In this document: piece by piece, positions 1 through 64,000 of the stretch
How the letters are laid out: each line of letters opens with the position of its first letter
Numbering within the stretch: the stretch's first letter is position 1
DNA from: Methanoregula sp.
GTDB taxonomy: Archaea > Halobacteriota > Methanomicrobia > Methanomicrobiales > Methanospirillaceae
DNA length: 64,000 bases
Direction of reading: 5' to 3'
NCBI GenBank assembly: GCA_030694985.1
Contig: JAUYTV010000031.1
Span: 1 to 64,000 of the forward strand
Translations under genes and position numbers: made by a program
Notes under the pieces: generated by a model
The model's database searches: none
Seen by the model: only the letters and a program-made list of their open reading frames with translations
Told to the model about the DNA's origin: nothing

Positions 1-1030
1 CCGGCTTTTTCTTCAGCGCAGCTACAAGAATTTTTACACCGGCTTCAATATCCTGGCAATCCAGCACTTCTACAGGTGAATGAATATACCGCGAAGGGAT
101 GCTGACTGTTGTACTAGGGATCCCGCCTTTTGTCAGGTGTATTGCAGTTGCATCGGTCGTTCCCCCGCTGCCGACTTCCATCTGCACGGGAATTGAATTT
201 GAATCAGCTGCATCCTTTAACCATTTCACCACTTTACGATTTGCAATTAATCCCCTTCCGCTGCTGTCAACAATAGTGATGACCGGACCTTTTCCCATCA
301 CAACAGGAGCATCCTTCATCTCAATGCCCGGATGATCTCCGGGAATGGTGACATCGGTTGCGATTGCACAATCGGGATCGAGGGCATAAGCACTTGTACG
401 TGCACCTTTAAGCCCAACTTCTTCCTGAACCGTAAAAACGCCAAAGATGGTGAGCGGGGATTTAACCTCCTGTAAAGTTTTTATCAGCATGGCAACACCG
501 GCCCGGTTGTCAAAGGCTTTTCCGGTAACCCGGGAATTTGCCAGTTCACAGAATTCCCGGTCAATGGTTACCGGAGTACCGACATCAATACCGAGATAAT
601 CAACCTCATTAGGATTTGTCGCACCGATATCGATGAAGAGATCATCAACTTTCACACCCTTCTTACGCTCTTCGTCATCCATCATATGCGGGGGTTTACC
701 GCCAATGACACCAATAACAGGACCGTTTGTCCCATGCAGGATTACCCGCTGGTTGTAGAGTGTTGGCCCGTACCATCCGCCAAGTGCAACGAACCGGATG
801 AAGCCTTTCTCTTCGACATACTTTACCATGAGCCCTATCTCGTCCATGTGAGCGGCGAGCATCACTCTGAACTTGTTGCCGTGCTTGATTGCGATCAGGT
901 TGCCCATCGCATCTTCGCAGATCTCATCGACATGCCCTTTAAGCTCCTTTTTGATAAGCGCGTAGACGTTGCCTTCACTGCCCGAAACACCGTGGGCATT
1001 GGATAATTTACGTAACAGTTCTTTGACCAT
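1..1030 (-). CDS. M42 family aminopeptidase/endoglucanase-type metallopeptidase (C-terminus off the window)
   Basis: Reverse-strand frame open from an ATG at 1030 to the window edge (about 343 codons, no stop reached). M42 peptidases are cytosolic dinuclear-metal aminopeptidases that form tetrahedral dodecamers and finish peptide breakdown after the proteasome. Visible family features are AAHMDEIGLMV (first metal His/Asp), KAFDNRAG (bridging Asp), VQEEVGLKG (catalytic Glu pair), ATDVTIPGDHPG, and a C-terminal HSPVEV segment with the last metal His. Near full family length (~350 aa), so only a few residues are missing. The start lies one base after the aminotransferase stop, so the two are almost certainly co-transcribed. 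The exact peptide specificity cannot be read from sequence. Confidence 0.9.
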   Translation of the reverse strand, partial: MVKELLRKLSNAHGVSGSEGNVYALIKKELKGHVDEICEDAMGNLIAIKHGNKFRVMLAAHMDEIGLMVKYVEEKGFIRFVALGGWYGPTLYNQRVILHGTNGPVIGVIGGKPPHMMDDEERKKGVKVDDLFIDIGATNPNEVDYLGIDVGTPVTIDREFCELANSRVTGKAFDNRAGVAMLIKTLQEVKSPLTIFGVFTVQEEVGLKGARTSAYALDPDCAIATDVTIPGDHPGIEMKDAPVVMGKGPVITIVDSSGRGLIANRKVVKWLKDAADSNSIPVQMEVGSGGTTDATAIHLTKGGIPSTTVSIPSRYIHSPVEVLDCQDIEAGVKILVAALKKKP

Positions 1031-1031
1031 G

Positions 1032-2138
1032 TTAATCACACATTACTTTTTTAATCCTATCAAGGGCACGTTTCAAGTTCTCTTGCGATGTGGCATAACT
1101 CATGCGGGCATACTCAGGCGCGTTGACACCGAACGCAGAGCCCGGAACAATCACTACTCCGGCAGCAATAATTTTCTGAGTGAGCACTGGTTTCATTGGA
1201 ACAAATGCATAAAATGCACCTTCAGGAAGCGGGAAGTTCAAACCAAGTTCAGACAATCCTTTGCAGAAGAGATCCCGCCGCGCCCTGTATTCATCGCACA
1301 TCATTTTAACGGGATGCTGGTCTCCTTCGTATGCCGCAACTGCCGCATACTGGGAGATTGAAGTAGCGCAAGCCTGGCAGTACTGGTGCACTTTTATACA
1401 CTGGCCAATAATATCGGGAGATGCCGCAAGATAACCAAGACGCCAGCCGGTCATTGCATAGGTCTTGCTTGCCGCATTAATGGTGATGACATTTTCACCG
1501 AACTTAGCAGCGCTCCAGTGTTTTTTTCCATAAATGAAATGCTCGTACACTTCATCAGACACAACAGTAACACCGGCATCGTCAGCATATTCAACTATGG
1601 CTTTTATTGACTCTTTGCTCTCAACTGCACCGGTGGGATTTGCCGGAGAGTTCAAGACAAAGAGTTTTGCCCCGCCCATCAGCTCCTTTGCCTTCTCAAC
1701 ATCAATATGCAAATCTTTAGTGAGCGGGACACTGATTGGATGACCTCCTGCAAGGATTGCCATTGAAGCGTAGGAGACAAAACCCGGATCCGGGCAAAGC
1801 ACCCTGTCACCATCTCCAACCATTGCCTGCATCACAATATGGAGCGCTTCACTTGCACCGGCAGTAACAATGATCTGATCCGGAGTGTAAGCGAGTTGAT
1901 TCTCTTTTTTGAATTTTGCACTTATCGCACTGCGGAGTTCGGGTATACCATTGTTACCGGTATACCCGGTCTTTCCATCCTGTATCGCTTTTATCGCTGC
2001 ATCTTTGATGTGCCGGGGGGTATCAAAATCCGGTTGGCCGAGCCCTAAATTGATGGAGTCCGGACCTGCCGATTCAAACAAGCGGCGGATACCCGAAATT
2101 TCAATATCTTTTACCCGTTCTGCAAATTTCATGCTCAT
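1032..2138 (-). CDS. Pyridoxal-phosphate aminotransferase, class I/II (aspartate/aromatic type)
   Basis: 368 aa, fold-type I PLP aminotransferase. The N-terminal LGLGQPDFDTP substrate-binding segment, the NSPANPTGAV motif, SDEVYEHFIY and the PLP-lysine segment NAASKTYAMTGWRLGY are all present; a C-terminal ARMSYATS supplies the carboxylate-binding Arg region. Family members in methanogens transaminate aspartate, aromatic amino acids or related 2-oxo acids; the substrate cannot be fixed here. ATG at 2138 or at codon 3 (2132) are both possible. It lies between the SIS-domain gene (9-bp gap) and the M42 peptidase (1-bp gap), so this is a three-gene minus-strand operon. Confidence 0.9.
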   Translation of the reverse strand: MSMKFAERVKDIEISGIRRLFESAGPDSINLGLGQPDFDTPRHIKDAAIKAIQDGKTGYTGNNGIPELRSAISAKFKKENQLAYTPDQIIVTAGASEALHIVMQAMVGDGDRVLCPDPGFVSYASMAILAGGHPISVPLTKDLHIDVEKAKELMGGAKLFVLNSPANPTGAVESKESIKAIVEYADDAGVTVVSDEVYEHFIYGKKHWSAAKFGENVITINAASKTYAMTGWRLGYLAASPDIIGQCIKVHQYCQACATSISQYAAVAAYEGDQHPVKMMCDEYRARRDLFCKGLSELGLNFPLPEGAFYAFVPMKPVLTQKIIAAGVVIVPGSAFGVNAPEYARMSYATSQENLKRALDRIKKVMCD

Positions 2139-2147
2139 TGTTATCTC

Positions 2148-2747
2148 CTATTCAATATTCGTATGCCGGTTCTTAAGTGCGCTTTCATCAGTCTTTGTGA
2201 TCTCCATTAACCTTGATACCACCGCATCAGCAAAGATCATGGAGACCGTCTCAAAGAGCGTTCCTAAAGGAGCAAACGATTTGTGCTCACCCATCATCTG
2301 CCGGATTTCAAACTCAACCGCATCATCATCAACAGAATCCCGGTGCTGCTCAATGATTACAATACAATCAGAGATCTTACCAATGCGGGAATCTGCATTC
2401 GAAGAGATCAGGCAGATTCTTCCACCAATCTCCTTTGCAGTCTCTGCCAGATCAGCAACCGTCTTAGTCCTGCCTGAACCAGAAAAGATCACCATGAGAT
2501 CTCCCTTGTTCAATGCCGGAGTTATTGTCTCTCCGACCACATATGCACGAAATCCCAGATGCATAAGACGCATGGCAAAGGCTTTTGCCACAAGTCCTGA
2601 CCGTCCCGCACCGATCACATAAATGCGCTTTGCGTTTAAGAGTTCGGTAATGAACTTCCAAATAGCGTCATCTGATATGGTATCGGCAATTGAACGGATC
2701 TTTGATGCCATCAGCCGCATCATTTCCTGTACCCTGTGGCTCTCCAA
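2148..2747 (-). CDS. 6-phospho-3-hexuloisomerase-type SIS domain protein
   Basis: About 199 aa with one SIS (sugar isomerase) domain. VIGAGRSGLVAKAFAMRLMHLGF and FSGSGRT match archaeal 6-phospho-3-hexuloisomerase (PHI, MJ1247 type), which interconverts 3-hexulose-6-phosphate and fructose-6-phosphate in ribulose monophosphate chemistry used by archaea for pentose supply and formaldehyde handling. The C-terminal PLGTLFE segment carries the catalytic Glu region. I chose TTG at 2747 because AGGGGG lies six bases upstream; ATG codons at 2723 and 2720 are alternatives. The frame remains open farther upstream without a good ribosome site. No hexulose-phosphate synthase is visible nearby, so the partner enzyme would be elsewhere. 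Start uncertain, family firm. Confidence 0.82.
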   Translation of the reverse strand: MESHRVQEMMRLMASKIRSIADTISDDAIWKFITELLNAKRIYVIGAGRSGLVAKAFAMRLMHLGFRAYVVGETITPALNKGDLMVIFSGSGRTKTVADLAETAKEIGGRICLISSNADSRIGKISDCIVIIEQHRDSVDDDAVEFEIRQMMGEHKSFAPLGTLFETVSMIFADAVVSRLMEITKTDESALKNRHTNIE

Positions 2748-2939
2748 TCTTTTCCCCCTAAAGAAGATGCTATGGCATAGTAGATGAGAATTTCGCAAAA
2801 AAGATTTCTAAGCCCGATTAAGCAAAAGACAATTTCCCGCCTTAATCGTGTACTTCGGGTATAGATAAGCAGTCATTTGCCCCGCAAAAGAACGAGGCAT
2901 AAATTTTTGAAAGATAAAAATAGACAGCAGAATAAAAAT

Positions 2940-4442
2940 TTACGGTATGTACCGCTCGACCTCCCCAAAGGTCACAAGCTTTCCACCGTCGAGAACCGAT
3001 ACCGCCCCATGACCCCCGCAGATTAGACAGTGTTTTTCCGTTGATACCAGTTTGTTATCAGTATCCTGTGCCAGTTCAAGCAAACCTTTTCGTTCCTTCT
3101 TTGCCATATCGCTGTCCACATTCACTGACGTTACAAGAAATGCGGCAAGCGAACTATAATCCGCCCGTTCTTTTGAGAGACTGGAAAAATTGATCACACT
3201 GTCTGCGGCAAACAACAGACCAGATGTCTGTGAATACAAAAACACCTGACCGGCCGTATGTCCGCTTAAACCGTCCAGCACTTCGAGTTCAATATTTCCG
3301 ATAGAGACCATGCCAATCACCGGAAAAATTCCCCGGGTATTTCCGTTTGGTGTAGAAAAACAATCGATCTCTTCTGGAGTATTGAACCGTGAGAACAGGT
3401 TGATCATCTTTGTGTAGAATTCATCCAGAGTAGAGTGATCACTTCGTGAGCCGTAAGCCCGGTTATTTGTCCGGATGATCTCAAGAGTACTCGGGTGCAT
3501 GAGCACCGGCACTGCAAAAAAACCGGCAGCCCCGCAGTGATCCGCATCGGCATGGGTTACAACAATACGGGTGATTTTCTTTAAGTCTCCCACTCCATAC
3601 CGAAAAAACATGGCAATTATATCCTGATGATAAATCCCGTATCCGGTATCAATCATCAGCAGGCTGTCTCCGGATCTTAAAAGGAATATATTTCCACCAC
3701 ATGGTACCTGGAAACAGAACAATGTCGTGTCATCATCTATCCGGAATTTCTGGACATCAGCATAAAAATTTTTACCGGTAGTATATTTCAAAGTCTGACC
3801 AGTCTTAAAAACGCTTTCAAAAACCTGTTTGGGGTCACAATCACGGTTCATTAATTCCTGTGCAATGCGGTTGGTGTCTGCCAGAAACGAGAGCAGAAAT
3901 TTATCCTCATATTCACCGATAAGTTCACGGATAGCCTGCGCATATCGGACATAAAACACCGTATCATCCAGTTGTTTTCCGGAATTATCGTATTCAATGA
4001 TCTCCAAGCGGTACAGGGATTTTAACTGGTTTAACAAACGGTCAACTACTGCACCCTGTTCAAGATTCAGGCTTACCGTAAGACGATCCGGGTGCCTACC
4101 CTTATCATCGAAATCCAAAAATGAGATGTTTGCGTCAGCCGATGTTGTTAAACTTAAAAAATCGTATAGTGCACCCGGACGGTGGGGCAGGTATACGGAG
4201 AATTTTAAGAAACTCTGGGGTTTTATGGAACTCTGGAGATACCCGATCTGTTCAAGATCCTTTGTTATCTTTTTAAAGGATTCTTCCGATACAGTAACCT
4301 CATAAAAAACCGTCCCGGGATCAATGCGGCGGTCAAACTGGATACGGTTGATATTGCCTTCATATTTTTTGATAATCTCTGCAACCCGGTAAAGCGATCC
4401 CGGAGTATCGGGCATGTGAGCGATAAAAGAGAATTTCATCAA
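2940..4442 (-). CDS. Tandem ACT domains fused to a metallo-beta-lactamase hydrolase
   Basis: 500 aa. Residues ~1-75 and ~78-160 look like two ACT modules (MPDTPGSLYRVAEII and LPHRPGALYDFLSL are typical ACT ligand-loop starts). After a helical linker, residues ~245-500 form a metallo-beta-lactamase fold with THADADHCGAAG (HxDxDH metal motif), a GHTAGQVFLYS segment and LLFAADSV. ACT domains bind amino acids or similar ligands, and MBL proteins of this type are often thioester or phosphodiester hydrolases. Fusion of the two suggests a ligand-controlled hydrolase, but I cannot name a substrate. Monocistronic-looking: a ~190-bp AT-rich gap separates it from the SIS gene and it has its own leader. 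Confidence 0.75.
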   Translation of the reverse strand: MMKFSFIAHMPDTPGSLYRVAEIIKKYEGNINRIQFDRRIDPGTVFYEVTVSEESFKKITKDLEQIGYLQSSIKPQSFLKFSVYLPHRPGALYDFLSLTTSADANISFLDFDDKGRHPDRLTVSLNLEQGAVVDRLLNQLKSLYRLEIIEYDNSGKQLDDTVFYVRYAQAIRELIGEYEDKFLLSFLADTNRIAQELMNRDCDPKQVFESVFKTGQTLKYTTGKNFYADVQKFRIDDDTTLFCFQVPCGGNIFLLRSGDSLLMIDTGYGIYHQDIIAMFFRYGVGDLKKITRIVVTHADADHCGAAGFFAVPVLMHPSTLEIIRTNNRAYGSRSDHSTLDEFYTKMINLFSRFNTPEEIDCFSTPNGNTRGIFPVIGMVSIGNIELEVLDGLSGHTAGQVFLYSQTSGLLFAADSVINFSSLSKERADYSSLAAFLVTSVNVDSDMAKKERKGLLELAQDTDNKLVSTEKHCLICGGHGAVSVLDGGKLVTFGEVERYIP

Positions 4443-4553
4443 AGATATTCACCGATAATATCATTAAACTTAGGCAGTTAGGCCGATATAAGTTATGGCA
4501 GAATATTTATCAGAACTACAAAAATGAAAAAAAAAGAGGCTGATTATTGGTTT

Positions 4554-5465
4554 TTACGGCCTTTTCCATACAAGGGCAATTACACCGGTGATTAAAAGCC
4601 CGATAAGTACGGTTACCGGCGAAAGAGGAATTGAAGAGGTGCTTTTTTGAAGCGTACCTGCTGTAACACCCGTTGAATTCGGCGTTATTGCAGCAGAAGG
4701 GGAAATGCCAGCGGTTATAGATGACGTTGGATTACCAGATGACGCTCCTTCGGTTGTCATGACTGTAGTTGGCGTTTTTGGAGGAAGAACTGTAAACATT
4801 TTGACAAGAGGACTTGTCAGTGAGGGGTTGCTCATCGTGATATAATATTGTCCGGGTGGCATGTCAACATGGAAATTATAATTGAAATATCCGGATGAAC
4901 TTACTGGCGAAGAATATGTGCGAAGAGTTTTTCCGGATATGTCGGTTAGATCAATGCGCATGTAAGATAATCCCCGCTCTGCAAAACCGGTCAACGATAC
5001 ATAATCGGCAAATTTCGCAGGGTTAGGAGTAAGGTTTGCAAAAAATTCTGGTTTTTTCATGAACACTGAAGTTGTCGAGAAGATTTCAGGATGGTTCAGA
5101 TCTGTAGCAGTGAGAGTATACCGTGCAGTCTGCATCTTTTCAATTCCTTTGATACTCGATGTATACCATGCAAACTTCCAGGTACCATCAGGGTTCACTT
5201 CAACAGGATTTCCTGCACCGGGAATTCCGTTGAGATCATATATGGGAACTCCCTCTGCAGGGAGACCGGGGCCGTTGATTCGCAGAAATATAATATTTCC
5301 AACCGTGTTTTGTCCATCAAAAATAATCGTATCACCAATATAGCTCCCACCCGATCCACGGTAGGCAATGCTTACGGTCCCATTCACACCCAGCACCGGC
5401 TGAATAATACAAATAGCTGCAATCAGCAGCACAAGAACTAAAAAAACCCTTCGCATAATACTCAT
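4554..5465 (-). CDS. Secreted surface protein with C-terminal SPLSPVT-type anchor
   Basis: About 303 aa. An N-terminal signal peptide (RRVFLVLVLLIAAICIIQPVLG) is followed by a beta-rich ectodomain containing YIGDTIIFDGQNT and FLRINGPGLPAEG, a pattern I associate with methanogen S-layer-like proteins of Methanomicrobiales. A second Ig-like part and a Ser/Thr/Pro-rich stalk (~residues 215-275) follow. The C-terminus is IPLSPVT, a ~17-residue hydrophobic helix and VWKRP. The same tail type is seen in the proteins at 30549 and 56530. Start taken at ATG 5465 after GAGGCGAGG; 5456 and 5480 are alternatives. Function unknown; cell-surface display is inferred. Confidence 0.7.
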   Translation of the reverse strand: MSIMRRVFLVLVLLIAAICIIQPVLGVNGTVSIAYRGSGGSYIGDTIIFDGQNTVGNIIFLRINGPGLPAEGVPIYDLNGIPGAGNPVEVNPDGTWKFAWYTSSIKGIEKMQTARYTLTATDLNHPEIFSTTSVFMKKPEFFANLTPNPAKFADYVSLTGFAERGLSYMRIDLTDISGKTLRTYSSPVSSSGYFNYNFHVDMPPGQYYITMSNPSLTSPLVKMFTVLPPKTPTTVMTTEGASSGNPTSSITAGISPSAAITPNSTGVTAGTLQKSTSSIPLSPVTVLIGLLITGVIALVWKRP

Positions 5466-5480
5466 TTCCTCGCCTCTCAT

Positions 5481-5626
5481 TTAAGAGAATATCATTTTTT
5501 AAAGGGATAAATTTTTGTTAGCGTCAGATGCGTATGCCTTAAGAAAAAGGAAGTATTGTAGGTTACCCTATAACGAAACTATATCTGTATTACAAGGGAA
5601 ACTGTTGTATTTGAGGTAATTTGACA
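5481..5626. promoter_or_regulatory. Divergent promoter region between surface protein and ACS operon
   Basis: AT-rich gap that must hold the promoter of the acetyl-CoA synthase operon on plus and that of the surface protein on minus. A TATA-like CTATATCTG lies near 5579-5587, about 40 bases before the acsB ATG. GAGGT at 5613-5617 is a ribosome site with ~9 bases to ATG 5627; it would be only 3 bases from the TTG at 5621, which is why I prefer the ATG. No clear operator was identified. Confidence 0.45.
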
Positions 5627-7657
5627 ATGACCGACGTTGAGTTGGCAATACAAAATGGAGAACTCCAGTTAAAAACAGCAATTACGAATATACAGGGAAC
5701 ATTTTCCTATGAAGATACTGCCTATCACCTCCCCATCTCCTATGCCCTGACAGGTATACCTGTGCATGACCGGAATACCTCTTTGGATGTTTTTTCCCGT
5801 ACTAAAGATAATTCACTGGTGGCCTCAGAAATAATCCTTGCAAAAAAAACTGCCGGGAATGGAAAAGAAGAATCGCCCTACACAGGTTTTATTGGCGATA
5901 GTACAATCCGTAAGCTTGGGTATTCACTTGTTGACGGAAGTATTCTTGGACTTGCACTCATTGTCGGAACCCCTGAAAGTGCCGGGTCTGCTGCTGCCAT
6001 CTGCCGCGAACTCCAGGAAAAATATATGCTCACCTTCCTTGCCGGCCCGGTCATACCCTCATTATCATCTGCGGGTGTAAAACTGGGTCTTGAATATCGC
6101 CTGATCCCCCTTGGCTCAAGTGCATTATATAGTGTGCACTTTGTCGATATCATTGCCCGCGTAGCCATGATGTTTGGGGGAGTCACTCCTGGAGATATGC
6201 ACCGGCTTTTATCCTATGCAGCGGAACGGGCAAAGGCAATTGTGATCATTCTTCCCGGTCTTTCTGATGAAGAAATTGCACTTGTTGATGGTATGCGGGT
6301 GCTTGGATTTCCCATCCTGTCATTGGGAGATTATCAAAAAGGCGCATGGATCTCTGCAACTCCGGAAAATATTGTCCGAACCGGCATGGAACTAAAAGGC
6401 ATTCGTGTCAATGTGACTGCAATTCCGATTCCCATGGGATGTTCTCCAGCGTTTGAAGGTAAAAGTATCCGGAAAGAAGAGATGTTTGTGGAGTTTGGTG
6501 GCGGCAGATCACCGGCATTTGAATTACTGCAAATGAAAAATGCAAATGAGATCAAAGACGGTCAGGTAACAGTCATTGGTCCTGAGATCGATTCCATGAA
6601 AGAAGGGTCTGCAAACCCGCTGGCAATCATCATCGAAGTGGCCGGAAAAACCATGAAAAAAGATTATGAGCCCGTTCTCGAAAGAAGGATTCATAATTTT
6701 GTTAACTACGGGGAAGGATCCTGGCATGTAGCCCAGCGGGATCTCATCTGGGTCCGGTTATCAAAAGAGGCTGTGGCAAAAGGTGTAAGGATCGAACATC
6801 TGGGAAAACTTCTCGCAAGTAAGTTCCGCATGGATTTTCCGCAGTTGCTTGATGCGGTATCGGTCACTCTCATCACAGATCCGGAAAAAATACTTGTAGC
6901 AAAGACAGAAGCAGAACGGGTCTATGATGAGCGGGATGCCCGCATCAAAGGGATGCGTGACGGGGATGTAAACACATTTTATTCCTGCACGCTCTGCCAG
7001 ACATTTGCACCAAACCATGTCTGCGTGATCACACCTGAACGCCCTGCCCTGTGCGGAGCCATCAGCTGGCTGGATGGAAAAATCGCTTACGAGATCTCAC
7101 CTGCTGGTGCAAACCAGCCAATAGAAAAAGGTGCGGTAATCAACGTACTGAACGGTGAATTTGATGGTGTAAACCGGTTCGTCAAAAAAGCCAGCCATGG
7201 AGAAATTGACCGCTGTTCACTCTACAGTGTCATGGAATACCCGATGACCTGTTGCGGGTGTTTTGAATGCATTGCCCTGATGCTTCCGGAAGTGAACGGG
7301 ATCATGGTTGTGAACCGTGAGTTCAAAGGTCTCACTCCTTCGGGCATGTCGTTTTCCACCCTTGCCGGCACAATTGGCGGCGGTGCACAGACACCGGGGT
7401 TTGCAGGAATTTCAAAAGGGTATATTCTTTCAGACCGGTTCTTACAAGGTGAGGGGGGAATAGAACGCCTTGTCTGGATGCCTGCGCAACTTAAAGAAGA
7501 ACTCAAACCGCGCCTGATAAAAAAATTTAATGAGCAGGGCAAACCGGACCTGTTCGACAAGATCGCAGATGAAACAAAAGCCGCTACAATCGAAGATCTC
7601 ATGGTGTATCTCGATAGCGTAAAACACCCGGCCCAGACTATGAAACCACTGGTGTGA
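5627..7657 (+). CDS. acsB: Acetyl-CoA synthase, bacterial AcsB-type (CdhC homologue)
   Basis: 676 aa. Acetyl-CoA synthase makes or cleaves acetyl-CoA at the Ni-Ni-[4Fe-4S] A-cluster, exchanging CO, CoA and a methyl group with the corrinoid iron-sulfur protein. All A-cluster ligands are present: Cys454, Cys457, Cys466 and Cys476, plus the distal-nickel Cys543-Gly544-Cys545. The set keeps the spacing of Moorella AcsB (506, 509, 518, 528, 595-597) with a constant offset of 52, and Phe460 matches Moorella Phe512. The protein has the long N-terminal domain of bacterial AcsB, unlike the shorter archaeal CdhC (~470 aa), but lacks about 52 residues of it. First gene of a six-gene operon that has no CO dehydrogenase. 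TTG 5621 is an alternative start. Confidence 0.93.
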   Translation: MTDVELAIQNGELQLKTAITNIQGTFSYEDTAYHLPISYALTGIPVHDRNTSLDVFSRTKDNSLVASEIILAKKTAGNGKEESPYTGFIGDSTIRKLGYSLVDGSILGLALIVGTPESAGSAAAICRELQEKYMLTFLAGPVIPSLSSAGVKLGLEYRLIPLGSSALYSVHFVDIIARVAMMFGGVTPGDMHRLLSYAAERAKAIVIILPGLSDEEIALVDGMRVLGFPILSLGDYQKGAWISATPENIVRTGMELKGIRVNVTAIPIPMGCSPAFEGKSIRKEEMFVEFGGGRSPAFELLQMKNANEIKDGQVTVIGPEIDSMKEGSANPLAIIIEVAGKTMKKDYEPVLERRIHNFVNYGEGSWHVAQRDLIWVRLSKEAVAKGVRIEHLGKLLASKFRMDFPQLLDAVSVTLITDPEKILVAKTEAERVYDERDARIKGMRDGDVNTFYSCTLCQTFAPNHVCVITPERPALCGAISWLDGKIAYEISPAGANQPIEKGAVINVLNGEFDGVNRFVKKASHGEIDRCSLYSVMEYPMTCCGCFECIALMLPEVNGIMVVNREFKGLTPSGMSFSTLAGTIGGGAQTPGFAGISKGYILSDRFLQGEGGIERLVWMPAQLKEELKPRLIKKFNEQGKPDLFDKIADETKAATIEDLMVYLDSVKHPAQTMKPLV

Positions 7658-7661
7658 GATC

Positions 7662-8618
7662 ATGGTGTCTGATGTGAATTTTGGATGGAGCAGTACTATA
7701 GTTAAAGTAATTCTCGGTGCAACAAAAACAAACGGTGGAACCCGCAGGCTCTCATACCAGATTGGCGGAGGAACGACACTTCCGTTCCTTGAAGGGACAC
7801 CGGACTTTTCAGGTCCGCTCATCGCCTTTGAGATCTGTGATGACCCGCAGAACTGGTCTTCGATTGTCAGGAACTATTGTCAGGACATTGTAAATGATTG
7901 CGGAGAATGGGCACATGCTGCAGATTCGGTCTATGGCGCAGACATGATCCGCCTGTACCTGACCAGCACCCGGCAGCGGAATTTTTCAGATATTGCATCT
8001 GTAGGAAAAACAGTTGAATCCGTGTTATCCAAAACCAGCCTGCCGCTCATCATTGAGGGGAGCAATGAATCAACAATTGACAGCGAGGTATTCTTAAAAT
8101 GCGGAGAAGCTGGTGAGGGAGAACGCCTGCTTCTTGGAACTGCTGAAGCGGGCAGGTACCGCAGTATTGCTGCTGCCGCAATGGCTTATAATCATTCGGT
8201 GATTGCCCAGTCGCCCATTGATGTCAACCTGGCAAAACAACTCAACATCCTGTTAAAAGAGATAGGTGTAGCAAGAGACCACATAGTCATCGATCCATAT
8301 ACCGGCTCGCTGGGCTATGGATTTGAGTATTCTTATTCAGCCATGGAACGGATACGGTTCGCTGCGCTTAAAGGCGATGCCGATCTTGCCATGCCTGTCA
8401 TCTGCTCAGCCATTGATTCGTTAACCGTTAAGGAAGTAAGGGATGCAGAACCAGCCATTCAGGACGATATTGCAGTCCAGTGGGAATTCACAACCGGACT
8501 TGCAGCTGCAGCAGCCGGTGCAGAGATCATCTGTGTGCGGCACCCACGGACAATACCCCTGCTCAGAAAAGCATTTACAAATCTTAAATCCGAAAAAACA
8601 GATATGGGGGGGCAGTAA
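7662..8618 (+). CDS. acsD: Corrinoid iron-sulfur protein small (delta) subunit, AcsD/CdhD
   Basis: 318 aa TIM-barrel subunit that pairs with AcsC to hold and present the corrinoid cofactor carrying the methyl group. The family signature DPYTGSLGYGFEYSYSAMER appears near residue 210, and the length fits bacterial AcsD (~310-320 aa) rather than archaeal CdhD (~400+ aa). It starts four bases after the acsB stop and ends one base before acsC, indicating one transcript with matched subunit levels. In archaea the complex exchanges methyl groups with tetrahydrosarcinapterin; in bacteria a separate AcsE loads methyl from tetrahydrofolate, and no acsE is seen here. The pterin specificity is therefore open. 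Confidence 0.92.
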   Translation: MVSDVNFGWSSTIVKVILGATKTNGGTRRLSYQIGGGTTLPFLEGTPDFSGPLIAFEICDDPQNWSSIVRNYCQDIVNDCGEWAHAADSVYGADMIRLYLTSTRQRNFSDIASVGKTVESVLSKTSLPLIIEGSNESTIDSEVFLKCGEAGEGERLLLGTAEAGRYRSIAAAAMAYNHSVIAQSPIDVNLAKQLNILLKEIGVARDHIVIDPYTGSLGYGFEYSYSAMERIRFAALKGDADLAMPVICSAIDSLTVKEVRDAEPAIQDDIAVQWEFTTGLAAAAAGAEIICVRHPRTIPLLRKAFTNLKSEKTDMGGQ

Positions 8619-8619
8619 C

Positions 8620-9954
8620 ATGGCACTCAAAGCTCTTGACATTTACAAACTCCTGCCCAGAAAAAACTGCAAGGAATGCGGTGATCCCACCTGCCTGACC
8701 TTTGCCATGAAACTTGCCGGGGGGAAAACTGATGTAGACCTCTGCCCGTATCTTGATGATGCAGCCAAAGCGGTACTGGGCGCTACAACCCGCCCGCCAA
8801 TCCGGCTTGTGAAACTCGGGATTGGTGAACGATCTTTTGCAGTTGGTGAAGAGTTTGTACTCTATCGTCACGAAAAAACGTTTTATCACCCACCGGGAAT
8901 TTTGTTTAAGATTTCCGACACTCAGACTACAGAAGATATTCAGGCAATAACAACGCGTGTGCGGGATGAATCGTTTACCCGTGTGGGAGTGGATCTCCGG
9001 TTTAACGGGATTGCAATTGAAAATACCAGTGGAACTCCAGATACTTTTGCAAGAGCGGTTGAAACGGTTGAAAAAATTGCGGACCTCCCGCTGGTACTCA
9101 TGGCCAGAGACCCTGCTGCACTATCAGCAGCTCTTATGCATTGCGGAACCTATCGTCCACTAATCCACGCAGCTACACCGGAAAATTACAAGGAATTCTG
9201 TGCACTGGCAAAAAACCATAGTTGCCCGCTGGTAATTAAAGCAAATAATATCGATACACTTGCACAACTCGCAAAAGACTGCACAGCAAATGGAATGCAG
9301 GATCTGATACTGGATCTTTTACCGGAATCATTACAGGCATTTATTGTCCGGTCAACAACTATCCGCCAGCTTGCCATCACCCGGGCAGCACCCGATCTCG
9401 GGTACCCGGTATTTCTCGATGCTTCCGTAATGGAGATGCCGGATGCAGCCATTGCACTGGGCATTGTAAAATATGCTTCAGTCATTATTTCTTATCCGCT
9501 TTCTCCTGCAACTGCAAGAGCAGCACTGACCCTGCGCCAGAATATTTACACCGATCCCCAGAAACCGATCCAGATGAACCCGGGTCTGTATCGTGTGGGA
9601 GACCCTAAAAAGGACGCACCTGTCTTAATGACGGTGAACTTCTCGCTCACATTCTTTACCCTCCAGGGATATCTTGAATCCACACGTGTGCCCTGCTTCA
9701 TGCTGATTGTCGACACCGAAGGACTCTCTGTGCTCACCGCTGTTGCTGCAGGAAAACTCAGTGAGATGCTGGTTAAAGACTCCATAAAAAAATTTGCAGT
9801 TGAAGATGAGGTATCCCACAGAAAACTCATTATACCGGGATACGCATCCCCGCTTTCGGGCAGGATCGAGGAGGCAACCGGATGGAAAGTACTGGTAGGG
9901 CCACGGGATGCAGCAGAAATTAGTGATTTTTTAAATGAGGAGTGGAAACAATAA
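8620..9954 (+). CDS. acsC: Corrinoid iron-sulfur protein large (gamma) subunit, AcsC/CdhE
   Basis: 444 aa, the family's normal length. The N-terminal [4Fe-4S] domain has Cys17, Cys20, Cys25 and Cys42 (CKECGDPTC...C), the same numbering as the clostridial protein; this low-potential cluster reactivates oxidised cobalt. A TIM barrel follows, and the C-terminal ~120 residues form the corrinoid-binding domain. The ATG at 8620 is preceded by a G-rich ribosome site (GGGGGGG at 8606-8612) and begins MALKALDIYKLLP, as in homologues; an upstream in-frame start would overlap acsD by 176 bases and add non-homologous residues. The stop abuts the RACo-like gene with no gap. Confidence 0.92.
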   Translation: MALKALDIYKLLPRKNCKECGDPTCLTFAMKLAGGKTDVDLCPYLDDAAKAVLGATTRPPIRLVKLGIGERSFAVGEEFVLYRHEKTFYHPPGILFKISDTQTTEDIQAITTRVRDESFTRVGVDLRFNGIAIENTSGTPDTFARAVETVEKIADLPLVLMARDPAALSAALMHCGTYRPLIHAATPENYKEFCALAKNHSCPLVIKANNIDTLAQLAKDCTANGMQDLILDLLPESLQAFIVRSTTIRQLAITRAAPDLGYPVFLDASVMEMPDAAIALGIVKYASVIISYPLSPATARAALTLRQNIYTDPQKPIQMNPGLYRVGDPKKDAPVLMTVNFSLTFFTLQGYLESTRVPCFMLIVDTEGLSVLTAVAAGKLSEMLVKDSIKKFAVEDEVSHRKLIIPGYASPLSGRIEEATGWKVLVGPRDAAEISDFLNEEWKQ

Positions 9955-11856
9955 ATGCGTACGGTTACTTTTATTCCCGGTTATCGTAAGATCGATGCTG
10001 AACAGGGTAGCACAATTCTTGATGCTGCCCAGCGTGCTGGATTAAATATCAACGTAGTCTGCGGCGGTCAGGGAAAATGCGGGAAATGCATTGTCTATGT
10101 CCGGTCTGGAAAGACAATTTTTGACCAGCAGAAATACAAGCGTTTTTTCACAGATGATGAACTAGCACAGGGCGCATGTCTTGCCTGCCAGACAACTATT
10201 GAAAGTGATTTGCAGGTGTTTATTCCTGACAGCACATCTATCCAGGAACAGAAGATCCTCATTGACGGGCAGGAAACTGCAATGGAATTTCACCCGTCGG
10301 TCAGGAAATATTACATTGAACTCCAACCTCCAACTATTTCCGATCCCTCTCCGGATCTTTCCCGGTTGCTCTGGGGCATCCAGAAAGCCGGAGGCCCGTC
10401 AGCAGAAAAAATCTATGCACCTTTAGAGATGCTAAGGAAAATTCCGGCTATCCTTCGCCATTCCGAGTGGAAAGCAACCGGAACCGTTGCCCTTGTGCCG
10501 GGCGGATACCGCCTTGTCGATGTGCAGGAAAATGATACGGCAAAAAGACTCTATGGAGCAGCAGTAGATCTGGGTTCTACAACAATTGTTGTATACATCT
10601 GGGATCTTGTCACCGGTAAAATAGCTGGTGTTGCTTCGAATTACAACCGGCAGATCAGTTGTGGGGAAGATATTTTAGCACGCGTAAATTTTGCCCGTAA
10701 GAACGGGCTTTCAAAGCTTCAGGCACTTGCTACCGAGAGCATTAATTTGGCTATAACTACTGCATCCAACACAGCAGGCATCGACCGGGAAGATATCTAC
10801 GAGATTGTTGTAGCAGGAAATACCGTAATGACCCACATGCTGCTGGGTATCGATCCGGCATATATGATCTCTGAACCGTATGTTCCTGTAGTGCGAAGAG
10901 CATTATCTGTATCAACAGGCAGGATTGGTATAACCTGTAATCCCAACGGGGGACTCTTTGTCTTTCCGGCAGTCAGCGATTTTATCGGAGGTGACATCAT
11001 TGCAGATATCCTTGCCTGTGGGATGAGCGAGAAAGAAGAGATCTCCCTTCTTATAGATATCGGTACCAACTTTGAAGTTGTTCTTGGCAACAGTGAGTGG
11101 ATGTTTTCATGCGCTGGTGCGGCCGGCCCCGCACTCGAAGGTGGCGAAGTACTCTTCGGCATGCGGGCAAACCCGGGTGCAATTGAAAAGATCTCTATCG
11201 AACCGGGCACGCTTAACCCTTTGTATACCACGATCAATGGTATAAAACCACAGGGGATCTGCGGCTCCGGACTTATCGATCTTTTAGCAGAACTCCTCTG
11301 CACCTGTGTCATTGACAGAACCGGGCGCATCAACACGGGTATAGCCAATCCACGAATACGGACAAACAGCCACTTCCCCGAATACGTTATTGAATGGGCA
11401 AACAGAACCGGTATAGGAAAAGATATTGTCATTACCGAAAACGATATCAAAAATCTGATCATGAGTAAAGCGTCAGTACATGCAGCCTGTGTCACGCTGA
11501 TGAACCAGGCCGGCATTAACCGAAAAGAGATAAGTACCATCTATTTTGCCGGAGCATTTGGAAACTACATCAACAAAAAGAATGCAACCATCATTGGCCT
11601 AATTCCGGAAATAAGTATTGATAAGATTGTCAATATCGGAAACGGGGCGGTAACCGGTGCAAATATTGCACTTATCAACCGGAGGATGAGAAAAACACTT
11701 GACGAAATTGCATGCCGGATTGCCTATATCGAGCTCAATGCGGAATCGTCTTTTATGGACGAATACACCTCCGGCACATTCCTGCCCCATACGGAACTAA
11801 CGCTCTTTCCCATGGTTCAGAAACTCCTGGATACCTGTCGGATAACAAAGGAGTAA
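9955..11856 (+). CDS. RACo-like corrinoid activation/regeneration protein (2Fe-2S + ASKHA ATPase)
   Basis: 633 aa. Residues ~1-95 form a plant-type [2Fe-2S] ferredoxin domain with Cys36, Cys42, Cys45 and Cys78; after a linker, from ~200 on, comes a DUF4445/ASKHA actin-like ATPase fold (AVDLGSTTIVVYIWD phosphate-1 loop; DIGTNFEVVLGN; AGAAGPALEGGEV). This architecture is that of RACo (acsV/orf7), which uses ATP to drive reduction of inactive Co(II) corrinoid iron-sulfur protein to Co(I). Its position directly after acsC makes the corrinoid protein of this operon the likely client. The presence of a bacterial-style reactivase supports the idea that the operon was acquired from bacteria. Confidence 0.9.
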   Translation: MRTVTFIPGYRKIDAEQGSTILDAAQRAGLNINVVCGGQGKCGKCIVYVRSGKTIFDQQKYKRFFTDDELAQGACLACQTTIESDLQVFIPDSTSIQEQKILIDGQETAMEFHPSVRKYYIELQPPTISDPSPDLSRLLWGIQKAGGPSAEKIYAPLEMLRKIPAILRHSEWKATGTVALVPGGYRLVDVQENDTAKRLYGAAVDLGSTTIVVYIWDLVTGKIAGVASNYNRQISCGEDILARVNFARKNGLSKLQALATESINLAITTASNTAGIDREDIYEIVVAGNTVMTHMLLGIDPAYMISEPYVPVVRRALSVSTGRIGITCNPNGGLFVFPAVSDFIGGDIIADILACGMSEKEEISLLIDIGTNFEVVLGNSEWMFSCAGAAGPALEGGEVLFGMRANPGAIEKISIEPGTLNPLYTTINGIKPQGICGSGLIDLLAELLCTCVIDRTGRINTGIANPRIRTNSHFPEYVIEWANRTGIGKDIVITENDIKNLIMSKASVHAACVTLMNQAGINRKEISTIYFAGAFGNYINKKNATIIGLIPEISIDKIVNIGNGAVTGANIALINRRMRKTLDEIACRIAYIELNAESSFMDEYTSGTFLPHTELTLFPMVQKLLDTCRITKE

Positions 11857-11863
11857 AAAACCT

Positions 11864-12898
11864 ATGGCAAAGATGATTCCTTCCCCCCATTCACTGGCAA
11901 CTGGTATCGGTTCACTCCCGAATTTAGATCCATTGGAAGCATGCCGTGATGTGCTGGAGATCTTCCCTGAATTTCCCTATATCCCCACCCTGCCCTGCAG
12001 AGGATTGTCTGAGAGAATTGTTTTTAGTGATTCTGAACAGTTACCCGGCCGAATCATACTGGATGAACGGCTCTTTTTTGACAGCACTTCAGACCCGACT
12101 GCTGCCATGGAACAGGTGTATATGGATTATGTTGAGGGAAATTTTGCACCCTATGCCCTGCACACCGAATATTCATCAGCATTTACCGAGATGATGATGC
12201 ACAAACTTCCTGGTGTCAGCATCCTGAAATTCCAGATCACCGGACCGGTCACTTTCGGTATGCAGGTGGTAGATGAGGCCAAACGTCCCATCTATTTTGA
12301 TTCGCAGCTGGCAGATGTCCTCGGAAAGATGCTGGCTTTAAAGGCACGCTGGTGCGAAGTTGAGATGCAGGAAAAGACCGGTGTTAAAGAGACCCTGATT
12401 ATTCTTAACGAACCATATTTTGCATCGCTGGGATCTTCGGTTGTACCTGTTGACAGGGAGACGGTAAAGGCCAACTGGGAAGATGCCGCGGCACTGGTAA
12501 CAGGGGGGTTAGGGGTTCATTGCTGCTCGAATACGGACTGGGAATTTGTCATCAGCCTCAATCCTTCAGTTGTGTCACTCGATGCATATACAACAGCTAA
12601 AGAGTTCCTGTTGTACACTGATACTATCGTTTCTTACATGGAGCGCGGAGGTGTTGTCGCATGGGGGATTGTGCCTTCTGACCCACAGCTTTTTACTCAG
12701 GAGACCACTGATTCACTCTATAACAAATATCTCGATATCCGCACGCGGCTATGTAACAATATGCCAGAAGATCTCTTTGATGCCCAGTCACTAATTACAC
12801 CAAGTTGCGGGATCCGTTTTGCTGATCGCCCCACTGCCCGGGCAATTATGCAGGCAGCATCAGAAATTTCGCATCGTATCCGTAACAAAAACGGGTGA
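11864..12898 (+). CDS. Core methionine synthase: MetE C-terminal-domain-only protein, MesB-like
   Basis: 344 aa, one MetE-C/UROD-superfamily TIM barrel; full MetE is ~750 aa, so the folate-binding N-terminal half is absent. An ATGIGSLPN start, KFQITGPVTFG, LNEPYFASLGSS and the zinc-type HCC (His219-x-Cys221) with a later Cys315 fit homocysteine-activating methyltransferases. Folate-independent short methionine synthases (MesA-D) are known to take methyl from corrinoid proteins; MesB is linked to organisms with a Wood-Ljungdahl corrinoid protein such as Dehalococcoides. Location inside the corrinoid-protein operon (7 bases after the reactivase) points to methyl-AcsCD as donor and homocysteine as acceptor. 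A methylcorrinoid:thiol methyltransferase with another acceptor is the alternative. Confidence 0.78.
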   Translation: MAKMIPSPHSLATGIGSLPNLDPLEACRDVLEIFPEFPYIPTLPCRGLSERIVFSDSEQLPGRIILDERLFFDSTSDPTAAMEQVYMDYVEGNFAPYALHTEYSSAFTEMMMHKLPGVSILKFQITGPVTFGMQVVDEAKRPIYFDSQLADVLGKMLALKARWCEVEMQEKTGVKETLIILNEPYFASLGSSVVPVDRETVKANWEDAAALVTGGLGVHCCSNTDWEFVISLNPSVVSLDAYTTAKEFLLYTDTIVSYMERGGVVAWGIVPSDPQLFTQETTDSLYNKYLDIRTRLCNNMPEDLFDAQSLITPSCGIRFADRPTARAIMQAASEISHRIRNKNG

Positions 12899-12920
12899 TT
12901 GCAGTCAGAAAGGAACGTCC

Positions 12921-13688
12921 ATGCACCACCATCCTTTTGTCATAGTAATTTCTGGAAAAGGCGGAACAGGAAAGACCACTCTCAGTTCACTGCTCATCCG
13001 CTCCTTAGTCGAAACAGGAGAAAAACCGGTGCTCGCAGTAGATGCTGATCCTAATGCAAATCTTCACGAGGCTCTTGGAGTTTCAGTCAGTGAGACGCTG
13101 GGAAGCATGCGAGAAGAAGCATTTACAAGAAAGATTCCTCCCGGCATGAACCGGCATGATTATGTCCGTTTCAGGTTCCGGCAGGCGCTTGTTGAAGCAG
13201 AAGGATTTGATCTCATTGCAATGGGAAGACCCGAAGGCAGCGGGTGTTACTGTTTTGCAAACGATCTCCTGTCAGAATGTATGACAGAGCTGGAGCGGGA
13301 ATACCGTTTCATTGTTATAGACACTGAAGCAGGAATGGAACATATCAGCAGGGGAACGATAGGAAAACCCGATATGCTGTTGATAGTCAGTGATCCCGGA
13401 GCTCGGGGCTTGCGGACTATCTTACGCATACAAGAGATCGCTACCCAGCTTGGGCTGGAACCTGCAAAGATCCATATCGTTTTTAATAAATACAAAACCG
13501 GCACTGCACCGGTAGATATCGGCAATGAAACGCCTGTTGCAATTCTTCCTTATGATCCCGAAGTTGAGGCTGCCGATCTTGCTGCAACGCCGGTTTCACA
13601 AATTCCTCCTCACAGTCCCGCCCGGATTGTTGTCTGGGAACTGGCAGAAAAGATCCGTTCACTTGCAAAAGAACATACCAGCTCATAA
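12921..13688 (+). CDS. cooC: CooC/AcsF-type nickel-insertion ATPase
   Basis: 255 aa MinD/Mrp-like ATPase. The deviant Walker A SGKGGTGKTTLSS is at residues ~11-23, AVDADPNANLHEALG follows, and GSGCYCFAND carries the CxC motif that binds metal at the dimer interface in CooC. VIDTEAGMEHISRGT is the Walker B/switch II region. CooC loads nickel into CO dehydrogenase; its close homologue AcsF serves acetyl-CoA synthase. With no CO dehydrogenase in this operon, maturation of the ACS A-cluster is the more likely job (inference). ATG 12921 has AAGGA seven bases upstream; the frame is open further up but reaches back into the methionine synthase gene. The stop is five bases from the convergent arginine decarboxylase. 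Confidence 0.88.
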   Translation: MHHHPFVIVISGKGGTGKTTLSSLLIRSLVETGEKPVLAVDADPNANLHEALGVSVSETLGSMREEAFTRKIPPGMNRHDYVRFRFRQALVEAEGFDLIAMGRPEGSGCYCFANDLLSECMTELEREYRFIVIDTEAGMEHISRGTIGKPDMLLIVSDPGARGLRTILRIQEIATQLGLEPAKIHIVFNKYKTGTAPVDIGNETPVAILPYDPEVEAADLAATPVSQIPPHSPARIVVWELAEKIRSLAKEHTSS

Positions 13689-13693
13689 AAAAA

Positions 13694-14236
13694 TCAGATG
13701 AAAACTGCCACTGCAATGGTAGTTGTCCAGAGACCGTTTTTGTCTCCTTCTGCCGATTGGCAGACATGCTTTGTCTTGATAATTTTTCCGCTTGCCTTGT
13801 AGATCTGTTCACGTTCCTGCCAGGCAAGACTTGCATCGAACTTGATTCCCAGTGTGGTGGCAAGCATGGTAGCTGCAAGATCTTCAGCATATTCCCCTGT
13901 TTTTTCCTGGGTTTCTCCGTATGCATGATGTTCTGACAGATATCCGTACTCTGCAGCTTCTTTGGGAAGGGCAAGACCGATGGCAGCAGATACCAGACGA
14001 TTTGGTTCGTTTGTATCATTTCTGGCCATCACACAGTACGTAATTCCCCCGGGAAGCAGTTGATCCAATCCATCAGATTTGCAGATCTGTTTACAGTTAG
14101 GAGGAAAGATACTCGAAACGTACACCAGATTACATTTTTCTATCCCGGCCCTTCGCAATGCCAGTTCAAACGAGGCAAGACGGTCTTTATGGACACCCAC
14201 ACCTTTGGTGAAAAAAATCCTGGTCGGAACATACAT
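13694..14236 (-). CDS. pdaD: Pyruvoyl-dependent arginine decarboxylase
   Basis: 180 aa. The enzyme decarboxylates arginine to agmatine for polyamine synthesis and is made as a proenzyme that cleaves itself to form a pyruvoyl group. The cleavage site is visible in [11 protein letters not shown] (between Ser41 and Ser42). Other family segments are [29 protein letters not shown] at the N-terminus and the central GGITYCVMA. Length is near the Methanocaldococcus enzyme (165 aa). The ATG at 14236 is followed upstream by an AT-rich promoter-like stretch (TTTAAATATTA near 14239-14251), so the leader is very short. Confidence 0.93.
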
Positions 14237-14396
14237 ATTTTTTAAATATTATCTGTTACCTTTTTAAGTTTTGGTCATTTTGGTAATATTTAAAAAAAAA
14301 TAAAGTGCATTTCCAGAAAAAAAAACCGGCCGCGCCCTTATTAGATGTGTTTTAAGAGAGACTACAATCCTCACAGGCAAAGAGAGCGTATTTTTT

Positions 14397-15083
14397 TTAT
14401 GACAGTCTGGCCAGAATCCCGGGCAACTCATCCATGGCATCAATCGTAAAATCAGCTGCAAACTCACTTCGATCATCAGAAAATCTGTCACCATACCGGG
14501 CATAAACCGAGCAGATGCCCAGTAACCTGCAGGGTTCTATATCCCGTCGGGGACTGTCTCCCACTAAAAGCACTTCGTTAGTTTTAGCTTTCATCATCTC
14601 AAGGGCAAAGAGAAAAGGATCGGGATCGGGTTTCTTGACTCCTACCATATCATAAGTCACCATCCCGCAAAAAAACGGGAGAAGTCCGGCTTTTTCAAGA
14701 CGAAGTGTCGCATCTTTGGAGTGAGCGTCCGTGACGATCCCCATAGTATACCCGCATTCCCTGAGTAGTTCAAGAGTTTCCATCACACCGGAATAGGGAG
14801 TAATGTGTTTAAGTTTCTCGATCTCGTAAATCCGACAGGCTTCTTTATACATTCCATTGTGAGAAAGCGAGCGATCGTTCATATAATCAAGAATGTTTTC
14901 ATGGGATTCGAATCCACGAACCGGGCGGAGAAAATAATCAAAAAGTGCGTTGCCATCATCATTTCCAAGATATTCTGCAACCGCATGACAGGAAGTAATC
15001 TGGGCGCCGACTAGATCAAAGAGAGTATTGTCCATATCAAACAGGACCGTAGTGATAGGTTTTTGAAGATTTTTAAAAGCCAT
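14397..15083 (-). CDS. HAD-superfamily hydrolase (phosphatase)
   Basis: 228 aa. HAD motif I is FDMDNTLFD (nucleophile Asp15, general acid Asp17), motif II lies in GIVTDAHS, the motif III Lys is in GVKKPDPDPFLFA, and motif IV is LLVGDSPRRDIE. The cap between motif I and II is helical (C1 type), as in phosphoglycolate phosphatase and 2-haloacid dehalogenase relatives. Substrate unknown. It is transcribed away from cdrS-ftsZ across a 270-bp gap, with a start at ATG 15083 and no close co-directional neighbour except the arginine decarboxylase 160 bp downstream. Confidence 0.85.
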   Translation of the reverse strand: MAFKNLQKPITTVLFDMDNTLFDLVGAQITSCHAVAEYLGNDDGNALFDYFLRPVRGFESHENILDYMNDRSLSHNGMYKEACRIYEIEKLKHITPYSGVMETLELLRECGYTMGIVTDAHSKDATLRLEKAGLLPFFCGMVTYDMVGVKKPDPDPFLFALEMMKAKTNEVLLVGDSPRRDIEPCRLLGICSVYARYGDRFSDDRSEFAADFTIDAMDELPGILARLS

Positions 15084-15241
15084 TCAGATTTTAACTAAGG
15101 GATGAGAAGCAAGATGAGTCTTTTGATTGTGATAACCATGTGACCACTCCCCCAAAAAGGCTGCTATTTTCCAACCGATTCTCAACAGTCTGCACCACGG
15201 TTTAATAAAAAACCTGGTTTGACAGGCTCAAAGAAGAAGGT

Positions 15242-15251
15242 ATTTATACAT
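15242..15251 (+). promoter_or_regulatory. TATA-like box of cdrS-ftsZ
   Basis: ATTTATACAT is a good archaeal TATA-like sequence about 110 bases before the cdrS start; transcription would begin near 15275, which puts the palindromic half-sites at 15281-15340 just downstream of the start site in the leader. Confidence 0.5.
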
Positions 15252-15280
15252 TGATGTTTAATTTTGATTCATCTGGTTAA

Positions 15281-15340
15281 GTCAGACACTAAGACACTAT
15301 TTGTCTGACATATGTGTGACAAATGACAGACATATGTCAG
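15281..15340. promoter_or_regulatory. Clustered inverted repeats (probable RHH operator) before cdrS-ftsZ
   Basis: CTGACATATGTGTGAC (15305-15320) and GACAGACATATGTCAG (15325-15340) form an imperfect inverted repeat with a 4-base spacer (14 of 16 positions pair), and each arm contains a CATATG-centred palindrome. A further GTCAGAC at 15281-15287 pairs with GTCTGAC at 15303-15309. Half-site spacing near 22 bases is compatible with several RHH dimers binding side by side. Placement directly before an RHH gene suggests autoregulation (inference). Confidence 0.6.
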
Positions 15341-15354
15341 AAACGTGGGGTAAA

Positions 15355-15534
15355 ATGATGCAAAGAATCACGCTCCGGTTGCCTGAACAGCAAATCAATC
15401 TGCTCCAGCAGATAGTAGACACGGGAGAATATCCCAATATCTCTGAGGCTGTGAGGGCTGCGGTTCGCGAACTTGTTGAAAAACGTGCAAACCGTGTCTT
15501 AAAAGAGAGCGACCAGGTTTCATTTAAGGTTTGA
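15355..15534 (+). CDS. cdrS: CdrS-like ribbon-helix-helix regulator
   Basis: 59 aa RHH (CopG/MetJ fold) DNA-binding protein. The beta strand QRITLRLPEQQ is followed by two helices including the PNISEAVRAAVRELV signature. In haloarchaea the short RHH protein CdrS is co-transcribed with ftsZ2 and controls a cell-division regulon. The same pairing is seen here: ftsZ starts 11 bases downstream. The start was placed at ATG 15355 (or 15358), five bases after GTGGGG; the frame upstream runs through the palindromes and encodes no conserved residues. Homology to CdrS rests on context and fold, so a general RHH repressor cannot be excluded. Confidence 0.8.
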   Translation: MMQRITLRLPEQQINLLQQIVDTGEYPNISEAVRAAVRELVEKRANRVLKESDQVSFKV

Positions 15535-15545
15535 GAGGGTAAAAA

Positions 15546-16712
15546 ATGCAGAGCATTATTAACGACGCTTTAAAAAACGCTGACCTTGAAAAAGAGATGA
15601 ACAAGACCAGCAAATCAAATGAACTGGATGATGACTTCTGTGGTCAGCCACGTATCGTTATTATCGGATGCGGTGGCGCAGGCAACAACACGGTAAACCG
15701 CATCCACCACATGGGTGTTTCCGGTGCAGAAACAATTGCAATCAACACCGACAAGCAGCATCTGGATATGATCCAGGCTGACAAACGCATCCTTATCGGT
15801 AAATCCTTAACCAAAGGCCTTGGTGCCGGTGGATATCCCGATGTTGGTAAACGTGCAGCTGAGATGGCACGCCCGACACTTGAGGCAATTTTAGAATCCG
15901 CAGATCTTGTCTTTATCACAGCAGGTATGGGAGGAGGTACCGGTACCGGTTCAGCACCCGTTGTCGCATCGATTGCAAAAGAGCAGGGCGCAATTGTTGT
16001 CGGAATGGTCAGCTACCCGTTCCAGGTTGAAAAGGCCAGGCTCATCCGCGCAGAGGAAGGTCTTGAAGCACTTGCAGCAGCAGCTGACTCAGTGATTGTT
16101 CTTGACAACAACCGGTTGAAGAACTTCGTTCCAAACCTCCCGCTCGGTCAGGCATTCTCTGTCATGGACCAGCTCATTGGTGAGACTGTAAAAGGTATTT
16201 CTGAAACAATCACCGAGCCATCACTCATCAACATTGACTATGCAGATGTCCGCGCCATCATGTCCAAGGGCGGCGTTGCAGTCATGCTCGTAGGGGAGAG
16301 CAAGCAGCAGAACAAGGCAGAAAGCGTAGTCCGCGAATGCTTAAGCAACCCGATGCTCGACATCGACTACCGCGGCGCAACCGGAGCCTTAATCCACATC
16401 ACTGGAGGTACAGATCTTACCCTGCAGGATGCAGAAGAAGTCGCAACCTCGCTTACGTATGAACTCGATCCCCATGCAGATGTCATCTGGGGCGCCCGCG
16501 TCCGTGGCGATATGGAAGGTAAAATCCGTGTTCTTGCTATCATGACCGGTGTCAAGAGCGCGCAGATCCTCGGTACCCGCCAGTCCTACAAGACCATGGT
16601 CCAGGACATAGCTGACAAGCGGTCAAATCCAAAAGCCGTTGAGATGCCCCAAAGCAGAAGAAGCGGCAGGGATCAGCCAAGTGGCGGCGGCACCCTGGAA
16701 TGGGTCGGTTAA
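15546..16712 (+). CDS. ftsZ: Cell division protein FtsZ (archaeal, CdrS-linked; FtsZ2-like)
   Basis: 388 aa tubulin homologue that forms the division ring by GTP-dependent polymerisation. [15 protein letters not shown] (nucleotide-binding start), the tubulin signature [15 protein letters not shown] and the T7-loop region [13 protein letters not shown] are present. An extra ~35-residue charged N-terminus precedes the core, and the C-terminus is a short Ser/Gly/Arg tail ending [14 protein letters not shown] lies six bases before the ATG. Assignment as the FtsZ2-type partner rests on the neighbouring RHH gene; no second ftsZ is in the window to compare. Confidence 0.93.
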
Positions 16713-17199
16713 TTGTACCGGAATAATTGTTCAACGAAAAATCTAAAAAAATCTTCAGTAATTCAGGGAAATGTTGGCCAATCCAACTACCAACATCCTT
16801 TTTGCAATGATTATTTAAAAAAGCTGAATCAATTATTTGTGATATCATCTTGTTGCCACTTCTGGTAAATTGGCGAAACGCTTAATAATTCCTCAATCCT
16901 TTAAAATATAGTACATTTGATCTGTCCTTTTGGGAGGATATGGGTTTTTACCTTTTCACGTAAGGTGACACCCAGGTATCGGGAGTTGAACATCATGAAC
17001 AGAGTGTTGAACAAAGACTTCAATTGCAAGTCTTCTACGCTGATTGCATTTTCTGATGTTTTTTTCCCTGCATCCTGCATGCAGAATTGGTATTTGAGTA
17101 AAGTAAAAGAGTCAGGTATTCTGGTCTTTTTAATAAATATACTCGTTTACACTACATGCACTTCCAAAGACAGGAAAATCTGATGAGGAGTTGTAACGC
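16713..17199. other. 487-bp intergenic region, no convincing gene
   Basis: Between ftsZ and the coiled-coil gene. AT-rich, with a run of A/T after ftsZ and TATA-like AATAAATATACTC near 17133-17145 that could serve the coiled-coil gene. A 62-codon frame from ATG 16995 has a GGGAG nine bases upstream, but its product looks unlike a folded protein and I do not call it. No hairpin comparable to the repeats elsewhere was seen. Confidence 0.4.
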
Positions 17200-18060
17200 A
17201 TGTTGAATGACCTTATGGAAAAGAGAAAGAAGACTCTTGCCGAGTCTGAAGAACACAAAAACCGTCGCAATGAACTTAATGCAGCTGCAAGCAAGTCCGC
17301 CCGCGAAAGAAACACGCTCAACAACCAGACCAGAGAGTTTGTAGAAGAGGCGCAGAAGAACAAGGATCTCAGGGACAAATACAATCAGGATGTCCTTGAT
17401 GTCAAAGCGCAGCGCAATGATTTCAACGATAAGGCAAACGTACTTTTCGAAGATATTGAATCGTTTAAAAAGGATCACGGCACTGCAAAAAGCCGCGGCA
17501 CAAAAGAGATCCAAAAGCAGATCGAATTAATGGAGTACCGCCAGCAGACCGAGGTCTTTACTACCGATAAGGAACGCGAACTGATCGAAAAGATCAAACA
17601 GATGAAAGGCCAGGTGCGGGAACAGGATGCCGAGTTTGAGCAGAACAAGGAGATGCGCACCAAGATCTCTGAAGCCCGCGATTTTCGAAAGCATGCATCC
17701 GATCTGCATGCAAAGGTAACTGAAGTAGCTGAACTTGCCCAGAAGCATCATGACCTGATGGTCGAGTCCTACCGCAAGGCAGATAAATCGCGCGAGGCTG
17801 CAGACGCAGCGCACAAGAGTTTTGTCGAGGCACAGGAGTCGGCAGATTCCGAGCACAAGTTCTTTATTTCCTGCCAGAAAGAACTTCGCGACTACGATAA
17901 GGTCATATCAGGTCTGCGCAAGAAGACCAAGAAAGTCAAAGTAACTAAAGAGCAAAAGGCAGTCAGGAAAGAAGCAGAGAGCCTGTTTAAGAATTTCAGG
18001 GCCGGAGAAAAACTTACCACTGACGATATTTTACTTCTCCAGCGCTCAAAACTCATCTGA
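17200..18060 (+). CDS. Archaeal coiled-coil protein (COG1340 type)
   Basis: 286 aa, almost entirely charged coiled coil (residues ~1-235) rich in Lys, Glu, Asp, Arg and Gln, with a short C-terminal globular segment KNFRAGEKLTTDDILLLQRS. This fits the conserved archaeal coiled-coil family COG1340, of unknown function. GAGGAG at 17181-17186 gives a ribosome site 13 bases before the ATG. It is followed by a T-rich stretch and then, on the same strand, the DUF373 gene. Position after the division gene ftsZ is suggestive but not evidence of a division role. Confidence 0.75.
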   Translation: MLNDLMEKRKKTLAESEEHKNRRNELNAAASKSARERNTLNNQTREFVEEAQKNKDLRDKYNQDVLDVKAQRNDFNDKANVLFEDIESFKKDHGTAKSRGTKEIQKQIELMEYRQQTEVFTTDKERELIEKIKQMKGQVREQDAEFEQNKEMRTKISEARDFRKHASDLHAKVTEVAELAQKHHDLMVESYRKADKSREAADAAHKSFVEAQESADSEHKFFISCQKELRDYDKVISGLRKKTKKVKVTKEQKAVRKEAESLFKNFRAGEKLTTDDILLLQRSKLI

Positions 18061-18083
18061 TTTTTTTTATCTTATTTTTTTCT
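18061..18083 (+). terminator. T-rich transcription terminator after the coiled-coil gene
   Basis: Two T runs (eight and seven bases) directly after the stop codon fit archaeal intrinsic termination, which relies on U-rich tracts rather than strong hairpins. Confidence 0.55.
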
Positions 18084-18129
18084 CCGTCAATAAGGGTTTA
18101 ATAGATTTACTGCAATTTTATTACTAGCG

Positions 18130-19263
18130 ATGACGCAGGGACGGACATTGGTCCTCAGTGTCGATCGGGACGATGATATCGGCTGGAAAGCAAAAATTGA
18201 CAGCCCGGTCATCGGCCGGGCGGCAACAGTAAAAGCAGCTAACACATTAGCCCTTGCTGACCCTGAAGATTCCGATGTTAATGCAATCTTCATGGCTGTC
18301 AAAATCTACGATGAACTCACTGCCAAAGGAGAGGACACAGCCATTGCGGTGATCGCGGGAAATCACCTGCACATGATCGAGGGAGATCGCCGGATTGCAG
18401 CATCGTTAGAACAGGTAGTAACAGAAACGAAGGCAACAAACTGCATCCTTGTTTCTGATGGCGCTGAAGATGAATATGTAGTTCCTATAATCCAGTCAAA
18501 AATTCCTGTATCCAGCATAAAACGGGTTATTGTCAACCAGATGCCCAATCTCGAAGGCACCTACTATATTTTAAAGAAATTATTCGATGACCCAAAGATC
18601 TCACGAATGATCTTCATCCCGCTCGGGCTTGCGATGCTGCTTTATGCCTCAGCATACCTGCTGGGGTATCCGGGTACTGCCACCATCATTGTCGTTGGTG
18701 TTATTGGTTGTTACATGCTCTACAAAGGATTCGGGTTTGATGAAATTGTACACGGTGTGCTTGATGCACTACGAGTGTCCCTCTCGCGGGGAAGGTTCTC
18801 ATTTATTACCTACTCCGCTACGATCCTTCTCGTCATCATCGGGTTTACAACTGGTTTTATCAATATCCTGAAGTATTACTCATCGGACTCAAGCCTTGGT
18901 ATTCTGCTGTACCTGATGACATTTATCTATGGCGCTATCGAATGGCTGATTGTCGCCGGACTGGTGACATCCATTGGTGTGATTATCGATGTATATGTCA
19001 ATGAGCGTGAAGCGCTCGGAAAAGTGATCGTATTTCCGTTCTTTGTTACAGCTCTTGGTCTCATTCTCTATGGAGCCAGCGTGTACATTATTATTGTAAG
19101 CAGTGTTGCTGATTTCCCACTGAATGCAGCAGCTGCGCAAAGTATCATCATGTACTCAACCATAATTGGAATCATATCTGCGGTTCTGGGAGTGGTTATC
19201 CAGTACTTTGTAAATAAGAAAATGACAGAACTCCGCAAGCAGGAGATCATAGAAGTCATGTAA
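18130..19263 (+). CDS. DUF373 family membrane protein
   Basis: 377 aa. The N-terminal ~140 residues are a soluble domain with LVLSVDRDDDIG, DPEDSDVNAIF and VAVIAG-like segments diagnostic of DUF373 (COG2237). The C-terminal ~230 residues hold about six membrane helices, two of them after FIPLGLAMLLYASAYLL. DUF373 is archaea-specific and has no assigned function. ATG 18130 follows an AT-rich leader without an obvious ribosome site. A structured repeat begins 13 bases after the stop. Confidence 0.85.
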   Translation: MTQGRTLVLSVDRDDDIGWKAKIDSPVIGRAATVKAANTLALADPEDSDVNAIFMAVKIYDELTAKGEDTAIAVIAGNHLHMIEGDRRIAASLEQVVTETKATNCILVSDGAEDEYVVPIIQSKIPVSSIKRVIVNQMPNLEGTYYILKKLFDDPKISRMIFIPLGLAMLLYASAYLLGYPGTATIIVVGVIGCYMLYKGFGFDEIVHGVLDALRVSLSRGRFSFITYSATILLVIIGFTTGFINILKYYSSDSSLGILLYLMTFIYGAIEWLIVAGLVTSIGVIIDVYVNEREALGKVIVFPFFVTALGLILYGASVYIIIVSSVADFPLNAAAAQSIIMYSTIIGIISAVLGVVIQYFVNKKMTELRKQEIIEVM

Positions 19264-19275
19264 GAGTTTAATGGC

Positions 19276-19498
19276 TCTTCGTCATTTACTATGGGTTGAA
19301 AAAGAAGGCTCATTGCAATTTTGAACGGGTAACACATGTATTGTGTAGACTATAAAGAGGGGGGCTGATGCCCCCATACCCCCTAACACGATAAACGCCG
19401 CCGCACCAAAACAGGGCGCCCCCGCGGCGGTTTTAATGAGGAAATATTTAACTGCCTCGCCCCGCCGTGCCTAAAGAGAGGCCCTGAGGCGGGGAACC
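19276..19498 (-). repeat. Dispersed structured repeat, copy A
   Basis: The reverse complement of this segment aligns along its whole length with 38253-38475 and, less closely, with 57519-57709. Shared blocks are GTTCCCCGC, GGCCTCTCTTTAGG, CATTAAAAC, GGTGCGGCGGCGTTTATCGTG, GTTACC and AATGACGAAG. The centre can fold: CCGCCGC (reverse strand) pairs with GCGGCGG across a loop containing GGGCGCCC. Located between convergent genes (DUF373 and a secreted protein). Could be a non-coding RNA, a bidirectional terminator or a non-autonomous mobile element; no ORF in it looks real. Confidence 0.8.
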
Positions 19499-19651
19499 CT
19501 CACATTAAATTTTGTATTGTATCTTACCCACACGAAATGTCGGAGAGCCAGTTTAATAGTAAACCCCTGCCCCCCAACTAAATTAGATAGAATTCCTGCA
19601 CTAACAATAATTGAGATTCTTTGTTTGACGACTATGAAAAAAAGAATTATC

Positions 19652-20146
19652 TCACTTATTGGCAGATTCTGAAACATTGGAGTACTGTGCCTCTGCATTG
19701 TTCGTTGCAAAAAAACCCAATCCGGCCGGGAACGCTTTAACCATAGTAAAGTTCCGTGTCACCTGAGGAGTGTGAATTGTCAGGTTCGGGATTACTACAT
19801 TAAATTCATGGGATGGATACCAGTATATGCCGTTCCCGTACGAAAATGCCGCTTCATCAACAATAAAATCAGCACTGGAAAGATCGATGCGGGTGATTTG
19901 GGCATCCTCATAATTGAGGATCTTCAACAACTTTTTTTTGAGATCCTGTTTCCCCAGTATAAAAAAGATGAATCGCGTACCTTCATCTACGGCGTAATTC
20001 ACATGGATTACTGCAGTCCCGTTTTCAAGCTTTACCGTGACATCCTGAACCTTGATGTAACCATAACGATCTTCATTTGCGGCTAACGCAGGAGTTACCA
20101 AGCACAGTAAAATGATGAACAGCAGCGCGATAGCACAGGCTCGCAT
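19652..20146 (-). CDS. Secreted protein of unknown function
   Basis: About 164 aa from ATG 20146. Signal peptide RACAIALLFIILLCLVTPALA with a typical AxA cleavage site, then a soluble domain (YIKVQDVTVKLENGTAVIHVNYAVDEG; later FNVVIPNLTIHTPQVTRNF). No lipobox and no C-terminal anchor helix is visible. The frame continues upstream to ATG 20218 and TTG 20248, which would put 24-34 basic residues before the hydrophobic core; I prefer the short start because it gives a standard signal peptide, though neither has a clear ribosome site. I do not recognise the family. Confidence 0.6.
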   Translation of the reverse strand: MRACAIALLFIILLCLVTPALAANEDRYGYIKVQDVTVKLENGTAVIHVNYAVDEGTRFIFFILGKQDLKKKLLKILNYEDAQITRIDLSSADFIVDEAAFSYGNGIYWYPSHEFNVVIPNLTIHTPQVTRNFTMVKAFPAGLGFFATNNAEAQYSNVSESANK

Positions 20147-20260
20147 AGCAGTACAAATTCGTGAATGGCACTTAAATCGTTTTGGGTGATTTTTTAGGCA
20201 GGCAGTCATCGGTTTCATGAATTCGTGCCTGAAATAGTGTTCGATCAAATAAAAGGAAGA

Positions 20261-20542
20261 CTATGTATTATGGATCAGTATGATCTCGATGCTTGAGACA
20301 TTGGTTTTTCCGGAATCGGTATCAATGACCTCAGTGGAAATCACAATATCTTTTTTTGTAACTCCCACTAAAAACCGGTTTAAGGAGATCTCTGCAGTAT
20401 CAACTGCACGGGAAATCGCCTTGCCTCTGGCTTTGATTGCCACCTCCTCTGCGCCATTGTTAAACTGCGTAACTACGGCAAGCACGTAGTTCATTACCGG
20501 TTTATTTCCAACAAATACGGTGTTTTCTCTTGGCTGCTGCAT
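20261..20542 (-). CDS. albA: Alba chromatin protein
   Basis: 93 aa DNA/RNA-binding Alba, a main archaeal chromatin component whose dimer binds along the minor groove. [19 protein letters not shown] and the [16 protein letters not shown] segment (basic loop and helix) match the family, and [22 protein letters not shown] is the usual C-terminal strand pair. GGGAG lies five bases before ATG 20542; four codons farther up the frame runs through that ribosome site. It is 17 bases downstream of asd on the same strand and probably shares its transcript. Confidence 0.92.
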
Positions 20543-20559
20543 AAAGTCTCCCAAGTTTT

Positions 20560-21579
20560 TTATAGATACTTCTTCTTTACGATCAGTTCTGCATTCAGCA
20601 CACTTGCTCCTGCAGCTCCGCGGATCGTGTTGTGTCCCATTGCAACAAAACGCACACCCTCTCTAAGGCGTCCTACTGAAACGGTCATTCCCTTACCCCG
20701 CATCCGGTCAAGACGGGGCTGGGGGCGGTCGGGTTCCTCTTCAAAGAAATGAACGGATTCTGCGGGTTGTGTCGGCAGTCCTTTGATCAGGGGTTTATAA
20801 TCATGGTAAGCTTTTTTGAGTTTTTCGACCGGCTCCTTGATGTCCACCCAGACAGCCATTGTATGACCATCGATCACCGGGACGCGGTGGCAGCTGGCAC
20901 TCACTTTAAACGAAGCATTGGTAACTTTGTTGCCCTTTAAGGTACCCATAATCTTGAGCGTCTCAGTTTCCATCTTCTCTTCTTCTTTACCAATGTACGG
21001 AATTACATTATCATAAATCGACATGGCAGCAACCCCGGCAAATCCGGCGCCGGATATTGCCTGCATAGTTGCTACCCGGAGATCTGTAAATTTGAACTCT
21101 CGGATGGGTGCAAGTGCAGTCACCATCACAATCGTGGAACAATTCGGGTTGGTGACAATGAACCCATCCCTGCCTGCATCCTTCTGGACGTCAATGAGAC
21201 CGAGATGATCAGGGTTTACTTCCGGAACAACAAGAGGGATGTCCTTTTCCATCCGGTAAGAACTTGCGTTACTGCATACAGCAATTCCTGCATCAGCAAA
21301 TTCCTTCTCCACATCCATGGCAATTTCTGCCGGAAGGGCAGAAAATACCAGATCTACATCCTTCATCGCTTTGGGCGAAGTGGGAACTACTATGAGTTTT
21401 CCAATATTTTCAGGAAATGGCGTGTCAAGACGCCAGTTCACGATCTTTCCATAGGGCTTTCCCGCGCTGCGATCGGATGCGGCGAGCATCGACAGATTGA
21501 ACCAGGGATGTCCCGCAAGTTGTTCAACAAATCGCTGACCGACCGCACCCGTTGCTCCAAGCACTCCAACATTGATCAT
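20560..21579 (-). CDS. asd: Aspartate-semialdehyde dehydrogenase
   Basis: 339 aa. Makes aspartate 4-semialdehyde from aspartyl phosphate with NADPH, the branch point to lysine, threonine and homocysteine/methionine. [17 protein letters not shown] is the nucleotide-binding start and [12 protein letters not shown] contains the catalytic Cys; a later [12 protein letters not shown] carries the active-site His. The start is ATG 21579 (MINVGVLG...), since the 30 codons of open frame upstream have no homology. It lies downstream of dapA-dapB-ferredoxin on the same strand, and its product feeds both DapA and, by family knowledge, the DUF39 homocysteine system at 62437. Confidence 0.94.
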
Positions 21580-21762
21580 AGTTCTCAGGTCCTGTTTGTG
21601 TGTGATTTTTCCCGTTTGCGATGGTGGCGGGTTTATAAAATCCCATTTCTCCTGTGATAATAAAAACATTGTTTTTTAATATTTGTAAAGGAACAATCCT
21701 GAAATTCCGGCTCTTCTCCCAATTCAGGATTTTTTTCATATACAGTCCCAAAAGTATTTCCT

Positions 21763-21852
21763 ATGTCAGAAGTTGAACCGAAGATAAGTTCAACGATGAA
21801 GTTGACCATGAAGAAGATACGATGGATAATCCGTCAGAAGGAAAATAAATAA
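21763..21852 (+). CDS. Possible 29-aa basic small protein (leaderless)
   Basis: ATG 21763 to TAA 21852 encodes 29 residues, strongly basic in the second half (MKKIRWIIRQKENK). TTCATATACAG at 21735-21745 is a TATA-like box at the right distance (~25 bases) for a leaderless transcript starting at this ATG. No homology is known to me and chance is a real possibility. Confidence 0.25.
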   Translation: MSEVEPKISSTMKLTMKKIRWIIRQKENK

Positions 21853-21879
21853 GAAATAAAAAACCGGAAAAAACCGTAA

Positions 21880-22053
21880 TTATTCCATGTGAATTGCTTC
21901 TGACGGGCAGACATCGACACAGGTCTGGCAGTCCACGCACTGGTCCTTATCCACTTTTGCCTTGTCATCCTCCATGGCAATTGCCGATGCAGGGCATTCA
22001 CTCACACAGGTTTCACATCCGGTACACTTCGTATTGTCAACGATTGCTACCAA
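21880..22053 (-). CDS. Small 2x[4Fe-4S] ferredoxin
   Basis: 57 aa, reading from TTG 22053 (VAIVDNTKC...) to TAA at 21880. Two complete CxxCxxCxxxCP clusters are visible: CTGCETCVSECP and CVDCQTCVDVCP, the second followed by SEAIHME. This is a bacterial/archaeal 8Fe ferredoxin that carries low-potential electrons. GGAGTGA lies eight bases before the TTG, supporting the unusual start; there is no ATG in the open frame. It sits between dapB and asd on the same strand, so it is probably part of the lysine-pathway transcript, though no step of that pathway needs it. Confidence 0.88.
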   Translation of the reverse strand: MVAIVDNTKCTGCETCVSECPASAIAMEDDKAKVDKDQCVDCQTCVDVCPSEAIHME

Positions 22054-22139
22054 CTAGTTCACTCCATCGTATATGTTTTACAAAAGACAAAAAATAGGTT
22101 TCGATATTACCACCGGTTTATCCCGGTAAAAAAACGTGA

Positions 22140-22904
22140 TTATTTTTTAAGATTGAGCACATCGCTCATACCGTAGATGCCGGGTTTTTTACCCACAACC
22201 CACCGGGCTGCATGGAGAGCTCCGCTGGCAAATACAGAACGATCGGACGCATGGTGAGAGAGTTCAATTGTCTCAAAATTCTTTGAGAACATAACCTTGT
22301 GATCACCGACAATATCACCACTACGAATTACATGGACACCGATCTCATTTTTACGTTCGGTCATCCCCTCGCGCCCGTACTGCTTCAGGCGGGAACCTGC
22401 CTCTTCTTCAAGGATCTGCAGGATGGTCTTTGCAGTCCCGCTCGGTGCATCCTTCTTATTCCGGTGGTGAGCCTCGAATACCTCAATATCATAATCTTTT
22501 AACAGTTTTCCGGATTCCCTTACAAGCTGCCAGAAGATATTGACACCAACTGAGAAATTACTTGATATCACAGCAGGCACGTTGTTATGGATTGCTTTTT
22601 CCATCACTGCGCGCTGCTCTGTAGTAAAACCCGTAGTACCGACAACCAGCGCCACATTGTTGCGCGCAGCCATCTTCACATTTTCAACAGCGGCTGCAGC
22701 TATCGTAAAATCGATCAACACATCAGCCTGTGTTGTCTTGATGAAAGATTCTGCATTCTTCGTTTCTACAATTTCAGCGCCAAAGAATGAGCTGGATTTG
22801 AGGTTTATCCCACCTGCAAGTTCCAGATCAGAAGACTCATTGACCATCCTGCCGATCGTCTGCCCCATCCGTCCTGAGGCCCCGCATACCACCACTTTGA
22901 TCAT
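22140..22904 (-). CDS. dapB: 4-hydroxy-tetrahydrodipicolinate reductase DapB
   Basis: 254 aa. Reduces the DapA product with NAD(P)H in lysine/diaminopimelate synthesis. The Rossmann start VVCGASGRMGQTIGRMV, LIDFTIAAAAVENV, VVGTTGF and the signature FEAHHRNKKDAPSGTA (catalytic His-His/Lys) are all present, at the usual family length. It starts eight bases after the dapA stop, so the two are co-transcribed in pathway order. Confidence 0.95.
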   Translation of the reverse strand: MIKVVVCGASGRMGQTIGRMVNESSDLELAGGINLKSSSFFGAEIVETKNAESFIKTTQADVLIDFTIAAAAVENVKMAARNNVALVVGTTGFTTEQRAVMEKAIHNNVPAVISSNFSVGVNIFWQLVRESGKLLKDYDIEVFEAHHRNKKDAPSGTAKTILQILEEEAGSRLKQYGREGMTERKNEIGVHVIRSGDIVGDHKVMFSKNFETIELSHHASDRSVFASGALHAARWVVGKKPGIYGMSDVLNLKK

Positions 22905-22912
22905 GGTTCAGC

Positions 22913-23878
22913 TCACCTCATCCGTTTCAATGCCGCAGGTTTTTTTGTTCCGGTTTTTGTTATATTTTTCTTTGCCGATATCGCAGGTTTTGCCCGGGTT
23001 TTTGCCGGTATTGTCGCAAGCACTTTTTTTAATTGTTCTGTCTTTTTTGCATCCAGTTCATCGAGCGGAAGCCGCACGGGTCCGCCTGCCATTCCCAAAA
23101 GTTCCACTGCCTTTTTTACAGGAATTGGATTGGTATCAATGAACATCGAACGGAACAGGGGTGACAAAGCGAAATGCAGCACCAGTGCTTTCTGGTAATC
23201 GCCCTGTTTCATTGCCTCGTACATGGCAACCATACGGCTGGGATCCACATTTGCTGCAACAGATATGACACCAGCACCTCCCAACGCCATGATGGGGAGC
23301 GTGATGTTGTCATCACCGGAGATGACAGCAAATTCATCGTCTTGCGTATCTTCAATAATCCTTGACATCTGGCTGATATTTCCACTGGCTTCCTTAATCG
23401 CTACGATATTTGGGTGTTTTGCCAGCTCAGCAACCAGATCAGGTTCAAGATTCTGTCCGGTTCTTCCCGGAACATTGTACATAATGACCGGGATATCGAG
23501 ATCCGCAAGTTTTGTGTAATGCTTGATGAGACCTGAACGGTTCGGTTTGTTGTAGTACGGACTGATGACGAGCACACCATCCGCACCGATGTCCTTAGCT
23601 GCCTTTGTTAACCGTACCGCTTCTGCTGTGTTGTTGGACCCGGTGCCGGCAATAACGGGAATCCGGCCCTTGACCTTATCGACAGTTATCTGGACAACCT
23701 TCTCATGCTCTTCAAACGTGAGTGTTGCTGATTCACCGGTCGATCCACACGGAACAATCCCGTGGATACCACAGGACATGAGAAATTCTAGGTTGCGTTC
23801 CAGACCCTGAATATCAAGGCCCATCGCAGAGTTCCGTTTAAAAGGGGTTATGATCGCTGGAAGAACACCTTCAAACAT
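22913..23878 (-). CDS. dapA: 4-hydroxy-tetrahydrodipicolinate synthase DapA with a Lys/Ala/Thr-rich tail
   Basis: 321 aa. Condenses pyruvate with aspartate semialdehyde. GVLPAIITPF, GSTGESATL (Thr-Thr-type motif), YYNKPNRSGLIKHY, VPGRTG and AIKEASGNIS (Schiff-base Lys) mark the enzyme. Standard length is ~290 aa; here the last ~35 residues (after KKVLATIPA) are an unstructured basic tail full of Lys, Ala and Thr, perhaps for nucleic-acid or partner contact. Eight bases separate it from dapB, and the S17e gene starts upstream with another eight-base gap. Confidence 0.94.
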   Translation of the reverse strand: MFEGVLPAIITPFKRNSAMGLDIQGLERNLEFLMSCGIHGIVPCGSTGESATLTFEEHEKVVQITVDKVKGRIPVIAGTGSNNTAEAVRLTKAAKDIGADGVLVISPYYNKPNRSGLIKHYTKLADLDIPVIMYNVPGRTGQNLEPDLVAELAKHPNIVAIKEASGNISQMSRIIEDTQDDEFAVISGDDNITLPIMALGGAGVISVAANVDPSRMVAMYEAMKQGDYQKALVLHFALSPLFRSMFIDTNPIPVKKAVELLGMAGGPVRLPLDELDAKKTEQLKKVLATIPAKTRAKPAISAKKNITKTGTKKPAALKRMR

Positions 23879-23886
23879 GAATTAGA

Positions 23887-24078
23887 TTATGAACGTCTCT
23901 TGGTATTTATTTTTCTTGTGATGTAGCCGGCGACGCGGTTCCGGACACGCTTGCTTGAGATGATTGCTGAAGAGCCCAGCTGCTGCTTGTTCTCATCGAA
24001 GTTGGGGGAAAAATAATCCCGCTGCTTTGCCAATAGTGCGTTACCGAGATTTTTTATGTATGACGGCTTGATTCCCAT
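23887..24078 (-). CDS. rps17e: Ribosomal protein S17e
   Basis: 63 aa, full length for the archaeal protein. MGIKPSYIKNLGNALL, FDENKQQL and KRVRNRVAGYITRKI match S17e of the small ribosomal subunit. First gene of the S17e-dapA-dapB-ferredoxin-asd-alba run, a ribosomal gene linked to amino-acid genes. Confidence 0.95.
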   Translation of the reverse strand: MGIKPSYIKNLGNALLAKQRDYFSPNFDENKQQLGSSAIISSKRVRNRVAGYITRKINTKRRS

Positions 24079-24103
24079 GAATGATTCCTCAAATTTCTAT
24101 ATC

Positions 24104-24655
24104 TTAAATGCGGTTTGAACAGATAATAATATTGTTTGTAACGACGACCGGATCCTCGCCAAAAATATACATAATTCCTGTTTTTTTATTTCCGCCGGAA
24201 TCATAAACAATATCCGGTACACCGTCGTTGCAGCAGGAAGCGACACCAAAGTCCATGGTGCTGATCCCCATAGCTTTTTGGGTGTTGTCAATGGGTAAAC
24301 ATTCAAGGAACATTCCTTTGAACATGGCAAGCGCATTTTCTGAAAAACGGATGATTGCCGCACTCCGCATGAGCGGATCGAACTTCATCGCAGTGAGTAC
24401 GATCCGCGCGCACTGTTCATCAGCACCAAACGCGCACGGCCGTCTGGCAGTTACCTTTCCGTCATGGAGCACGAACCCTCCAGGAACTGCGGCAACACCG
24501 TCACGATCCCGTGCTCCCTTGATCGCGTAACCAAGAGATGCGCAACTATCGGGGATGAGCAGAGGATTCATCGATGCTTCCAGGTGAGTAACTGCAAGAT
24601 CAAGCCGGTAGAGTACCTCGTTTCGTTCCTGTAGCGGATCCTTCACGTGTACCAT
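24104..24655 (-). CDS. Stand-alone ThiN-domain protein (thiamine-phosphate synthase type)
   Basis: 183 aa consisting of one ThiN domain. SLGYAIKGARDRDGVAAVPGG, the KVTARRPCAFGADEQCARIVLTAMKFDP block and the C-terminal VPDIVYDSGGNKKTG ... GEDPV pattern match the ThiN part of archaeal ThiDN, which joins the pyrimidine and thiazole phosphates to thiamine phosphate. No ThiD kinase or HTH domain is fused, so it is either a free-standing synthase or a thiamine-sensing domain. Twenty-five bases upstream of S17e on the same strand. Confidence 0.7.
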   Translation of the reverse strand: MVHVKDPLQERNEVLYRLDLAVTHLEASMNPLLIPDSCASLGYAIKGARDRDGVAAVPGGFVLHDGKVTARRPCAFGADEQCARIVLTAMKFDPLMRSAAIIRFSENALAMFKGMFLECLPIDNTQKAMGISTMDFGVASCCNDGVPDIVYDSGGNKKTGIMYIFGEDPVVVTNNIIICSNRI

Positions 24656-24754
24656 AAAGGGCTTGACATACCATAATTGTGTCTTGTCACCGCGCTATAC
24701 CGGAAAATGAAGTATCGGATAAGCCTATATTCTTCTGCAACGAAAATTTTACCA

Positions 24755-24931
24755 ATGGATGCCCGACTTCTTGATGTGATCATAGGCGTGATCGCATTTT
24801 TAATCCTGATTGCACTGCTCGCCATATTGCCTTTGGTTATTACAGCAGGTATCGCCTACCTTGCAGCAATAATTATATTCATCCTCTTCCTTTCTGGAGC
24901 GGGGTACCTCGTAAACGAGAAAATTGCATAA
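24755..24931 (+). CDS. Small membrane protein, two helices
   Basis: 58 aa with two hydrophobic helices (VIIGVIAFLILIALLAILPLV and AGIAYLAAIIIFILFLSGAG), a short N-terminus and a basic end. The start at ATG 24755 was chosen because CCTATATTC at 24723-24731 is a TATA-like box ~28 bases upstream (leaderless start); the frame is open to 24677 but would overlap the promoter. Family unknown. It faces the convergent primase gene 18 bases away. Confidence 0.55.
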   Translation: MDARLLDVIIGVIAFLILIALLAILPLVITAGIAYLAAIIIFILFLSGAGYLVNEKIA

Positions 24932-24949
24932 AAAACCCAGAATGCCGTT

Positions 24950-26008
24950 TTATGTTTTTTTCATTGGGCCTTTTTTTAAGTCTCTCTTTTTTGCCCGGTA
25001 ATAACTGAGCGGATGGTTGACCCTCTCACACAGATCATCTGAGTGGATACAAAGCCCGGTGGTGCGCATGGCTGCACATGCAGGAGCAGTGTATTCCGTT
25101 CCGGATCCACCTCTGCCGGTGATATGTTCAACCTGGTACATTGTTTTTTCCAGGTCAAAATCCGGAGAACGGGCATAGAGCTGGCAAATTCCATTGACAT
25201 CCATGCCAATCGTATGGAGAAACGTAGTAAGGGTAAACCGCCCTGCATGCGTAAGGTTTATCCCGGCTGTTAAAGCCGAGATGAGTGCCTGCATACAGGG
25301 TGGAAACGAGCTCTCTTCAATTGTTCCGAATTGCTCGAGCATCTGTTCCTGGTAGACTTTTTTAATCAGGGCAACCCGGGGCCCTAGTTTTTCGCAAACT
25401 GAAGTGGGAACCTTATGCGGAAGGTCACGGCGCAGGAGTACGCGGATGCGTTCCCTGATCAACTCATATCGTTCATCTTTTTTAATATCCACAAAACCGT
25501 GTTCAAGCTGGCGGTTCACCAGATTAAACCGGTCCTGGTGCAGGGGGGCTACCAGTTCGACATAATCAGCAAGGGGGATCCGATCTTTTGTGATCTGAAT
25601 TCCCAGCTCGTGCGCAATGGCAATACACAGGCGAGAGTATTCGCCATCATCCTGATGGTAATTCTGGTTCCATTCCTCTTCATTAACAAGAGAATAATAT
25701 GCACGTTCCGATTCGTATCGCGTTAAGCGATCAATAAGCGTTTTGTCATGAACGCAGGAAACAATGATCCGGGCCAGTGCGTACCCGGCTATTTCATCAT
25801 CTGAAGATCCGGTAATTTCAGGTGCGAATGATTTTTTTACCTTGATCGCATTCTTGATGCGTTCGAGTGCAAGATCAATTAATTGTTCACCCTTTTTATC
25901 GTTGAACAAGGAATCCAGTGAAGAAAAGCGGCCTTTGATATGATCCTGGGCTTTTTTTAAAAAGGGAAAATGGGAAAGTTCCTTTGCAGATGGGGAAAAA
26001 TCCATCAA
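24950..26008 (-). CDS. priL: DNA primase large subunit PriL
   Basis: 352 aa. The regulatory subunit of archaeal/eukaryotic primase, which with PriS makes RNA primers. The C-terminal domain has the four cysteines that bind the [4Fe-4S] cluster: one in FPPCMQAL, one in NGICQLYAR, one in PACAAMRTTG and one in GLCIHSDD. The N-terminal helical part binds PriS. Its ATG overlaps the pcn stop by four bases (ATGA), so sliding clamp and primase are translationally coupled. priS is not in the window. Confidence 0.92.
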   Translation of the reverse strand: MMDFSPSAKELSHFPFLKKAQDHIKGRFSSLDSLFNDKKGEQLIDLALERIKNAIKVKKSFAPEITGSSDDEIAGYALARIIVSCVHDKTLIDRLTRYESERAYYSLVNEEEWNQNYHQDDGEYSRLCIAIAHELGIQITKDRIPLADYVELVAPLHQDRFNLVNRQLEHGFVDIKKDERYELIRERIRVLLRRDLPHKVPTSVCEKLGPRVALIKKVYQEQMLEQFGTIEESSFPPCMQALISALTAGINLTHAGRFTLTTFLHTIGMDVNGICQLYARSPDFDLEKTMYQVEHITGRGGSGTEYTAPACAAMRTTGLCIHSDDLCERVNHPLSYYRAKKRDLKKGPMKKT

Positions 26009-26751
26009 TCGGCCTCGATCCGGGGTGCGAGGAGATATTCAACATGACCGTTACCACCAGCAATGTCAAACGAGAACCTGACCGGGTGATCGATACCTAA
26101 GAATATCTCAACTTCTGCAGCTTTTGCCATGACTTTTCCCATGTCTTTTAAGTAATCAAGTGAGAAGAGTGAGCGGGCCTCCACAGGGGTGAGCGATTTT
26201 AGCTCATCTTTTGAAAACTCGCGCCTTATATTATCAGTATCTCCTTCTGCAACAAGGAAAAAGGTCTGGTCTTTTGGATTGATCCCAAGAGCTATTTTAT
26301 CAGAAATTACTGCTGCCGCCTTCATGGCGTTGTTAAAGTCTTCACCGGCAATAACAATTTTTCCCGGGAGATTGATCGTAGGAGGACTTGGATCTTTTCT
26401 TATTGTGTTCGTATCAAGGAGGGTAATGGAATAATGGTACCCATGAACCTTAACCGACATCTTCTGGGCATTGTCAGCAAGTTCGATGCTGATCAAATCG
26501 CCCTTTCCTGCCATACCAAAGATGTTCTTAATCTTGGATATGTCAATACCCAGCTGGCTGTCAGTTGCACTGAAAGAATCGAATGCTTCTTTCTTGAGCG
26601 TAAGACCGATCATGGCAACATTTGCGGTATCAACAGCCCGCGTTGATATGCCATTTTCGTCTGTATGCAGCCGGCACTCCGGAATGAGGGCCGAGATCGC
26701 ATCGATGAATTCCCTGAAAATATCTGCATCAATCGTAGCTTTTAACATCAC
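26005..26751 (-). CDS. pcn: PCNA sliding clamp
   Basis: 248 aa trimeric DNA clamp for replication and repair. FREFIDAISALIPECRLH, DTANVAMIGLTLKKEAF, GIDISKIKNIF and the C-terminal VEYLLAPRIEAD are typical. GGGG lies in the leader six bases before the ATG. First gene of a pcn-priL operon; the promoter lies in the 97-bp gap shared with rlmE. Confidence 0.95.
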   Translation of the reverse strand: MMLKATIDADIFREFIDAISALIPECRLHTDENGISTRAVDTANVAMIGLTLKKEAFDSFSATDSQLGIDISKIKNIFGMAGKGDLISIELADNAQKMSVKVHGYHYSITLLDTNTIRKDPSPPTINLPGKIVIAGEDFNNAMKAAAVISDKIALGINPKDQTFFLVAEGDTDNIRREFSKDELKSLTPVEARSLFSLDYLKDMGKVMAKAAEVEIFLGIDHPVRFSFDIAGGNGHVEYLLAPRIEAD

Positions 26752-26848
26752 TTACCCCTTAACAAATTGTATTATACAGTATATCATCATACTTTAATAA
26801 TAGCGTTTTGGGTTTAACCCGGAACAATTCAGGGGAACGATTAAGACA
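26752..26848. promoter_or_regulatory. Divergent promoter between pcn and rlmE
   Basis: 97 bases. On minus, TATACTGTATAATAC (reverse of 26768-26782) supplies a TATA box ~20-30 bases before pcn. On plus, ACTTTAATAAT at 26791-26801 is the likely rlmE TATA box, and CAGGGG (26829-26834) its ribosome site. Confidence 0.5.
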
Positions 26849-27430
26849 ATGGGTTCACAATGGGGACAGGATAAAACATATTTTCGTGCAAAACATGAAG
26901 GCTACCGTTCGCGGGCAGCCTATAAGCTCATGGAAATCCAGAAAAAATTTGCGGTTATCAGGCCGGATGATAACATTGTTGACTTAGGTGCGGCTCCGGG
27001 AAGCTGGCTCCAGATTGAGCGGACACTCACCGATGCCCGTATTATCGGTATTGATCTCAACCCGATAGCTGAACTCGACGGCATAGAAACAATCGAAGGT
27101 GACATCAATGATCCCGCAGTTGTAGAACAGGTCAAATCGAGTTTAGGAGTTGTTAATATCGTACTTTGCGATGCTGCACCAAAACTCTCCGGTCATAAAA
27201 GTTATGACCAGGCCCGTATTATTGAACTGAACGAACAGGCACTTGCATTTGCCTGCAAAGTCTTAAAGCCGGGCGGTAATTTTGTGGTAAAATCATTCCA
27301 GGGAACAGACTTTCCCAAACTCTATGAAGATTGCAAAAAAAACTTTTATTCGGTGAAAACCTGTATGACAAAATCCACCCGGAAAGGAAGCACCGAGCTA
27401 TACATAGTTGCAAAGAATTTCATAGGATGA
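26849..27430 (+). CDS. rlmE: 23S rRNA 2'-O-methyltransferase RlmE (FtsJ)
   Basis: 193 aa. Methylates the 2'-OH of a uridine in the ribosomal A-loop using S-adenosylmethionine. SRAAYKLMEI carries the first catalytic Lys, VDLGAAPGSWLQ is the SAM-binding motif, LCDAAPKLSGHK has the catalytic Asp, and FVVKSFQG the second Lys; the closing Glu is in GSTELYIVAK. Normal length. The moaA gene begins nine bases downstream. Confidence 0.93.
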   Translation: MGSQWGQDKTYFRAKHEGYRSRAAYKLMEIQKKFAVIRPDDNIVDLGAAPGSWLQIERTLTDARIIGIDLNPIAELDGIETIEGDINDPAVVEQVKSSLGVVNIVLCDAAPKLSGHKSYDQARIIELNEQALAFACKVLKPGGNFVVKSFQGTDFPKLYEDCKKNFYSVKTCMTKSTRKGSTELYIVAKNFIG

Positions 27431-27439
27431 ACTTTTTTT

Positions 27440-28318
27440 ATGATTCTTAAAGATCCCTACAATCGCCCGGTAAGCAATCTTCGGATTAGTCTTACCCATA
27501 CGTGTAATTTATCCTGCATATACTGTCACAGAGAGGGGGAAACAAAGTCAGAAAAACCCCTCTCTGCAGCTGAAATTGCTGAAGTTTTAAAAGTCGCAGC
27601 ACACTTTGGGATCCGCAGCGTAAAGTTTACCGGTGGCGAACCCATGCTCCGGCCGGATCTTCTGGAAATTATTAAGTCCGTACCTGCCGGTATGGAATCT
27701 TCCATCACTACCAATGGCACTCTTCTTGCCGGACTGGCCTCCGATCTCAAGCAGGCTGGATTAAGGAGGGTAAATGTCAGTATAGACAGCCTGAACCACG
27801 AGACCTACAAAAAAATTACCGGTACGGATAAGCTCGATGCGGTGCTGGAAGGCATTACCAAAGCACTCGAAACCGGTCTCACGCCGGTAAAGCTGAACAT
27901 GGTTGTTCTTGCTGGCATAAACGATCACGAGATCGATGATTTCCTTGCATTTGTGCGGGGCAACAGGAACCTTGTGCTCCAGTTGATCGAGCTGATGCAC
28001 TTCAATGAATGTACCAATCACGGGAATCTCAATATTGTAGAAGATGAACTTGCAGCCCGTTCAAAACAGATTATTACCCGGAGGATGCATCACCGGAAAA
28101 AATACTGCCTTGACGGAGCAGAAGTAGAAGTTGTCCGACCGTTGCACAACACAGAGTTCTGTGCGTTTTGCAACCGTCTCAGAGTGACTTCTGATGGGAA
28201 ACTCAAACCCTGCCTCCTGCGCACGGACAATCACATTGACATCCGGGGAAAGAGCGGAACTGAGCTCGAAGAATTATTCAAAAAGGCAGTTTCATTGCGC
28301 GAACCCTTTTACAAATAA
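27440..28318 (+). CDS. moaA: GTP 3',8-cyclase MoaA (molybdopterin synthesis)
   Basis: 292 aa radical-SAM enzyme that begins molybdenum/tungsten cofactor synthesis, needed for formylmethanofuran dehydrogenase and formate dehydrogenase in methanogens. The radical-SAM cluster is CNLSCIYC (Cys22, 26, 29), with KFTGGEPMLR following; the second [4Fe-4S] cluster uses CAFCNRLRVTSDGKLKPC. The C-terminus ends REPFYK, without the Gly-Gly tail seen in many bacterial MoaA proteins. Nine bases after rlmE, so probably co-transcribed. Confidence 0.92.
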   Translation: MILKDPYNRPVSNLRISLTHTCNLSCIYCHREGETKSEKPLSAAEIAEVLKVAAHFGIRSVKFTGGEPMLRPDLLEIIKSVPAGMESSITTNGTLLAGLASDLKQAGLRRVNVSIDSLNHETYKKITGTDKLDAVLEGITKALETGLTPVKLNMVVLAGINDHEIDDFLAFVRGNRNLVLQLIELMHFNECTNHGNLNIVEDELAARSKQIITRRMHHRKKYCLDGAEVEVVRPLHNTEFCAFCNRLRVTSDGKLKPCLLRTDNHIDIRGKSGTELEELFKKAVSLREPFYK

Positions 28319-28333
28319 GGATTTTTTTTATTT
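28319..28333 (+). terminator. T-run terminator after moaA
   Basis: An eight-base T run directly after the moaA stop, before a TATA-bearing leader for the next gene. Confidence 0.5.
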
Positions 28334-28406
28334 CAGGTTACAAAAAAAAAAGGCCTGATACAGGTTTACGGGAATATATTTACAATCCCATAACGAACCG
28401 GATGCT

Positions 28407-28910
28407 ATGTTGGATGATAATGAATACCCGGCAGTTCTCAATCACCTGTATGAGAAATCGCTCATGCTTCACGATACCGGAAGTTTTAACAAAACCTTGT
28501 ATTTTTTCTTTATCGACGCGTTAGCCCATATTGACTATACGGCAAGTATCTATGCCTATCATTACGAATCGCCGAAAAATATCATGGGGGGGGAATATCT
28601 CCGATGGCGCGTGGATGAGGAAAAGAAAGGGGATCGTACGAAATTTAAGGGATTTATTAACTGGCTCCGTGAGAACCACCCACAGAAATTTGCCACCCTG
28701 CCCTCATTGTGGCAGATGATCTATGATACAGAAGACCCCGCCAGCTACAGGAGTTTCAGGATCGTGCCGGATCCTGACAGTAAATCCCCCCTCCCTCCGG
28801 ATTTCTTCTATGCGGTCATTGATGAATTTTTCGACCAGGATTTCTTAAAGAGCCTTTATAGTGATGCTTCACTCTCAACATTATTCACAACCTATTCCGC
28901 CAGTCATTGA
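28407..28910 (+). CDS. Protein of unknown function
   Basis: 167 aa, soluble, rich in aromatic residues (YFFFIDALAHIDY, FINWLRENHPQKF, PDFFYAVIDEFFDQDF). No signal peptide, membrane helix or metal motif is visible. GGAATATATTTAC at 28372-28384 is a TATA-like box about 25 bases before the ATG, so the message is nearly leaderless. I do not recognise the family. The M20 peptidase gene starts 15 bases downstream. Confidence 0.65.
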   Translation: MLDDNEYPAVLNHLYEKSLMLHDTGSFNKTLYFFFIDALAHIDYTASIYAYHYESPKNIMGGEYLRWRVDEEKKGDRTKFKGFINWLRENHPQKFATLPSLWQMIYDTEDPASYRSFRIVPDPDSKSPLPPDFFYAVIDEFFDQDFLKSLYSDASLSTLFTTYSASH

Positions 28911-28925
28911 ACCTTTTGGTGCCCT

Positions 28926-30110
28926 ATGAGAGATGTCAGCCGAATATGTGCCGATCTGGTCAAAATCCGTAGTGAAAATCCACCCGGACGAACAGATGAG
29001 GTGATTGAATATATCCGGTCATTTCTCACAGGTATTGGCATCAGCTCTGTGGTTTCTGGAAATGCACTGGGGATGCATAACCTTGTAACAACTGGGAAGA
29101 GTGAATCAAGACCCCTCCTCTTCTGCGGTCATGTGGATGTGGTACCTGCACTGGACGCAGGGTGGACCAGACCCCCGTTCTCCGGAATCATTGAGGATGG
29201 ATTTGTGCACGGGCGCGGGGCAACCGACATGAAAGGTGGCTGTGCATCCATTCTGTCTGCCTCTGAAACGTTTGTGAACCAAAATCAGGAGATACCGGCA
29301 ACACTTGCCTTTGTCTGCGATGAAGAGACCGGGGGTGAACAGGGAATCCAGCGCCTTCTTTCTGAGGGTGCACTCAAACCCTGTGACTGCATCATTGCAG
29401 AGCCAACACCTTCACTGCATCCCTGCATAGGTCAAAAAGGGCTCTGCCGGCTCGAGATGACATTCACTGGCACACCCGCTCATGGCTCACTGTACCCTGC
29501 TGTGGGAGTAAGCGCAATCATGGAGGCTATGTCCCTGCTCGATCATATCAGGGATCTGAATAAAAAAGAGTATCCCGTTGATCCCCCGCTCAGGGAGATC
29601 ATCGCACAATCATCAGCAGTGCTCGGGCAGGAGTTCAGAATTAAAGGCGTAAGCGATGTGCTAAAAAAACTCACGTTCAACCCGGGGGTCATCAGAGGCG
29701 GGGAAAAATCCAATGTGGTGGCACAGCGCTGTGATCTTGAACTTGAACTCAGGGTACCATGGGGATGTTGTATTCCTGACATCATCTCCTCTATTCAGGC
29801 TCACGCGATTAACGCAAAAGTCGTATCACAGGTAACCCATGAGCCCTCTATTACCGATCCGGAGTCACCGCTGGTTGCCAAAACCTGTGATGCGGTAAAA
29901 CGTGTCTATGGAAGAGAAGTATTTCCAATCGTCCAGTGGGCGGCAAGCGATGCCCGCTATCTCCGCTCTGCCGGCTTTAAGGTAGTTGAGTACGGTCCCG
30001 GTGAGATCCCGACACTCCATGCCGTAAATGAGCGGACTGCTATTGAATCACTCGAAAAGGCGTCCCTGGTGTATCAGGATATTATGGCAAAATATACAGA
30101 AACAGGATAA
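28926..30110 (+). CDS. M20 family peptidase (DapE/ArgE-type deacylase)
   Basis: 394 aa dinuclear zinc hydrolase. CGHVDVVPALDAGW (metal His/Asp), GRGATDMKGGCAS (bridging Asp), CDEETGGEQGI (catalytic Glu pair) and the dimerisation domain start FTGTPAHGSLYP (His) are present; TLHAVNER supplies the last metal His. Members cleave N-succinyl-diaminopimelate, N-acetylornithine or dipeptides. With dapA and dapB in the window, a succinyl-DAP role is possible, but methanogens often use the DapL route, so the substrate stays open. Confidence 0.85.
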   Translation: MRDVSRICADLVKIRSENPPGRTDEVIEYIRSFLTGIGISSVVSGNALGMHNLVTTGKSESRPLLFCGHVDVVPALDAGWTRPPFSGIIEDGFVHGRGATDMKGGCASILSASETFVNQNQEIPATLAFVCDEETGGEQGIQRLLSEGALKPCDCIIAEPTPSLHPCIGQKGLCRLEMTFTGTPAHGSLYPAVGVSAIMEAMSLLDHIRDLNKKEYPVDPPLREIIAQSSAVLGQEFRIKGVSDVLKKLTFNPGVIRGGEKSNVVAQRCDLELELRVPWGCCIPDIISSIQAHAINAKVVSQVTHEPSITDPESPLVAKTCDAVKRVYGREVFPIVQWAASDARYLRSAGFKVVEYGPGEIPTLHAVNERTAIESLEKASLVYQDIMAKYTETG

Positions 30111-30548
30111 GAAAAAAATGGTTCTTCTCCATTTTTAGAATTTTTAGTTATGCATTAAGGATTGCTCAAAACCGGGCGGGAAAAATCACACACAACGGAG
30201 AGATATTCAGTGTGAGTTATGGGACTTCATCATCTCCCATAAACCGCCTTGCCCAGGCGCGACCCGACGAGGCGTCGCGCCGCCCCTCATCAGAGGGGGG
30301 GGGAACATCGCAATTCATGGTTTTTAAAGGCTGCAGCCACCATTACATTTTTGGCCAAGATATTGATTTCCTCAAATAATGATGATGAACCAAATCCTTT
30401 TAATCACTGGAACAAAAAAGTGAGACCAAATACCCGTATATATGTACTCAGTTTGGATTTCATTACACCCGAATTATCTCAAACGGAGCTCAATTGTTTC
30501 TTTTGGTTAATTTCCAACTATCCTAAAACGGGAGAAGAACCAAAAAAA
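30111..30548. other. Convergent intergenic gap with a GC-rich hairpin element
   Basis: 438 bases between two stops (M20 peptidase and TPR protein). The notable content is the GC-rich element at 30241-30301 described separately; the remainder is AT-rich, and I see no convincing gene. A 125-codon frame starting in the hairpin has a highly Arg-biased start created by the GC-rich repeat and overlaps the TPR gene, so it was not called. Confidence 0.5.
30241..30301. repeat. GC-rich hairpin element, possible relative of the dispersed repeat
   Basis: GGCGCGAC (30256-30263) and GTCGCGCC (30274-30281) make a perfect 8-bp stem with a 10-base loop, followed by a run of G. On the reverse strand it begins GTTCCCCC and ends near GGCGGTTTAT, reminiscent of the ends and centre of the repeats at 19276, 38253 and 57519, but most of the sequence does not align. 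It also lies between convergent genes. Confidence 0.5.
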
Positions 30549-31556
30549 TTATTTTTTCTGCCGGTTAAGAGCAAATACAATCGCGCAGACAACGATGACT
30601 GCTCCAAATGCAGTCACAGGAGATAACGGGGAATAGGTTGTTTTCTTTTGTACAGTGGTTGTTCCAACCGTAGCAATAGCAGTGACTTCCGGAGTCAATA
30701 CCGGTGCAGCAGTTGTAATTTCAGTTGGCAGCGGAGTGGGAGTGGCTGTTGTGAAAAAGGTTCCAAGCCGGCTTATTGTAACTACAGGTGTGATAGTACC
30801 GGTGATGTTTACTACCTGGAGTTTTCCTACCATGCTCTCCTTGTTATTGATGGCATCTGCAAAATTTGGATCAATGCTGATTGCTTTTTTGAAACACTCA
30901 GATGCGTCCTGTGGTTTTCCCAGCTGGACATAGGCAAGTCCCTTGTTGTTCCAGAGCGTTGCATTATTTATGGTTATTCCGGTTGCCCGGTCAAAGGAAC
31001 TGAGTGCCAGCTCGTACTTCTGGCTGCCCATGTAAGATAGTCCCATATAGTTCCAGGACATGAAATTGAGGGGATCTAATGTTGTGCAACGATCGTAAGG
31101 GGGGAACGATGCATCGTAATTCTTCAGCTGTAAGTAGGCATACCCCTGGTTACAGTATGCATCTACGCGGTGGCTCTGGACTATGAAAAATTTGTCATAA
31201 GCAGTCACCGATTCATTATATTTCCCTTGTTTAAAAAGTCCGTAAGCTCTCGCATACAGTGCAGTTGGGTCTGCTGATTTGATGACAAGCGCCTGATCGG
31301 ACAGGGTGACAGCATCAGAATATCTCCCCAGTTCGATCAAAGCCACCGCTTTACCTGCCATGGCGGATGCATAATCCTTGTCAAGTGCAAGGGCTTTATC
31401 GTAATACGTAAGGGCATCTGCATAGTTTTTAGCTATTGCCGCGTTCTGCCCTTTTGTATACCATTCCTGAGCATCTTCAGCATATACAGATGGTATTGCA
31501 AAGAGGGTTAAGAGAACAATCAGAATAATTATTTTAGATCTCATAATCTCAATCAC
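30549..31556 (-). CDS. Secreted tetratricopeptide-repeat protein with SPLSPVT-type anchor
   Basis: 335 aa. Signal peptide SKIIILIVLLTLFAIPSVYA, then six TPR units (residues ~30-235; for example WYTKGQNAAIAKNYADALTYYDKAL, WNNKGLAYVQLGKPQDASECFKKAI), a Thr/Pro-rich stalk (~240-300) and a tail TYSPLSPVT + hydrophobic helix + NRQKK. TPRs mediate protein binding, here outside the membrane. The tail matches those of the proteins at 4554 and 56530. Function beyond surface display unknown. Confidence 0.8.
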   Translation of the reverse strand: MIEIMRSKIIILIVLLTLFAIPSVYAEDAQEWYTKGQNAAIAKNYADALTYYDKALALDKDYASAMAGKAVALIELGRYSDAVTLSDQALVIKSADPTALYARAYGLFKQGKYNESVTAYDKFFIVQSHRVDAYCNQGYAYLQLKNYDASFPPYDRCTTLDPLNFMSWNYMGLSYMGSQKYELALSSFDRATGITINNATLWNNKGLAYVQLGKPQDASECFKKAISIDPNFADAINNKESMVGKLQVVNITGTITPVVTISRLGTFFTTATPTPLPTEITTAAPVLTPEVTAIATVGTTTVQKKTTYSPLSPVTAFGAVIVVCAIVFALNRQKK

Positions 31557-31731
31557 GAAATTTCCCTTAATCGCAGATGAATCTATTCATTTTAACGGGT
31601 TTCTCATGATACCGGATCCCTGCAGGCCCATTGACTTATAGTGTGTGTGACTATGTCTGCCACAAGATGCAGGTAGCAGAGATAAAAAAAAACCAAAAAA
31701 AAGTTGACCGGGCTCTCATAGCGCCGGTGAA

Positions 31732-33651
31732 TCAGACCATGCGGTACGTCTCGAGATTCATGGGAGAATGCGTCTCGATATGGTAGCGCTTGTAGATGGA
31801 ACTTGCCAGATCGATAGTATTATTTTCATCGCCGTGGATGCAGAAGATCTTCTCAGGGCGCGGTTGTATCTGGCCGATGTAATTCATCAACTGCCTGCGA
31901 TCTGAGTGACCCGAGAACCCATCAACAGTAACGATCTCCAGATTGATGGTGATGGTACCTTTTCGTCCCATCGGCACTTCGCGCCAGCCTTTCTGGATGC
32001 GGCGGCCATAGGTTCCATCAGCCTGGTACCCGACAAAGATAAGCGCGTTCTTCTCATCCTGTGCAAGGTTTAAGAGATATTCCATCACCGGGCCGCCATT
32101 GAGCATCCCACTTGTTGTGATGATCACGCAGGGATCACCGTTGATGACTTTCTCGCGCAGTTCCTGTGAGTCCACCTGCTGGAAGCATTCGGCAAGGAAC
32201 GGGTTCATGCCTTCGCGGAAGATCTGGTTCCTTAGCTCCGTGTTGAGGTACTCCGGATAGCAGGTGTGAATTGCTGTTGCCTCACGGATCATGCCGTCAA
32301 GGTAGATCTTCACCTTTGGAATCTTGTCAAGGCGCATACCCTCTTCAAGCGCAAGCATCACTTCCTGCGAACGCCCGACAGAAAAGGCCGGGATGATGAC
32401 TTTTCCACCTCGCGACAGGACAGTGTTTATCGTTTCGTATAGCTTTGCCTCGGCATCTGTGCGTGGCTGCTGGAAGTCGTTGCTGCCACCATACGTACTT
32501 TCCATAAAGAGCGCTTCGAGACGGGGGAACTGGTTGATGGCCGGATTGAATAATCGGCTCTTGGCGTAATTGAAATCGCCGGTAAATGCGATGTTGTACA
32601 TACCATCGCCGATATGGAAGTGCGCTATGGCAGAGCCAAGGATATGACCTGCGTTATGGAAGGTGAGTTTGATATCCGGAGCAATATCAGTCACACTGCC
32701 ATAGTTAAGGGTGATCGAGTGCCGGATATACGTTTTGACTTCGTTGGATGAATAGGGAACCTTCCGGTCTTCCTTATGGATCACATCGAGATAATCCAGC
32801 TGGAGCATGGCCGAGAGATCCCGAGTCGGGGGGGTGGAGTAGACCGGACCTTCGTACCCGTACTTGTAAAGAAGGGGCACAAGAGCGCAGTGATCGAGAT
32901 GGGCATGGGTAAGAACGACCGCATCGAGCTGGGCTAACGGGTGGATCTCCGGGACATAGAGGTAAGGCGTACCTCCCTGGTTGTCCGGCTTCTCGCCGCA
33001 GTCGATGAGCACCCGGCTGTTTGGGGTAGTGAGCAGGAATGCAGCCCTGCCTACTTCACGGCAGCAGCCGAGCATGGTCACCCGTGCCCACTGGTCTCTT
33101 TTTACTGCATCCTTGCTGGAATCGTCTTTGCCGGGTATGTCCCGGTGAATCCGCCGGCCGATGGTACGCAGGAACGCTTTTCTTTCTTCGTTTGTTGAGC
33201 GGAGATACTGCCGGATCTGTTTTACCGTTGAACTCTCAATGGGAGGAGTTCTTACAACCTTTGGAGTCCACCCGATATGACGGGTGATATCCCTAAGTGT
33301 GGTTCCGTTCTTGCCGATTACTACCCCGGGTTTTTCCGCTTCAATCAGCACTTCACCAGTATCGGGATCAAAAAAGATATCGGTGATACCAGCAGTCTCA
33401 GGCACAACCGCTTTGATATCATTGTACGCCTTTTCGGGATCTTCTAAGATTGTTGGTCGTATCACAATCCGCTTGCGTAAATCCCGGGCAAGGATCTTGA
33501 TTAAGTCTGCCTCATCAGCAAACTTCTTAGGATCATCGGTATAGATGACAAGTTCTGGTCCTTCAAACTCAACCTGTGTCACGGTGATGCCACGGGGCAC
33601 CTTTTCATTGATCTTATCTTTAAGCTCTTTGAGCCGTTCTTCGATTAACAT
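31732..33651 (-). CDS. aCPSF1 (FttA): KH-metallo-beta-lactamase-beta-CASP ribonuclease, transcription termination factor
   Basis: 639 aa. Residues ~1-180 are two KH-like RNA-binding modules (PGVVIGKNGTTLRDITRHIGW); ~190 on is the metallo-beta-lactamase domain (VLTHAHLDHCALVPLL zinc motif; HNAGHILGSA; FTGDFNYAKSRL), interrupted by a beta-CASP insert (PAFSVGRSQEVML; TTSGMLNGGPV), with the final VDGFSGHSDRRQLM His motif. In Methanococcus maripaludis this protein cleaves RNA at U-rich sites to end transcription. Essential-type housekeeping gene, 25 bases downstream of the proteasome gene on the same strand. Confidence 0.95.
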   Translation of the reverse strand: MLIEERLKELKDKINEKVPRGITVTQVEFEGPELVIYTDDPKKFADEADLIKILARDLRKRIVIRPTILEDPEKAYNDIKAVVPETAGITDIFFDPDTGEVLIEAEKPGVVIGKNGTTLRDITRHIGWTPKVVRTPPIESSTVKQIRQYLRSTNEERKAFLRTIGRRIHRDIPGKDDSSKDAVKRDQWARVTMLGCCREVGRAAFLLTTPNSRVLIDCGEKPDNQGGTPYLYVPEIHPLAQLDAVVLTHAHLDHCALVPLLYKYGYEGPVYSTPPTRDLSAMLQLDYLDVIHKEDRKVPYSSNEVKTYIRHSITLNYGSVTDIAPDIKLTFHNAGHILGSAIAHFHIGDGMYNIAFTGDFNYAKSRLFNPAINQFPRLEALFMESTYGGSNDFQQPRTDAEAKLYETINTVLSRGGKVIIPAFSVGRSQEVMLALEEGMRLDKIPKVKIYLDGMIREATAIHTCYPEYLNTELRNQIFREGMNPFLAECFQQVDSQELREKVINGDPCVIITTSGMLNGGPVMEYLLNLAQDEKNALIFVGYQADGTYGRRIQKGWREVPMGRKGTITINLEIVTVDGFSGHSDRRQLMNYIGQIQPRPEKIFCIHGDENNTIDLASSIYKRYHIETHSPMNLETYRMV

Positions 33652-33676
33652 AATAATTAACGTCCTAAAAAAAGAT

Positions 33677-34318
33677 TTATGCGGGAGATTTTACAAGATA
33701 TTTTGAAAGTGCGTCTTCTCCCATTTCCTGGTATCTGTCTTTTGTGATCACAACTACATGGATGCCTTCTCCGGATCCGGCATCGCGTTTCATGGCAGAT
33801 TTCAACGCACGAATTGCAATATCAATGGCTTCATCTTCATTCATATCCTTACGGAACCGGTCTTCGAGCACACCATACGCCATAGGAGACCCTGAGCCGG
33901 TTGCAACAATCTCTTCTTCCTTTGTTGCGCCACCCATTGCATCCACCGAATATATGCTTGGTCCTGTCTCGTCAATTCCACCGACAAGAAGCTGGACATA
34001 GTACGGGAAATACCGGTTCTGGTTCAAATAATTCGAAAGCAATGTGGCAGAGGCACCGACCGTGATCGAACGGGATCTGCGAATCTGGTAGAGGTTACAC
34101 TCAACTGTAAGGATACGTGCGAGTTGCTGGGCATCCCCGACACCCCCGGCAGTTGTCATGCCTATTCGTTCTGCTACCTTGTACACTTTTTTTGCTTTCT
34201 TGCTTGCGATCATGTAGCCCATGGTCGCACGCTTCTCGGTTGCAAGGATCACACCATCTTTAAAAACAATACCAATGGTTGTTGTTCCCTTCATGGACTC
34301 CTGTAACTGTTCAGGCAT
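33677..34318 (-). CDS. psmB: Proteasome beta subunit
   Basis: 213 aa catalytic subunit of the 20S proteasome. The 11-residue propeptide ends in Gly11; cleavage frees Thr12 of [12 protein letters not shown] as the nucleophile. EKRATMGY (Lys33-equivalent region), [14 protein letters not shown] and [14 protein letters not shown] match the family. It precedes aCPSF1 on the same strand (25-base gap), linking protein turnover and RNA processing genes. Confidence 0.95.
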
Positions 34319-34408
34319 AGTAACATCCTAAAAATAAATTTAACGCTAAATTTCTTAATAAAAGCGCTGTAAGGTATTAGAGGATACGCAGAAATTTAAA
34401 GGTTTTTA

Positions 34409-35236
34409 TTATGATCCTTCCTTACAGAGGGATTTGATAAGGTCGCGATCATAGAGCATGGCAACGAGTTGCTTGTCACCGTTAATAACGGGCAGCTGAT
34501 CAACCCGTGCCCTGCGCATCTTTAATGCACACTCACTCACTTCAGCATTGTGCGGAACGGCAACCACATTTTTTACCATCGCCAGTTTTACAGGACGGTT
34601 GGGAAGCTGGACTTTTGATATCCCGAAGCTTATCGTATGGTTATCCCGGATACTTTCCCAGGTCCACTCATCATCATCCGTACCGTTCGAAAAGTCACTC
34701 ACGCCAACGGAATCTTCAATACTGGAATTTCTTATGAGATCACGTTCTGATATAATACCCTGAAGTTTATTTTCGTTATCAAGGATTGGAATTGCATCCA
34801 CACCGGAGATTTCCATAATCCGTCCCACCACCGGAAGAGGTGTTTCTTCCCAGAGTGCAAATGTTTTGCTGGTATACTTAGTCTTGATCTCATCTTTTAT
34901 CTTGAGATGGGCAATGGCGTGAATAAGGTCAGACACTGAGAGCAGACCGAGCAGGTGACCATCCTCAACAACCGGTAGTCTCCGTACATGGTGCTCCACT
35001 AACAGACGTGCTGCCTGCCTTATATCTGCATCAGGTCCGATACTGACTGGCTTTGGGGTCATGAGAAGTCCCAATTGGGTCTCTTCAGGTTTTCGCAGCA
35101 GATCCTTCCTTGTTATGATACCGACAATTTTCTTGTTCTTGACAACCGGTACTCCGGAGATGCCCGTGCGTTTGAGAATTTTTAATACATCATCACGATT
35201 GCCCGGTATCTCAACATGGACGACATCGAGCGTCAT
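34409..35236 (-). CDS. Four-CBS-domain protein
   Basis: 275 aa comprising four CBS motifs (two Bateman modules): GISGVPVVKNKKIVGIITRKDLL, HHVRRLPVVEDGHLLGLLSVSDLI, VDAIPILDNENKLQGIISERDLI and ARVDQLPVINGDKQLVAMLYDRDLI. CBS pairs bind adenine nucleotides or related ligands and act as energy sensors. No catalytic domain is fused, so it is probably a stand-alone regulator. It starts 23 bases after the Usp gene on the same strand; a shared stress or energy-signalling role is an inference. Confidence 0.85.
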   Translation of the reverse strand: MTLDVVHVEIPGNRDDVLKILKRTGISGVPVVKNKKIVGIITRKDLLRKPEETQLGLLMTPKPVSIGPDADIRQAARLLVEHHVRRLPVVEDGHLLGLLSVSDLIHAIAHLKIKDEIKTKYTSKTFALWEETPLPVVGRIMEISGVDAIPILDNENKLQGIISERDLIRNSSIEDSVGVSDFSNGTDDDEWTWESIRDNHTISFGISKVQLPNRPVKLAMVKNVVAVPHNAEVSECALKMRRARVDQLPVINGDKQLVAMLYDRDLIKSLCKEGS

Positions 35237-35259
35237 ATAATCTCTGACAGTTTTTTCAG

Positions 35260-35697
35260 TTATGATCTCACCACCATTGTTGAGATTTTGCTATGAGAAA
35301 TCACAAACGTGCTGACACTCCCGATAAGCAGCTTGTCTGCATTGCTCTTTCCGTGCGAGCCGACAATAATCAGATCGGTTTTTTCCCGCTCTGCCAGAGC
35401 GATGATCTCACTGCCGGCATGACCCTGTTTCATGTGTGTAGTGAGGACCAGACCCTGTGTTGCAGCAAATGACTTTGCCTGTGCAAGTTTATCCTGTCCC
35501 TCTTTTTCTAAAACCCGGTACATGATTTCTACGGTATTATCTGTAGGAAGGGAAGAAAAAAGCCCAGTCTCCACCACATAGATGGCATGGATCTTTGCAT
35601 TCCAGATCCGTGCCTCATCAACGGCCCGGGCCAATGCCCGATCGCTCACTCCAGAGCCATCAATAGCAACGAGTATATTAGTAAACACCGGAATCAC
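35260..35697 (-). CDS. Universal stress protein (UspA family)
   Basis: 145 aa. ILVAIDGSGVSDRALARAVDEA at the N-terminus and the ATP-binding GSHGKSNADKLLIGSVSTFVISHS near the C-terminus are the UspA signatures (G-2x-G-9x-G-S/T), so it probably binds ATP. Start at ATG 35697. It precedes the CBS protein on the same strand. Confidence 0.87.
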   Translation of the reverse strand: MIPVFTNILVAIDGSGVSDRALARAVDEARIWNAKIHAIYVVETGLFSSLPTDNTVEIMYRVLEKEGQDKLAQAKSFAATQGLVLTTHMKQGHAGSEIIALAEREKTDLIIVGSHGKSNADKLLIGSVSTFVISHSKISTMVVRS

Positions 35698-35727
35698 CCA
35701 AAATAAACATTCCCTTTTTATTTGGGT

Positions 35728-36768
35728 CTACGAATTAAAAATATTATGGACAATATGCCCGCAGGAAACCCTTTTTGTGATGCTGGTAACCGGATCGCGG
35801 CTGAATTGCATTGCAGACTGGAAAGGATCGATCGCAAAAAGGTTGGCCCGCGCTCCAGTGCGGATAAAAAATGATTCGCCCGTAAGTTCTGATCCCTGTA
35901 TCGCTGCGCGCAGCAGGGTTTCTGGTTCCAGCCCGTAGACTGTCGAGGCAAACGCCATTTCAGAGAACATATCCGGAGACACGAACATGACATTGTCTGT
36001 GCCAAGGTACAGCGTGCATCCGAGTTCGTGCATGAGCCGCAGGGGAGGTTTCTTTGCAGTTTTAGTTACTCCAAGAGTCCAGTTGGATCGTGGGCAGACA
36101 GCAATGGGAATTGCCATGTCAGCGCATTTGCGGAGCTGTTTCTTTGTTGCATGGGTGGCATGGATGATCAGATCCGGTTCATACAAAAGAGCGCTATCGA
36201 CATCTTCTGAGTCCCGTTCACCGGCATGAAAAGCGATCTTCTTTCCCATTTGTCTTGCCTCTCTCACCAGGCGCTCAGTGTCCTTAACATCGCGGACGCT
36301 GCTGATCCCAAGTCCATCTGCCTCTTTCTCACCGCCATCCCGTCCAAAGATTACTGTTGAGAACGAGAGCCCGCCTTTTGCTTCTTTGAGTGCGGAAACA
36401 CCCTTTACTCCCCCTTCCCGGAAATCTGCACAGCCGCCAATACCACCAGTGATCATTTCCTGGATGCTTAAACGCATACCACTCACCAGATCTTTTCGGG
36501 ACGCTGCCGCAAGCAGCCGGTGCTTCAGTCCATTTGGAGGAGTGACAAGAGCTATGAGATCACCGGTTGCACCACAATCCATGGCAACCGTATCGCCAAG
36601 ATGTGTATGCGCATTGAACAATGCCGGGCAGATCCAGCACTGCGGCGCACGGGCATTATCCTCAATTGCCGTGATATACCCATCCTCAAGGATGATATCA
36701 ACCGGTGAGAGCGTAAGCTCGTCGCCAATCAGTGCTTGTCCGGAGATCTGGTGCAGGGTCTTTTTCAT
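35728..36768 (-). CDS. Amidohydrolase-family protein (cytosine-deaminase/chlorohydrolase-like)
   Basis: About 346 aa. A TIM-barrel metal hydrolase: PALFNAHTHLGD (HxH metal motif), KIAFHAGERD and IIHATHATK (two further metal His), and LYLGTDNVMF (catalytic Asp). The relatives deaminate nucleosides or related amines (MtaD/SAH-deaminase-like), but the substrate is not predictable. ATG 36768 (MKKTLHQISG) was chosen; the frame is open 20 codons more but that would cover the divergent Sec61-beta promoter. Weak alternative: dihydropyrimidinase-like. Confidence 0.78.
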   Translation of the reverse strand: MKKTLHQISGQALIGDELTLSPVDIILEDGYITAIEDNARAPQCWICPALFNAHTHLGDTVAMDCGATGDLIALVTPPNGLKHRLLAAASRKDLVSGMRLSIQEMITGGIGGCADFREGGVKGVSALKEAKGGLSFSTVIFGRDGGEKEADGLGISSVRDVKDTERLVREARQMGKKIAFHAGERDSEDVDSALLYEPDLIIHATHATKKQLRKCADMAIPIAVCPRSNWTLGVTKTAKKPPLRLMHELGCTLYLGTDNVMFVSPDMFSEMAFASTVYGLEPETLLRAAIQGSELTGESFFIRTGARANLFAIDPFQSAMQFSRDPVTSITKRVSCGHIVHNIFNS

Positions 36769-36813
36769 ACGCCGTGACTCTTCTTTATATATCCAAAAAT
36801 GAAATATATTTGC
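36769..36813. promoter_or_regulatory. 45-bp divergent promoter (amidohydrolase / Sec61-beta)
   Basis: The gap is only 45 bases and holds TTTATATAT (36784-36792) and AAATATATT (36802-36810). TATA boxes this close to both ATGs imply very short or absent leaders for both genes. Confidence 0.5.
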
Positions 36814-36972
36814 ATGGCAAAGAAGCAAGGTGGAAGATTATTATCATCAGCAGGTCTCGTAAACTATTATGAGAGCGAGGACCGGCGGGCAATTCATATC
36901 GATCCCATTAGTGTTATGGTAGTATCAGCGGGGATTGGTATCGTTATCATGGTACTGAACTATATCTACTGA
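36814..36972 (+). CDS. secG: Preprotein translocase subunit Sec61-beta (SecG homologue)
   Basis: 52 aa; the ATG is at 36814 and TGA ends at 36972. MAKKQGGRLLSSAGLVNYYE then a single membrane helix VMVVSAGIGIVIMVLNYIY. The N-terminal Gly/Ser-rich cytoplasmic part followed by a conserved acidic/aromatic segment and one tail-anchor helix is the archaeal Sec61-beta pattern. It is the non-essential third subunit of the SecYE translocon. The last seven bases overlap the stop of the convergent cofE gene. Confidence 0.9.
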   Translation: MAKKQGGRLLSSAGLVNYYESEDRRAIHIDPISVMVVSAGIGIVIMVLNYIY

Positions 36973-37718
36973 TTCCATTCCTTTTTCAACACTTTTTTAG
37001 TAATGTCCTCATCATTCCTGAAATACAGGTTGTCATGACCTGTCCATTTCGGGCAGTTCCTAAAGACAACAGCCGGAACACCATTGTTGCTCTCACCCAT
37101 CACAAAATTGGCAAAGCCTGCAATCTCATCAACGACAGCCTCTTCAGTGATCTTGAGCACATGACCAAACAAGTCGGTATCGCCCCGGAAATCACGGATA
37201 GCAGAAAAACCACTCCACCCAATCGCGTGACCGGTCTGTCCGCGACGGAATGAGCGTCCGCAGGTATCGGTAATGATAATGCCGACATCCCTGCCACTGA
37301 TCTTTTTTATCTCATCTTTCAGATCATGGGCAGACTTCATCGGATCGGGCGGCAGGAAAATGACCATGCCATCTTCGATATTGCTCTGGTCAACACCAGC
37401 TCTTACGCCAATATGACCAAACGCCATCTCAGACAATATGAACGGATGCTCCATGATGATATCTGTTGACGCATCGAGCACGGCCTGGACAAAACGCGGG
37501 TCTTCACCATTTAATCTGCCGAGGCGCTCAGCGCGTTCAGTAGGAGTGATCAAAGAAAGTTTTTTCGTATAGCCTTTTGCTTTAGAATATATTGTTGAAG
37601 CAATGCACAGGATATCTCCATCCTCCAATGGCACAGATTTAGAGATCATTTGAGCAATATCATCACCTGCATGGATGAGGGGAAGGTCCTTCACACCCAT
37701 TACCTGAATATTTTCCAT
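36966..37718 (-). CDS. cofE: Coenzyme F420:L-glutamate ligase CofE
   Basis: 250 aa. Adds glutamate residues to F420-0 with GTP, finishing the deazaflavin coenzyme of methanogenesis. IQVMGVKDLPLIHAGDDIAQMI start, CIASTIYSKAKGYTKKL, IITDTCGRSFRRGQTGHAIGWSG and AGFANFVMGESNNGVPAVVFR are family blocks that build the GTP/metal site. Length typical (~250). Own promoter upstream (TTTATATGACGATATAAAG near 37732-37750). Confidence 0.95.
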   Translation of the reverse strand: MENIQVMGVKDLPLIHAGDDIAQMISKSVPLEDGDILCIASTIYSKAKGYTKKLSLITPTERAERLGRLNGEDPRFVQAVLDASTDIIMEHPFILSEMAFGHIGVRAGVDQSNIEDGMVIFLPPDPMKSAHDLKDEIKKISGRDVGIIITDTCGRSFRRGQTGHAIGWSGFSAIRDFRGDTDLFGHVLKITEEAVVDEIAGFANFVMGESNNGVPAVVFRNCPKWTGHDNLYFRNDEDITKKVLKKEWNQ

Positions 37719-37899
37719 AACATCTCTATGGGTTTATATGACGATATAAAGAGTTTCATTTCTTATTCATGTTTTTTCGTACGAGTAGTTCCCTGCACCA
37801 GCGGGAGTTAAAAAAGGCAGATGCCATACATTCAGGATGAATTTTTAAAAAAAACCTCCGATATGTTTTTAAGAAGATAGCGCGCAACACATCCTTACC

Positions 37900-38184
37900 A
37901 TGTACCTTATTATCCGTTGCCCTTCATGCAGGACGTTTACGTACGTGGATCATTTCCAGCGCTGGAAGCTCTGCCCGCAGTGCGGGCATGCAAATGAAGT
38001 GATAAAGTCTCCGGCATATCTTGAGGTTCACGATTACCGCGAGGCAGAGCATATAGTCAGGCAGATGGAAAAACACCTCCATACCAACAAGAAAAAGGAT
38101 TTCACTCCAGAAGAAACCGCTGACCTGCGCCACCATTATGCAGAAGCGCTGCGTAAACGTGTTCCGGGCCATCACACGCACTAA
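37900..38184 (+). CDS. DUF1922 zinc-ribbon protein
   Basis: 94 aa. The N-terminal zinc ribbon has CPSC (Cys8, Cys11) and CPQCGH (Cys25, Cys28), as in the methanogen family DUF1922 (MTH1184 type), with a charged helical C-terminus ending in GHHTH. Function unknown; possible nucleic-acid binding. The leader is short with a TATA-like TTTTTAAGAAGATAG near 37865. Structured repeat copy B follows. Confidence 0.8.
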   Translation: MYLIIRCPSCRTFTYVDHFQRWKLCPQCGHANEVIKSPAYLEVHDYREAEHIVRQMEKHLHTNKKKDFTPEETADLRHHYAEALRKRVPGHHTH

Positions 38185-38252
38185 CGCAATTTTATTCTTT
38201 TTTTGGTTTTAGTTGATCCATGCGGGTAAGATACAATACAAAAAAAATTAGA

Positions 38253-38475
38253 GTTCCCCGCTTCAGGGCCTCTCTTTAGGCACGGCAGGGCGTGAATGTA
38301 TCAACATTTTAGTCATTAAAACGCCGCAGGGGCCCCCTTTTTGGTGCGGCGGCGTTTATCGTGTTTGGGGGTGTGGGGGCATAAGCCAGATATTGATATT
38401 CTACCCAATACCTGTGTTACCTGTTTAAAAATTGCAATCAGCCTTGTTTTCAACCCAAAGTAAATGACGAAGTGC
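38253..38475 (+). repeat. Dispersed structured repeat, copy B
   Basis: Aligns with the reverse complement of 19276-19498 over its full length and with 57519-57709 over about 190 bases. Contains GTTCCCCGCTTCAGGGCC, GGCCTCTCTTTAGG, CATTAAAACGCCGC, GGGGCCCCC and GGTGCGGCGGCGTTTATCG. AACGCCGC pairs with GCGGCGTT around a GGGGCCCCC loop. Lies in the 339-base gap between the convergent DUF1922 and MFS genes; no other gene is visible in the gap. Confidence 0.8.
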
Positions 38476-38523
38476 TCCCGTTTTTTCAAGGAGCGAGAAC
38501 TTTAAGAAAAATATGAGAGGTTA

Positions 38524-39897
38524 TCAATCATGAATAGTTCCCCGCACATATGAGGTTCCTACCCCGACAATGCACAGGCAGGTAAAGATCAAAAATGAGA
38601 TCTTCACACTGGTCATGAGTGCCGGAAAGACTTCCGGAGTGATAGTGACCGTTCCGATAAAAACTGAAAAACAGAACATGGCAATTGCCATAGAGAGCAC
38701 CTGCCCGAGCGAACGCATGGTGGCATTCATGCCGGATGCAATGCCAAGATTTCGTGGATCAACCGAGCTCATGATCGCATTTGTGTTAGGCGATGAGAAG
38801 AGGGCGTACCCAAAGCCAAGCACCATTAAGGCAATCACAATGGCGTAGAGCGGTGTTGTGGGGGTTAAAAATATGAAAAACGAGAGCCCGATCGTTGTGA
38901 TAGCCATGCCAACCGTAGCAACAATGCGGGGCTCGATACGATCGGACAGCTTTCCGGCAACTGGTGAGAAGAGGGTCTGGACAACCGGTTGGGCTACAAG
39001 TATAAAACCGGCAGTTTCTGCAGAGAAACCCTTGATATACTGGAGATATAATGACAGGAGAACAGCAACTGCAAAGGTTGCACCATAATTGATCATGGCT
39101 GCGATATTGGAAAAGACAAAAGTCCTGTTATTGGAGAAGATTTTAAGATTGAAAAGAGGGCTTTTACAGCGTCGTTCCCACCAGACAAAGATTCCGGCAG
39201 TGCATAGTGCAACAAACAGCCATGAAAAAGCATACAGATCCGGCAGCAGGAGCATGCCAAAAATCCCGCTAAAGAGCATGACCCCGTACACCAGTGCCCC
39301 CGTGAGATCAAACCGTTCTCCCGCGGCATCCGCCCACTCGTGCTTCACGCCATAGAGGGTTAAGGCAATGGTGATGAGCCCGAGAGGTACGTTGATGAGA
39401 AAGATTGCCGGCCATCCAAAGCGATCCGTAAGAATGCCACCAAGGAAAGGTCCGATTGAGAGACCGGCATAGACTGTTGCAATGGTAATTCCAAGTGCCC
39501 ATCCCCGCTCGCCCGGACCATATACCTGCGTAACGATAGCAACCGATGTGGCAAAGAGCATGGCCCCGCCGATTCCCTGGATGAACCGTGCTGCAATCAG
39601 GATGCCGGCTGTTGGTGCAATGGCTGATGCCAGAGATGCAACAGAGAAGATCAGAACGCCAAGCAAAAAGATCTTTTTGCGACCGTAAATATCCGCAAGC
39701 CTGCCAAACGGGACGATAAAGAGGGCCGCTGATACGATATATGCGGAGGTGATCCACCCAAGAGTTACGGCATCGGCAGTGAACTGTGCAGCCATTGCGG
39801 GAAGTGCAACAGTTATTGAGGATCCAGTGTAGGGAACAAGAAACGATGCAAGCGATGCGACAAGAAGGATGATCTTTTTTTCCGTTTCATCTACCAT
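38524..39897 (-). CDS. MFS transporter, DHA2 (EmrB/QacA) drug-efflux type
   Basis: 457 aa with about 14 hydrophobic helices. The first-loop motif GRLADIYGRKK (motif A), RFIQGIGGAMLFATS (motif B/C-like), GLSIGPFLGGILTDRFGWPAIFLINVPLG (motif C, antiporter signature) and the later GKLSDRIEPR repeat of motif A mark a proton-driven drug/H+ antiporter of the 14-TM DHA2 group. No regulator next to it. Substrate not predictable. Confidence 0.88.
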   Translation of the reverse strand: MVDETEKKIILLVASLASFLVPYTGSSITVALPAMAAQFTADAVTLGWITSAYIVSAALFIVPFGRLADIYGRKKIFLLGVLIFSVASLASAIAPTAGILIAARFIQGIGGAMLFATSVAIVTQVYGPGERGWALGITIATVYAGLSIGPFLGGILTDRFGWPAIFLINVPLGLITIALTLYGVKHEWADAAGERFDLTGALVYGVMLFSGIFGMLLLPDLYAFSWLFVALCTAGIFVWWERRCKSPLFNLKIFSNNRTFVFSNIAAMINYGATFAVAVLLSLYLQYIKGFSAETAGFILVAQPVVQTLFSPVAGKLSDRIEPRIVATVGMAITTIGLSFFIFLTPTTPLYAIVIALMVLGFGYALFSSPNTNAIMSSVDPRNLGIASGMNATMRSLGQVLSMAIAMFCFSVFIGTVTITPEVFPALMTSVKISFLIFTCLCIVGVGTSYVRGTIHD

Positions 39898-40042
39898 GGA
39901 TATCCGGTTTTTGTGCTTGAAAGGATTAAGGATTTTGTAATCTCACGGAATTGGATCGCATGATGAAAAAAAACTTCATTGCCCCATCCATTGCAATACT
40001 TCAAGATGTACGCGCGTGGCACTACTATAGAGGATGGATGTG

Positions 40043-41287
40043 ATGGAGCAGTATGATATTTCCGTGATTGGTGCAGGACCTGCCGGGCTATTTTGCGCAA
40101 TTCACGCAAGCGCACATGGCAGCAGGGTCCTTCTTATAGAAAAGATGGACGAGCCGGGGAAAAAACTCCTGCTTTCGGGTACCGGCCAATGTAATATCAC
40201 CCATGCCGGTGAGATGCGGGATTTCCTTTCACATTATGGTGACCACGGGAAATGGTTAAAACCCGCACTCTTTTCGTTTACGAACAAAGCACTTATTGCT
40301 TTTTTTGAAGAACTCGGTCTTCCCATGCAGGCTGAGGAGAATGGCAAGGTGTTCCCTAAAACCCGGCAGTCGGCCGATGTGCTGGCAGTTCTTCTTAAAG
40401 AATGCAAGGCAAAGGGAGTTGAAATACGGTGCGGCGAACCGGTTGCAGGCATTTCACATCAGGATAAAGGATTCGAGATCACAACTTCCCGCGCAACTTA
40501 CCGCTCTGCAGTGATGGTTATTACAACCGGAGGATCTTCTTATCCAAAGACCGGTTCAACCGGGGATGGTTACCGGTTCTGCGAATCGCTGGGGCAACCG
40601 GTTACAGAGATTGCACCTGCCCTCACCCCTCTCCTGATCCGGAACTTCCCGTTTGCCGCACTTGCCGGCATCTCGTTTGAGCAGATGCCATTTACGGTCT
40701 GGCGTTCAGGAAAAAAAGTTAGTGAGCATAAGGGAGATGTTCTCTTCACGCACCTTGGCCTATCTGGTCCTGGCATTCTCGATGCATCGCGAAACATCCT
40801 GCCGGATGATCTGATCAAACTTTCATTTGTAGGAACAATGAAGCGCGAGGAGTTCACTGCAGATCTCGCCAGCCGCGTACAGGAGAACCGGACATGGCAG
40901 GTGAGTACAATACTTGCTGCATACCCGATCCCGGAACGGCTCAACCGGAAACTTCTAAAGATATCAGATATCCCTGACGATCTCAAGTGCAATCATTTTT
41001 CCGCAGAACAACGAACGCGGCTGGCAGCAAACTGCACAGAATTTCCCTCAACCGTTACTGCGCCGGGCGGTTATGCTGTTGCCATGGTCACGCGGGGCGG
41101 TGTTGCTCTTGACGGTGTGAATATGAAGACCATGGAATCGAAAATTGTTCCCGGACTTTATTTTGCCGGAGAGGTGCTGGATATCGATGGCGATACCGGG
41201 GGATATAATTTGCAGGCTGCGTTCTCGACCGGGTACCTTGCAGCTGAAGGAATCCGGAAGCGGCTTGAAGAGAAGGGTCTGCCATAA
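40043..41287 (+). CDS. HI0933/BaiN-type FAD-dependent oxidoreductase
   Basis: 414 aa flavoprotein. ISVIGAGPAGLFCAIHASAHG is the FAD Rossmann motif; LLSGTGQCNITHA, ITTGGSSYPKTGSTGDGY and the closing DIDGDTGGYNLQAAFSTGYLAA match the HI0933 family (COG2081), which contains a flavodoxin-like insert and reduces unknown substrates (BaiN acts on bile acids in gut bacteria). GAGG at 40030-40033 favours ATG 40043; ATG 40034 is an alternative. Confidence 0.88.
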   Translation: MEQYDISVIGAGPAGLFCAIHASAHGSRVLLIEKMDEPGKKLLLSGTGQCNITHAGEMRDFLSHYGDHGKWLKPALFSFTNKALIAFFEELGLPMQAEENGKVFPKTRQSADVLAVLLKECKAKGVEIRCGEPVAGISHQDKGFEITTSRATYRSAVMVITTGGSSYPKTGSTGDGYRFCESLGQPVTEIAPALTPLLIRNFPFAALAGISFEQMPFTVWRSGKKVSEHKGDVLFTHLGLSGPGILDASRNILPDDLIKLSFVGTMKREEFTADLASRVQENRTWQVSTILAAYPIPERLNRKLLKISDIPDDLKCNHFSAEQRTRLAANCTEFPSTVTAPGGYAVAMVTRGGVALDGVNMKTMESKIVPGLYFAGEVLDIDGDTGGYNLQAAFSTGYLAAEGIRKRLEEKGLP

Positions 41288-41768
41288 GGTGAATAATCCC
41301 CATCTGAAAACCCTGTTTCTACGTCGTAGACCTCCGGTATATGGCAGGGGGGTTCTTAAAAAAATTGCGTAATTCGCGAAAAATGGATCTATATTTTTTG
41401 AAAACTGCAAACTGCACCTCGATTGGCTGGGTTTGGCATAAATCGGGCTTTAAAAAGTGCGCAATTGGGCTCAATCGGATTGACGATCGATAGCTGTATG
41501 GGCTGATGGAGGTAAAAAGTGAAAGGGGAGCTTGTTTTGGGGATCAAATCCGGAAAACATCTCGTCATATAACGTTAAGGATTTAGCGATTGCCTGAGAA
41601 AATATGGGACACGGTACATCCAAATAAATAATATGTGCAATTCAGTATTCCGGAACACCGACCAGTGAAATGTTAGACATATTACCGGATTCCTGAGATC
41701 AGATAAAAATTGAAATAAATCAGATCACATGAAGTAGAATCATCCATTGCAGCAGAATAATTTCTGCA
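41288..41768. other. 481-bp convergent intergenic region without a clear gene
   Basis: Between the HI0933-type gene and DUF2283. It has no copy of the dispersed repeat. A 17-codon frame starting GTG 41519 has GGAGG directly upstream (41507-41511), but it is too short to call. Otherwise AT-rich with no hairpin of note. Confidence 0.4.
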
Positions 41769-41969
41769 TCATGCCGATTCAATCATTACGGTTTTTAGAC
41801 TGGCTGAGGGTACACGCTCAGAGATTCTGAGAATTTCTATCCCAACAAGATTATTCTGTTCATCATAATCCAGAATTACACCGGGTTTCACTTCTTCCGA
41901 ATCATGGATACGGGTATCGGAAATCCGCATATATACCGCATCTGCCTCTTTATCAACAGTCACTTTCAT
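41769..41969 (-). CDS. DUF2283 protein (antitoxin-like partner of DUF4258)
   Basis: 66 aa. KVTVDKEADAVYMRISD, VKPGVILDYDEQNNLVGIEILRIS matches DUF2283, a small beta-rich family commonly found next to DUF4258 proteins; the pair is regarded as toxin-antitoxin-like, unproven. GGAGG (reverse of 41977-41981) is the ribosome site, 8 bases before the ATG. If one G is removed from the 42004-42011 tract, the DUF4258 frame ends in TGA overlapping this ATG (ATGA), so the two were once translationally coupled. Confidence 0.82.
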   Translation of the reverse strand: MKVTVDKEADAVYMRISDTRIHDSEEVKPGVILDYDEQNNLVGIEILRISERVPSASLKTVMIESA

Positions 41970-41984
41970 AGCTGAACCCTCCTG

Positions 41985-42212
41985 TCAAAGAACACTATGA
42001 TCAGGGGGGGGAATGATAGAGGGGTTGACGATTACCCGCAGGAATTTACCGGCATTTTGCGGGATCTGTTTAAGGTAATGTTTTTCATCATACCGCTTTT
42101 CTTCGATCATATCCGGGACATTGACCGTGTTCTCCACCCAGTCTTCCTGAATCATCCGTTCCTGCATCATCATTTTTGCATGAGCGGTAAAATCCAACGG
42201 ACTGTGCATCAT
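41985..42212 (-). CDS. DUF4258 toxin-like protein with C-terminus frameshifted at an 8-base G tract
   Basis: 75 aa as read. FTAHAKMMMQERMIQEDWVENTV ... YLKQIPQNAGKFLRVIVNP is a DUF4258 pattern. After the poly-C codons (plus strand G tract 42004-42011) the frame ends PPPDHSVL, whereas one base fewer gives PPLIIVFFDRRVQL and a TGA overlapping the next ATG. IVFFDRR is the usual DUF4258 ending, so the visible frame is shifted: true mutation, slippage-based switch or sequencing error. Family role: putative small RNase-like toxin, not shown. Confidence 0.7.
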   Translation of the reverse strand: MMHSPLDFTAHAKMMMQERMIQEDWVENTVNVPDMIEEKRYDEKHYLKQIPQNAGKFLRVIVNPSIIPPPDHSVL

Positions 42213-42316
42213 AGTGCATTGCTATGTCATGAGATATGCATAATGGTGATCATTTGGTATATGAAAATCGGGGTTTTGCTACACCAGCAAACAACAATAT
42301 CAAAAAAATGGAAGAT

Positions 42317-42760
42317 TTATTCCGGCTTCTTTACGCCCGGACCAATGGTAATACCAGATTTCTTGATGAGATAATAACTCGCAGCCAGACCAATGACAAT
42401 AACACCGATTCCCATCAGTTCAAAACCGTACTCAAAAGTAATCACTTTTGGGGGTTCTAACAGGATTACTTTCCTTGCCACTGCAATAATGGCAAGCAGA
42501 ACAACAATCTCCACGTGGATGGTGTTTTCAATGAAGTATGCCTTGATGGTGTCCAAGAGTTCAACACCGATAAGCACCAGCAAAAAAACACCCATCACTG
42601 AGGTGAAACTTATTGTATCCAGTTTCATCGGCGTTTTCATAATCAGATCGTCAAATAATACTAAACCAAGATCTACAAGGGTGATAACCAGAACCACCAT
42701 CAGCAGGACCATGAGCACAGCATAGATCAGTTTTTCGAATTTATTGACAATTTCTATCAT
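42317..42760 (-). CDS. PsiE-like membrane protein
   Basis: 147 aa with four membrane helices (LMVLLMVVLVITLVDLGLVL; TSVMGVFLLVLIGVELLDTI; HVEIVVLLAIIAVARKVIL; FELMGIGVIVIGLAASYYLI). The order and the IHVEIVVLLAIIAVARKVI segment match the phosphate-starvation-inducible PsiE family, of unknown activity. Nine bases separate it from cobA upstream, so it may be the last gene of the tetrapyrrole transcript. Confidence 0.75.
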   Translation of the reverse strand: MIEIVNKFEKLIYAVLMVLLMVVLVITLVDLGLVLFDDLIMKTPMKLDTISFTSVMGVFLLVLIGVELLDTIKAYFIENTIHVEIVVLLAIIAVARKVILLEPPKVITFEYGFELMGIGVIVIGLAASYYLIKKSGITIGPGVKKPE

Positions 42761-42769
42761 TGGTTCTCA

Positions 42770-43525
42770 CTATTCCACAGGTATAAGATCCGGGTTCTCC
42801 GGATTATATAGTTTCACCACATCACCAATCACGATCACAGCAGGAGGCTTCACACCCGCTTTTTTGGCAGCACCGGCAATGGTATCAAGTGATCCGGTAG
42901 TTACGCGTCGGTCTTTTCGCAGGCCGCGTTCGATAATCGCAACCGGAGTTGCCTGTGACTTGCCGTTTTTTATGAGCACTTTTGCAATCTTTTCAAGATT
43001 TGCAACCCCCATCAGGATCACAATTGTGCCACGGCTCTGTGCAAGCAATTTCCAGTCAAGGGCGGGTTCCGGCTTTGTAGGGTCTTCGTTGCCGGTCAGG
43101 ATTGTAACCTGCGAAGCGTATTTCCGGTGGGTTAATGGAATTCCAACGGATGCAGGTACTGCAAGAGCACTGGATATTCCCGGAACCATCTCAACTTCGA
43201 TACCGGCCTTCTGGACAGTCTCGAGTTCCTCGCCGCCACGACCAAACAGGAATGGATCACCGCCTTTTAACCGGACAACGGTTTTTCCCTCTTTTGCCCG
43301 GTCAACAACAAGGGCTTCGATCTCGTCTTGTTCAAGCGTGTGCTTCCCGCCATATTTCCCGCAATCGATCTTCTCGGCACGAGCGGGCAGGGACGCCAGA
43401 ATATCCTCACCCGGAAGCTGGTCGAACAGAACCACATCCGCATCATCGATCACTGCCCGGGCCCGCTGCGTGAGCAGTCCTTTGCTACCGGGGCCTGAAC
43501 CCACCAGATACACTTTACCCAACAT
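42770..43525 (-). CDS. cobA: Uroporphyrinogen-III C-methyltransferase (SUMT)
   Basis: 251 aa. Methylates uroporphyrinogen III twice with SAM to precorrin-2, the entry to cobamide, F430, siroheme and archaeal heme. VYLVGSGPGSKGLLTQRA, VLFDQLPGEDIL, RLKGGDPFLFGRGGEE, VPGISSALAVPASVGIPLTHR and VILMG are standard SUMT motifs. ATG 43525 has GGGGATC seven bases upstream; extra residues upstream would run into hemC. It overlaps the hemC stop by 11 bases. Confidence 0.94.
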   Translation of the reverse strand: MLGKVYLVGSGPGSKGLLTQRARAVIDDADVVLFDQLPGEDILASLPARAEKIDCGKYGGKHTLEQDEIEALVVDRAKEGKTVVRLKGGDPFLFGRGGEELETVQKAGIEVEMVPGISSALAVPASVGIPLTHRKYASQVTILTGNEDPTKPEPALDWKLLAQSRGTIVILMGVANLEKIAKVLIKNGKSQATPVAIIERGLRKDRRVTTGSLDTIAGAAKKAGVKPPAVIVIGDVVKLYNPENPDLIPVE

Positions 43526-44405
43526 TTTTGATCCCCAGTTGTTTACAAGCTTCATCAATCAAATCCTGTGCCCGTACTTTGAGCAGCCGGCCCTGTGCCC
43601 GTGCCTGCTCGATCGTTTCTATGTCCATCTCGATCCGTTCGGTTCGCCCGCCATCAAGCGACAGCACTTCAGCAATCAGGTGACCGGCCCGGCAATAGAT
43701 CCCAAGCGGAGTATAGCAACCCCCGCCCAGTTGTTCCATCACTGCCCGTTCTATCAGTACATCGGTCCGGGTCTGCGGGTGATCGAGGGCAGATAACACT
43801 TCCATTAAGGATGGATCGGCCCGGCTCACTACAGCAACAGTTCCCTGGTTTGGTGACGGGACAAATTTTTCCGGGGGGAACCGCTCACCGGGAATACGGA
43901 GATTAAGCCTCGTGAGCCCGGCCTCTGCAAGGATGATTGCATCGTATTCTCCGTCATTTAACTTCCTTAGACGCGTATCAACATTGCCCCGGAGATCTTT
44001 AATCTGGATATCCGGGTCATGCCTAAGCAACTGGGCACGTCTCCTTGTACTTGAAGTGCCGATGTTCTTAACCTTGTCAAGAGTGCCGTTATGGGCAATA
44101 TAATCTGCTGGTGAATCGCGTTTGAGTACCGCAGCAGTAAAAAGCCCGTGTGGGCGGTAAGCGGGAATATCTTTCATGCTGTGCACTGCGCAATCAATCT
44201 CCCCGGCAAGGATCGCGTCATCCAGTGCCCGGACAAACACACCCTGCCCACCAATTGCATGGAGCGGTACGCCCTGTGTGATGTCTCCTTGTGTACTGAT
44301 GATGGTTTTCTGGCACTGGATGCCAAGCGAGGATAATTTTTTTATGACCGTATCAGTCTGTACAAGCGCCAGTTTGCTGCCACGGGTTCCGATCTTTATC
44401 GACAT
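43515..44405 (-). CDS. hemC: Hydroxymethylbilane synthase HemC
   Basis: 296 aa. Joins four porphobilinogens. [14 protein letters not shown] at the N-terminus, [32 protein letters not shown] and [13 protein letters not shown] (dipyrromethane cofactor Cys) are present. Overlaps hemL upstream by 10 bases and cobA downstream by 11. Confidence 0.95.
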
Positions 44406-45655
44406 TGTGTGTACGCCTGTGAAAGAGTGGTAAGATCCTGATCGCTGTGCGCTGATGAGATAAAGTTGGTCTCAAACTGAGAGGGAGGGAGGAAGATACC
44501 GTAATCGAGCATGCGTTTCCAGAACCTGCCAAATGCAATGGTATCACATTCTTTGACCTCGCGATAATTTTTAGGAGGTGTAGTGCGGAAGAAATATTTG
44601 AACATCGAGCCGAGCCGGACAAACGAGCCGTTTTCCTGTGGGCCGAGTGACTCTTCAAGCGCACGCGTCTTTGCATCCAGCTCATGATAGAACATCTGGT
44701 TGTCGTGAAGGTACCGTATGGTTGCGATACCGGCAGACAGCGAGAGCGGATTTCCAGAAAATGTTCCTGCCTGGTAAACCGGACCCTGCGGAGCAATGAG
44801 CTGCATGATCTCTTTATGCCCGCCAAATGCACCAATGGGAAGTCCGCCTCCGATAATTTTTCCCAGCGTGGTGAGGTCGGGTTTAATGCCATACATCACC
44901 TGCGCCCCTCCAATGCCAAGACGGTAGCCAGTGATCACTTCATCGAAGATCAGGAGAACATCGTGCGCCTTTGTGATCTCCCGGACATCTTTGAGGTAAT
45001 TTTTTTCAGGCAGGACAGGGCCGATGTTTCCTAGTACCGGTTCGATGATGAGTGCCGCAACATCAGTATGCGCAGTGAGCAGGGTTTCGAGTGCCTCTGG
45101 ATCATTATAGGGTACCTGCCGGGTGTGCTTCACCAGATCGGCAAGCACTCCGGCAGAATCCGGAACTCCCATTGTAGTTGCACCGGACCCGGCCTTGACG
45201 AGCACGGCATCATGGGCGCCGTGGAACCCGCCTTCTATTTTTACAATATCCTGTTTACCTGTGAATCCGCGTGCAAGCCTGATTGCGGCCATAGTTGCTT
45301 CTGAACCGCTCGACACAAACCGTACCATGTCCATGCCCGTATGATCCCCAATAATTATTTTTGCAAATTCTGGTTCGAGCGGTGAGGGCGTACCATACAG
45401 CCATCCATAGTCCAGTTGTGCTTCTACTGCCTGGCGCACCTGCGGCGCTGCATGTCCGAGAATGAGCGGGCCGTACGCCATGCAGCAATCGAGCAGGGTA
45501 TCCCCATCAACAGTTGTTAAGTATGAACCGCTCGCATGGGCGGTGTAAAAAGGGTAGGGTTTGATCGCCCTTACCGGGCTGCTGACGCCTCCGGGCATCA
45601 GGGTTTTTGCAACTTCAAACAAGTCACTGCTGGTACTGCTTTTACTGTTTTTCAT
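44396..45655 (-). CDS. hemL: Glutamate-1-semialdehyde aminotransferase HemL
   Basis: About 419 aa PLP enzyme making 5-aminolevulinate. [39 protein letters not shown] and [18 protein letters not shown] (PLP Lys) are signature segments. ATG 45655 (MKNSKSST...) was preferred to ATG 45712 since the extra 19 residues are non-homologous; both overlap hemB. Position in the run hemB-hemL-hemC-cobA follows the pathway. Confidence 0.94.
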
Positions 45656-46625
45656 CGAGCCACCCGGCAACATCTGCTGCAAAATAGGTAATGATGAGAT
45701 CTGCTCCCGCACGCTTGATGCAGGTCAGGCTTTCAAGAACCATATCTTTTTCCTTTATCCACCCGCGTTCGGCTGCAGCTTTGATCATCGAGTATTCACC
45801 GCTGACCTGGTATGCGGCAACCGGCAAACCGAGTTCTGCAACCCTGACAAGAATGTCGAGATAGAATCCCGCAGGTTTTACCATGAGGATATCTGCGCCC
45901 TCATCCGCATCCATCTGGGATTCAAGGAGTGCTTCCTGGCTGTTGGCGTAATGGATTTGGTAGGTTGATCGGTCGCCAAACGAAAACCCGGAATCTGCTG
46001 CCTCACGAAACGGTCCGTAGAGTGCAGAAGCAAACTTGGTAGAGTAAGACATGATCAGCACATCTTCAAACCCTGCATCATCGAGTGCAGTACGCAACGA
46101 TTCCACCATTCCGTCAAGCATGCACGATGGAGCAACAATATCTGCCCCGCACTCCGCATGGCTGATTGCGATCCTGTTCATGAGTTCGAGCGAGGGATCG
46201 TTTAACAGGTCAGGTCCGTTCCGGCTTTCCCCGACAATCCCGCAGTGCCCGTGATCGGTGTATTCGCAGGCACAGACATCAGTGATAACAACCATACCCG
46301 GAACTTCTGCTTTTATCCTGCGGACCGCTTGTTGTACAACCCCATCTTCATCGTATGCAGAGCAGGCAACCGGATCTTTTTCTTTCGGGATGCCAAAGAG
46401 CAGCACTGCGCGTAATCCCCGTTTTAAGTGTGCTGCGGCAACTGCGGCAATCCCGTTGATGGGGTAGCGGAACTGGCCGGGCATCGACTCGATCGGACGG
46501 GGGGAACTGATCGTCTCGTCCACAAAAAGGGGAGCGATAAGATCGTTTTTTGTCAAATGGATCTCACGCAGGAGCGGCTGAATATGCCGTATTCGTGTTC
46601 TTCTCATCCGTCTCTGGGGAAACAT
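45642..46625 (-). CDS. hemB: Porphobilinogen synthase HemB
   Basis: 327 aa zinc or magnesium aldolase that condenses two aminolevulinates. [17 protein letters not shown] start, [17 protein letters not shown] (Cys-rich zinc-type site: three Cys), [19 protein letters not shown] (Schiff Lys) and [12 protein letters not shown] (second Lys) match. The Cys-rich site indicates zinc dependence. First gene of the hemB-hemL-hemC-cobA(-psiE) run; the partner genes hemA and the precorrin-2 dehydrogenase are 3 kb upstream on the same strand, separated by an accessory insert. Confidence 0.95.
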
Positions 46626-46737
46626 AAGTGTACCGGTGCCTCTTTGCTTTTTTTAGTTAGGTTACAGTTTTAAAAACCAATGGTATTTATGATTAGCATA
46701 TGTGAGGGGACTTGTTACTGTTGAAGAACCCCAATTC

Positions 46738-46956
46738 TTACCCCTTGTTCCTGAACCCCGCACTCACTTGATGCACGATGATCTCTGCCTTCTGGATGAG
46801 TTCGTCCGGAATTTCTGTTACACCTTCTTCCATTCTCATTTTAATTTGTTCGGATAGTTCCTGAGCTTCCGCCTTCACATCGCCTTTGGAATAGTGAATG
46901 AGATCTAGGAGATACTTGTACGCCAATTTCATGTCGCCGGTTAAAAGATTCACCAT
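46738..46956 (-). CDS. Small duplicated protein, copy 1 (unknown)
   Basis: 72 aa, helical (YKYLLDLIHYSKGDVKAEAQELSEQIKMRMEEGVTEIPDELIQKAEIIVHQ). About 75% identical to the protein at 47621. The DNA upstream has an in-frame TGA where copy 2 stays open, so if copy 2 begins at its upstream GTG, copy 1 is N-terminally broken. I know no family for it. It flanks the RelB/RelE-like pair. Confidence 0.5.
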   Translation of the reverse strand: MVNLLTGDMKLAYKYLLDLIHYSKGDVKAEAQELSEQIKMRMEEGVTEIPDELIQKAEIIVHQVSAGFRNKG

Positions 46957-47012
46957 AACGAGGTCGCCGCAGAAATATCATGACTGGCTGTAATCCTGAA
47001 CAGACACTAAAA
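46752..47012. repeat. Duplicated 261-bp block, copy 1
   Basis: Direct repeat of 47629-47888, about 85% identical, containing the small gene copy 1 and its leader. Divergence shows the duplication is not recent. Confidence 0.75.
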
Positions 47013-47063
47013 GCCATTTTAAAAAGCGGGATACTGGTGATCACACCGTCTTTTGAATCGTAA

Positions 47064-47105
47064 TCCTTTGTCAGGATAATAAGATCCTTTGTCAGGATAA
47101 TAAGA
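47064..47105. repeat. 21-bp tandem duplication
   Basis: Two exact 21-base units (CCTTTGTCAGGATAAT core) in tandem just before the RelB-like gene. May influence its expression; otherwise a chance slippage product. Confidence 0.7.
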
Positions 47106-47200
47106 TCTTGTGCAACGTCACCAAATGTGTTGAGCCTTTCGACTTAAGGGTTTGGTCAATCGCAGGTTTGATAACCTCACCCAAGAAAAGTTATTGTATC

Positions 47201-47353
47201 ATGCCAGAGCTTGTCAAACGGAAATGCAAAAACCCTGATGCTTATCTGGACGAGCAGGATCTGAAAGATATTGCCGAATCTGAAGAGGATATCAGACAGG
47301 GAAGAGTTTATACTCACGAAGAGCTGGGAAAAATACTTGGATTCCACAGATGA
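47201..47353 (+). CDS. RelB-like antitoxin
   Basis: 50 aa. PELVKRKCKNPDAYLDEQDLKDIAESEEDIRQGRVYTHEELGKILG is an antitoxin pattern: acidic, helical, ending with the common RxYTHEEL segment. Start at ATG 47201, TATA-like upstream unclear. Overlaps the toxin start by four bases (ATGA). Confidence 0.75.
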   Translation: MPELVKRKCKNPDAYLDEQDLKDIAESEEDIRQGRVYTHEELGKILGFHR

Positions 47354-47604
47354 AGTATTCCCTTTCCTGGTCTGATCGGGCAAAGAAAGAAATGAGCAAC
47401 CTGCCAGAATCTATTGCAAAGAGGATCTATACAAAAATTGGATTGATAAGGGATAATCCATACCGAACGGCTGAACGATGCGAGGGTTACCCGTATTATC
47501 ATCAACGCATTGGAGCCTACCGCGCTGTTCTTAAAATTGACGATTCCACAATGTTTATCACGGTCGTTAAAATTGGTCTCAGAAAGAAAGTGTACGATCG
47601 GTGA
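47350..47604 (+). CDS. RelE/ParE-type toxin
   Basis: 84 aa. YSLSWSDRAKKEMSNLPESIAKRIYTKIGLIRDNPY, ...YRAVLKIDDSTMFITVVKIGLRKKVY is the RelE/ParE fold: family members cleave mRNA at the ribosome. Translationally coupled to the RelB-like antitoxin. The pair lies between the two copies of the duplicated block. Confidence 0.82.
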   Translation: MKYSLSWSDRAKKEMSNLPESIAKRIYTKIGLIRDNPYRTAERCEGYPYYHQRIGAYRAVLKIDDSTMFITVVKIGLRKKVYDR

Positions 47605-47620
47605 TCCATCCATTACCACA

Positions 47621-47833
47621 TCACTTACTGAACCCCAGACTCACCTGATACATGATAAACTCTGCCTTCTGGATGAGTTCATCCGGAATTTCTGTTACAC
47701 CCATCTCCATTCGCATTTTGATTTGTTCGGATAATTCCTGATATTTTGCCTTCACATTGCTTTTGGAGTAATGAATTAGATCGAGGAGATACTTGTATGC
47801 CGATTTTGTGTCTCCGGTTAAAGGATTCACCAT
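47621..47833 (-). CDS. Small duplicated protein, copy 2 (unknown)
   Basis: 70 aa from ATG 47833 (87 aa if GTG 47884 is used; the frame is open). YKYLLDLIHYSKSNVKAKYQELSEQIKMRMEMGVTEIPDELIQKAEFIMYQ is closely related to the 46738 protein. No ribosome site separates the two starts. Unknown family. Confidence 0.5.
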   Translation of the reverse strand: MVNPLTGDTKSAYKYLLDLIHYSKSNVKAKYQELSEQIKMRMEMGVTEIPDELIQKAEFIMYQVSLGFSK

Positions 47834-47888
47834 AACACGTTCGCCGCAAAAATATGATGACCGGTTGTAATCCTGAACGGACACTAAA
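47629..47888. repeat. Duplicated 261-bp block, copy 2
   Basis: Direct repeat of 46752-47012; the two blocks bracket the toxin-antitoxin pair. Confidence 0.75.
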
Positions 47889-47988
47889 AAAAGTCATACA
47901 GCAAAAAAAATTAAAATATCAACGTGAATCCCAAAAAAAATTCATACAAAGTAAATACACTTTCTATTTATGATTACTTTATTCACCG

Positions 47989-48720
47989 TCACGCGCCGCC
48001 GGTCTCTTCTATGGTATGGCTCTTGAGAGCGCAGGCAAGCCGGAGCGCGCTGTTGACCATGTTGTTCAGGTCCTCTTGTGTGTATTTGTTGTTCTCAATC
48101 AACGCCCAGTCCTTTGTCGTATCCTCATCATTCTCTCCAACCCATGATGCAATTGCAACTTCTGGCGTGTGAAAACCCAGCCACGAAATAAAATTCAAGA
48201 GATTGCCGGCTACATGCTGGATACCGTCCACATGCCCTATGATGATGAGGGTTGCAACCTTATTGTTAATCATGCGGTTGCCAAACCATGAATACTGGTT
48301 CTCAATGCAGTTCATCCGCTCCACAAATTTCTGCACAAGTGCCGAATGGTTATTCCAGCGTATCGGGGTTGCAAGGATTAAGATATCGCAGGCAAGCACC
48401 GCATCATATACATCCTGCATCTGGTCATCGTCATACTTAAGTGAGCTCTGGCAGGGATAGGTACAGTAATCCGGGTTTTCGGAATAGTTTCCTTCACAGT
48501 CATGGATGACGAGATCCTTGAGGCGCAGGAACTGTATGTCGCACCCAAGACCTTTGTACAGGTCAAGTGCCCGCAGGAGAAGTCGTTCCGATTTGCTCAT
48601 ACCCGGCTGCTGCCGGCTCGAACCCGATAAGCCGAGCACCTTGATCTGCTGACAGAGATTCCGGTCCGGTACAGTGATGATGTTGAGGCCAAACTTCCTT
48701 CCAACCAGTGGCGCAGGCAT
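47989..48720 (-). CDS. NADPH-dependent FMN reductase / iron-sulfur flavoprotein-like
   Basis: 243 aa flavodoxin-fold protein. VLGLSGSSRQQPGMSKSERLLLRALDL is the FMN phosphate-loop; ILATPIRWNNHSALVQKFVERMN the second FMN contact. A Cys-rich stretch (HDCEGNYSENPDYCTYPCQ, spacing Cys-x10-Cys-x3-Cys) may hold a metal or cluster as in archaeal Isf proteins, though the spacing is not the classic compact motif. Likely redox stress or electron transfer role. Confidence 0.8.
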   Translation of the reverse strand: MPAPLVGRKFGLNIITVPDRNLCQQIKVLGLSGSSRQQPGMSKSERLLLRALDLYKGLGCDIQFLRLKDLVIHDCEGNYSENPDYCTYPCQSSLKYDDDQMQDVYDAVLACDILILATPIRWNNHSALVQKFVERMNCIENQYSWFGNRMINNKVATLIIIGHVDGIQHVAGNLLNFISWLGFHTPEVAIASWVGENDEDTTKDWALIENNKYTQEDLNNMVNSALRLACALKSHTIEETGGA

Positions 48721-48818
48721 GAATTAATAATCCTTTGTCGTGATTATCTATCTATTGGTCTGTTCTCCCGCAATCGTTCCAGCAGGAACCTGTTAATCGG
48801 GAGAGGAAGAGGATCGTT

Positions 48819-49061
48819 ATGGACGAGGATCAGAAAAGAATCATTGAAGAAAATAAAAGTAAATGTATCTGTGAACCCTGCCCTTCCTACACCGAGTGCA
48901 TGCGGGTGGGCAATGAACTGCTCTTCTGCGTAACTGGAAAAAGCGCAGACTGCATCTTTGAGAAGAAAGGGTGCATCTGCCCACGATGTGAGGTAAAAAC
49001 TATTCTTGGGTTGAAAAAAGCTTACTATTGCATCAAAGGTTCAGAAACGGAACAGAAATAA
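48819..49061 (+). CDS. DUF2769 cysteine-rich protein
   Basis: 80 aa with eight cysteines: CICEPCPSYTEC, FCVTGKSADC, CICPRCEV and YYCIKG, the pattern of the methanogen family DUF2769, likely metal-binding. Two families of clusters may be held by Cys quartets; function unknown. GGAGAGG lies upstream of the ATG. Confidence 0.8.
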   Translation: MDEDQKRIIEENKSKCICEPCPSYTECMRVGNELLFCVTGKSADCIFEKKGCICPRCEVKTILGLKKAYYCIKGSETEQK

Positions 49062-49143
49062 TCTTCTTTTGAGATGAAACCTGTGCCCGGGCCCCAAAGA
49101 TACCACCTATATTTTTTTATTCCGGGTAAGGTGATTCATAACA

Positions 49144-49806
49144 ATGCACATATCCCGCATGCTGTTAGTCACGCTCGTAATCTGTGCTGCAATTTTTAGT
49201 GCAGGATGTACACAGAATTCCACTTCGCAAGTACAAGTAAGTCCGGTTACTACATCTGTAAATATTGCAAATCCTGCACAGCTTGCCCTCACTCAATCTG
49301 AAGTGCCGCAGGGTTTTACTCAGGTAGAAAGATGGACAAAAACACCAGCAGATGTGAGTAAACTCGCACTCGATCTTGGCTGGCAGGCTGGATATGAGGT
49401 TCGCTTTATAAGTCCTGCACAAGGAGGCATAGGAAATAACGAAGTCGTTCAGAGCATCGCCATCTACCCGGAGAGCACCATTAAAGACGTGATTGCCATG
49501 GCAGAGCAGCAGGGCCGGTCGGATTCGGACCTTACCTATACAGATCTTCCGGTACAGGGTTTAGGAAATAATTCCCGGGCATTTTTAGGAAAGGCCGGTT
49601 CACAAATTCTCCTCAAACCCACTCCGGCCAACCAGTTAATTACCGGTTTGAATAAGAATGAGGTCCAGGCAATCTTCAAAAACGAGGTTGCAGAGATTAT
49701 CTTTTCAAAAGGCAACACCTTTGAAGTAATAAAAATGACAGGTTCATCAGTTGATACCGCACTGCTGATCGATCTGGCAAAAAAGGCTTATGCAAAGATT
49801 CCCTGA
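49144..49806 (+). CDS. Lipoprotein of unknown function
   Basis: 220 aa. Signal peptide with lipobox (LLVTLVICAAIFSAGC; Cys21) directs lipid anchoring outside the membrane, followed by a Ser/Thr-rich linker and an alpha/beta domain with no recognised motif. Convergent to hemA with only five bases between the stops. Own leader with TATA-like TATATTTTTTTATT near 49109-49122. Confidence 0.7.
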   Translation: MHISRMLLVTLVICAAIFSAGCTQNSTSQVQVSPVTTSVNIANPAQLALTQSEVPQGFTQVERWTKTPADVSKLALDLGWQAGYEVRFISPAQGGIGNNEVVQSIAIYPESTIKDVIAMAEQQGRSDSDLTYTDLPVQGLGNNSRAFLGKAGSQILLKPTPANQLITGLNKNEVQAIFKNEVAEIIFSKGNTFEVIKMTGSSVDTALLIDLAKKAYAKIP

Positions 49807-49811
49807 TTCAC

Positions 49812-51101
49812 TCATATTTTTTTAACCGTGAATTTTTTTTGGTTTTCTATCTTTTCACCCTGTGTGATCGCTTTTACCAGCCGATCGACTGTTTCAAGAT
49901 CCCCTTCTTCAGCACTGGCACGGATGGAAAAGGTGAGATCAGTGAGCAGTTTTTTTGCCAGCACGCGGGTTAAGTCCTCCACAACATCTGTGGTTTTTTT
50001 ATCAGTAGTAACAAGCCGGGAGATTGCCCTGTCCCGCTCCCGCACCCGTATTGATTCTGCCCACGTGTGCAGGGAGGCAAGAGCATCATCGGCAGATTTA
50101 CGGTTCTGGTGCCGTAAGAAGATCTTAAGTTCCGCTTCAACAAACTCGTGAGCCCGATCCGCTTCTGCCTTTCTGGTGCTCATTGTCTGTTCATTGATGC
50201 TGCGGAGATTGTCAATAGTAAAGAGATGGACCCCATCGATCGTCTCAGCACCTTCCTCAACATCCCGTGGCTGGGCAATATCGATAAGGATCAGGGGGCG
50301 GGGGTGGCCCTCTACCGGCCAGCACCGGTCCTTCATCGCATGGGCGAGATCTTTCCGGTGAATGACCGGGTGCGGGGCGGAGGTACAGGATATCACCACA
50401 TCGGACAAGGTGATGTAATGGTAGAGCTCGGAGAGTTTTACCGCTTTACCGCCGATCTTGTTTGCAAGTATGACCGCACGCCCGTAGGTGCGGTTCGCTA
50501 CGTACATGGCAGTCAGGTGTTTTGCTGCCAGAGCCTGTGCAACAAGAAGACCCATCTCGCCACTCCCAATGACAAGGATATGTTTGCCTGTAAGGCTGCC
50601 AATTTCTGATTCTGCAAGAAGCACTGCTGCTGAACCCACAGATACTGAACCACGGTTGATCAGGGTGCGCTGCCGGACTTCAACACCGACATGCACAGCC
50701 TTGTTGATGCAGGTCTCTAAAAAACTGCTTGACGTCTGTGCCTCCTGGGCATCAGAGAGGGATTTTTTTAACTGGCCGATGATCTGGTCTTCTCCTACAA
50801 TCATCGAGTCTATCCCGGACGCTAATGCAAAGAGATGCCGTAATGCACCCCTGCCTTCATGAATAAAGAACTCTTTTCGTCCATGTCCATTAAGGAAGTC
50901 CCGTAGATCATCGACACTGCCTTCCACAATCACTTCAACCCGGTTGCAGGTCTGGAGCAGGAGTACTCCTTTGAAACAGTCAGCTGCAGCCTCAAGAAAT
51001 TCCGGTTCTTTAAAAAACCGGAAGGCTTCAAGTGCGGTGACATTTGCTGTGTGATGACTGACACCGGCAATTGCTAATGGAATACTGTCGGGATCAATCA
51101 T
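49812..51101 (-). CDS. hemA: Glutamyl-tRNA reductase HemA
   Basis: 429 aa. Reduces glutamyl-tRNA to glutamate-1-semialdehyde. IAGVSHHTANVTALEAFRF, LLQTCNRVEV (catalytic Cys), REDQIIGQLK-type GEDQIIGQLKKSL, VGSAAVLLAESEIG and VIGSGEMGLLVAQAL (NADPH) mark the enzyme. The ATG overlaps the precorrin-2 dehydrogenase stop by four bases. Together these two start the tetrapyrrole cluster that resumes with hemB. Confidence 0.95.
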   Translation of the reverse strand: MIDPDSIPLAIAGVSHHTANVTALEAFRFFKEPEFLEAAADCFKGVLLLQTCNRVEVIVEGSVDDLRDFLNGHGRKEFFIHEGRGALRHLFALASGIDSMIVGEDQIIGQLKKSLSDAQEAQTSSSFLETCINKAVHVGVEVRQRTLINRGSVSVGSAAVLLAESEIGSLTGKHILVIGSGEMGLLVAQALAAKHLTAMYVANRTYGRAVILANKIGGKAVKLSELYHYITLSDVVISCTSAPHPVIHRKDLAHAMKDRCWPVEGHPRPLILIDIAQPRDVEEGAETIDGVHLFTIDNLRSINEQTMSTRKAEADRAHEFVEAELKIFLRHQNRKSADDALASLHTWAESIRVRERDRAISRLVTTDKKTTDVVEDLTRVLAKKLLTDLTFSIRASAEEGDLETVDRLVKAITQGEKIENQKKFTVKKI

Positions 51102-51721
51102 CTAAGGTACCTCTTCTTTACCAGATTCCATGCATTAGCAAAATCAGCAGAAAGAGCATTCCAGACCAATGGATCGTTGAGCACTTCCCAGAGAATCGCA
51201 TTCCTTTTCTGCTGATCGGGTTCTGCATGCTTAAGTTCAGTTCTAAGGCGCTGTTGCAGGGAGATCATTTCGTCCAGTGCCGGAAATTCCTGTTCCAGGT
51301 GCTCACGGATAAACCGGGATATCGCAGGGCTGCTGCCATTTGTACTGATGGCAATTGTATAATTGATCCCTCCGGTTACCGAAGGTAAGATCACATCGCC
51401 ATGCTCACCATCGGCATTGTTGAAAAGGATTTCCAGATGCCTGCAGAGCCGTCCAATCCGGTTGTTCTGGGCTGTATCAGAGAGTGCACCAATGACAAGA
51501 AACGCTCCTTTAAGAATAGCTACAAGCGATTCATCCGACTCGGTGCTGACATCACATTCTTTGTAAATTACCTTACAATCCAGAATTTTTTGCACAAATG
51601 AGCGGCTGACGACCGCAACTTCAGCAACTCCGGCAAAATATGCCGCCTTTCGTGCGGCTACATCTCCCCCTCCAAAGATGACAATGCGTCGCTTTTGGCA
51701 ATCAACAAAGAGAGGGATCAT
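51098..51721 (-). CDS. Precorrin-2 dehydrogenase/sirohydrochlorin ferrochelatase-type (Met8/CysG-N)
   Basis: 207 aa. IPLFVDCQKRRIVIFGGGDVAARKAAYFAG is the NAD-binding Rossmann start; FNNADGEHGDVILPSV and TNGSSPAISRFIREHLEQEFP match Met8p/CysG N-domains, which oxidise precorrin-2 to sirohydrochlorin (iron insertion is uncertain in archaea). It leads the gene pair with hemA, four-base overlap. Confidence 0.92.
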   Translation of the reverse strand: MIPLFVDCQKRRIVIFGGGDVAARKAAYFAGVAEVAVVSRSFVQKILDCKVIYKECDVSTESDESLVAILKGAFLVIGALSDTAQNNRIGRLCRHLEILFNNADGEHGDVILPSVTGGINYTIAISTNGSSPAISRFIREHLEQEFPALDEMISLQQRLRTELKHAEPDQQKRNAILWEVLNDPLVWNALSADFANAWNLVKKRYLR

Positions 51722-52117
51722 CTGCTATTAGATAGAGCGATTATATTTGAAAAACCCTGTCGTTGCTTTTTAAAAATTTCAGATATGGTATCAATATGTT
51801 CGTTGACAGGGAGGGGTTGATTTGGCATGACAGGGGGTACGCAGACTTTTATTTTGTTGAGCCAGAACGGGCATGGTTATCAGGGTTTTTTTAGATTCTG
51901 GTTCCACATCAAGTAAGAACAAACCGGCAAGTCTAACGGTTCATCAGCATAATTATGATTCTTTGTTTTGCACCTAAACCCGTATGGGGGATATCTGCGG
52001 TCAATGATAATCTGAGATGTTCAGGTTGTTTTTAGTTCCCTCCTGAAAAATGGAGTTCAGGGGTTCCTCACTTCGATATACTTAAATTGTTTGAATTCCC
52101 ACATTGTAGAGCACACT
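51722..52117. other. 396-bp intergenic region before tRNA-Gly
   Basis: Mostly AT-rich. It holds one candidate short reading frame at 51796-51894 (separate entry). TATA-like TACTTAAATTG at 52078-52088 is placed ~30 bases before the tRNA and probably drives it. No repeat element recognised. Confidence 0.4.
51796..51894 (+). CDS. Possible 32-aa leaderless small protein
   Basis: ATG 51796 to TAG 51894. The peptide (GLIWHDRGYADFYFVEPERA in its middle) has a folded-protein composition. TTTTTAAAAAT (51767-51777) is a TATA-like box ~25 bases before the ATG, suiting a leaderless message. No homologue known to me; it could also be a gene relic. Confidence 0.3.
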   Translation: MFVDREGLIWHDRGYADFYFVEPERAWLSGFF

Positions 52118-52189
52118 GCGCCGATAGTGTAGTGGTTATCACTAGGCGTTGCCAACGCCTAAACCCGGGTTCGAGTCCCGGTCGGCGCA
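52118..52189 (+). tRNA. tRNA-Gly (GCC)
   Basis: 72 nt. Acceptor stem GCGCCGA/TCGGCGC with discriminator A at 52189; anticodon stem AGGCG/CGCCT around loop TTGCCAA gives anticodon GCC (52151-52153); T loop region GGGTTCGAGTCCC is exact. CCA is not encoded. No intron. TATA box about 30 bases upstream. Confidence 0.95.
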
Positions 52190-52252
52190 TTCTGTTTTAA
52201 GATTCGATTCCCTTACACTTCTTTTTTAAATACTGTAAGCGTACGTGGATAC

Positions 52253-52726
52253 ATGGCGCGGGGTATCACATCCTTTTATCTTGTGCATGGTAAGTATGCA
52301 GATAATTTTATTCTGCGAGATTTCAGGCAAAAACGTACAGGAATAATTCTTCTTTTTGTTTGTATTGCACCAATGATCTTGATCGCAGGATGTATGAGCC
52401 AGTCAACTGCACAGACCCCCTCTACAGACTCAATAGGAACGACAGATCAAACAAAAGAAGATCTCGTAACTCTCGACAGCTTTGAATGTAAACCTGAGAA
52501 AAAAAACTTGCTGTACTGCAAAGGGGTAGTAAAAAATGACGATACCCGTAGTCACTCAGTCATGGGGTACATTGATGTTTACGATTCAAACGATATCAAA
52601 TATGACTATATGATGTTCAATGTTAAAGTTGATGCCAAGTGCAAGACATCTTTTGAAAAAATGTTTACCGAGGTAGAAAAACACCCCAATAGTACTTTTA
52701 TGTATTATATTTACAGTGTAAAATGA
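52253..52726 (+). CDS. Lipoprotein of unknown function
   Basis: 157 aa. A lipobox (LIAGC, Cys46) follows a hydrophobic helix, though the N-terminal part before it is unusually long (~28 residues). TTTTAAATAC at 52226-52235 is a TATA box 20-25 bases before ATG 52253, so the message is leaderless, which supports this start. The ectodomain (LDSFECKPEKKNLLYCKGVVKN; IDVYDSNDIKYDYMMFNVKVDAKCK) resembles small FxLYD-type beta domains. Four Cys outside the lipobox may pair. Confidence 0.65.
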   Translation: MARGITSFYLVHGKYADNFILRDFRQKRTGIILLFVCIAPMILIAGCMSQSTAQTPSTDSIGTTDQTKEDLVTLDSFECKPEKKNLLYCKGVVKNDDTRSHSVMGYIDVYDSNDIKYDYMMFNVKVDAKCKTSFEKMFTEVEKHPNSTFMYYIYSVK

Positions 52727-52880
52727 CCATCTCTTTTTCACATTTGCATAATTTAAACTGGCTCTTCTCTCTATTCAGGATTAACAGGTTCCAGAATATT
52801 CTTTCCCGTATGTCCGAATAGAATGCACAAGGCATTTCATACAAATGAAAAATTCTACAAAAAAAGTTAAGATTAAGGCA

Positions 52881-52961
52881 TTATTTCTTCTTGGGTGCTG
52901 CCTTCTTTGCTGCCTTCTTGGGTTCCGGCTTCTTTGCCGCTGCCTTCTTTGCTGCTGCCAT
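52881..52961 (-). CDS. 26-aa Ala/Lys-rich basic micro-protein
   Basis: Reverse strand, ATG 52961 to TAA 52881. Made almost only of Ala, Lys and Pro with one Glu: repeating AAKK/KAA units like a histone H1 or bacterial Hc1-type tail. GGAGGTG (reverse of 52971-52977) lies eight bases upstream, an exceptionally strong ribosome site that supports translation. Likely nucleic-acid binding; whether it condenses DNA is unknown. Confidence 0.7.
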   Translation of the reverse strand: MAAAKKAAAKKPEPKKAAKKAAPKKK

Positions 52962-53087
52962 GTGGTTTTTCACCTCCTACCGGAAAGGGTTATATCTTTT
53001 GTTAATTTATCAATTAATAAATATTTTGGTCGGAAAGCCAATTTTAGACATAGAATTGGGGTAAACAATCACTTTTGTTCAGTAATT

Positions 53088-53315
53088 ATGGCACGATCAG
53101 ACCAAAAACGAATTATAGACAGGATAACTCATGAAATGCGCAATCCTTCAAAAAATCACCGGATTACCTTAAATCGGAATATTTGGGCGAATGTGTCAAA
53201 CCATTTGCCGTCGTTTCCTTTAACGGCACAGCACATGCGCCGCCAAATCATTGGACCTGTTTACCGCAGATCATACTACTACGGTAACCTTTATCGCCGA
53301 TCACATACACGGTAA
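53088..53315 (+). CDS. Possible 75-aa basic protein
   Basis: Frame from ATG 53088 (ARSDQKRIIDRITHEMRNPSKNH ... RRQIIGPVYRRSYYYGN) ends at 53315, five bases before the next ATG. Basic and aromatic, no ribosome site visible, no known family. Its frame continues upstream across the 26-aa gene in antisense, which is chance. Weak call. Confidence 0.3.
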   Translation: MARSDQKRIIDRITHEMRNPSKNHRITLNRNIWANVSNHLPSFPLTAQHMRRQIIGPVYRRSYYYGNLYRRSHTR

Positions 53316-53319
53316 GAGT

Positions 53320-53673
53320 ATGAAAAAGCCGTTTGTTATAGGACTTGCAGGGGCACTTTTTGGATTGGTCACTGCATTCTTTGTAATCCTTACTTCCACA
53401 TCCGGTGATATCACACTCTCTGGAGTCCAGGCTGCATTGTTCTCGAGCCTCGGTATGGGAGGTGCGGCCATCTCAAAGAAAGAGCCCCGGTTTGCCGGCT
53501 GGATGCTGCTCTCATCAGCACTCTGGATCACTCTTTCGGTACCCGTTGCCGGCACATTACATTTACTCTATCTCTATGCCCCGGCGATCCTGCTGCTGGG
53601 AATTGCTGCAGTACTCTGCTTTATGGAGCCAGAAAAAATACTGGACCCTGATAATGAAGAAGAAGAGTCGTGA
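53320..53673 (+). CDS. Four-helix membrane protein, unknown
   Basis: 117 aa: FVIGLAGALFGLVTAFFVILT, VQAALFSSLGMGGAAI, WMLLSSALWITLSVPVAGTLH and YLYAPAILLLGIAAVLCFM are membrane segments, followed by an acidic tail (DPDNEEEES). Start at ATG 53320 after GGTAAGAG; the open frame upstream is not used. Resembles the small membrane proteins of unknown role (DUF4064-like), not certain. Confidence 0.65.
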   Translation: MKKPFVIGLAGALFGLVTAFFVILTSTSGDITLSGVQAALFSSLGMGGAAISKKEPRFAGWMLLSSALWITLSVPVAGTLHLLYLYAPAILLLGIAAVLCFMEPEKILDPDNEEEES

Positions 53674-53738
53674 GTGATTTTTAAAAAAGGTGTACGGCGC
53701 ACTCAATTGCATAACAAAAAAAAGGAAAAACAATAAAA

Positions 53739-54104
53739 TTATTCTTTATCGCCGGTTTTTAGAGGATTTTTTTCAGGTACCGGATTACAATTAATCGGCT
53801 GTGCTTTTTTTAGAATTGTGCTGGATACAATATAGTTTGCGATTGCTACAATCACAACCAGGAGAACGGTATGCAGGAGCAGCGTAAAGTACTGGTTCCC
53901 GCCAGTAGTTTGCAGCGCATTCAGACCATAGATAAACACGGCAGTTCCTGTTGCACCGATACCGATCAGGCTGGCCCTTATAGCCGTATACATCCGGCTA
54001 CGAATATCTGGAAAGAGTAAGAGCCCGATCAGACTGATTAAGCCAAATCCTGCGCCTGCGATGAGCAGTATCCAGATAATAAGATCAACAACAAGCAAGC
54101 TCAT
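53739..54104 (-). CDS. MrpG/MnhG-type cation/proton antiporter subunit
   Basis: 121 aa with three membrane helices (IIWILLIAGAGFGLISLIGLLLFPDIRSRMYTAIRASLIGIG is the MnhG signature). Its partner MrpF is upstream with a four-base overlap. Only F and G are present; the MrpA/D antiporter-like subunits are absent from the window. The pair may belong to a split Mrp system or an Mrp-related hydrogenase complex elsewhere. Confidence 0.8.
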   Translation of the reverse strand: MSLLVVDLIIWILLIAGAGFGLISLIGLLLFPDIRSRMYTAIRASLIGIGATGTAVFIYGLNALQTTGGNQYFTLLLHTVLLVVIVAIANYIVSSTILKKAQPINCNPVPEKNPLKTGDKE

Positions 54105-54361
54105 TTTCCTTCACTCCAGCAGTATTTCACATAGATAATGGTTCCTGCAAAAAGGATCAGCACGATAATGATCGCAGCATCAAGGATGAAGAGATTTCCT
54201 GATGCGATACTGAGTACGAGTGCAGATGCGGCAAAAAGGGTGATTGCCGTAGAAAAAGAGACGATCCTGTCACTCAGTTCCGGCCCGGGAATCATCCGCA
54301 GAAGAGCACTGAGTGCTAAAAATCCAAAACAGAGTGCAGCAAAAAGCCAGGTGTCTATCAT
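54101..54361 (-). CDS. MrpF/MnhF-type cation/proton antiporter subunit
   Basis: 86 aa with three helices; LLRMIPGPELSDRIVSFSTAITLFAAS matches the conserved GPxxxDRVVA-like motif of MrpF. Overlaps mrpG by four bases (ATGA). Confidence 0.8.
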   Translation of the reverse strand: MIDTWLFAALCFGFLALSALLRMIPGPELSDRIVSFSTAITLFAASALVLSIASGNLFILDAAIIIVLILFAGTIIYVKYCWSEGK

Positions 54362-54449
54362 TTCCTGCTGTACTGTGGGAAAGCGGGGTATTTATCAATA
54401 CTGCCATCTCCCTTCCATTTTTATTTCTACAGCGCAAATATTTAGACAG

Positions 54450-55862
54450 ATGCCCCCGTCATATCTTGGGAAGATCCTGCTGCGCTGGTGCGATCACTGT
54501 CATGTTCCGGTCCTTGCACCGCAGTGTGCCTGCGGGGCAGAGACCAGAAGTGTTCCGGTAACTCCCCCGGGAGATGCCCGCCCGGCATTTCCTGCTGATA
54601 TCGCGCTTATCAACCAAATCTATACCGATCATTTCGGTGCCCCACTCATTCCTGAGGGCCACCTCGCCCTCCTCAACAAAGTGCCTGACCGTGACCGAAT
54701 GGAAGAGATCATTGTTGGCGGAGGTATAGCCGGAATTATCCGGTATTTCCCGGAACAACGGCGCTGGGAACCGGTCCCCCGCCCGGAAGCCTGCACCCTG
54801 TTCTTACCAAAAAAGCGTTTTGTTGTTGTTGATGACGGTGCTGTTCCGTTCATCCGCGATCAGGGCATGAGTGTGCTTGCGCCCGGACTTGTATCCATTC
54901 ATGAGGAGGTCTGTGCTGGTGATGAGGTGTTCATTCTCACAAAGGATGGTACCTGCATTGCAGTTGGTCGTGCAAAAGTAGATGCTCGTGTTGCACGGGA
55001 ATTAAAAAAAGGTCAGATAGTGAGGACACGCAGGAATATTGCATCCACTATTGTACCGGGCGCAGCGAGCTTGGCAGACGCAGTGCAGGCAAATGCCGAA
55101 GTACTCAAAAAGACCGAGGCATCATCGATCCTCTTTGTGCAAGAAGTTGCAGGGCGCAATAAGGATCTGGTGGCAAACGTTTCATACTCCGGGGGAAAAG
55201 ACAGTCTTGCTACGCTGCTTGTTGTACTAAAAGCAATGGGAAAAGTCCCCATGCTCTTTGCAGATACCGGCCTTGAATTTCCAGAAACCTATGCCAATAT
55301 TGATGATGCTGCCCGGCACTATGGACTTGAAGTCATCCGCTCCGATGGAGCCACAACCTTCTGGGAGACCTTTGATCGGCAGGGTCCTCCCGCAGTCAAT
55401 GCCCGGTGGTGCTGCAAAGTCTGTAAACTTACACCAGTAGGGAACCTTATCCGGAATAACTGGGGCCAGTGCCTCTCGTTCATTGGCCAGCGCCGGTACG
55501 AATCAGCGGCAAGGGCCCAGAGCGAGAGAGTCTGGCGAAACAAAAATGTGCGGGCACAGCTCTCTGCAGCCCCGATTCACAACTGGACTGCGCTTCATGT
55601 CTGGCTCTACCTGATGCAGGAGAAGGCACCATACAATGTGCTGTATGAATGCCGTCTCGACAGGATCGGATGTTTCATGTGCCCGTCCAGCGATATGGCT
55701 TTAATCCACATGATTGAAGAAAAATACCCCGAACTCTGGAAAGGCTGGTTAGCAAAGCTGGAACAGTATCGGGCGGCTCACGGGTTGCCTGCCGAGTGGA
55801 TCACGGAAGGGAAATGGAGACTGGTGGAGGGATGCGCAGATGACGAAGATAGCCATTATTGA
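54450..55862 (+). CDS. PUA-type and PAPS/APS reductase-domain protein
   Basis: 470 aa. N-terminal zinc ribbon WCDHCHVPVLAPQCACG (residues ~14-30), then a ~170-residue PUA-like part (GMSVLAPGLVSIHEEVCAGDEVFIL; TCIAVGRAKVD), and from ~245 the adenylyl-sulfate reductase-type domain: SYSGGKDSLATLLV (P-loop) and FADTGLEFPETYANI. WCCKVCK and GCFMCPSS give a Cys-Cys...Cys-x2-Cys set spaced 85 residues apart, as in [4Fe-4S] APS reductases. In methanogens such fusions may act on sulfur transfer to tRNA or substrates; not settled. Its end overlaps hisH by 23 bases. ATG 54450 is the start; the frame is open upstream through the divergent mrpF gene. Confidence 0.8.
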   Translation: MPPSYLGKILLRWCDHCHVPVLAPQCACGAETRSVPVTPPGDARPAFPADIALINQIYTDHFGAPLIPEGHLALLNKVPDRDRMEEIIVGGGIAGIIRYFPEQRRWEPVPRPEACTLFLPKKRFVVVDDGAVPFIRDQGMSVLAPGLVSIHEEVCAGDEVFILTKDGTCIAVGRAKVDARVARELKKGQIVRTRRNIASTIVPGAASLADAVQANAEVLKKTEASSILFVQEVAGRNKDLVANVSYSGGKDSLATLLVVLKAMGKVPMLFADTGLEFPETYANIDDAARHYGLEVIRSDGATTFWETFDRQGPPAVNARWCCKVCKLTPVGNLIRNNWGQCLSFIGQRRYESAARAQSERVWRNKNVRAQLSAAPIHNWTALHVWLYLMQEKAPYNVLYECRLDRIGCFMCPSSDMALIHMIEEKYPELWKGWLAKLEQYRAAHGLPAEWITEGKWRLVEGCADDEDSHY

Positions 55863-56445
55863 TTACGGGTTAGGAAATCTCCGCAGTGTAATCCGCGGAC
55901 TGGAAAAAGCCGGGGCACAGGCCATTATCACCTGCGATACCGACGAGATCGCATCTGCTGACGGACTTGTGCTGCCGGGTGTCGGGGCATTCCATGAAGG
56001 TATGGATCAACTGGGCCCCCTTAAAGAAACTGTTCTGAATTCTACCCGCAAGGTTCCGCTGCTTGGAATCTGTCTTGGCATGCAGATGCTCATGGAGACG
56101 AGCGAGGAGCACGGGATCCATAAAGGCCTCGGCCTTATTCCGGGATGCGTGCGAAAGTTTCCAAGGGTGCACGGCCAGAAAGTGCCCCACATGGGATGGA
56201 ACTCGTTAACGATCACAAACAGTGATCATCCGCTGTTTGCCGGATTCGGCAACGATGAATATGTGTACTTTGTCCATTCGTATTATGCCGATACTTCCCT
56301 TTCTAACACGCTCACTTCAACGCATTACATCTGCCCCTTTGCATCTTCCGTTGGAAAAGACACCACATTCGGGGTCCAGTTCCACCCGGAAAAGAGCGGT
56401 GCAATTGGTCTGCGCCTGCTAAGCAATTTTATCGGCATGTGCTAA
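55840..56445 (+). CDS. hisH: Imidazole glycerol phosphate synthase subunit HisH
   Basis: 201 aa glutamine amidotransferase that supplies ammonia to HisF in histidine synthesis. IIDYGLGNLRSVIRGLEKAG start, LPGVGAFHEGM (oxyanion), GICLGMQMLME (nucleophile Cys), HMGWNSL and the VQFHPEKSG His-Glu pair complete the triad. hisF is not in the window. Confidence 0.94.
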   Translation: MTKIAIIDYGLGNLRSVIRGLEKAGAQAIITCDTDEIASADGLVLPGVGAFHEGMDQLGPLKETVLNSTRKVPLLGICLGMQMLMETSEEHGIHKGLGLIPGCVRKFPRVHGQKVPHMGWNSLTITNSDHPLFAGFGNDEYVYFVHSYYADTSLSNTLTSTHYICPFASSVGKDTTFGVQFHPEKSGAIGLRLLSNFIGMC

Positions 56446-56529
56446 ACTCACCTTGATTTTTACGGCCATGCCTTACAGTACCGGTAAAAAAGATACCATT
56501 TTATTTTCTGCCATGTAGATGCTCTAGAC

Positions 56530-57360
56530 ATGAAACGAATCATACTCATCGCTCTGTTCCTGTTATGTATCACAGGAACGGCGTCTGCGTACGGGCTCTA
56601 CGTCAACTGTACTGAAAGTGTCCAGGTAGGTCTTCCGGTAAAATGTTCTATTGACAGCGATTTTCCACCAGGAAGAACGTTTGATATTGTGTTCTACCAG
56701 ACGCAATACACTTCAACAGAAGTAAGCCGCCAGCCATTTACAATACAGAATAACAAGATTACCCAGTATATATTTCTGGAGACCACGGGGTTTCCGGGGG
56801 GCAATTATAAAGTAGAGGTTCAGTATACAGGACCCGACGAACCACAGCTTCGTTCTGATTCAAGAACCCTGCAGCTTGTAAAACTTATAGACAGGTCCGG
56901 TGAGATCACCATCACTTCACCCATGACCCAGACTCCGGATGGTGCACTTCGCATTGAAGGGTCCATCAACAAACTGGGTAATGAAGGGGTTAAAATTTTG
57001 GTCCGGGGGCCTGATGGAGGAATAGTATTTGACAACTGGATTGGCACAAAAGAAAGTCTGCAATCCGGTGCCGGTGTATTTACCAAACTGGTAACGGTAA
57101 CAGGAACCGGGGATTATGAGGTCATGTTCACCGATTCAAAAGGATTTATCGGAATAAAGACATTCAAGGTGCCAGCACCGGCAACTCAGGCAACCACTGC
57201 GATACCGACAACTACTGCGGTAGTTAAAACTACAAAAGCCGTAACGACAGCCCCAACACCCTGGCCAACTGCTACGCAATCCCCCATATCTCCAATCACC
57301 GCGTTCATTGGGATTGCAGGTGCCGTACTTGTTTCAGTTTTTGTGATGAAACGACACTGA
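56530..57360 (+). CDS. Secreted protein with SPISPIT-type C-terminal anchor
   Basis: 276 aa. Signal peptide IILIALFLLCITGTASAYG, then two beta-rich domains (Ig-like; FDIVFYQTQYTSTEVSRQP; GVKILVRGPDGGIVFDNW), a Thr-rich stalk (residues ~218-250) and the tail QSPISPIT + ~18 hydrophobic residues + MKRH. Third member of the group with the 4554 and 30549 proteins. Start ATG 56530 is typical. Function unknown. Confidence 0.75.
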   Translation: MKRIILIALFLLCITGTASAYGLYVNCTESVQVGLPVKCSIDSDFPPGRTFDIVFYQTQYTSTEVSRQPFTIQNNKITQYIFLETTGFPGGNYKVEVQYTGPDEPQLRSDSRTLQLVKLIDRSGEITITSPMTQTPDGALRIEGSINKLGNEGVKILVRGPDGGIVFDNWIGTKESLQSGAGVFTKLVTVTGTGDYEVMFTDSKGFIGIKTFKVPAPATQATTAIPTTTAVVKTTKAVTTAPTPWPTATQSPISPITAFIGIAGAVLVSVFVMKRH

Positions 57361-57754
57361 TACCAATAAGGTTCCGTCCTTTTTTTTAAAGATATGGATT
57401 CAGAGAATTCTCATCCGATACACTCAACCGGGATCGGCAGGTAAACTTTTTTAAAGGAATGTTTTTCCTCTTCGCTGTTTCAAGGGGGTAAGACTGGTTA
57501 TCAAAAGTTAGTTATGTTGTTCCCCCGCATCATGGCCTCTCTTTAGGATCAGCGGGACAAGACGGTTTTATCATTTTAGTCATTAAAACCGCCAAAGGGC
57601 GCCCCGCCGGGAGTGGCGGCGTTCATCCTGTTTTGGGATATGGGGCATCAGCCAACATCATTTTTAAACTACTCAATTTCTGCATTACCCATGTTAAAAA
57701 CTGCGATGCCCCATGTTTTTTAACGGTTGAAAAAGGAAAATTCCGGCACTGCCA
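57361..57754. other. Convergent intergenic gap containing repeat copy C
   Basis: 394 bases between two convergent stops. Only the structured repeat (57519-57709) and T-rich stretches at 57380-57388 and 57448-57453 were seen; no gene. Confidence 0.5.
57519..57709 (+). repeat. Dispersed structured repeat, copy C
   Basis: Aligns with copies A and B: GTTCCCCCGCATC, GGCCTCTCTTTAGGATCAGCGGG, TTTTAGTCATTAAAACCGCC, GGGCGCCCC, TGGCGGCGTTCATC, TGGGGCATCAGCC. The stem CCGCCA/TGGCGG replaces CCGCCGC/GCGGCGG of copy A: a matched change on both arms, evidence that pairing is kept. Convergent gap. Confidence 0.78.
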
Positions 57755-58480
57755 TTACCGTTGTTTCCAGAGCCAGGCTTCGTAACAGAGCAGTACACAA
57801 ATGACAAGAGTCCCGCCAAGGAAAAACGCCATTGCCGCGTCTGGCAGCAGAAAAAATGATGCAGTTCCGGGGTCTTTTGGGATCTGAGCAAGAGACAACA
57901 CGGCACTGGGGGTTGGGGAAAAGTTAGCAGTTGCCACTTCGGCAGCCCCTTTTCCAATCACCATCATATCAGGAGTATTGGTGATATTTGAAGCATATCC
58001 ATCAGCAACTGCTTTGGTGTATGAACTCACGGTCTCCTGCACCGCCATCAGGGGAACTGCATTTGGGTTGTTGCGCATCACACTTCCTGACCCAATGAGT
58101 GGTGACATGACTGCGATAACAACAGAACCGAATGCAACGATCCCGAATAATGATGCATATTTCAGCAGTAATGAGCGAACATTGGAGTGCCGTGGTGCAA
58201 CAATTAAGAGCTGGTTGGTGAGCGAATAGAGTTTCACTTCCCGCCCTTTGACACTGTATTTTGTTTCAGCAACCGAGAGGAGTCCGGCATCTGACAGGTT
58301 CTCCACATGGTATTTTGCTGTAGTCATGGGGATACCGAGCCGTTCGGTGATGTCTGTTAAACTCTTCTGGCCATCAGAAAGGAACTGAAGTATGTCACTT
58401 GCGGTCTTGCTGCCCATGGCTTTTGCTATCTTCTGTGCCCGTTCATCGCCCGGTTCCAGAAGAACTACATTGTCAGCCAT
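57755..58480 (-). CDS. ArsR-type HTH regulator with C-terminal membrane helices
   Basis: 241 aa. Residues ~20-85 are a winged HTH (SDILQFLSDGQKSLTDITERLGIPMTTAKYHVENLSDAGLLS), then KGREVKLYSL wing. The rest has two membrane segments (ASLFGIVAFGSVVIAVM; AMAFFLGGTLVICVLLCYEAW) with an extracytoplasmic part between. A transcription factor held in the membrane: a one-component sensor pattern common in methanogens. GGGGTGA six bases before the ATG. Follows alaS by 16 bases. Confidence 0.8.
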   Translation of the reverse strand: MADNVVLLEPGDERAQKIAKAMGSKTASDILQFLSDGQKSLTDITERLGIPMTTAKYHVENLSDAGLLSVAETKYSVKGREVKLYSLTNQLLIVAPRHSNVRSLLLKYASLFGIVAFGSVVIAVMSPLIGSGSVMRNNPNAVPLMAVQETVSSYTKAVADGYASNITNTPDMMVIGKGAAEVATANFSPTPSAVLSLAQIPKDPGTASFFLLPDAAMAFFLGGTLVICVLLCYEAWLWKQR

Positions 58481-58496
58481 CTTCACCCCGTTACAG

Positions 58497-61238
58497 TTAT
58501 CCCTGTAATTCGGCAATAATCCGTTCACGCCCGACTTTTAAGGCAAGGTCAATCTGGCCGGCATCCGGACCACCGCCCTGTGCCATCGTGGGTTTGCCGC
58601 CACCTTTCCCACCCAGCAGGCTGCATACTTGACCAATAATTTCACCGGCATTTACCCGTGAATCTCCGGATGCGAGCACTACTCTTACCGTTTCACCCAC
58701 CCCAGCAAGAAGAGCGATACCCCCTTTTTCAGATATCGAAGTTGCCAGCTGTGCGAGTTCTTTCTGGGGAAGGTCGATGCGCTTGATCACAACCGGAATA
58801 CCCTTAATCGATTCTGCAACAAGAGACTGCATCTCCAGCTCAACCACTTTTGAGCTCATGCGTTCGATCTCTTTTTTTAAGTCCTTCCATTCCGTAAAGA
58901 ACCGGTTCACGGTTGCCGGCAGGTTATCCGGCTGCACGGACAGGACTTCAGCTGAAGAAGTGACGATCTGTTCGAGATGCTGTATGTAATAGACCGCAGC
59001 AACTCCTGCGGAAAATTCGATCCGCTCGATACCGTCCTGGATATGTTCAACCCGTATGATCTTAATGACCCCGACTTCTCCGGTGCTCTGGCAGTGAGTG
59101 CCGGCACAGGCTTCGATATCTCCGGCAACTTTGACAACCCGTATATCCCTGCCGGGCGGTACTCCGCCCTGGTACAGGGAAAACCCGTACTTTTGTTCGG
59201 CTTTGGTCCTGTCTTCTGTAGAGATTTCAACCAGCTGGTTTGCCATGATCATGCGGTTTGATGCGGTCTCTATCCTGCGGAGTTCATCAGGAGTGATGTG
59301 CTTGAAATGCCTAAGGTCCATGCGGGAGCTCTCGCTGCCTTTCTGTGCGCCTGCCTGGTGAATATGTGCACCGAGCACTTCTTTTGCTGCATGCAGGATG
59401 ATGTGGGTGGCCGTGTGATGGCGCATGAGTGACCAGCGCCTTTCTTCGTCAACCATTCCTTTGACCCGGTCACCGCGCTGTAAAACTCCACCGCTGATAT
59501 GGTGGAGCACAACTTCGCCTACTTTTATCACATCATCGACCCTGACCATGCTCTCAGCACTGACCATGGTCCCGGTATCTGCAGGCTGACCCCCGCCTTC
59601 CGGGTAAAAGAGCGTCTGGTCGGTGACTGCGTACCCGTCAAAGAAATCCAGCACCACTGCTTCAAACTCGATGTCGGATGACTGCTCATAGTAGAGTTTC
59701 TTTGTCGGGGGGAGTCCCTGCACCCGCTCGTCATACTTTGCAGTTGCATTAACTTCTGCTTCCTTTTTTGATTCGGAATGCATGTCTGCAACCATTGAGT
59801 AGAAATTATCGGGCAGGTCAACAACTGCGCCTTCTTTAGTGGCAATATCCTTGATCATCTCAGGCTGTATGCCATGCGAGTCGTAGAGGGTGATAATCTC
59901 ACTTAAGGGCACCCGCTGGCTCTTGGCTTTATACGTCTTTGCGATCTTCTGGACAATCCTCGTCCCACGTTCGAGTGTTGAAGCATATTTCTCGGTCTCG
60001 CGTTCTGCGATCTCACGGACAACGGAAATATCCTGCTCAAACTTTTTCATGCCGATGATCCGGGTCTGCTGCTCGATTAAGTCAGCCAGCGGCTCTTCGA
60101 TCTTGAGATCGGTCATCATCCGCAGCGTTCTGCGGATAACAAGCCGGGCCAGGTACCCTTCCCGCACATTGGAAGGCACTATGCAGTCGCCGAGCATGTA
60201 AGCAAGGCAACGGGTGTGATCCACTGTTGCGTAGACTTTCTCCATTGGTGTAATTATCCGGTCGAGTTTTTCCGGCGAGATATCAATAGCTGCTGCCACT
60301 TTCTTTCTCAGCTGGAAAAGGTTGGTACCGGAGATATCCATAAGGCCGGCGAATTTTGCATTGAGCGAGAGGATCCTTGTGTAATCTTTATTGTCAAGCA
60401 TGTGGGAGAGACCGGCTGCACTCATCACATGGCTTACCATTTCAGGGAAGACCGCATCGTAGATCGTAGGAGAACCCTTTGATGCCCAGACCAGTCGTTC
60501 CAGACCGTAACCGGTATCAACAATCCGCAGCTTCATCGGATAGTACATCTCGCCTTTCAGATCGTAACCCGGCTGGTCGGTCTTCTTTCGCCCAAGGCTC
60601 ATAAAGACGAGCGTTGCAATCTCAAGACCGCCGATCAGCACTTCAACACTGGGCCCGGCATTCCCGCCACCTATCCACGGGCTCTCTTTAAACGTGACCT
60701 TGTTGAGATCCCCTCCTATGGATGCGATGAACTGGTCACAGAGCTCAACCGTCCTATCCTTCCAGTAGATCTCTTCAGAAGGCGAGTTGAAGGCATGGTG
60801 CGCCATCATCTCAAAGGTGGTGAGGTGCCGACCTGATCTGCCTACCGAATCAAGATCATTGAGCCGTATGCAGGGCTGGGAGATGGTGAGCGGGTTTGCC
60901 GGCGGGGGGACTATTCCTCCGGTTACATACGGCTGGAAATCTGCAATCGAGGCGATGGTTAAGTAAATATCATCTCTCCACCGTGCAGCGACCGGGTAGC
61001 GCTCGATTCTTGTGTGCCCCTGGTTTTCAAAAAATGAGAGGTACGCCTCACGCATGGTATCGAGGTTGTGTGTCTTGAAGACCGGTTCACCGATAAAATT
61101 GTAGGGTTCGCAGGGTGCATCACCGCAGATATCACGCGCACGGTCACGTGTCCAGAAAGCAGATCCGCAAGCCTTGCAGATTTTTCTGGCCATACCCTGT
61201 TCTTTAAAATAATCTAACTGGTATTCCTCTTCTAGCAT
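58497..61238 (-). CDS. alaS: Alanyl-tRNA synthetase
   Basis: 913 aa, the long archaeal type. An N-terminal ~60-residue extension (KACGSAFWTRDRARDICGDAPC: Cys-rich zinc finger) is typical of archaeal AlaRS; it is followed by the aminoacylation core (NQGHTRIERYPVAARWRDDIY), the editing domain (HHTATHIILHAA; CAGTHCQSTGEVG metal site) and a C-terminal domain ending KGGGKPTMAQGGGPDAGQ. Start at ATG 61238 or TTG 61244. Confidence 0.95.
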   Translation of the reverse strand: MLEEEYQLDYFKEQGMARKICKACGSAFWTRDRARDICGDAPCEPYNFIGEPVFKTHNLDTMREAYLSFFENQGHTRIERYPVAARWRDDIYLTIASIADFQPYVTGGIVPPPANPLTISQPCIRLNDLDSVGRSGRHLTTFEMMAHHAFNSPSEEIYWKDRTVELCDQFIASIGGDLNKVTFKESPWIGGGNAGPSVEVLIGGLEIATLVFMSLGRKKTDQPGYDLKGEMYYPMKLRIVDTGYGLERLVWASKGSPTIYDAVFPEMVSHVMSAAGLSHMLDNKDYTRILSLNAKFAGLMDISGTNLFQLRKKVAAAIDISPEKLDRIITPMEKVYATVDHTRCLAYMLGDCIVPSNVREGYLARLVIRRTLRMMTDLKIEEPLADLIEQQTRIIGMKKFEQDISVVREIAERETEKYASTLERGTRIVQKIAKTYKAKSQRVPLSEIITLYDSHGIQPEMIKDIATKEGAVVDLPDNFYSMVADMHSESKKEAEVNATAKYDERVQGLPPTKKLYYEQSSDIEFEAVVLDFFDGYAVTDQTLFYPEGGGQPADTGTMVSAESMVRVDDVIKVGEVVLHHISGGVLQRGDRVKGMVDEERRWSLMRHHTATHIILHAAKEVLGAHIHQAGAQKGSESSRMDLRHFKHITPDELRRIETASNRMIMANQLVEISTEDRTKAEQKYGFSLYQGGVPPGRDIRVVKVAGDIEACAGTHCQSTGEVGVIKIIRVEHIQDGIERIEFSAGVAAVYYIQHLEQIVTSSAEVLSVQPDNLPATVNRFFTEWKDLKKEIERMSSKVVELEMQSLVAESIKGIPVVIKRIDLPQKELAQLATSISEKGGIALLAGVGETVRVVLASGDSRVNAGEIIGQVCSLLGGKGGGKPTMAQGGGPDAGQIDLALKVGRERIIAELQG

Positions 61239-61318
61239 ATTCAACCACTAATCGTCTGTACAGTTGATGATGAACGCTAATTAGTGTATTGTCTCGTGTC
61301 TTTCATGAGCTGTGTTCC

Positions 61319-61642
61319 TCAATCGGGTTTTATCCACCGGTCCTGGTACCACCCGTCAAACCGGTTTACCAGGTCCGCTCCCAATGCAATCCGTACAGCA
61401 AGCAGGTGCCAGCAGGTTCTGCCGCGATAAAGAAAATCCCGGCAGGTGCAGAAATCCTCATCCACAACATATTCAGAAGTCCTGCCCTCAACAACAAAAA
61501 AATCCAGGTACTTCTTTACCTTGCCGGCATCGATCGCTGCCAGTGCTTTTTTGCCACGGGCCCCAAAGGTGGCAACAATTTCTTCGCGCAATGATACGTC
61601 AAGGGTGTTCTTTTCTGCAATCCGGTGCCAGAGATCGCTCAT
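61319..61642 (-). CDS. SWIM zinc-finger protein
   Basis: 107 aa. DEDFCTCRDFLYRGRTCWHLLAV is the SWIM Cys-x-Cys...Cys-x-His motif; the rest is helical. SWIM proteins bind DNA or proteins, and a small one like this is common in methanogens next to NIF3. It overlaps the NIF3 stop by four bases, indicating co-translation. Confidence 0.85.
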   Translation of the reverse strand: MSDLWHRIAEKNTLDVSLREEIVATFGARGKKALAAIDAGKVKKYLDFFVVEGRTSEYVVDEDFCTCRDFLYRGRTCWHLLAVRIALGADLVNRFDGWYQDRWIKPD

Positions 61643-62346
61643 ACAATGGAACGGACTATAGGGGGATCATCAAGGTACTGCCAGCCTTTCCGGGCTGCAA
61701 GGCGGCGCATGGCCGGGGCTTCCAGAGCATAATGGGTGGCTTCAATGCAGGGCAGGGGTGAGTACCGGGCAACTGAGTGTTTGAGCTCAGCTGAAAGGAA
61801 CGCATCAGCCCCGGCTTCTTTTGCCTCAGCAAGAAACGCAGGATCAAAACCACTGCCGGCAACCATTGCGAGCCGTGAAATGGATGTGAGTTCTCCCCAG
61901 ATCCGGATATTTCCTGAAAGGCGCCGGGCCAGCTCATCGATCGAGATTGTGCAGCTGCCAATGATGCCCAGTGACAGGGGAACCCGGTTTTCCAGTGAGA
62001 GAAGCTCGGCCAGTGCATCGTTTACCCCTTCCGTGCAGTGATCAAAATTGGTATGCATCACATAGAGGTTCATATCAGCAGCGAGCAGCTGGCGCATTAA
62101 GGACGCAGTTGGCCCGGTGAGAGCGGTAACCGGCGTCCACAACGGTGTGTGGTGCACAACAAGCATATCCGCACCGTACTCAACTGCCCTTCTGACTACA
62201 GATGCGGTCGCGTCTAACGCGCAACAAATCTTTTCAATCTCCGGCCGACCTTCGACAATAAGGCCGATTCTCCCGCAATCGAACTCCTCAGCGAGATCGG
62301 GCGGGGCGAGCCGTTCCATCTCCTTTATGAAGGCACGCACATGCAT
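61639..62346 (-). CDS. NIF3-like dinuclear-metal protein
   Basis: 235 aa. LVVHHTPLWTP, HTNFDHCTEGVNDALAELL and, near the C-terminus, FLSAELKHS with a nearby DATH-like EATHYALE match the NIF3 family (YbgI), which binds two metals and may act as GTP cyclohydrolase-like or other hydrolase. Function not certain. Overlap with the SWIM gene of four bases. Confidence 0.85.
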   Translation of the reverse strand: MHVRAFIKEMERLAPPDLAEEFDCGRIGLIVEGRPEIEKICCALDATASVVRRAVEYGADMLVVHHTPLWTPVTALTGPTASLMRQLLAADMNLYVMHTNFDHCTEGVNDALAELLSLENRVPLSLGIIGSCTISIDELARRLSGNIRIWGELTSISRLAMVAGSGFDPAFLAEAKEAGADAFLSAELKHSVARYSPLPCIEATHYALEAPAMRRLAARKGWQYLDDPPIVRSIV

Positions 62347-62436
62347 ACAAGTAATAGGAGGCAGGGGGTTAAAAATTTGATATTACCTACAGTAATAACG
62401 ATTATATTAAATATGCATTAAAGCGTATTTCTCAAT

Positions 62437-63945
62437 ATGCACAAGACCATCAGCCAGATCAATGAGCGGATCCGTGACGGCAGTGCGCGGGTGGTCACCG
62501 CAGAAGAGATGCCCGCGATCGTAGCCGAACTCGGAGAGCAGGGAGCCTTAAAGGAAGTGGATGTAGTTACTACCGGCACATTCGGCGCCATGTGCTCCTC
62601 CGGTGCGTTTTTTAATTTCGGTCATGCGGAACCGCCGATCCGCATGGAGCGGATCTGGCTAAATAATGTGGAAGCCTATGGCGGACTTGCAGCCGTTGAC
62701 ACGTATATCGGTGCAACGCAACAGTCCGACACCCGCGAAGATGAGTATGGCGGTGCGCATGTGCTTGAGGATCTTGTGGCGGGAAAATCAGTGGAACTCC
62801 GTGCAAGCTCCCGCGGCACTGACTGTTATCCCCGCCGCACGATCACAACCGAACTGCTGCTGGAAAATGTTAACCAGGCAACCATGTGCAATCCGCGCAA
62901 TGCCTACCAGCGCTACAATGCGGCAACCAATACTACCGATCGCACGCTTCACACGTACATGGGAACACTGTTGCCCGGTTGCGGGAATGTTTCATATTCC
63001 GGAGCGGGACTGCTCAACCCGATCTCGAACGACCCGCACTTCCGGCTGATTGGCAGTGGTGTCCCGATCTTTTTATGCGGTGCACAGGGAATGGTTATCG
63101 GAGAGGGAACCCAGCATTCACCTGCTGGCGGTTTTGGAACGCTGATGGTAACCGGAAACTTAAAAGAGATGTCGCAGGACTACATGCGGGCAGCGACCAT
63201 GAAAGGCTACGGGGTTACACTGTATGTGGGACTCGGCATTCCCCTGCCAGTACTCGATCTCGATGTCGTGCGGGCAACAGCAGTCCGTGATGAGGATATT
63301 AGTGTCGACATTCTGGATTATGCGGTTCCGAGCCGGAGCCGGCCGGTCATCCGCAAAGCAAATTATGCTGAACTCCGCAGCGGGTCGATTGATATCAATG
63401 GAGAGGAGGTAAAAACCTCTTCCCTGTCCAGTTTCCGCAGGGCCCGTCAGGTGGCTGCGGAGTTAAAAGGATGGGTGGAACAGGGTAAAATGCAGCTTGC
63501 TCTTCCCACGCGCCTGATTGATGCTAAAAAAGTATCGCGGCCAATGCACCAGTCCACGCAGGGCCCCAGAGTCCTCGATATCATGGATCGGCAGGTGGTC
63601 AGCATCCATGAAGACGAAGAGATCAAAACTGCTGCAAAAAAACTGCTCAAAGGAGAGACCAATCATCTGCCGGTTATCAACGGGGCCGGTGTTCTGGTCG
63701 GTATCGTGACCACTTTTGATATTTCAAAAGCGGTGGCAAATCCCGGAAAAGCACATCTTGTCAAGGATATCATGAAGACAAAAGTGATTACAGCAAAACC
63801 GGATGAGGCAGTTGACATTGCTGTGCAGAAACTTGAGCAGTACAACATCAGTGCGCTACCTGTGGTTGATGCAGACCACCGTGTGCTGGGCATCTTAACT
63901 GCAATGAACCTGGGTAAACTCTTTGGCGGGAGGTGGCTGAAATGA
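62437..63945 (+). CDS. DUF39 L-aspartate-semialdehyde sulfurtransferase with CBS domains (homocysteine synthesis)
   Basis: 502 aa. N-terminal DUF39 catalytic part (residues ~1-365; FGAMCSSGAFFNFGHAEPPI with the catalytic Cys, SSRGTDCYPRRTI, GNVSYSGAGLLNPISND), then two CBS domains (VVSIHEDEEIKTAAKKL; VITAKPDEAVDIAVQKL). In Methanosarcina the DUF39 protein (MA1821) with a NIL-ferredoxin (MA1822) makes homocysteine from aspartate semialdehyde and sulfide. The downstream gene here is that partner, overlapping by four bases (ATGA). Confidence 0.92.
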   Translation: MHKTISQINERIRDGSARVVTAEEMPAIVAELGEQGALKEVDVVTTGTFGAMCSSGAFFNFGHAEPPIRMERIWLNNVEAYGGLAAVDTYIGATQQSDTREDEYGGAHVLEDLVAGKSVELRASSRGTDCYPRRTITTELLLENVNQATMCNPRNAYQRYNAATNTTDRTLHTYMGTLLPGCGNVSYSGAGLLNPISNDPHFRLIGSGVPIFLCGAQGMVIGEGTQHSPAGGFGTLMVTGNLKEMSQDYMRAATMKGYGVTLYVGLGIPLPVLDLDVVRATAVRDEDISVDILDYAVPSRSRPVIRKANYAELRSGSIDINGEEVKTSSLSSFRRARQVAAELKGWVEQGKMQLALPTRLIDAKKVSRPMHQSTQGPRVLDIMDRQVVSIHEDEEIKTAAKKLLKGETNHLPVINGAGVLVGIVTTFDISKAVANPGKAHLVKDIMKTKVITAKPDEAVDIAVQKLEQYNISALPVVDADHRVLGILTAMNLGKLFGGRWLK

Positions 63946-64000
63946 AACTGCTGGTAAATTTTTCTCGCGGAAAAGGCCGAAAGCCGATCATCGCACAGGT
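63942..64000 (+). CDS. NIL-domain ferredoxin partner of the DUF39 protein (partial)
   Basis: Only the first ~19 codons are inside the window (MKLLVNFSRGKGRKPIIAQ), matching the NIL-domain start of the ferredoxin that always accompanies this DUF39 protein in methanogens and is required for homocysteine synthesis. The [4Fe-4S] clusters would be beyond the edge. ATGA overlap with the preceding gene. Confidence 0.72.
   Translation, partial: MKLLVNFSRGKGRKPIIAQ

Follow-up and report, generated by a model that had tools for sequence, protein, structure and literature searches.

A bacterial-type acetyl-CoA synthase operon with a core methionine synthase suggests acetyl-CoA splitting for the methionine methyl group in Methanomicrobiales

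Introduction

Dehalococcoides mccartyi has an incomplete Wood-Ljungdahl pathway together with a core methionine synthase, described by Deobald et al. 2020 (PMC7005905) and credited in PMC7857596 and PMC11334346 to Zhuang et al. 2014. In Dehalococcoides, the methyl group of methionine derives from the methyl group of acetate (PMC7857596, PMC7005905), and CO accumulates (PMC11334346). Price et al. 2021 (PMC7857596) noted mesB as a neighbour of acsC and acsD in certain methanogens, and some Methanomicrobiales with MesA as well as MesB; a coupling of acetyl-CoA synthase (ACS) to MesB that is independent of CO dehydrogenase (CODH) is not reported in the sections consulted.

Here, we describe a six-gene operon in a window of 64,000 nucleotides from Methanoregula sp. 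(contig JAUYTV010000031.1, positions 1 to 64,000). The host belongs to the Methanomicrobiales and is Methanoregula-like; its genome assembly has 58 contigs and is 96% complete. In gene content it resembles D. mccartyi: both have ACS, AcsCD and a MetE-core enzyme but neither CODH nor AcsE, and acetate is the proposed methyl source in each; ACS, AcsCD and MesB without CODH or AcsE make up the gene set of the Dehalococcoides-type incomplete Wood-Ljungdahl methionine route. Unlike D. mccartyi, the host is a methanogen, in which methyl-H4MPT is abundant and MesA provides a second methionine synthase. Its operon also unites all of the genes with those for RACo and AcsF, which is not so in D. mccartyi; the labelling evidence comes from the latter.

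Results

Six intact ORFs form a single + strand operon (5627-13688) in the order AcsB, AcsD, AcsC, RACo, MesB-like and AcsF/CooC-like, with intergenic gaps, 5′ to 3′, of 4, 1, 0, 7 and 22 bases. The ORFs and family matches bear out a preliminary description of this DNA, which had reported six genes in the same direction with gaps of 0-22 bases. Genes for an S-layer-like protein (4554-5480, - strand) and a pyruvoyl-dependent arginine decarboxylase (13694-14236, - strand) bound the operon upstream and downstream and lie outside it; no CODH gene is found inside or adjoining the operon. The identical six-gene order recurs at about 70 Methanomicrobiales loci, which argues that the arrangement is not due to chance. 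The intact ORFs and preserved active sites speak against a decayed operon; FeS motifs are intact as well. Insertions within the operon at loci L070, L025, L068 and L008 contain no recognisable methionine or CODH gene, as judged from first residues only. An Rfam scan of the window yielded no riboswitch, a tRNA being the sole match, and promoter and terminator patterns are no more frequent in the window than in shuffles.

By their sequence matches, AcsB, AcsC and AcsD are of bacterial type. AcsB (5627-7657, + strand; 676 aa), an acetyl-CoA synthase of bacterial architecture with an N-terminal domain, matches the equivalog model NF040764 over its full length (915 bits; cut-off 800) and is 47% identical to Carboxydothermus ACS over 623 aa, whereas identity to archaeal CdhC (43-45%) is confined to the C-terminal core. 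Its N-terminal region is short, with a PF18537 match below cut-off. The A-cluster ligands (C-x2-C-x8-C-x9-C) and the CGC motif are kept in 63/63 relatives. When the CO alcove of the Moorella enzyme (G145, I146, V149, F229, F512) is mapped by alignment, four of the five positions are invariant, and I146 is Tyr in all 63. AcsD (7662-8618, + strand), a CdhD-type corrinoid protein subunit of the short bacterial type, matches PF03599 (129 bits), and its top PDB match is the small subunit of Moorella CoFeSP (4djd_D, 222 bits). AcsC (8620-9954, + strand), the CdhE-type subunit, matches NF003195 (555 bits; cut-off 306), with Carboxydothermus CoFeSP (2h9a_A, 398 bits) as top PDB match. In the AcsC tree, which holds few bacterial rows, operon AcsC and archaeal CdhE of the same order form two separate clades. 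These clades and the differing architecture speak against an operon that arose by duplicating the Cdh cluster native to the lineage. The bacterial ancestry called probable in the preliminary description is supported by the type of AcsB, AcsC and AcsD, although the trees, with so few bacterial rows, do not resolve a donor.

The fourth gene (9955-11856, + strand) encodes a RACo/AcsV-like protein for reductive activation of the corrinoid protein; it exceeds the Pfam cut-offs for Fer2, RACo_linker, Raco_middle and RACo_C_ter, and scores 565 bits against NF040756 (AcsV), under the cut-off of 800. The final gene (12921-13688, + strand) encodes a CooC/AcsF-type P-loop ATPase, a probable nickel-insertion factor for ACS, with CooC as top PDB match (3kje, 75 bits, E 5e-20); in relatives, this gene always occupies the last operon position.

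The MesB-like gene (11864-12898, + strand; 344 aa) proved harder to place by family searches. Its product has no match in Pfam (none even at E 10) or NCBIfam, nor in a single-sequence PDB search, and a profile search yields weak matches to MetE (E 0.39). However, hhalign aligns it with MesA of its own genome (probability 94.9), with the zinc motifs in register, and the best fold matches of its AF2 model (pLDDT 94.6) are methionine synthases: 3rpd at Z 26.0 and the MetE C-terminal half at Z 23-25, versus Z 19.9 for the CoM methyltransferase 4ay7. The predicted structure is that of the MetE catalytic barrel without the folate-binding N-terminal domain. The zinc ligands H219, C221, D240 and C315, of the HCDC type seen for the MesB family by Price et al. 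2021, are invariant in 84/84 archaeal relatives. The residues aligned with homocysteine-binding Ser433 and Asp599 of MetE (E. coli numbering) vary: Ser is found in 17/82 and Asp in 10/84, the clade majority being Ala/Gly and Asn, respectively. The window's protein has Ser17 and Asn182 at these positions, and the canonical Ser and Asp pair is retained in the species nearest to the window and in Methanospirillum. In this the operon clade, where these residues are mostly replaced, differs from MesB as described by Price et al. 2021 (PMC7857596), where both are called "mostly conserved". The profile alignment and the fold confirm the MesB-like assignment; methyl transfer to homocysteine is the predicted activity.

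Compared with bacterial CODH/ACS systems (Moorella, Carboxydothermus, Clostridium autoethanogenum), the locus shares the AcsB N-terminal domain, A-cluster, AcsCD, RACo and CooC/AcsF, but lacks acsA and acsE, has a shorter AcsB N-terminal region and Tyr for alcove Ile146, and adds MesB. With the archaeal CdhABCDE systems of congeners (L136-L140) it shares a homologous ACS core, corrinoid protein and RACo; those systems, unlike the operon, have CdhA, CdhB, a long CdhD and a CdhC without the N-terminal domain, and no MesB.

The preliminary description had noted no CODH and no AcsE at the locus, a claim that holds genome-wide by three CODH models, PF00809 and synteny. The search for cdhA/acsA and a second CdhC that it called for returned no CODH and a single ACS. 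Family by family, the host genome has no match to PF03063, TIGR01702 or TIGR00314, contains one ACS gene only, and lacks the archaeal CdhABCDE set; AcsE is likewise absent, the sole PF00809 match being a dihydropteroate synthase (TIGR01496, 195 bits; cut-off 163). The host thus has neither the CODH subunit of a canonical CODH/ACS complex nor the AcsE methyltransferase of the canonical bacterial Wood-Ljungdahl pathway. In an archaeon, the lack of AcsE is weaker evidence, since CdhDE of archaea is understood to exchange methyl groups with methyl-H4(S)PT without it. An acetate-CoA ligase gene is present. In the two nearest relatives CODH adjoins fwd, and in the host a contig (C42:27.6-43.1 kb) runs unbroken, with no Ns, from fwd to the CODH-flanking gene, with other genes between; this is the site of CODH in relative G124. 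Such synteny argues for real loss of CODH. The mcr operon also adjoins the CODH region in G124, and in the host a contig ends 43 bases behind mcrA.

We surveyed 159 Methanomicrobiales genomes, using raw counts that ignore relatedness. Bacterial-type AcsB and a MesB-like protein occur together in 74; AcsB alone and MesB-like alone are found in one genome each, both fragmented assemblies. Seven genera are mixed, with species that have MesB and species that do not. Bacterial-type CODH is present in 42/74 operon genomes versus 53/83 without the operon (p 0.41, relatedness ignored). CODH of some type occurs in 60 of the 74; the 14 lacking any are spread over eight genera and include one closed chromosome and others that are 96-99% complete. 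AcsB and MesB are therefore inherited as a unit, with CODH uncoupled. What is new here is this strict coupling with a dispensable CODH. Since all 25 surveyed congeners have some CODH, its absence is a condition of the host genome and not a rule of the operon. In four relatives, CODH and CooC lie about 2 kb behind the operon; the genes between AcsF and CODH in L095, L096 and L097 belong to no informative family. The host and 156/159 genomes of the order also encode MesA, a canonical methionine synthase of methanogens, which leaves no obvious need for a second enzyme of this kind.

Discussion

In many hydrogen-eating methanogens, the operon suggests acetyl-CoA splitting for the methionine methyl group, as in Dehalococcoides. 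We put at somewhat better than even the chance that it is a self-contained methyl-donation module, in which acetyl-CoA is split, the methyl group goes to methionine, CO is released and CODH is not needed. This reading is based on the genes observed, their active-site residues, the MesB-like fold, a genome lacking both CODH and AcsE, and joint inheritance of AcsB and MesB independently of CODH. We infer the direction of flux, the release of CO and homocysteine as the acceptor as follows. Acetate would be activated to acetyl-CoA, which AcsB, its nickel inserted by the CooC/AcsF-type ATPase, would split into methyl, CO and CoA. The AcsCD corrinoid, which RACo would maintain in its active state, would accept the methyl group, and the MesB-like zinc enzyme would transfer it from AcsCD to homocysteine, giving methionine. 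The CO would be released or, in relatives possessing one, oxidised by an unlinked CODH.

Absence of CODH and AcsE, the acetate-CoA ligase, the AcsB-MesB unit and bacterial-type AcsBCD are the traces expected of an acetyl-CoA-splitting methyl donor. Together with the gene content, they partly support the acetyl-CoA-to-methionine route first put forward in the preliminary description, with corrections: CODH absence does not define the operon, and near-universal MesA means that the route is neither the sole source of methionine nor required for methionine as such. MesA, the variable Ser433/Asp599 positions, CODH in 60/74 genomes and a direction of flux beyond the reach of genomics are points against the reading.

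Methyl-H4MPT, plentiful in methanogens, might instead charge AcsCD directly, with MesB drawing on AcsCD and ACS acting synthetically on CO from the environment or from an unlinked CODH. Archaeal CODH/ACS functions without AcsE, and this account fits the unlinked CooS-type CODH of 42/74 operon genomes and the CODH and CooC closely behind the operon in four relatives. We consider it unlikely, in that it leaves unexplained the inseparability of AcsB and MesB and the 14 operon genomes that have no CODH at all, and AcsD is of a short bacterial type whose relatives require the AcsE that the host lacks. Alternatively, MesB could stand in for AcsE, transferring methyl in reverse from a methyl thioether such as methyl-coenzyme M to AcsCD, so that ACS makes acetyl-CoA from CO. 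MesB does fill AcsE's place in the gene set, in strict coupling to AcsB; zinc thiol methyltransferases of its fold include CoM methyltransferases such as 4ay7, homocysteine-binding positions are relaxed in the clade, and MesA already supplies methionine. Yet this would require CO, and the operon is retained in CODH-free genomes; moreover, the fold is clearly closest to that of methionine synthases, and the Ser and Asp pair is canonical in the window's nearest species and in Methanospirillum. We regard it as quite improbable.

It is no likelier that CODH was lost in an assembly gap, which would make the operon simply the ACS portion of a conventional Wood-Ljungdahl pathway. The CODH of every surveyed congener, the incompleteness of the 58-contig genome and the contig end behind mcrA speak for a gap, but a single host contig covers G124's CODH interval with other genes, and CODH-free operon genomes recur across eight genera, with one chromosome closed. 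We also give a slim chance to a broader version of the methyl-donor reading, whereby the bacterial-type ACS of the order is an acetyl-CoA-dependent methyl donor to MesB and not an enzyme of carbon fixation, and the acceptor in most species is another thiol (e.g., coenzyme M), giving methyl-CoM or another methyl thioether, and CO.

If the acetyl-CoA-splitting route to methionine is correct, a methanogen, whose main business is making methyl groups, would draw its methionine methyl separately from acetyl-CoA, with CO as by-product. ACS genes are routinely taken to indicate the Wood-Ljungdahl pathway and autotrophy; if the ACS described here works in methyl donation, finding it in Methanomicrobiales would be uninformative on CO2 fixation, and many annotations would need to change. 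The tight pairing of AcsB and MesB offers a simple genomic test. A related puzzle is found in Methanospirillum purgamenti, strains of which need acetate although they have CODH/ACS genes, whose function is unclear (PMC11346949).

Results and Discussion

Six intact genes occupy 5627-13688 on the forward strand, with intergenic gaps of 0 to 22 bases and opposite-strand genes on both sides, confirming the same-strand operon of the preliminary description. The first encodes AcsB (5627-7657, +), a bacterial-type ACS with its N-terminal domain (NF040764, 915 bits; cut-off 800). AcsD and AcsC have the bacterial corrinoid iron-sulfur protein as top match among solved structures, the fourth gene contains all four RACo Pfam domains, and the sixth encodes a CooC/AcsF-type ATPase. 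Pfam and NCBIfam searches gave no match for the fifth, MesB-like gene (11864-12898). Nearby, the protein encoded at 2940-4442 (-) combines ACT and metallo-beta-lactamase domains.

The AF2 model of the MesB-like protein (pLDDT 94.6) most closely resembles methionine synthases (3rpd: Z 26.0, rmsd 2.8, 280 residues). MetE halves score Z 23-25, and lower values of about 20 are reached by URO-D and by 4ay7, a methanogen methyltransferase. The family profile aligns to MesA of the same genome, zinc motif on zinc motif. In an alignment of 92 relatives (84 archaeal, 8 more distant), zinc ligands H219, C221, D240 and C315 are unchanged in 84/84 archaeal sequences. The positions equivalent to the homocysteine-binding residues Ser433 and Asp599 of MetE vary within the archaeal clade (Ala 48/82, Ser 17/82, Gly 17/82; and Asn 72/84, Asp 10/84, Ser 2/84), swapping on the tree inside Methanomicrobiales. 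The canonical Ser/Asp pair is present in the window's nearest relatives, in Methanospirillum, and in all eight distant sequences (seven bacterial, one Thermoplasmatota). This variation is a warning about the identity of the methyl acceptor, not a disproof. In AcsB, the A-cluster motifs are intact in 63/63 sequences. ACS has five CO-alcove residues (PMC11321310); four are invariant, and the fifth, equivalent to Moorella Ile146, is Tyr in 63/63.

The window's AcsB is 47% identical to Carboxydothermus ACS over 623 residues, versus 43-45% to CdhC of the same order, in the core only, and the operon's AcsC forms a clade apart (support 100/100). These findings rule out a recent duplicate of the lineage's own Cdh cluster. 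Bacterial ancestry, as first proposed, is likely from the architecture; the trees do not identify a donor.

The window's assembly (2.49 Mb, 58 contigs, 96% complete; nearest named relatives, Methanoregula and Methanomicrobiales MAGs) contains one ACS and no CODH by PF03063, TIGR01702 or TIGR00314. AcsE, already noted as missing from the operon, is absent genome-wide, since the sole pterin-binding family match is dihydropteroate synthase. An acetate-CoA ligase scores above cut-off, and one MetE-family protein, MesA, lies on another contig (NF002119, 398 bits; cut-off 258).

Because 25/25 surveyed congeners have CODH, an assembly gap had to be weighed. In close relatives G124 (locus L115) and G125 (L114), an Ech-hydrogenase/formylmethanofuran dehydrogenase (fwd/ech) cluster is followed immediately by bacterial-type CODH and CooC, which in L115 also adjoin the mcr operon; most genes at both loci were judged from their first residues. 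Contig C42 of the window's genome has this cluster too (87-89% DNA identity), separated by 15.5 kb of other genes from the gene that borders CODH on its far side in G124; this stretch contains neither Ns nor CODH. The relatives' CODH site is therefore closed without CODH. In the window's genome the mcr operon stops at a contig edge, so a CODH that has moved may have been missed.

Among 159 genomes of the order, each at least 85% complete, bacterial-type AcsB and MesB each occur in 75 and together in 74; the two genomes with only one are fragmented assemblies. The genes share a contig in 70 genomes (median spacing 5.6 kb), and species with and without MesB coexist in seven genera. MesA-type synthases occur in 156/159. 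In this survey, whose counts ignore relatedness throughout, genomes with the operon carry bacterial-type CODH no more often than those without it (42/74 versus 53/83; Fisher p 0.41), and archaeal CdhA more often (33/74 versus 11/83); the latter may reflect shared ancestry. CdhA, found in 45 genomes, is invariably accompanied by short CdhC. At four loci, CODH and CooC follow the operon by about 2 kb. Both CODH types are missing from 14 operon genomes in eight genera, one a closed chromosome (G037).

ACS pairs with MesB and not with CODH, an arrangement best explained if AcsCD relays methyl groups between acetyl-CoA and the acceptor of MesB. We know of no enzyme that makes CO from CO2 in a genome without CODH, so cleavage is the likelier direction in such operon genomes: ACS would split acetyl-CoA, the methyl would pass through AcsCD to the MesB acceptor, and CO would be released. 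The preliminary interpretation is partly supported; anatomy, fold, residues, CODH absence and AcsB-MesB coupling are observed, and from them we infer flux direction, CO release and product. The same scheme, with methionine as product, has been proposed for Dehalococcoides, where labelling places the acetate methyl in methionine (PMC7857596; PMC7005905) and CO builds up (PMC11334346). Methanospirillum purgamenti strains, which need acetate, have CODH/ACS genes beside nitrogenase, with a function their authors call unclear (PMC11346949).

Many congeners (loci L136-L140) combine a complete archaeal cdhABCDE-RACo cluster with the bacterial-type acs-mesB operon, giving two CO/ACS systems per genome. 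A contig binned as Betaproteobacteria (L052, PHCO01000101.1) is most likely a misbinned methanogen contig: its RACo is 88% and its MesB 77% identical to the window's proteins.
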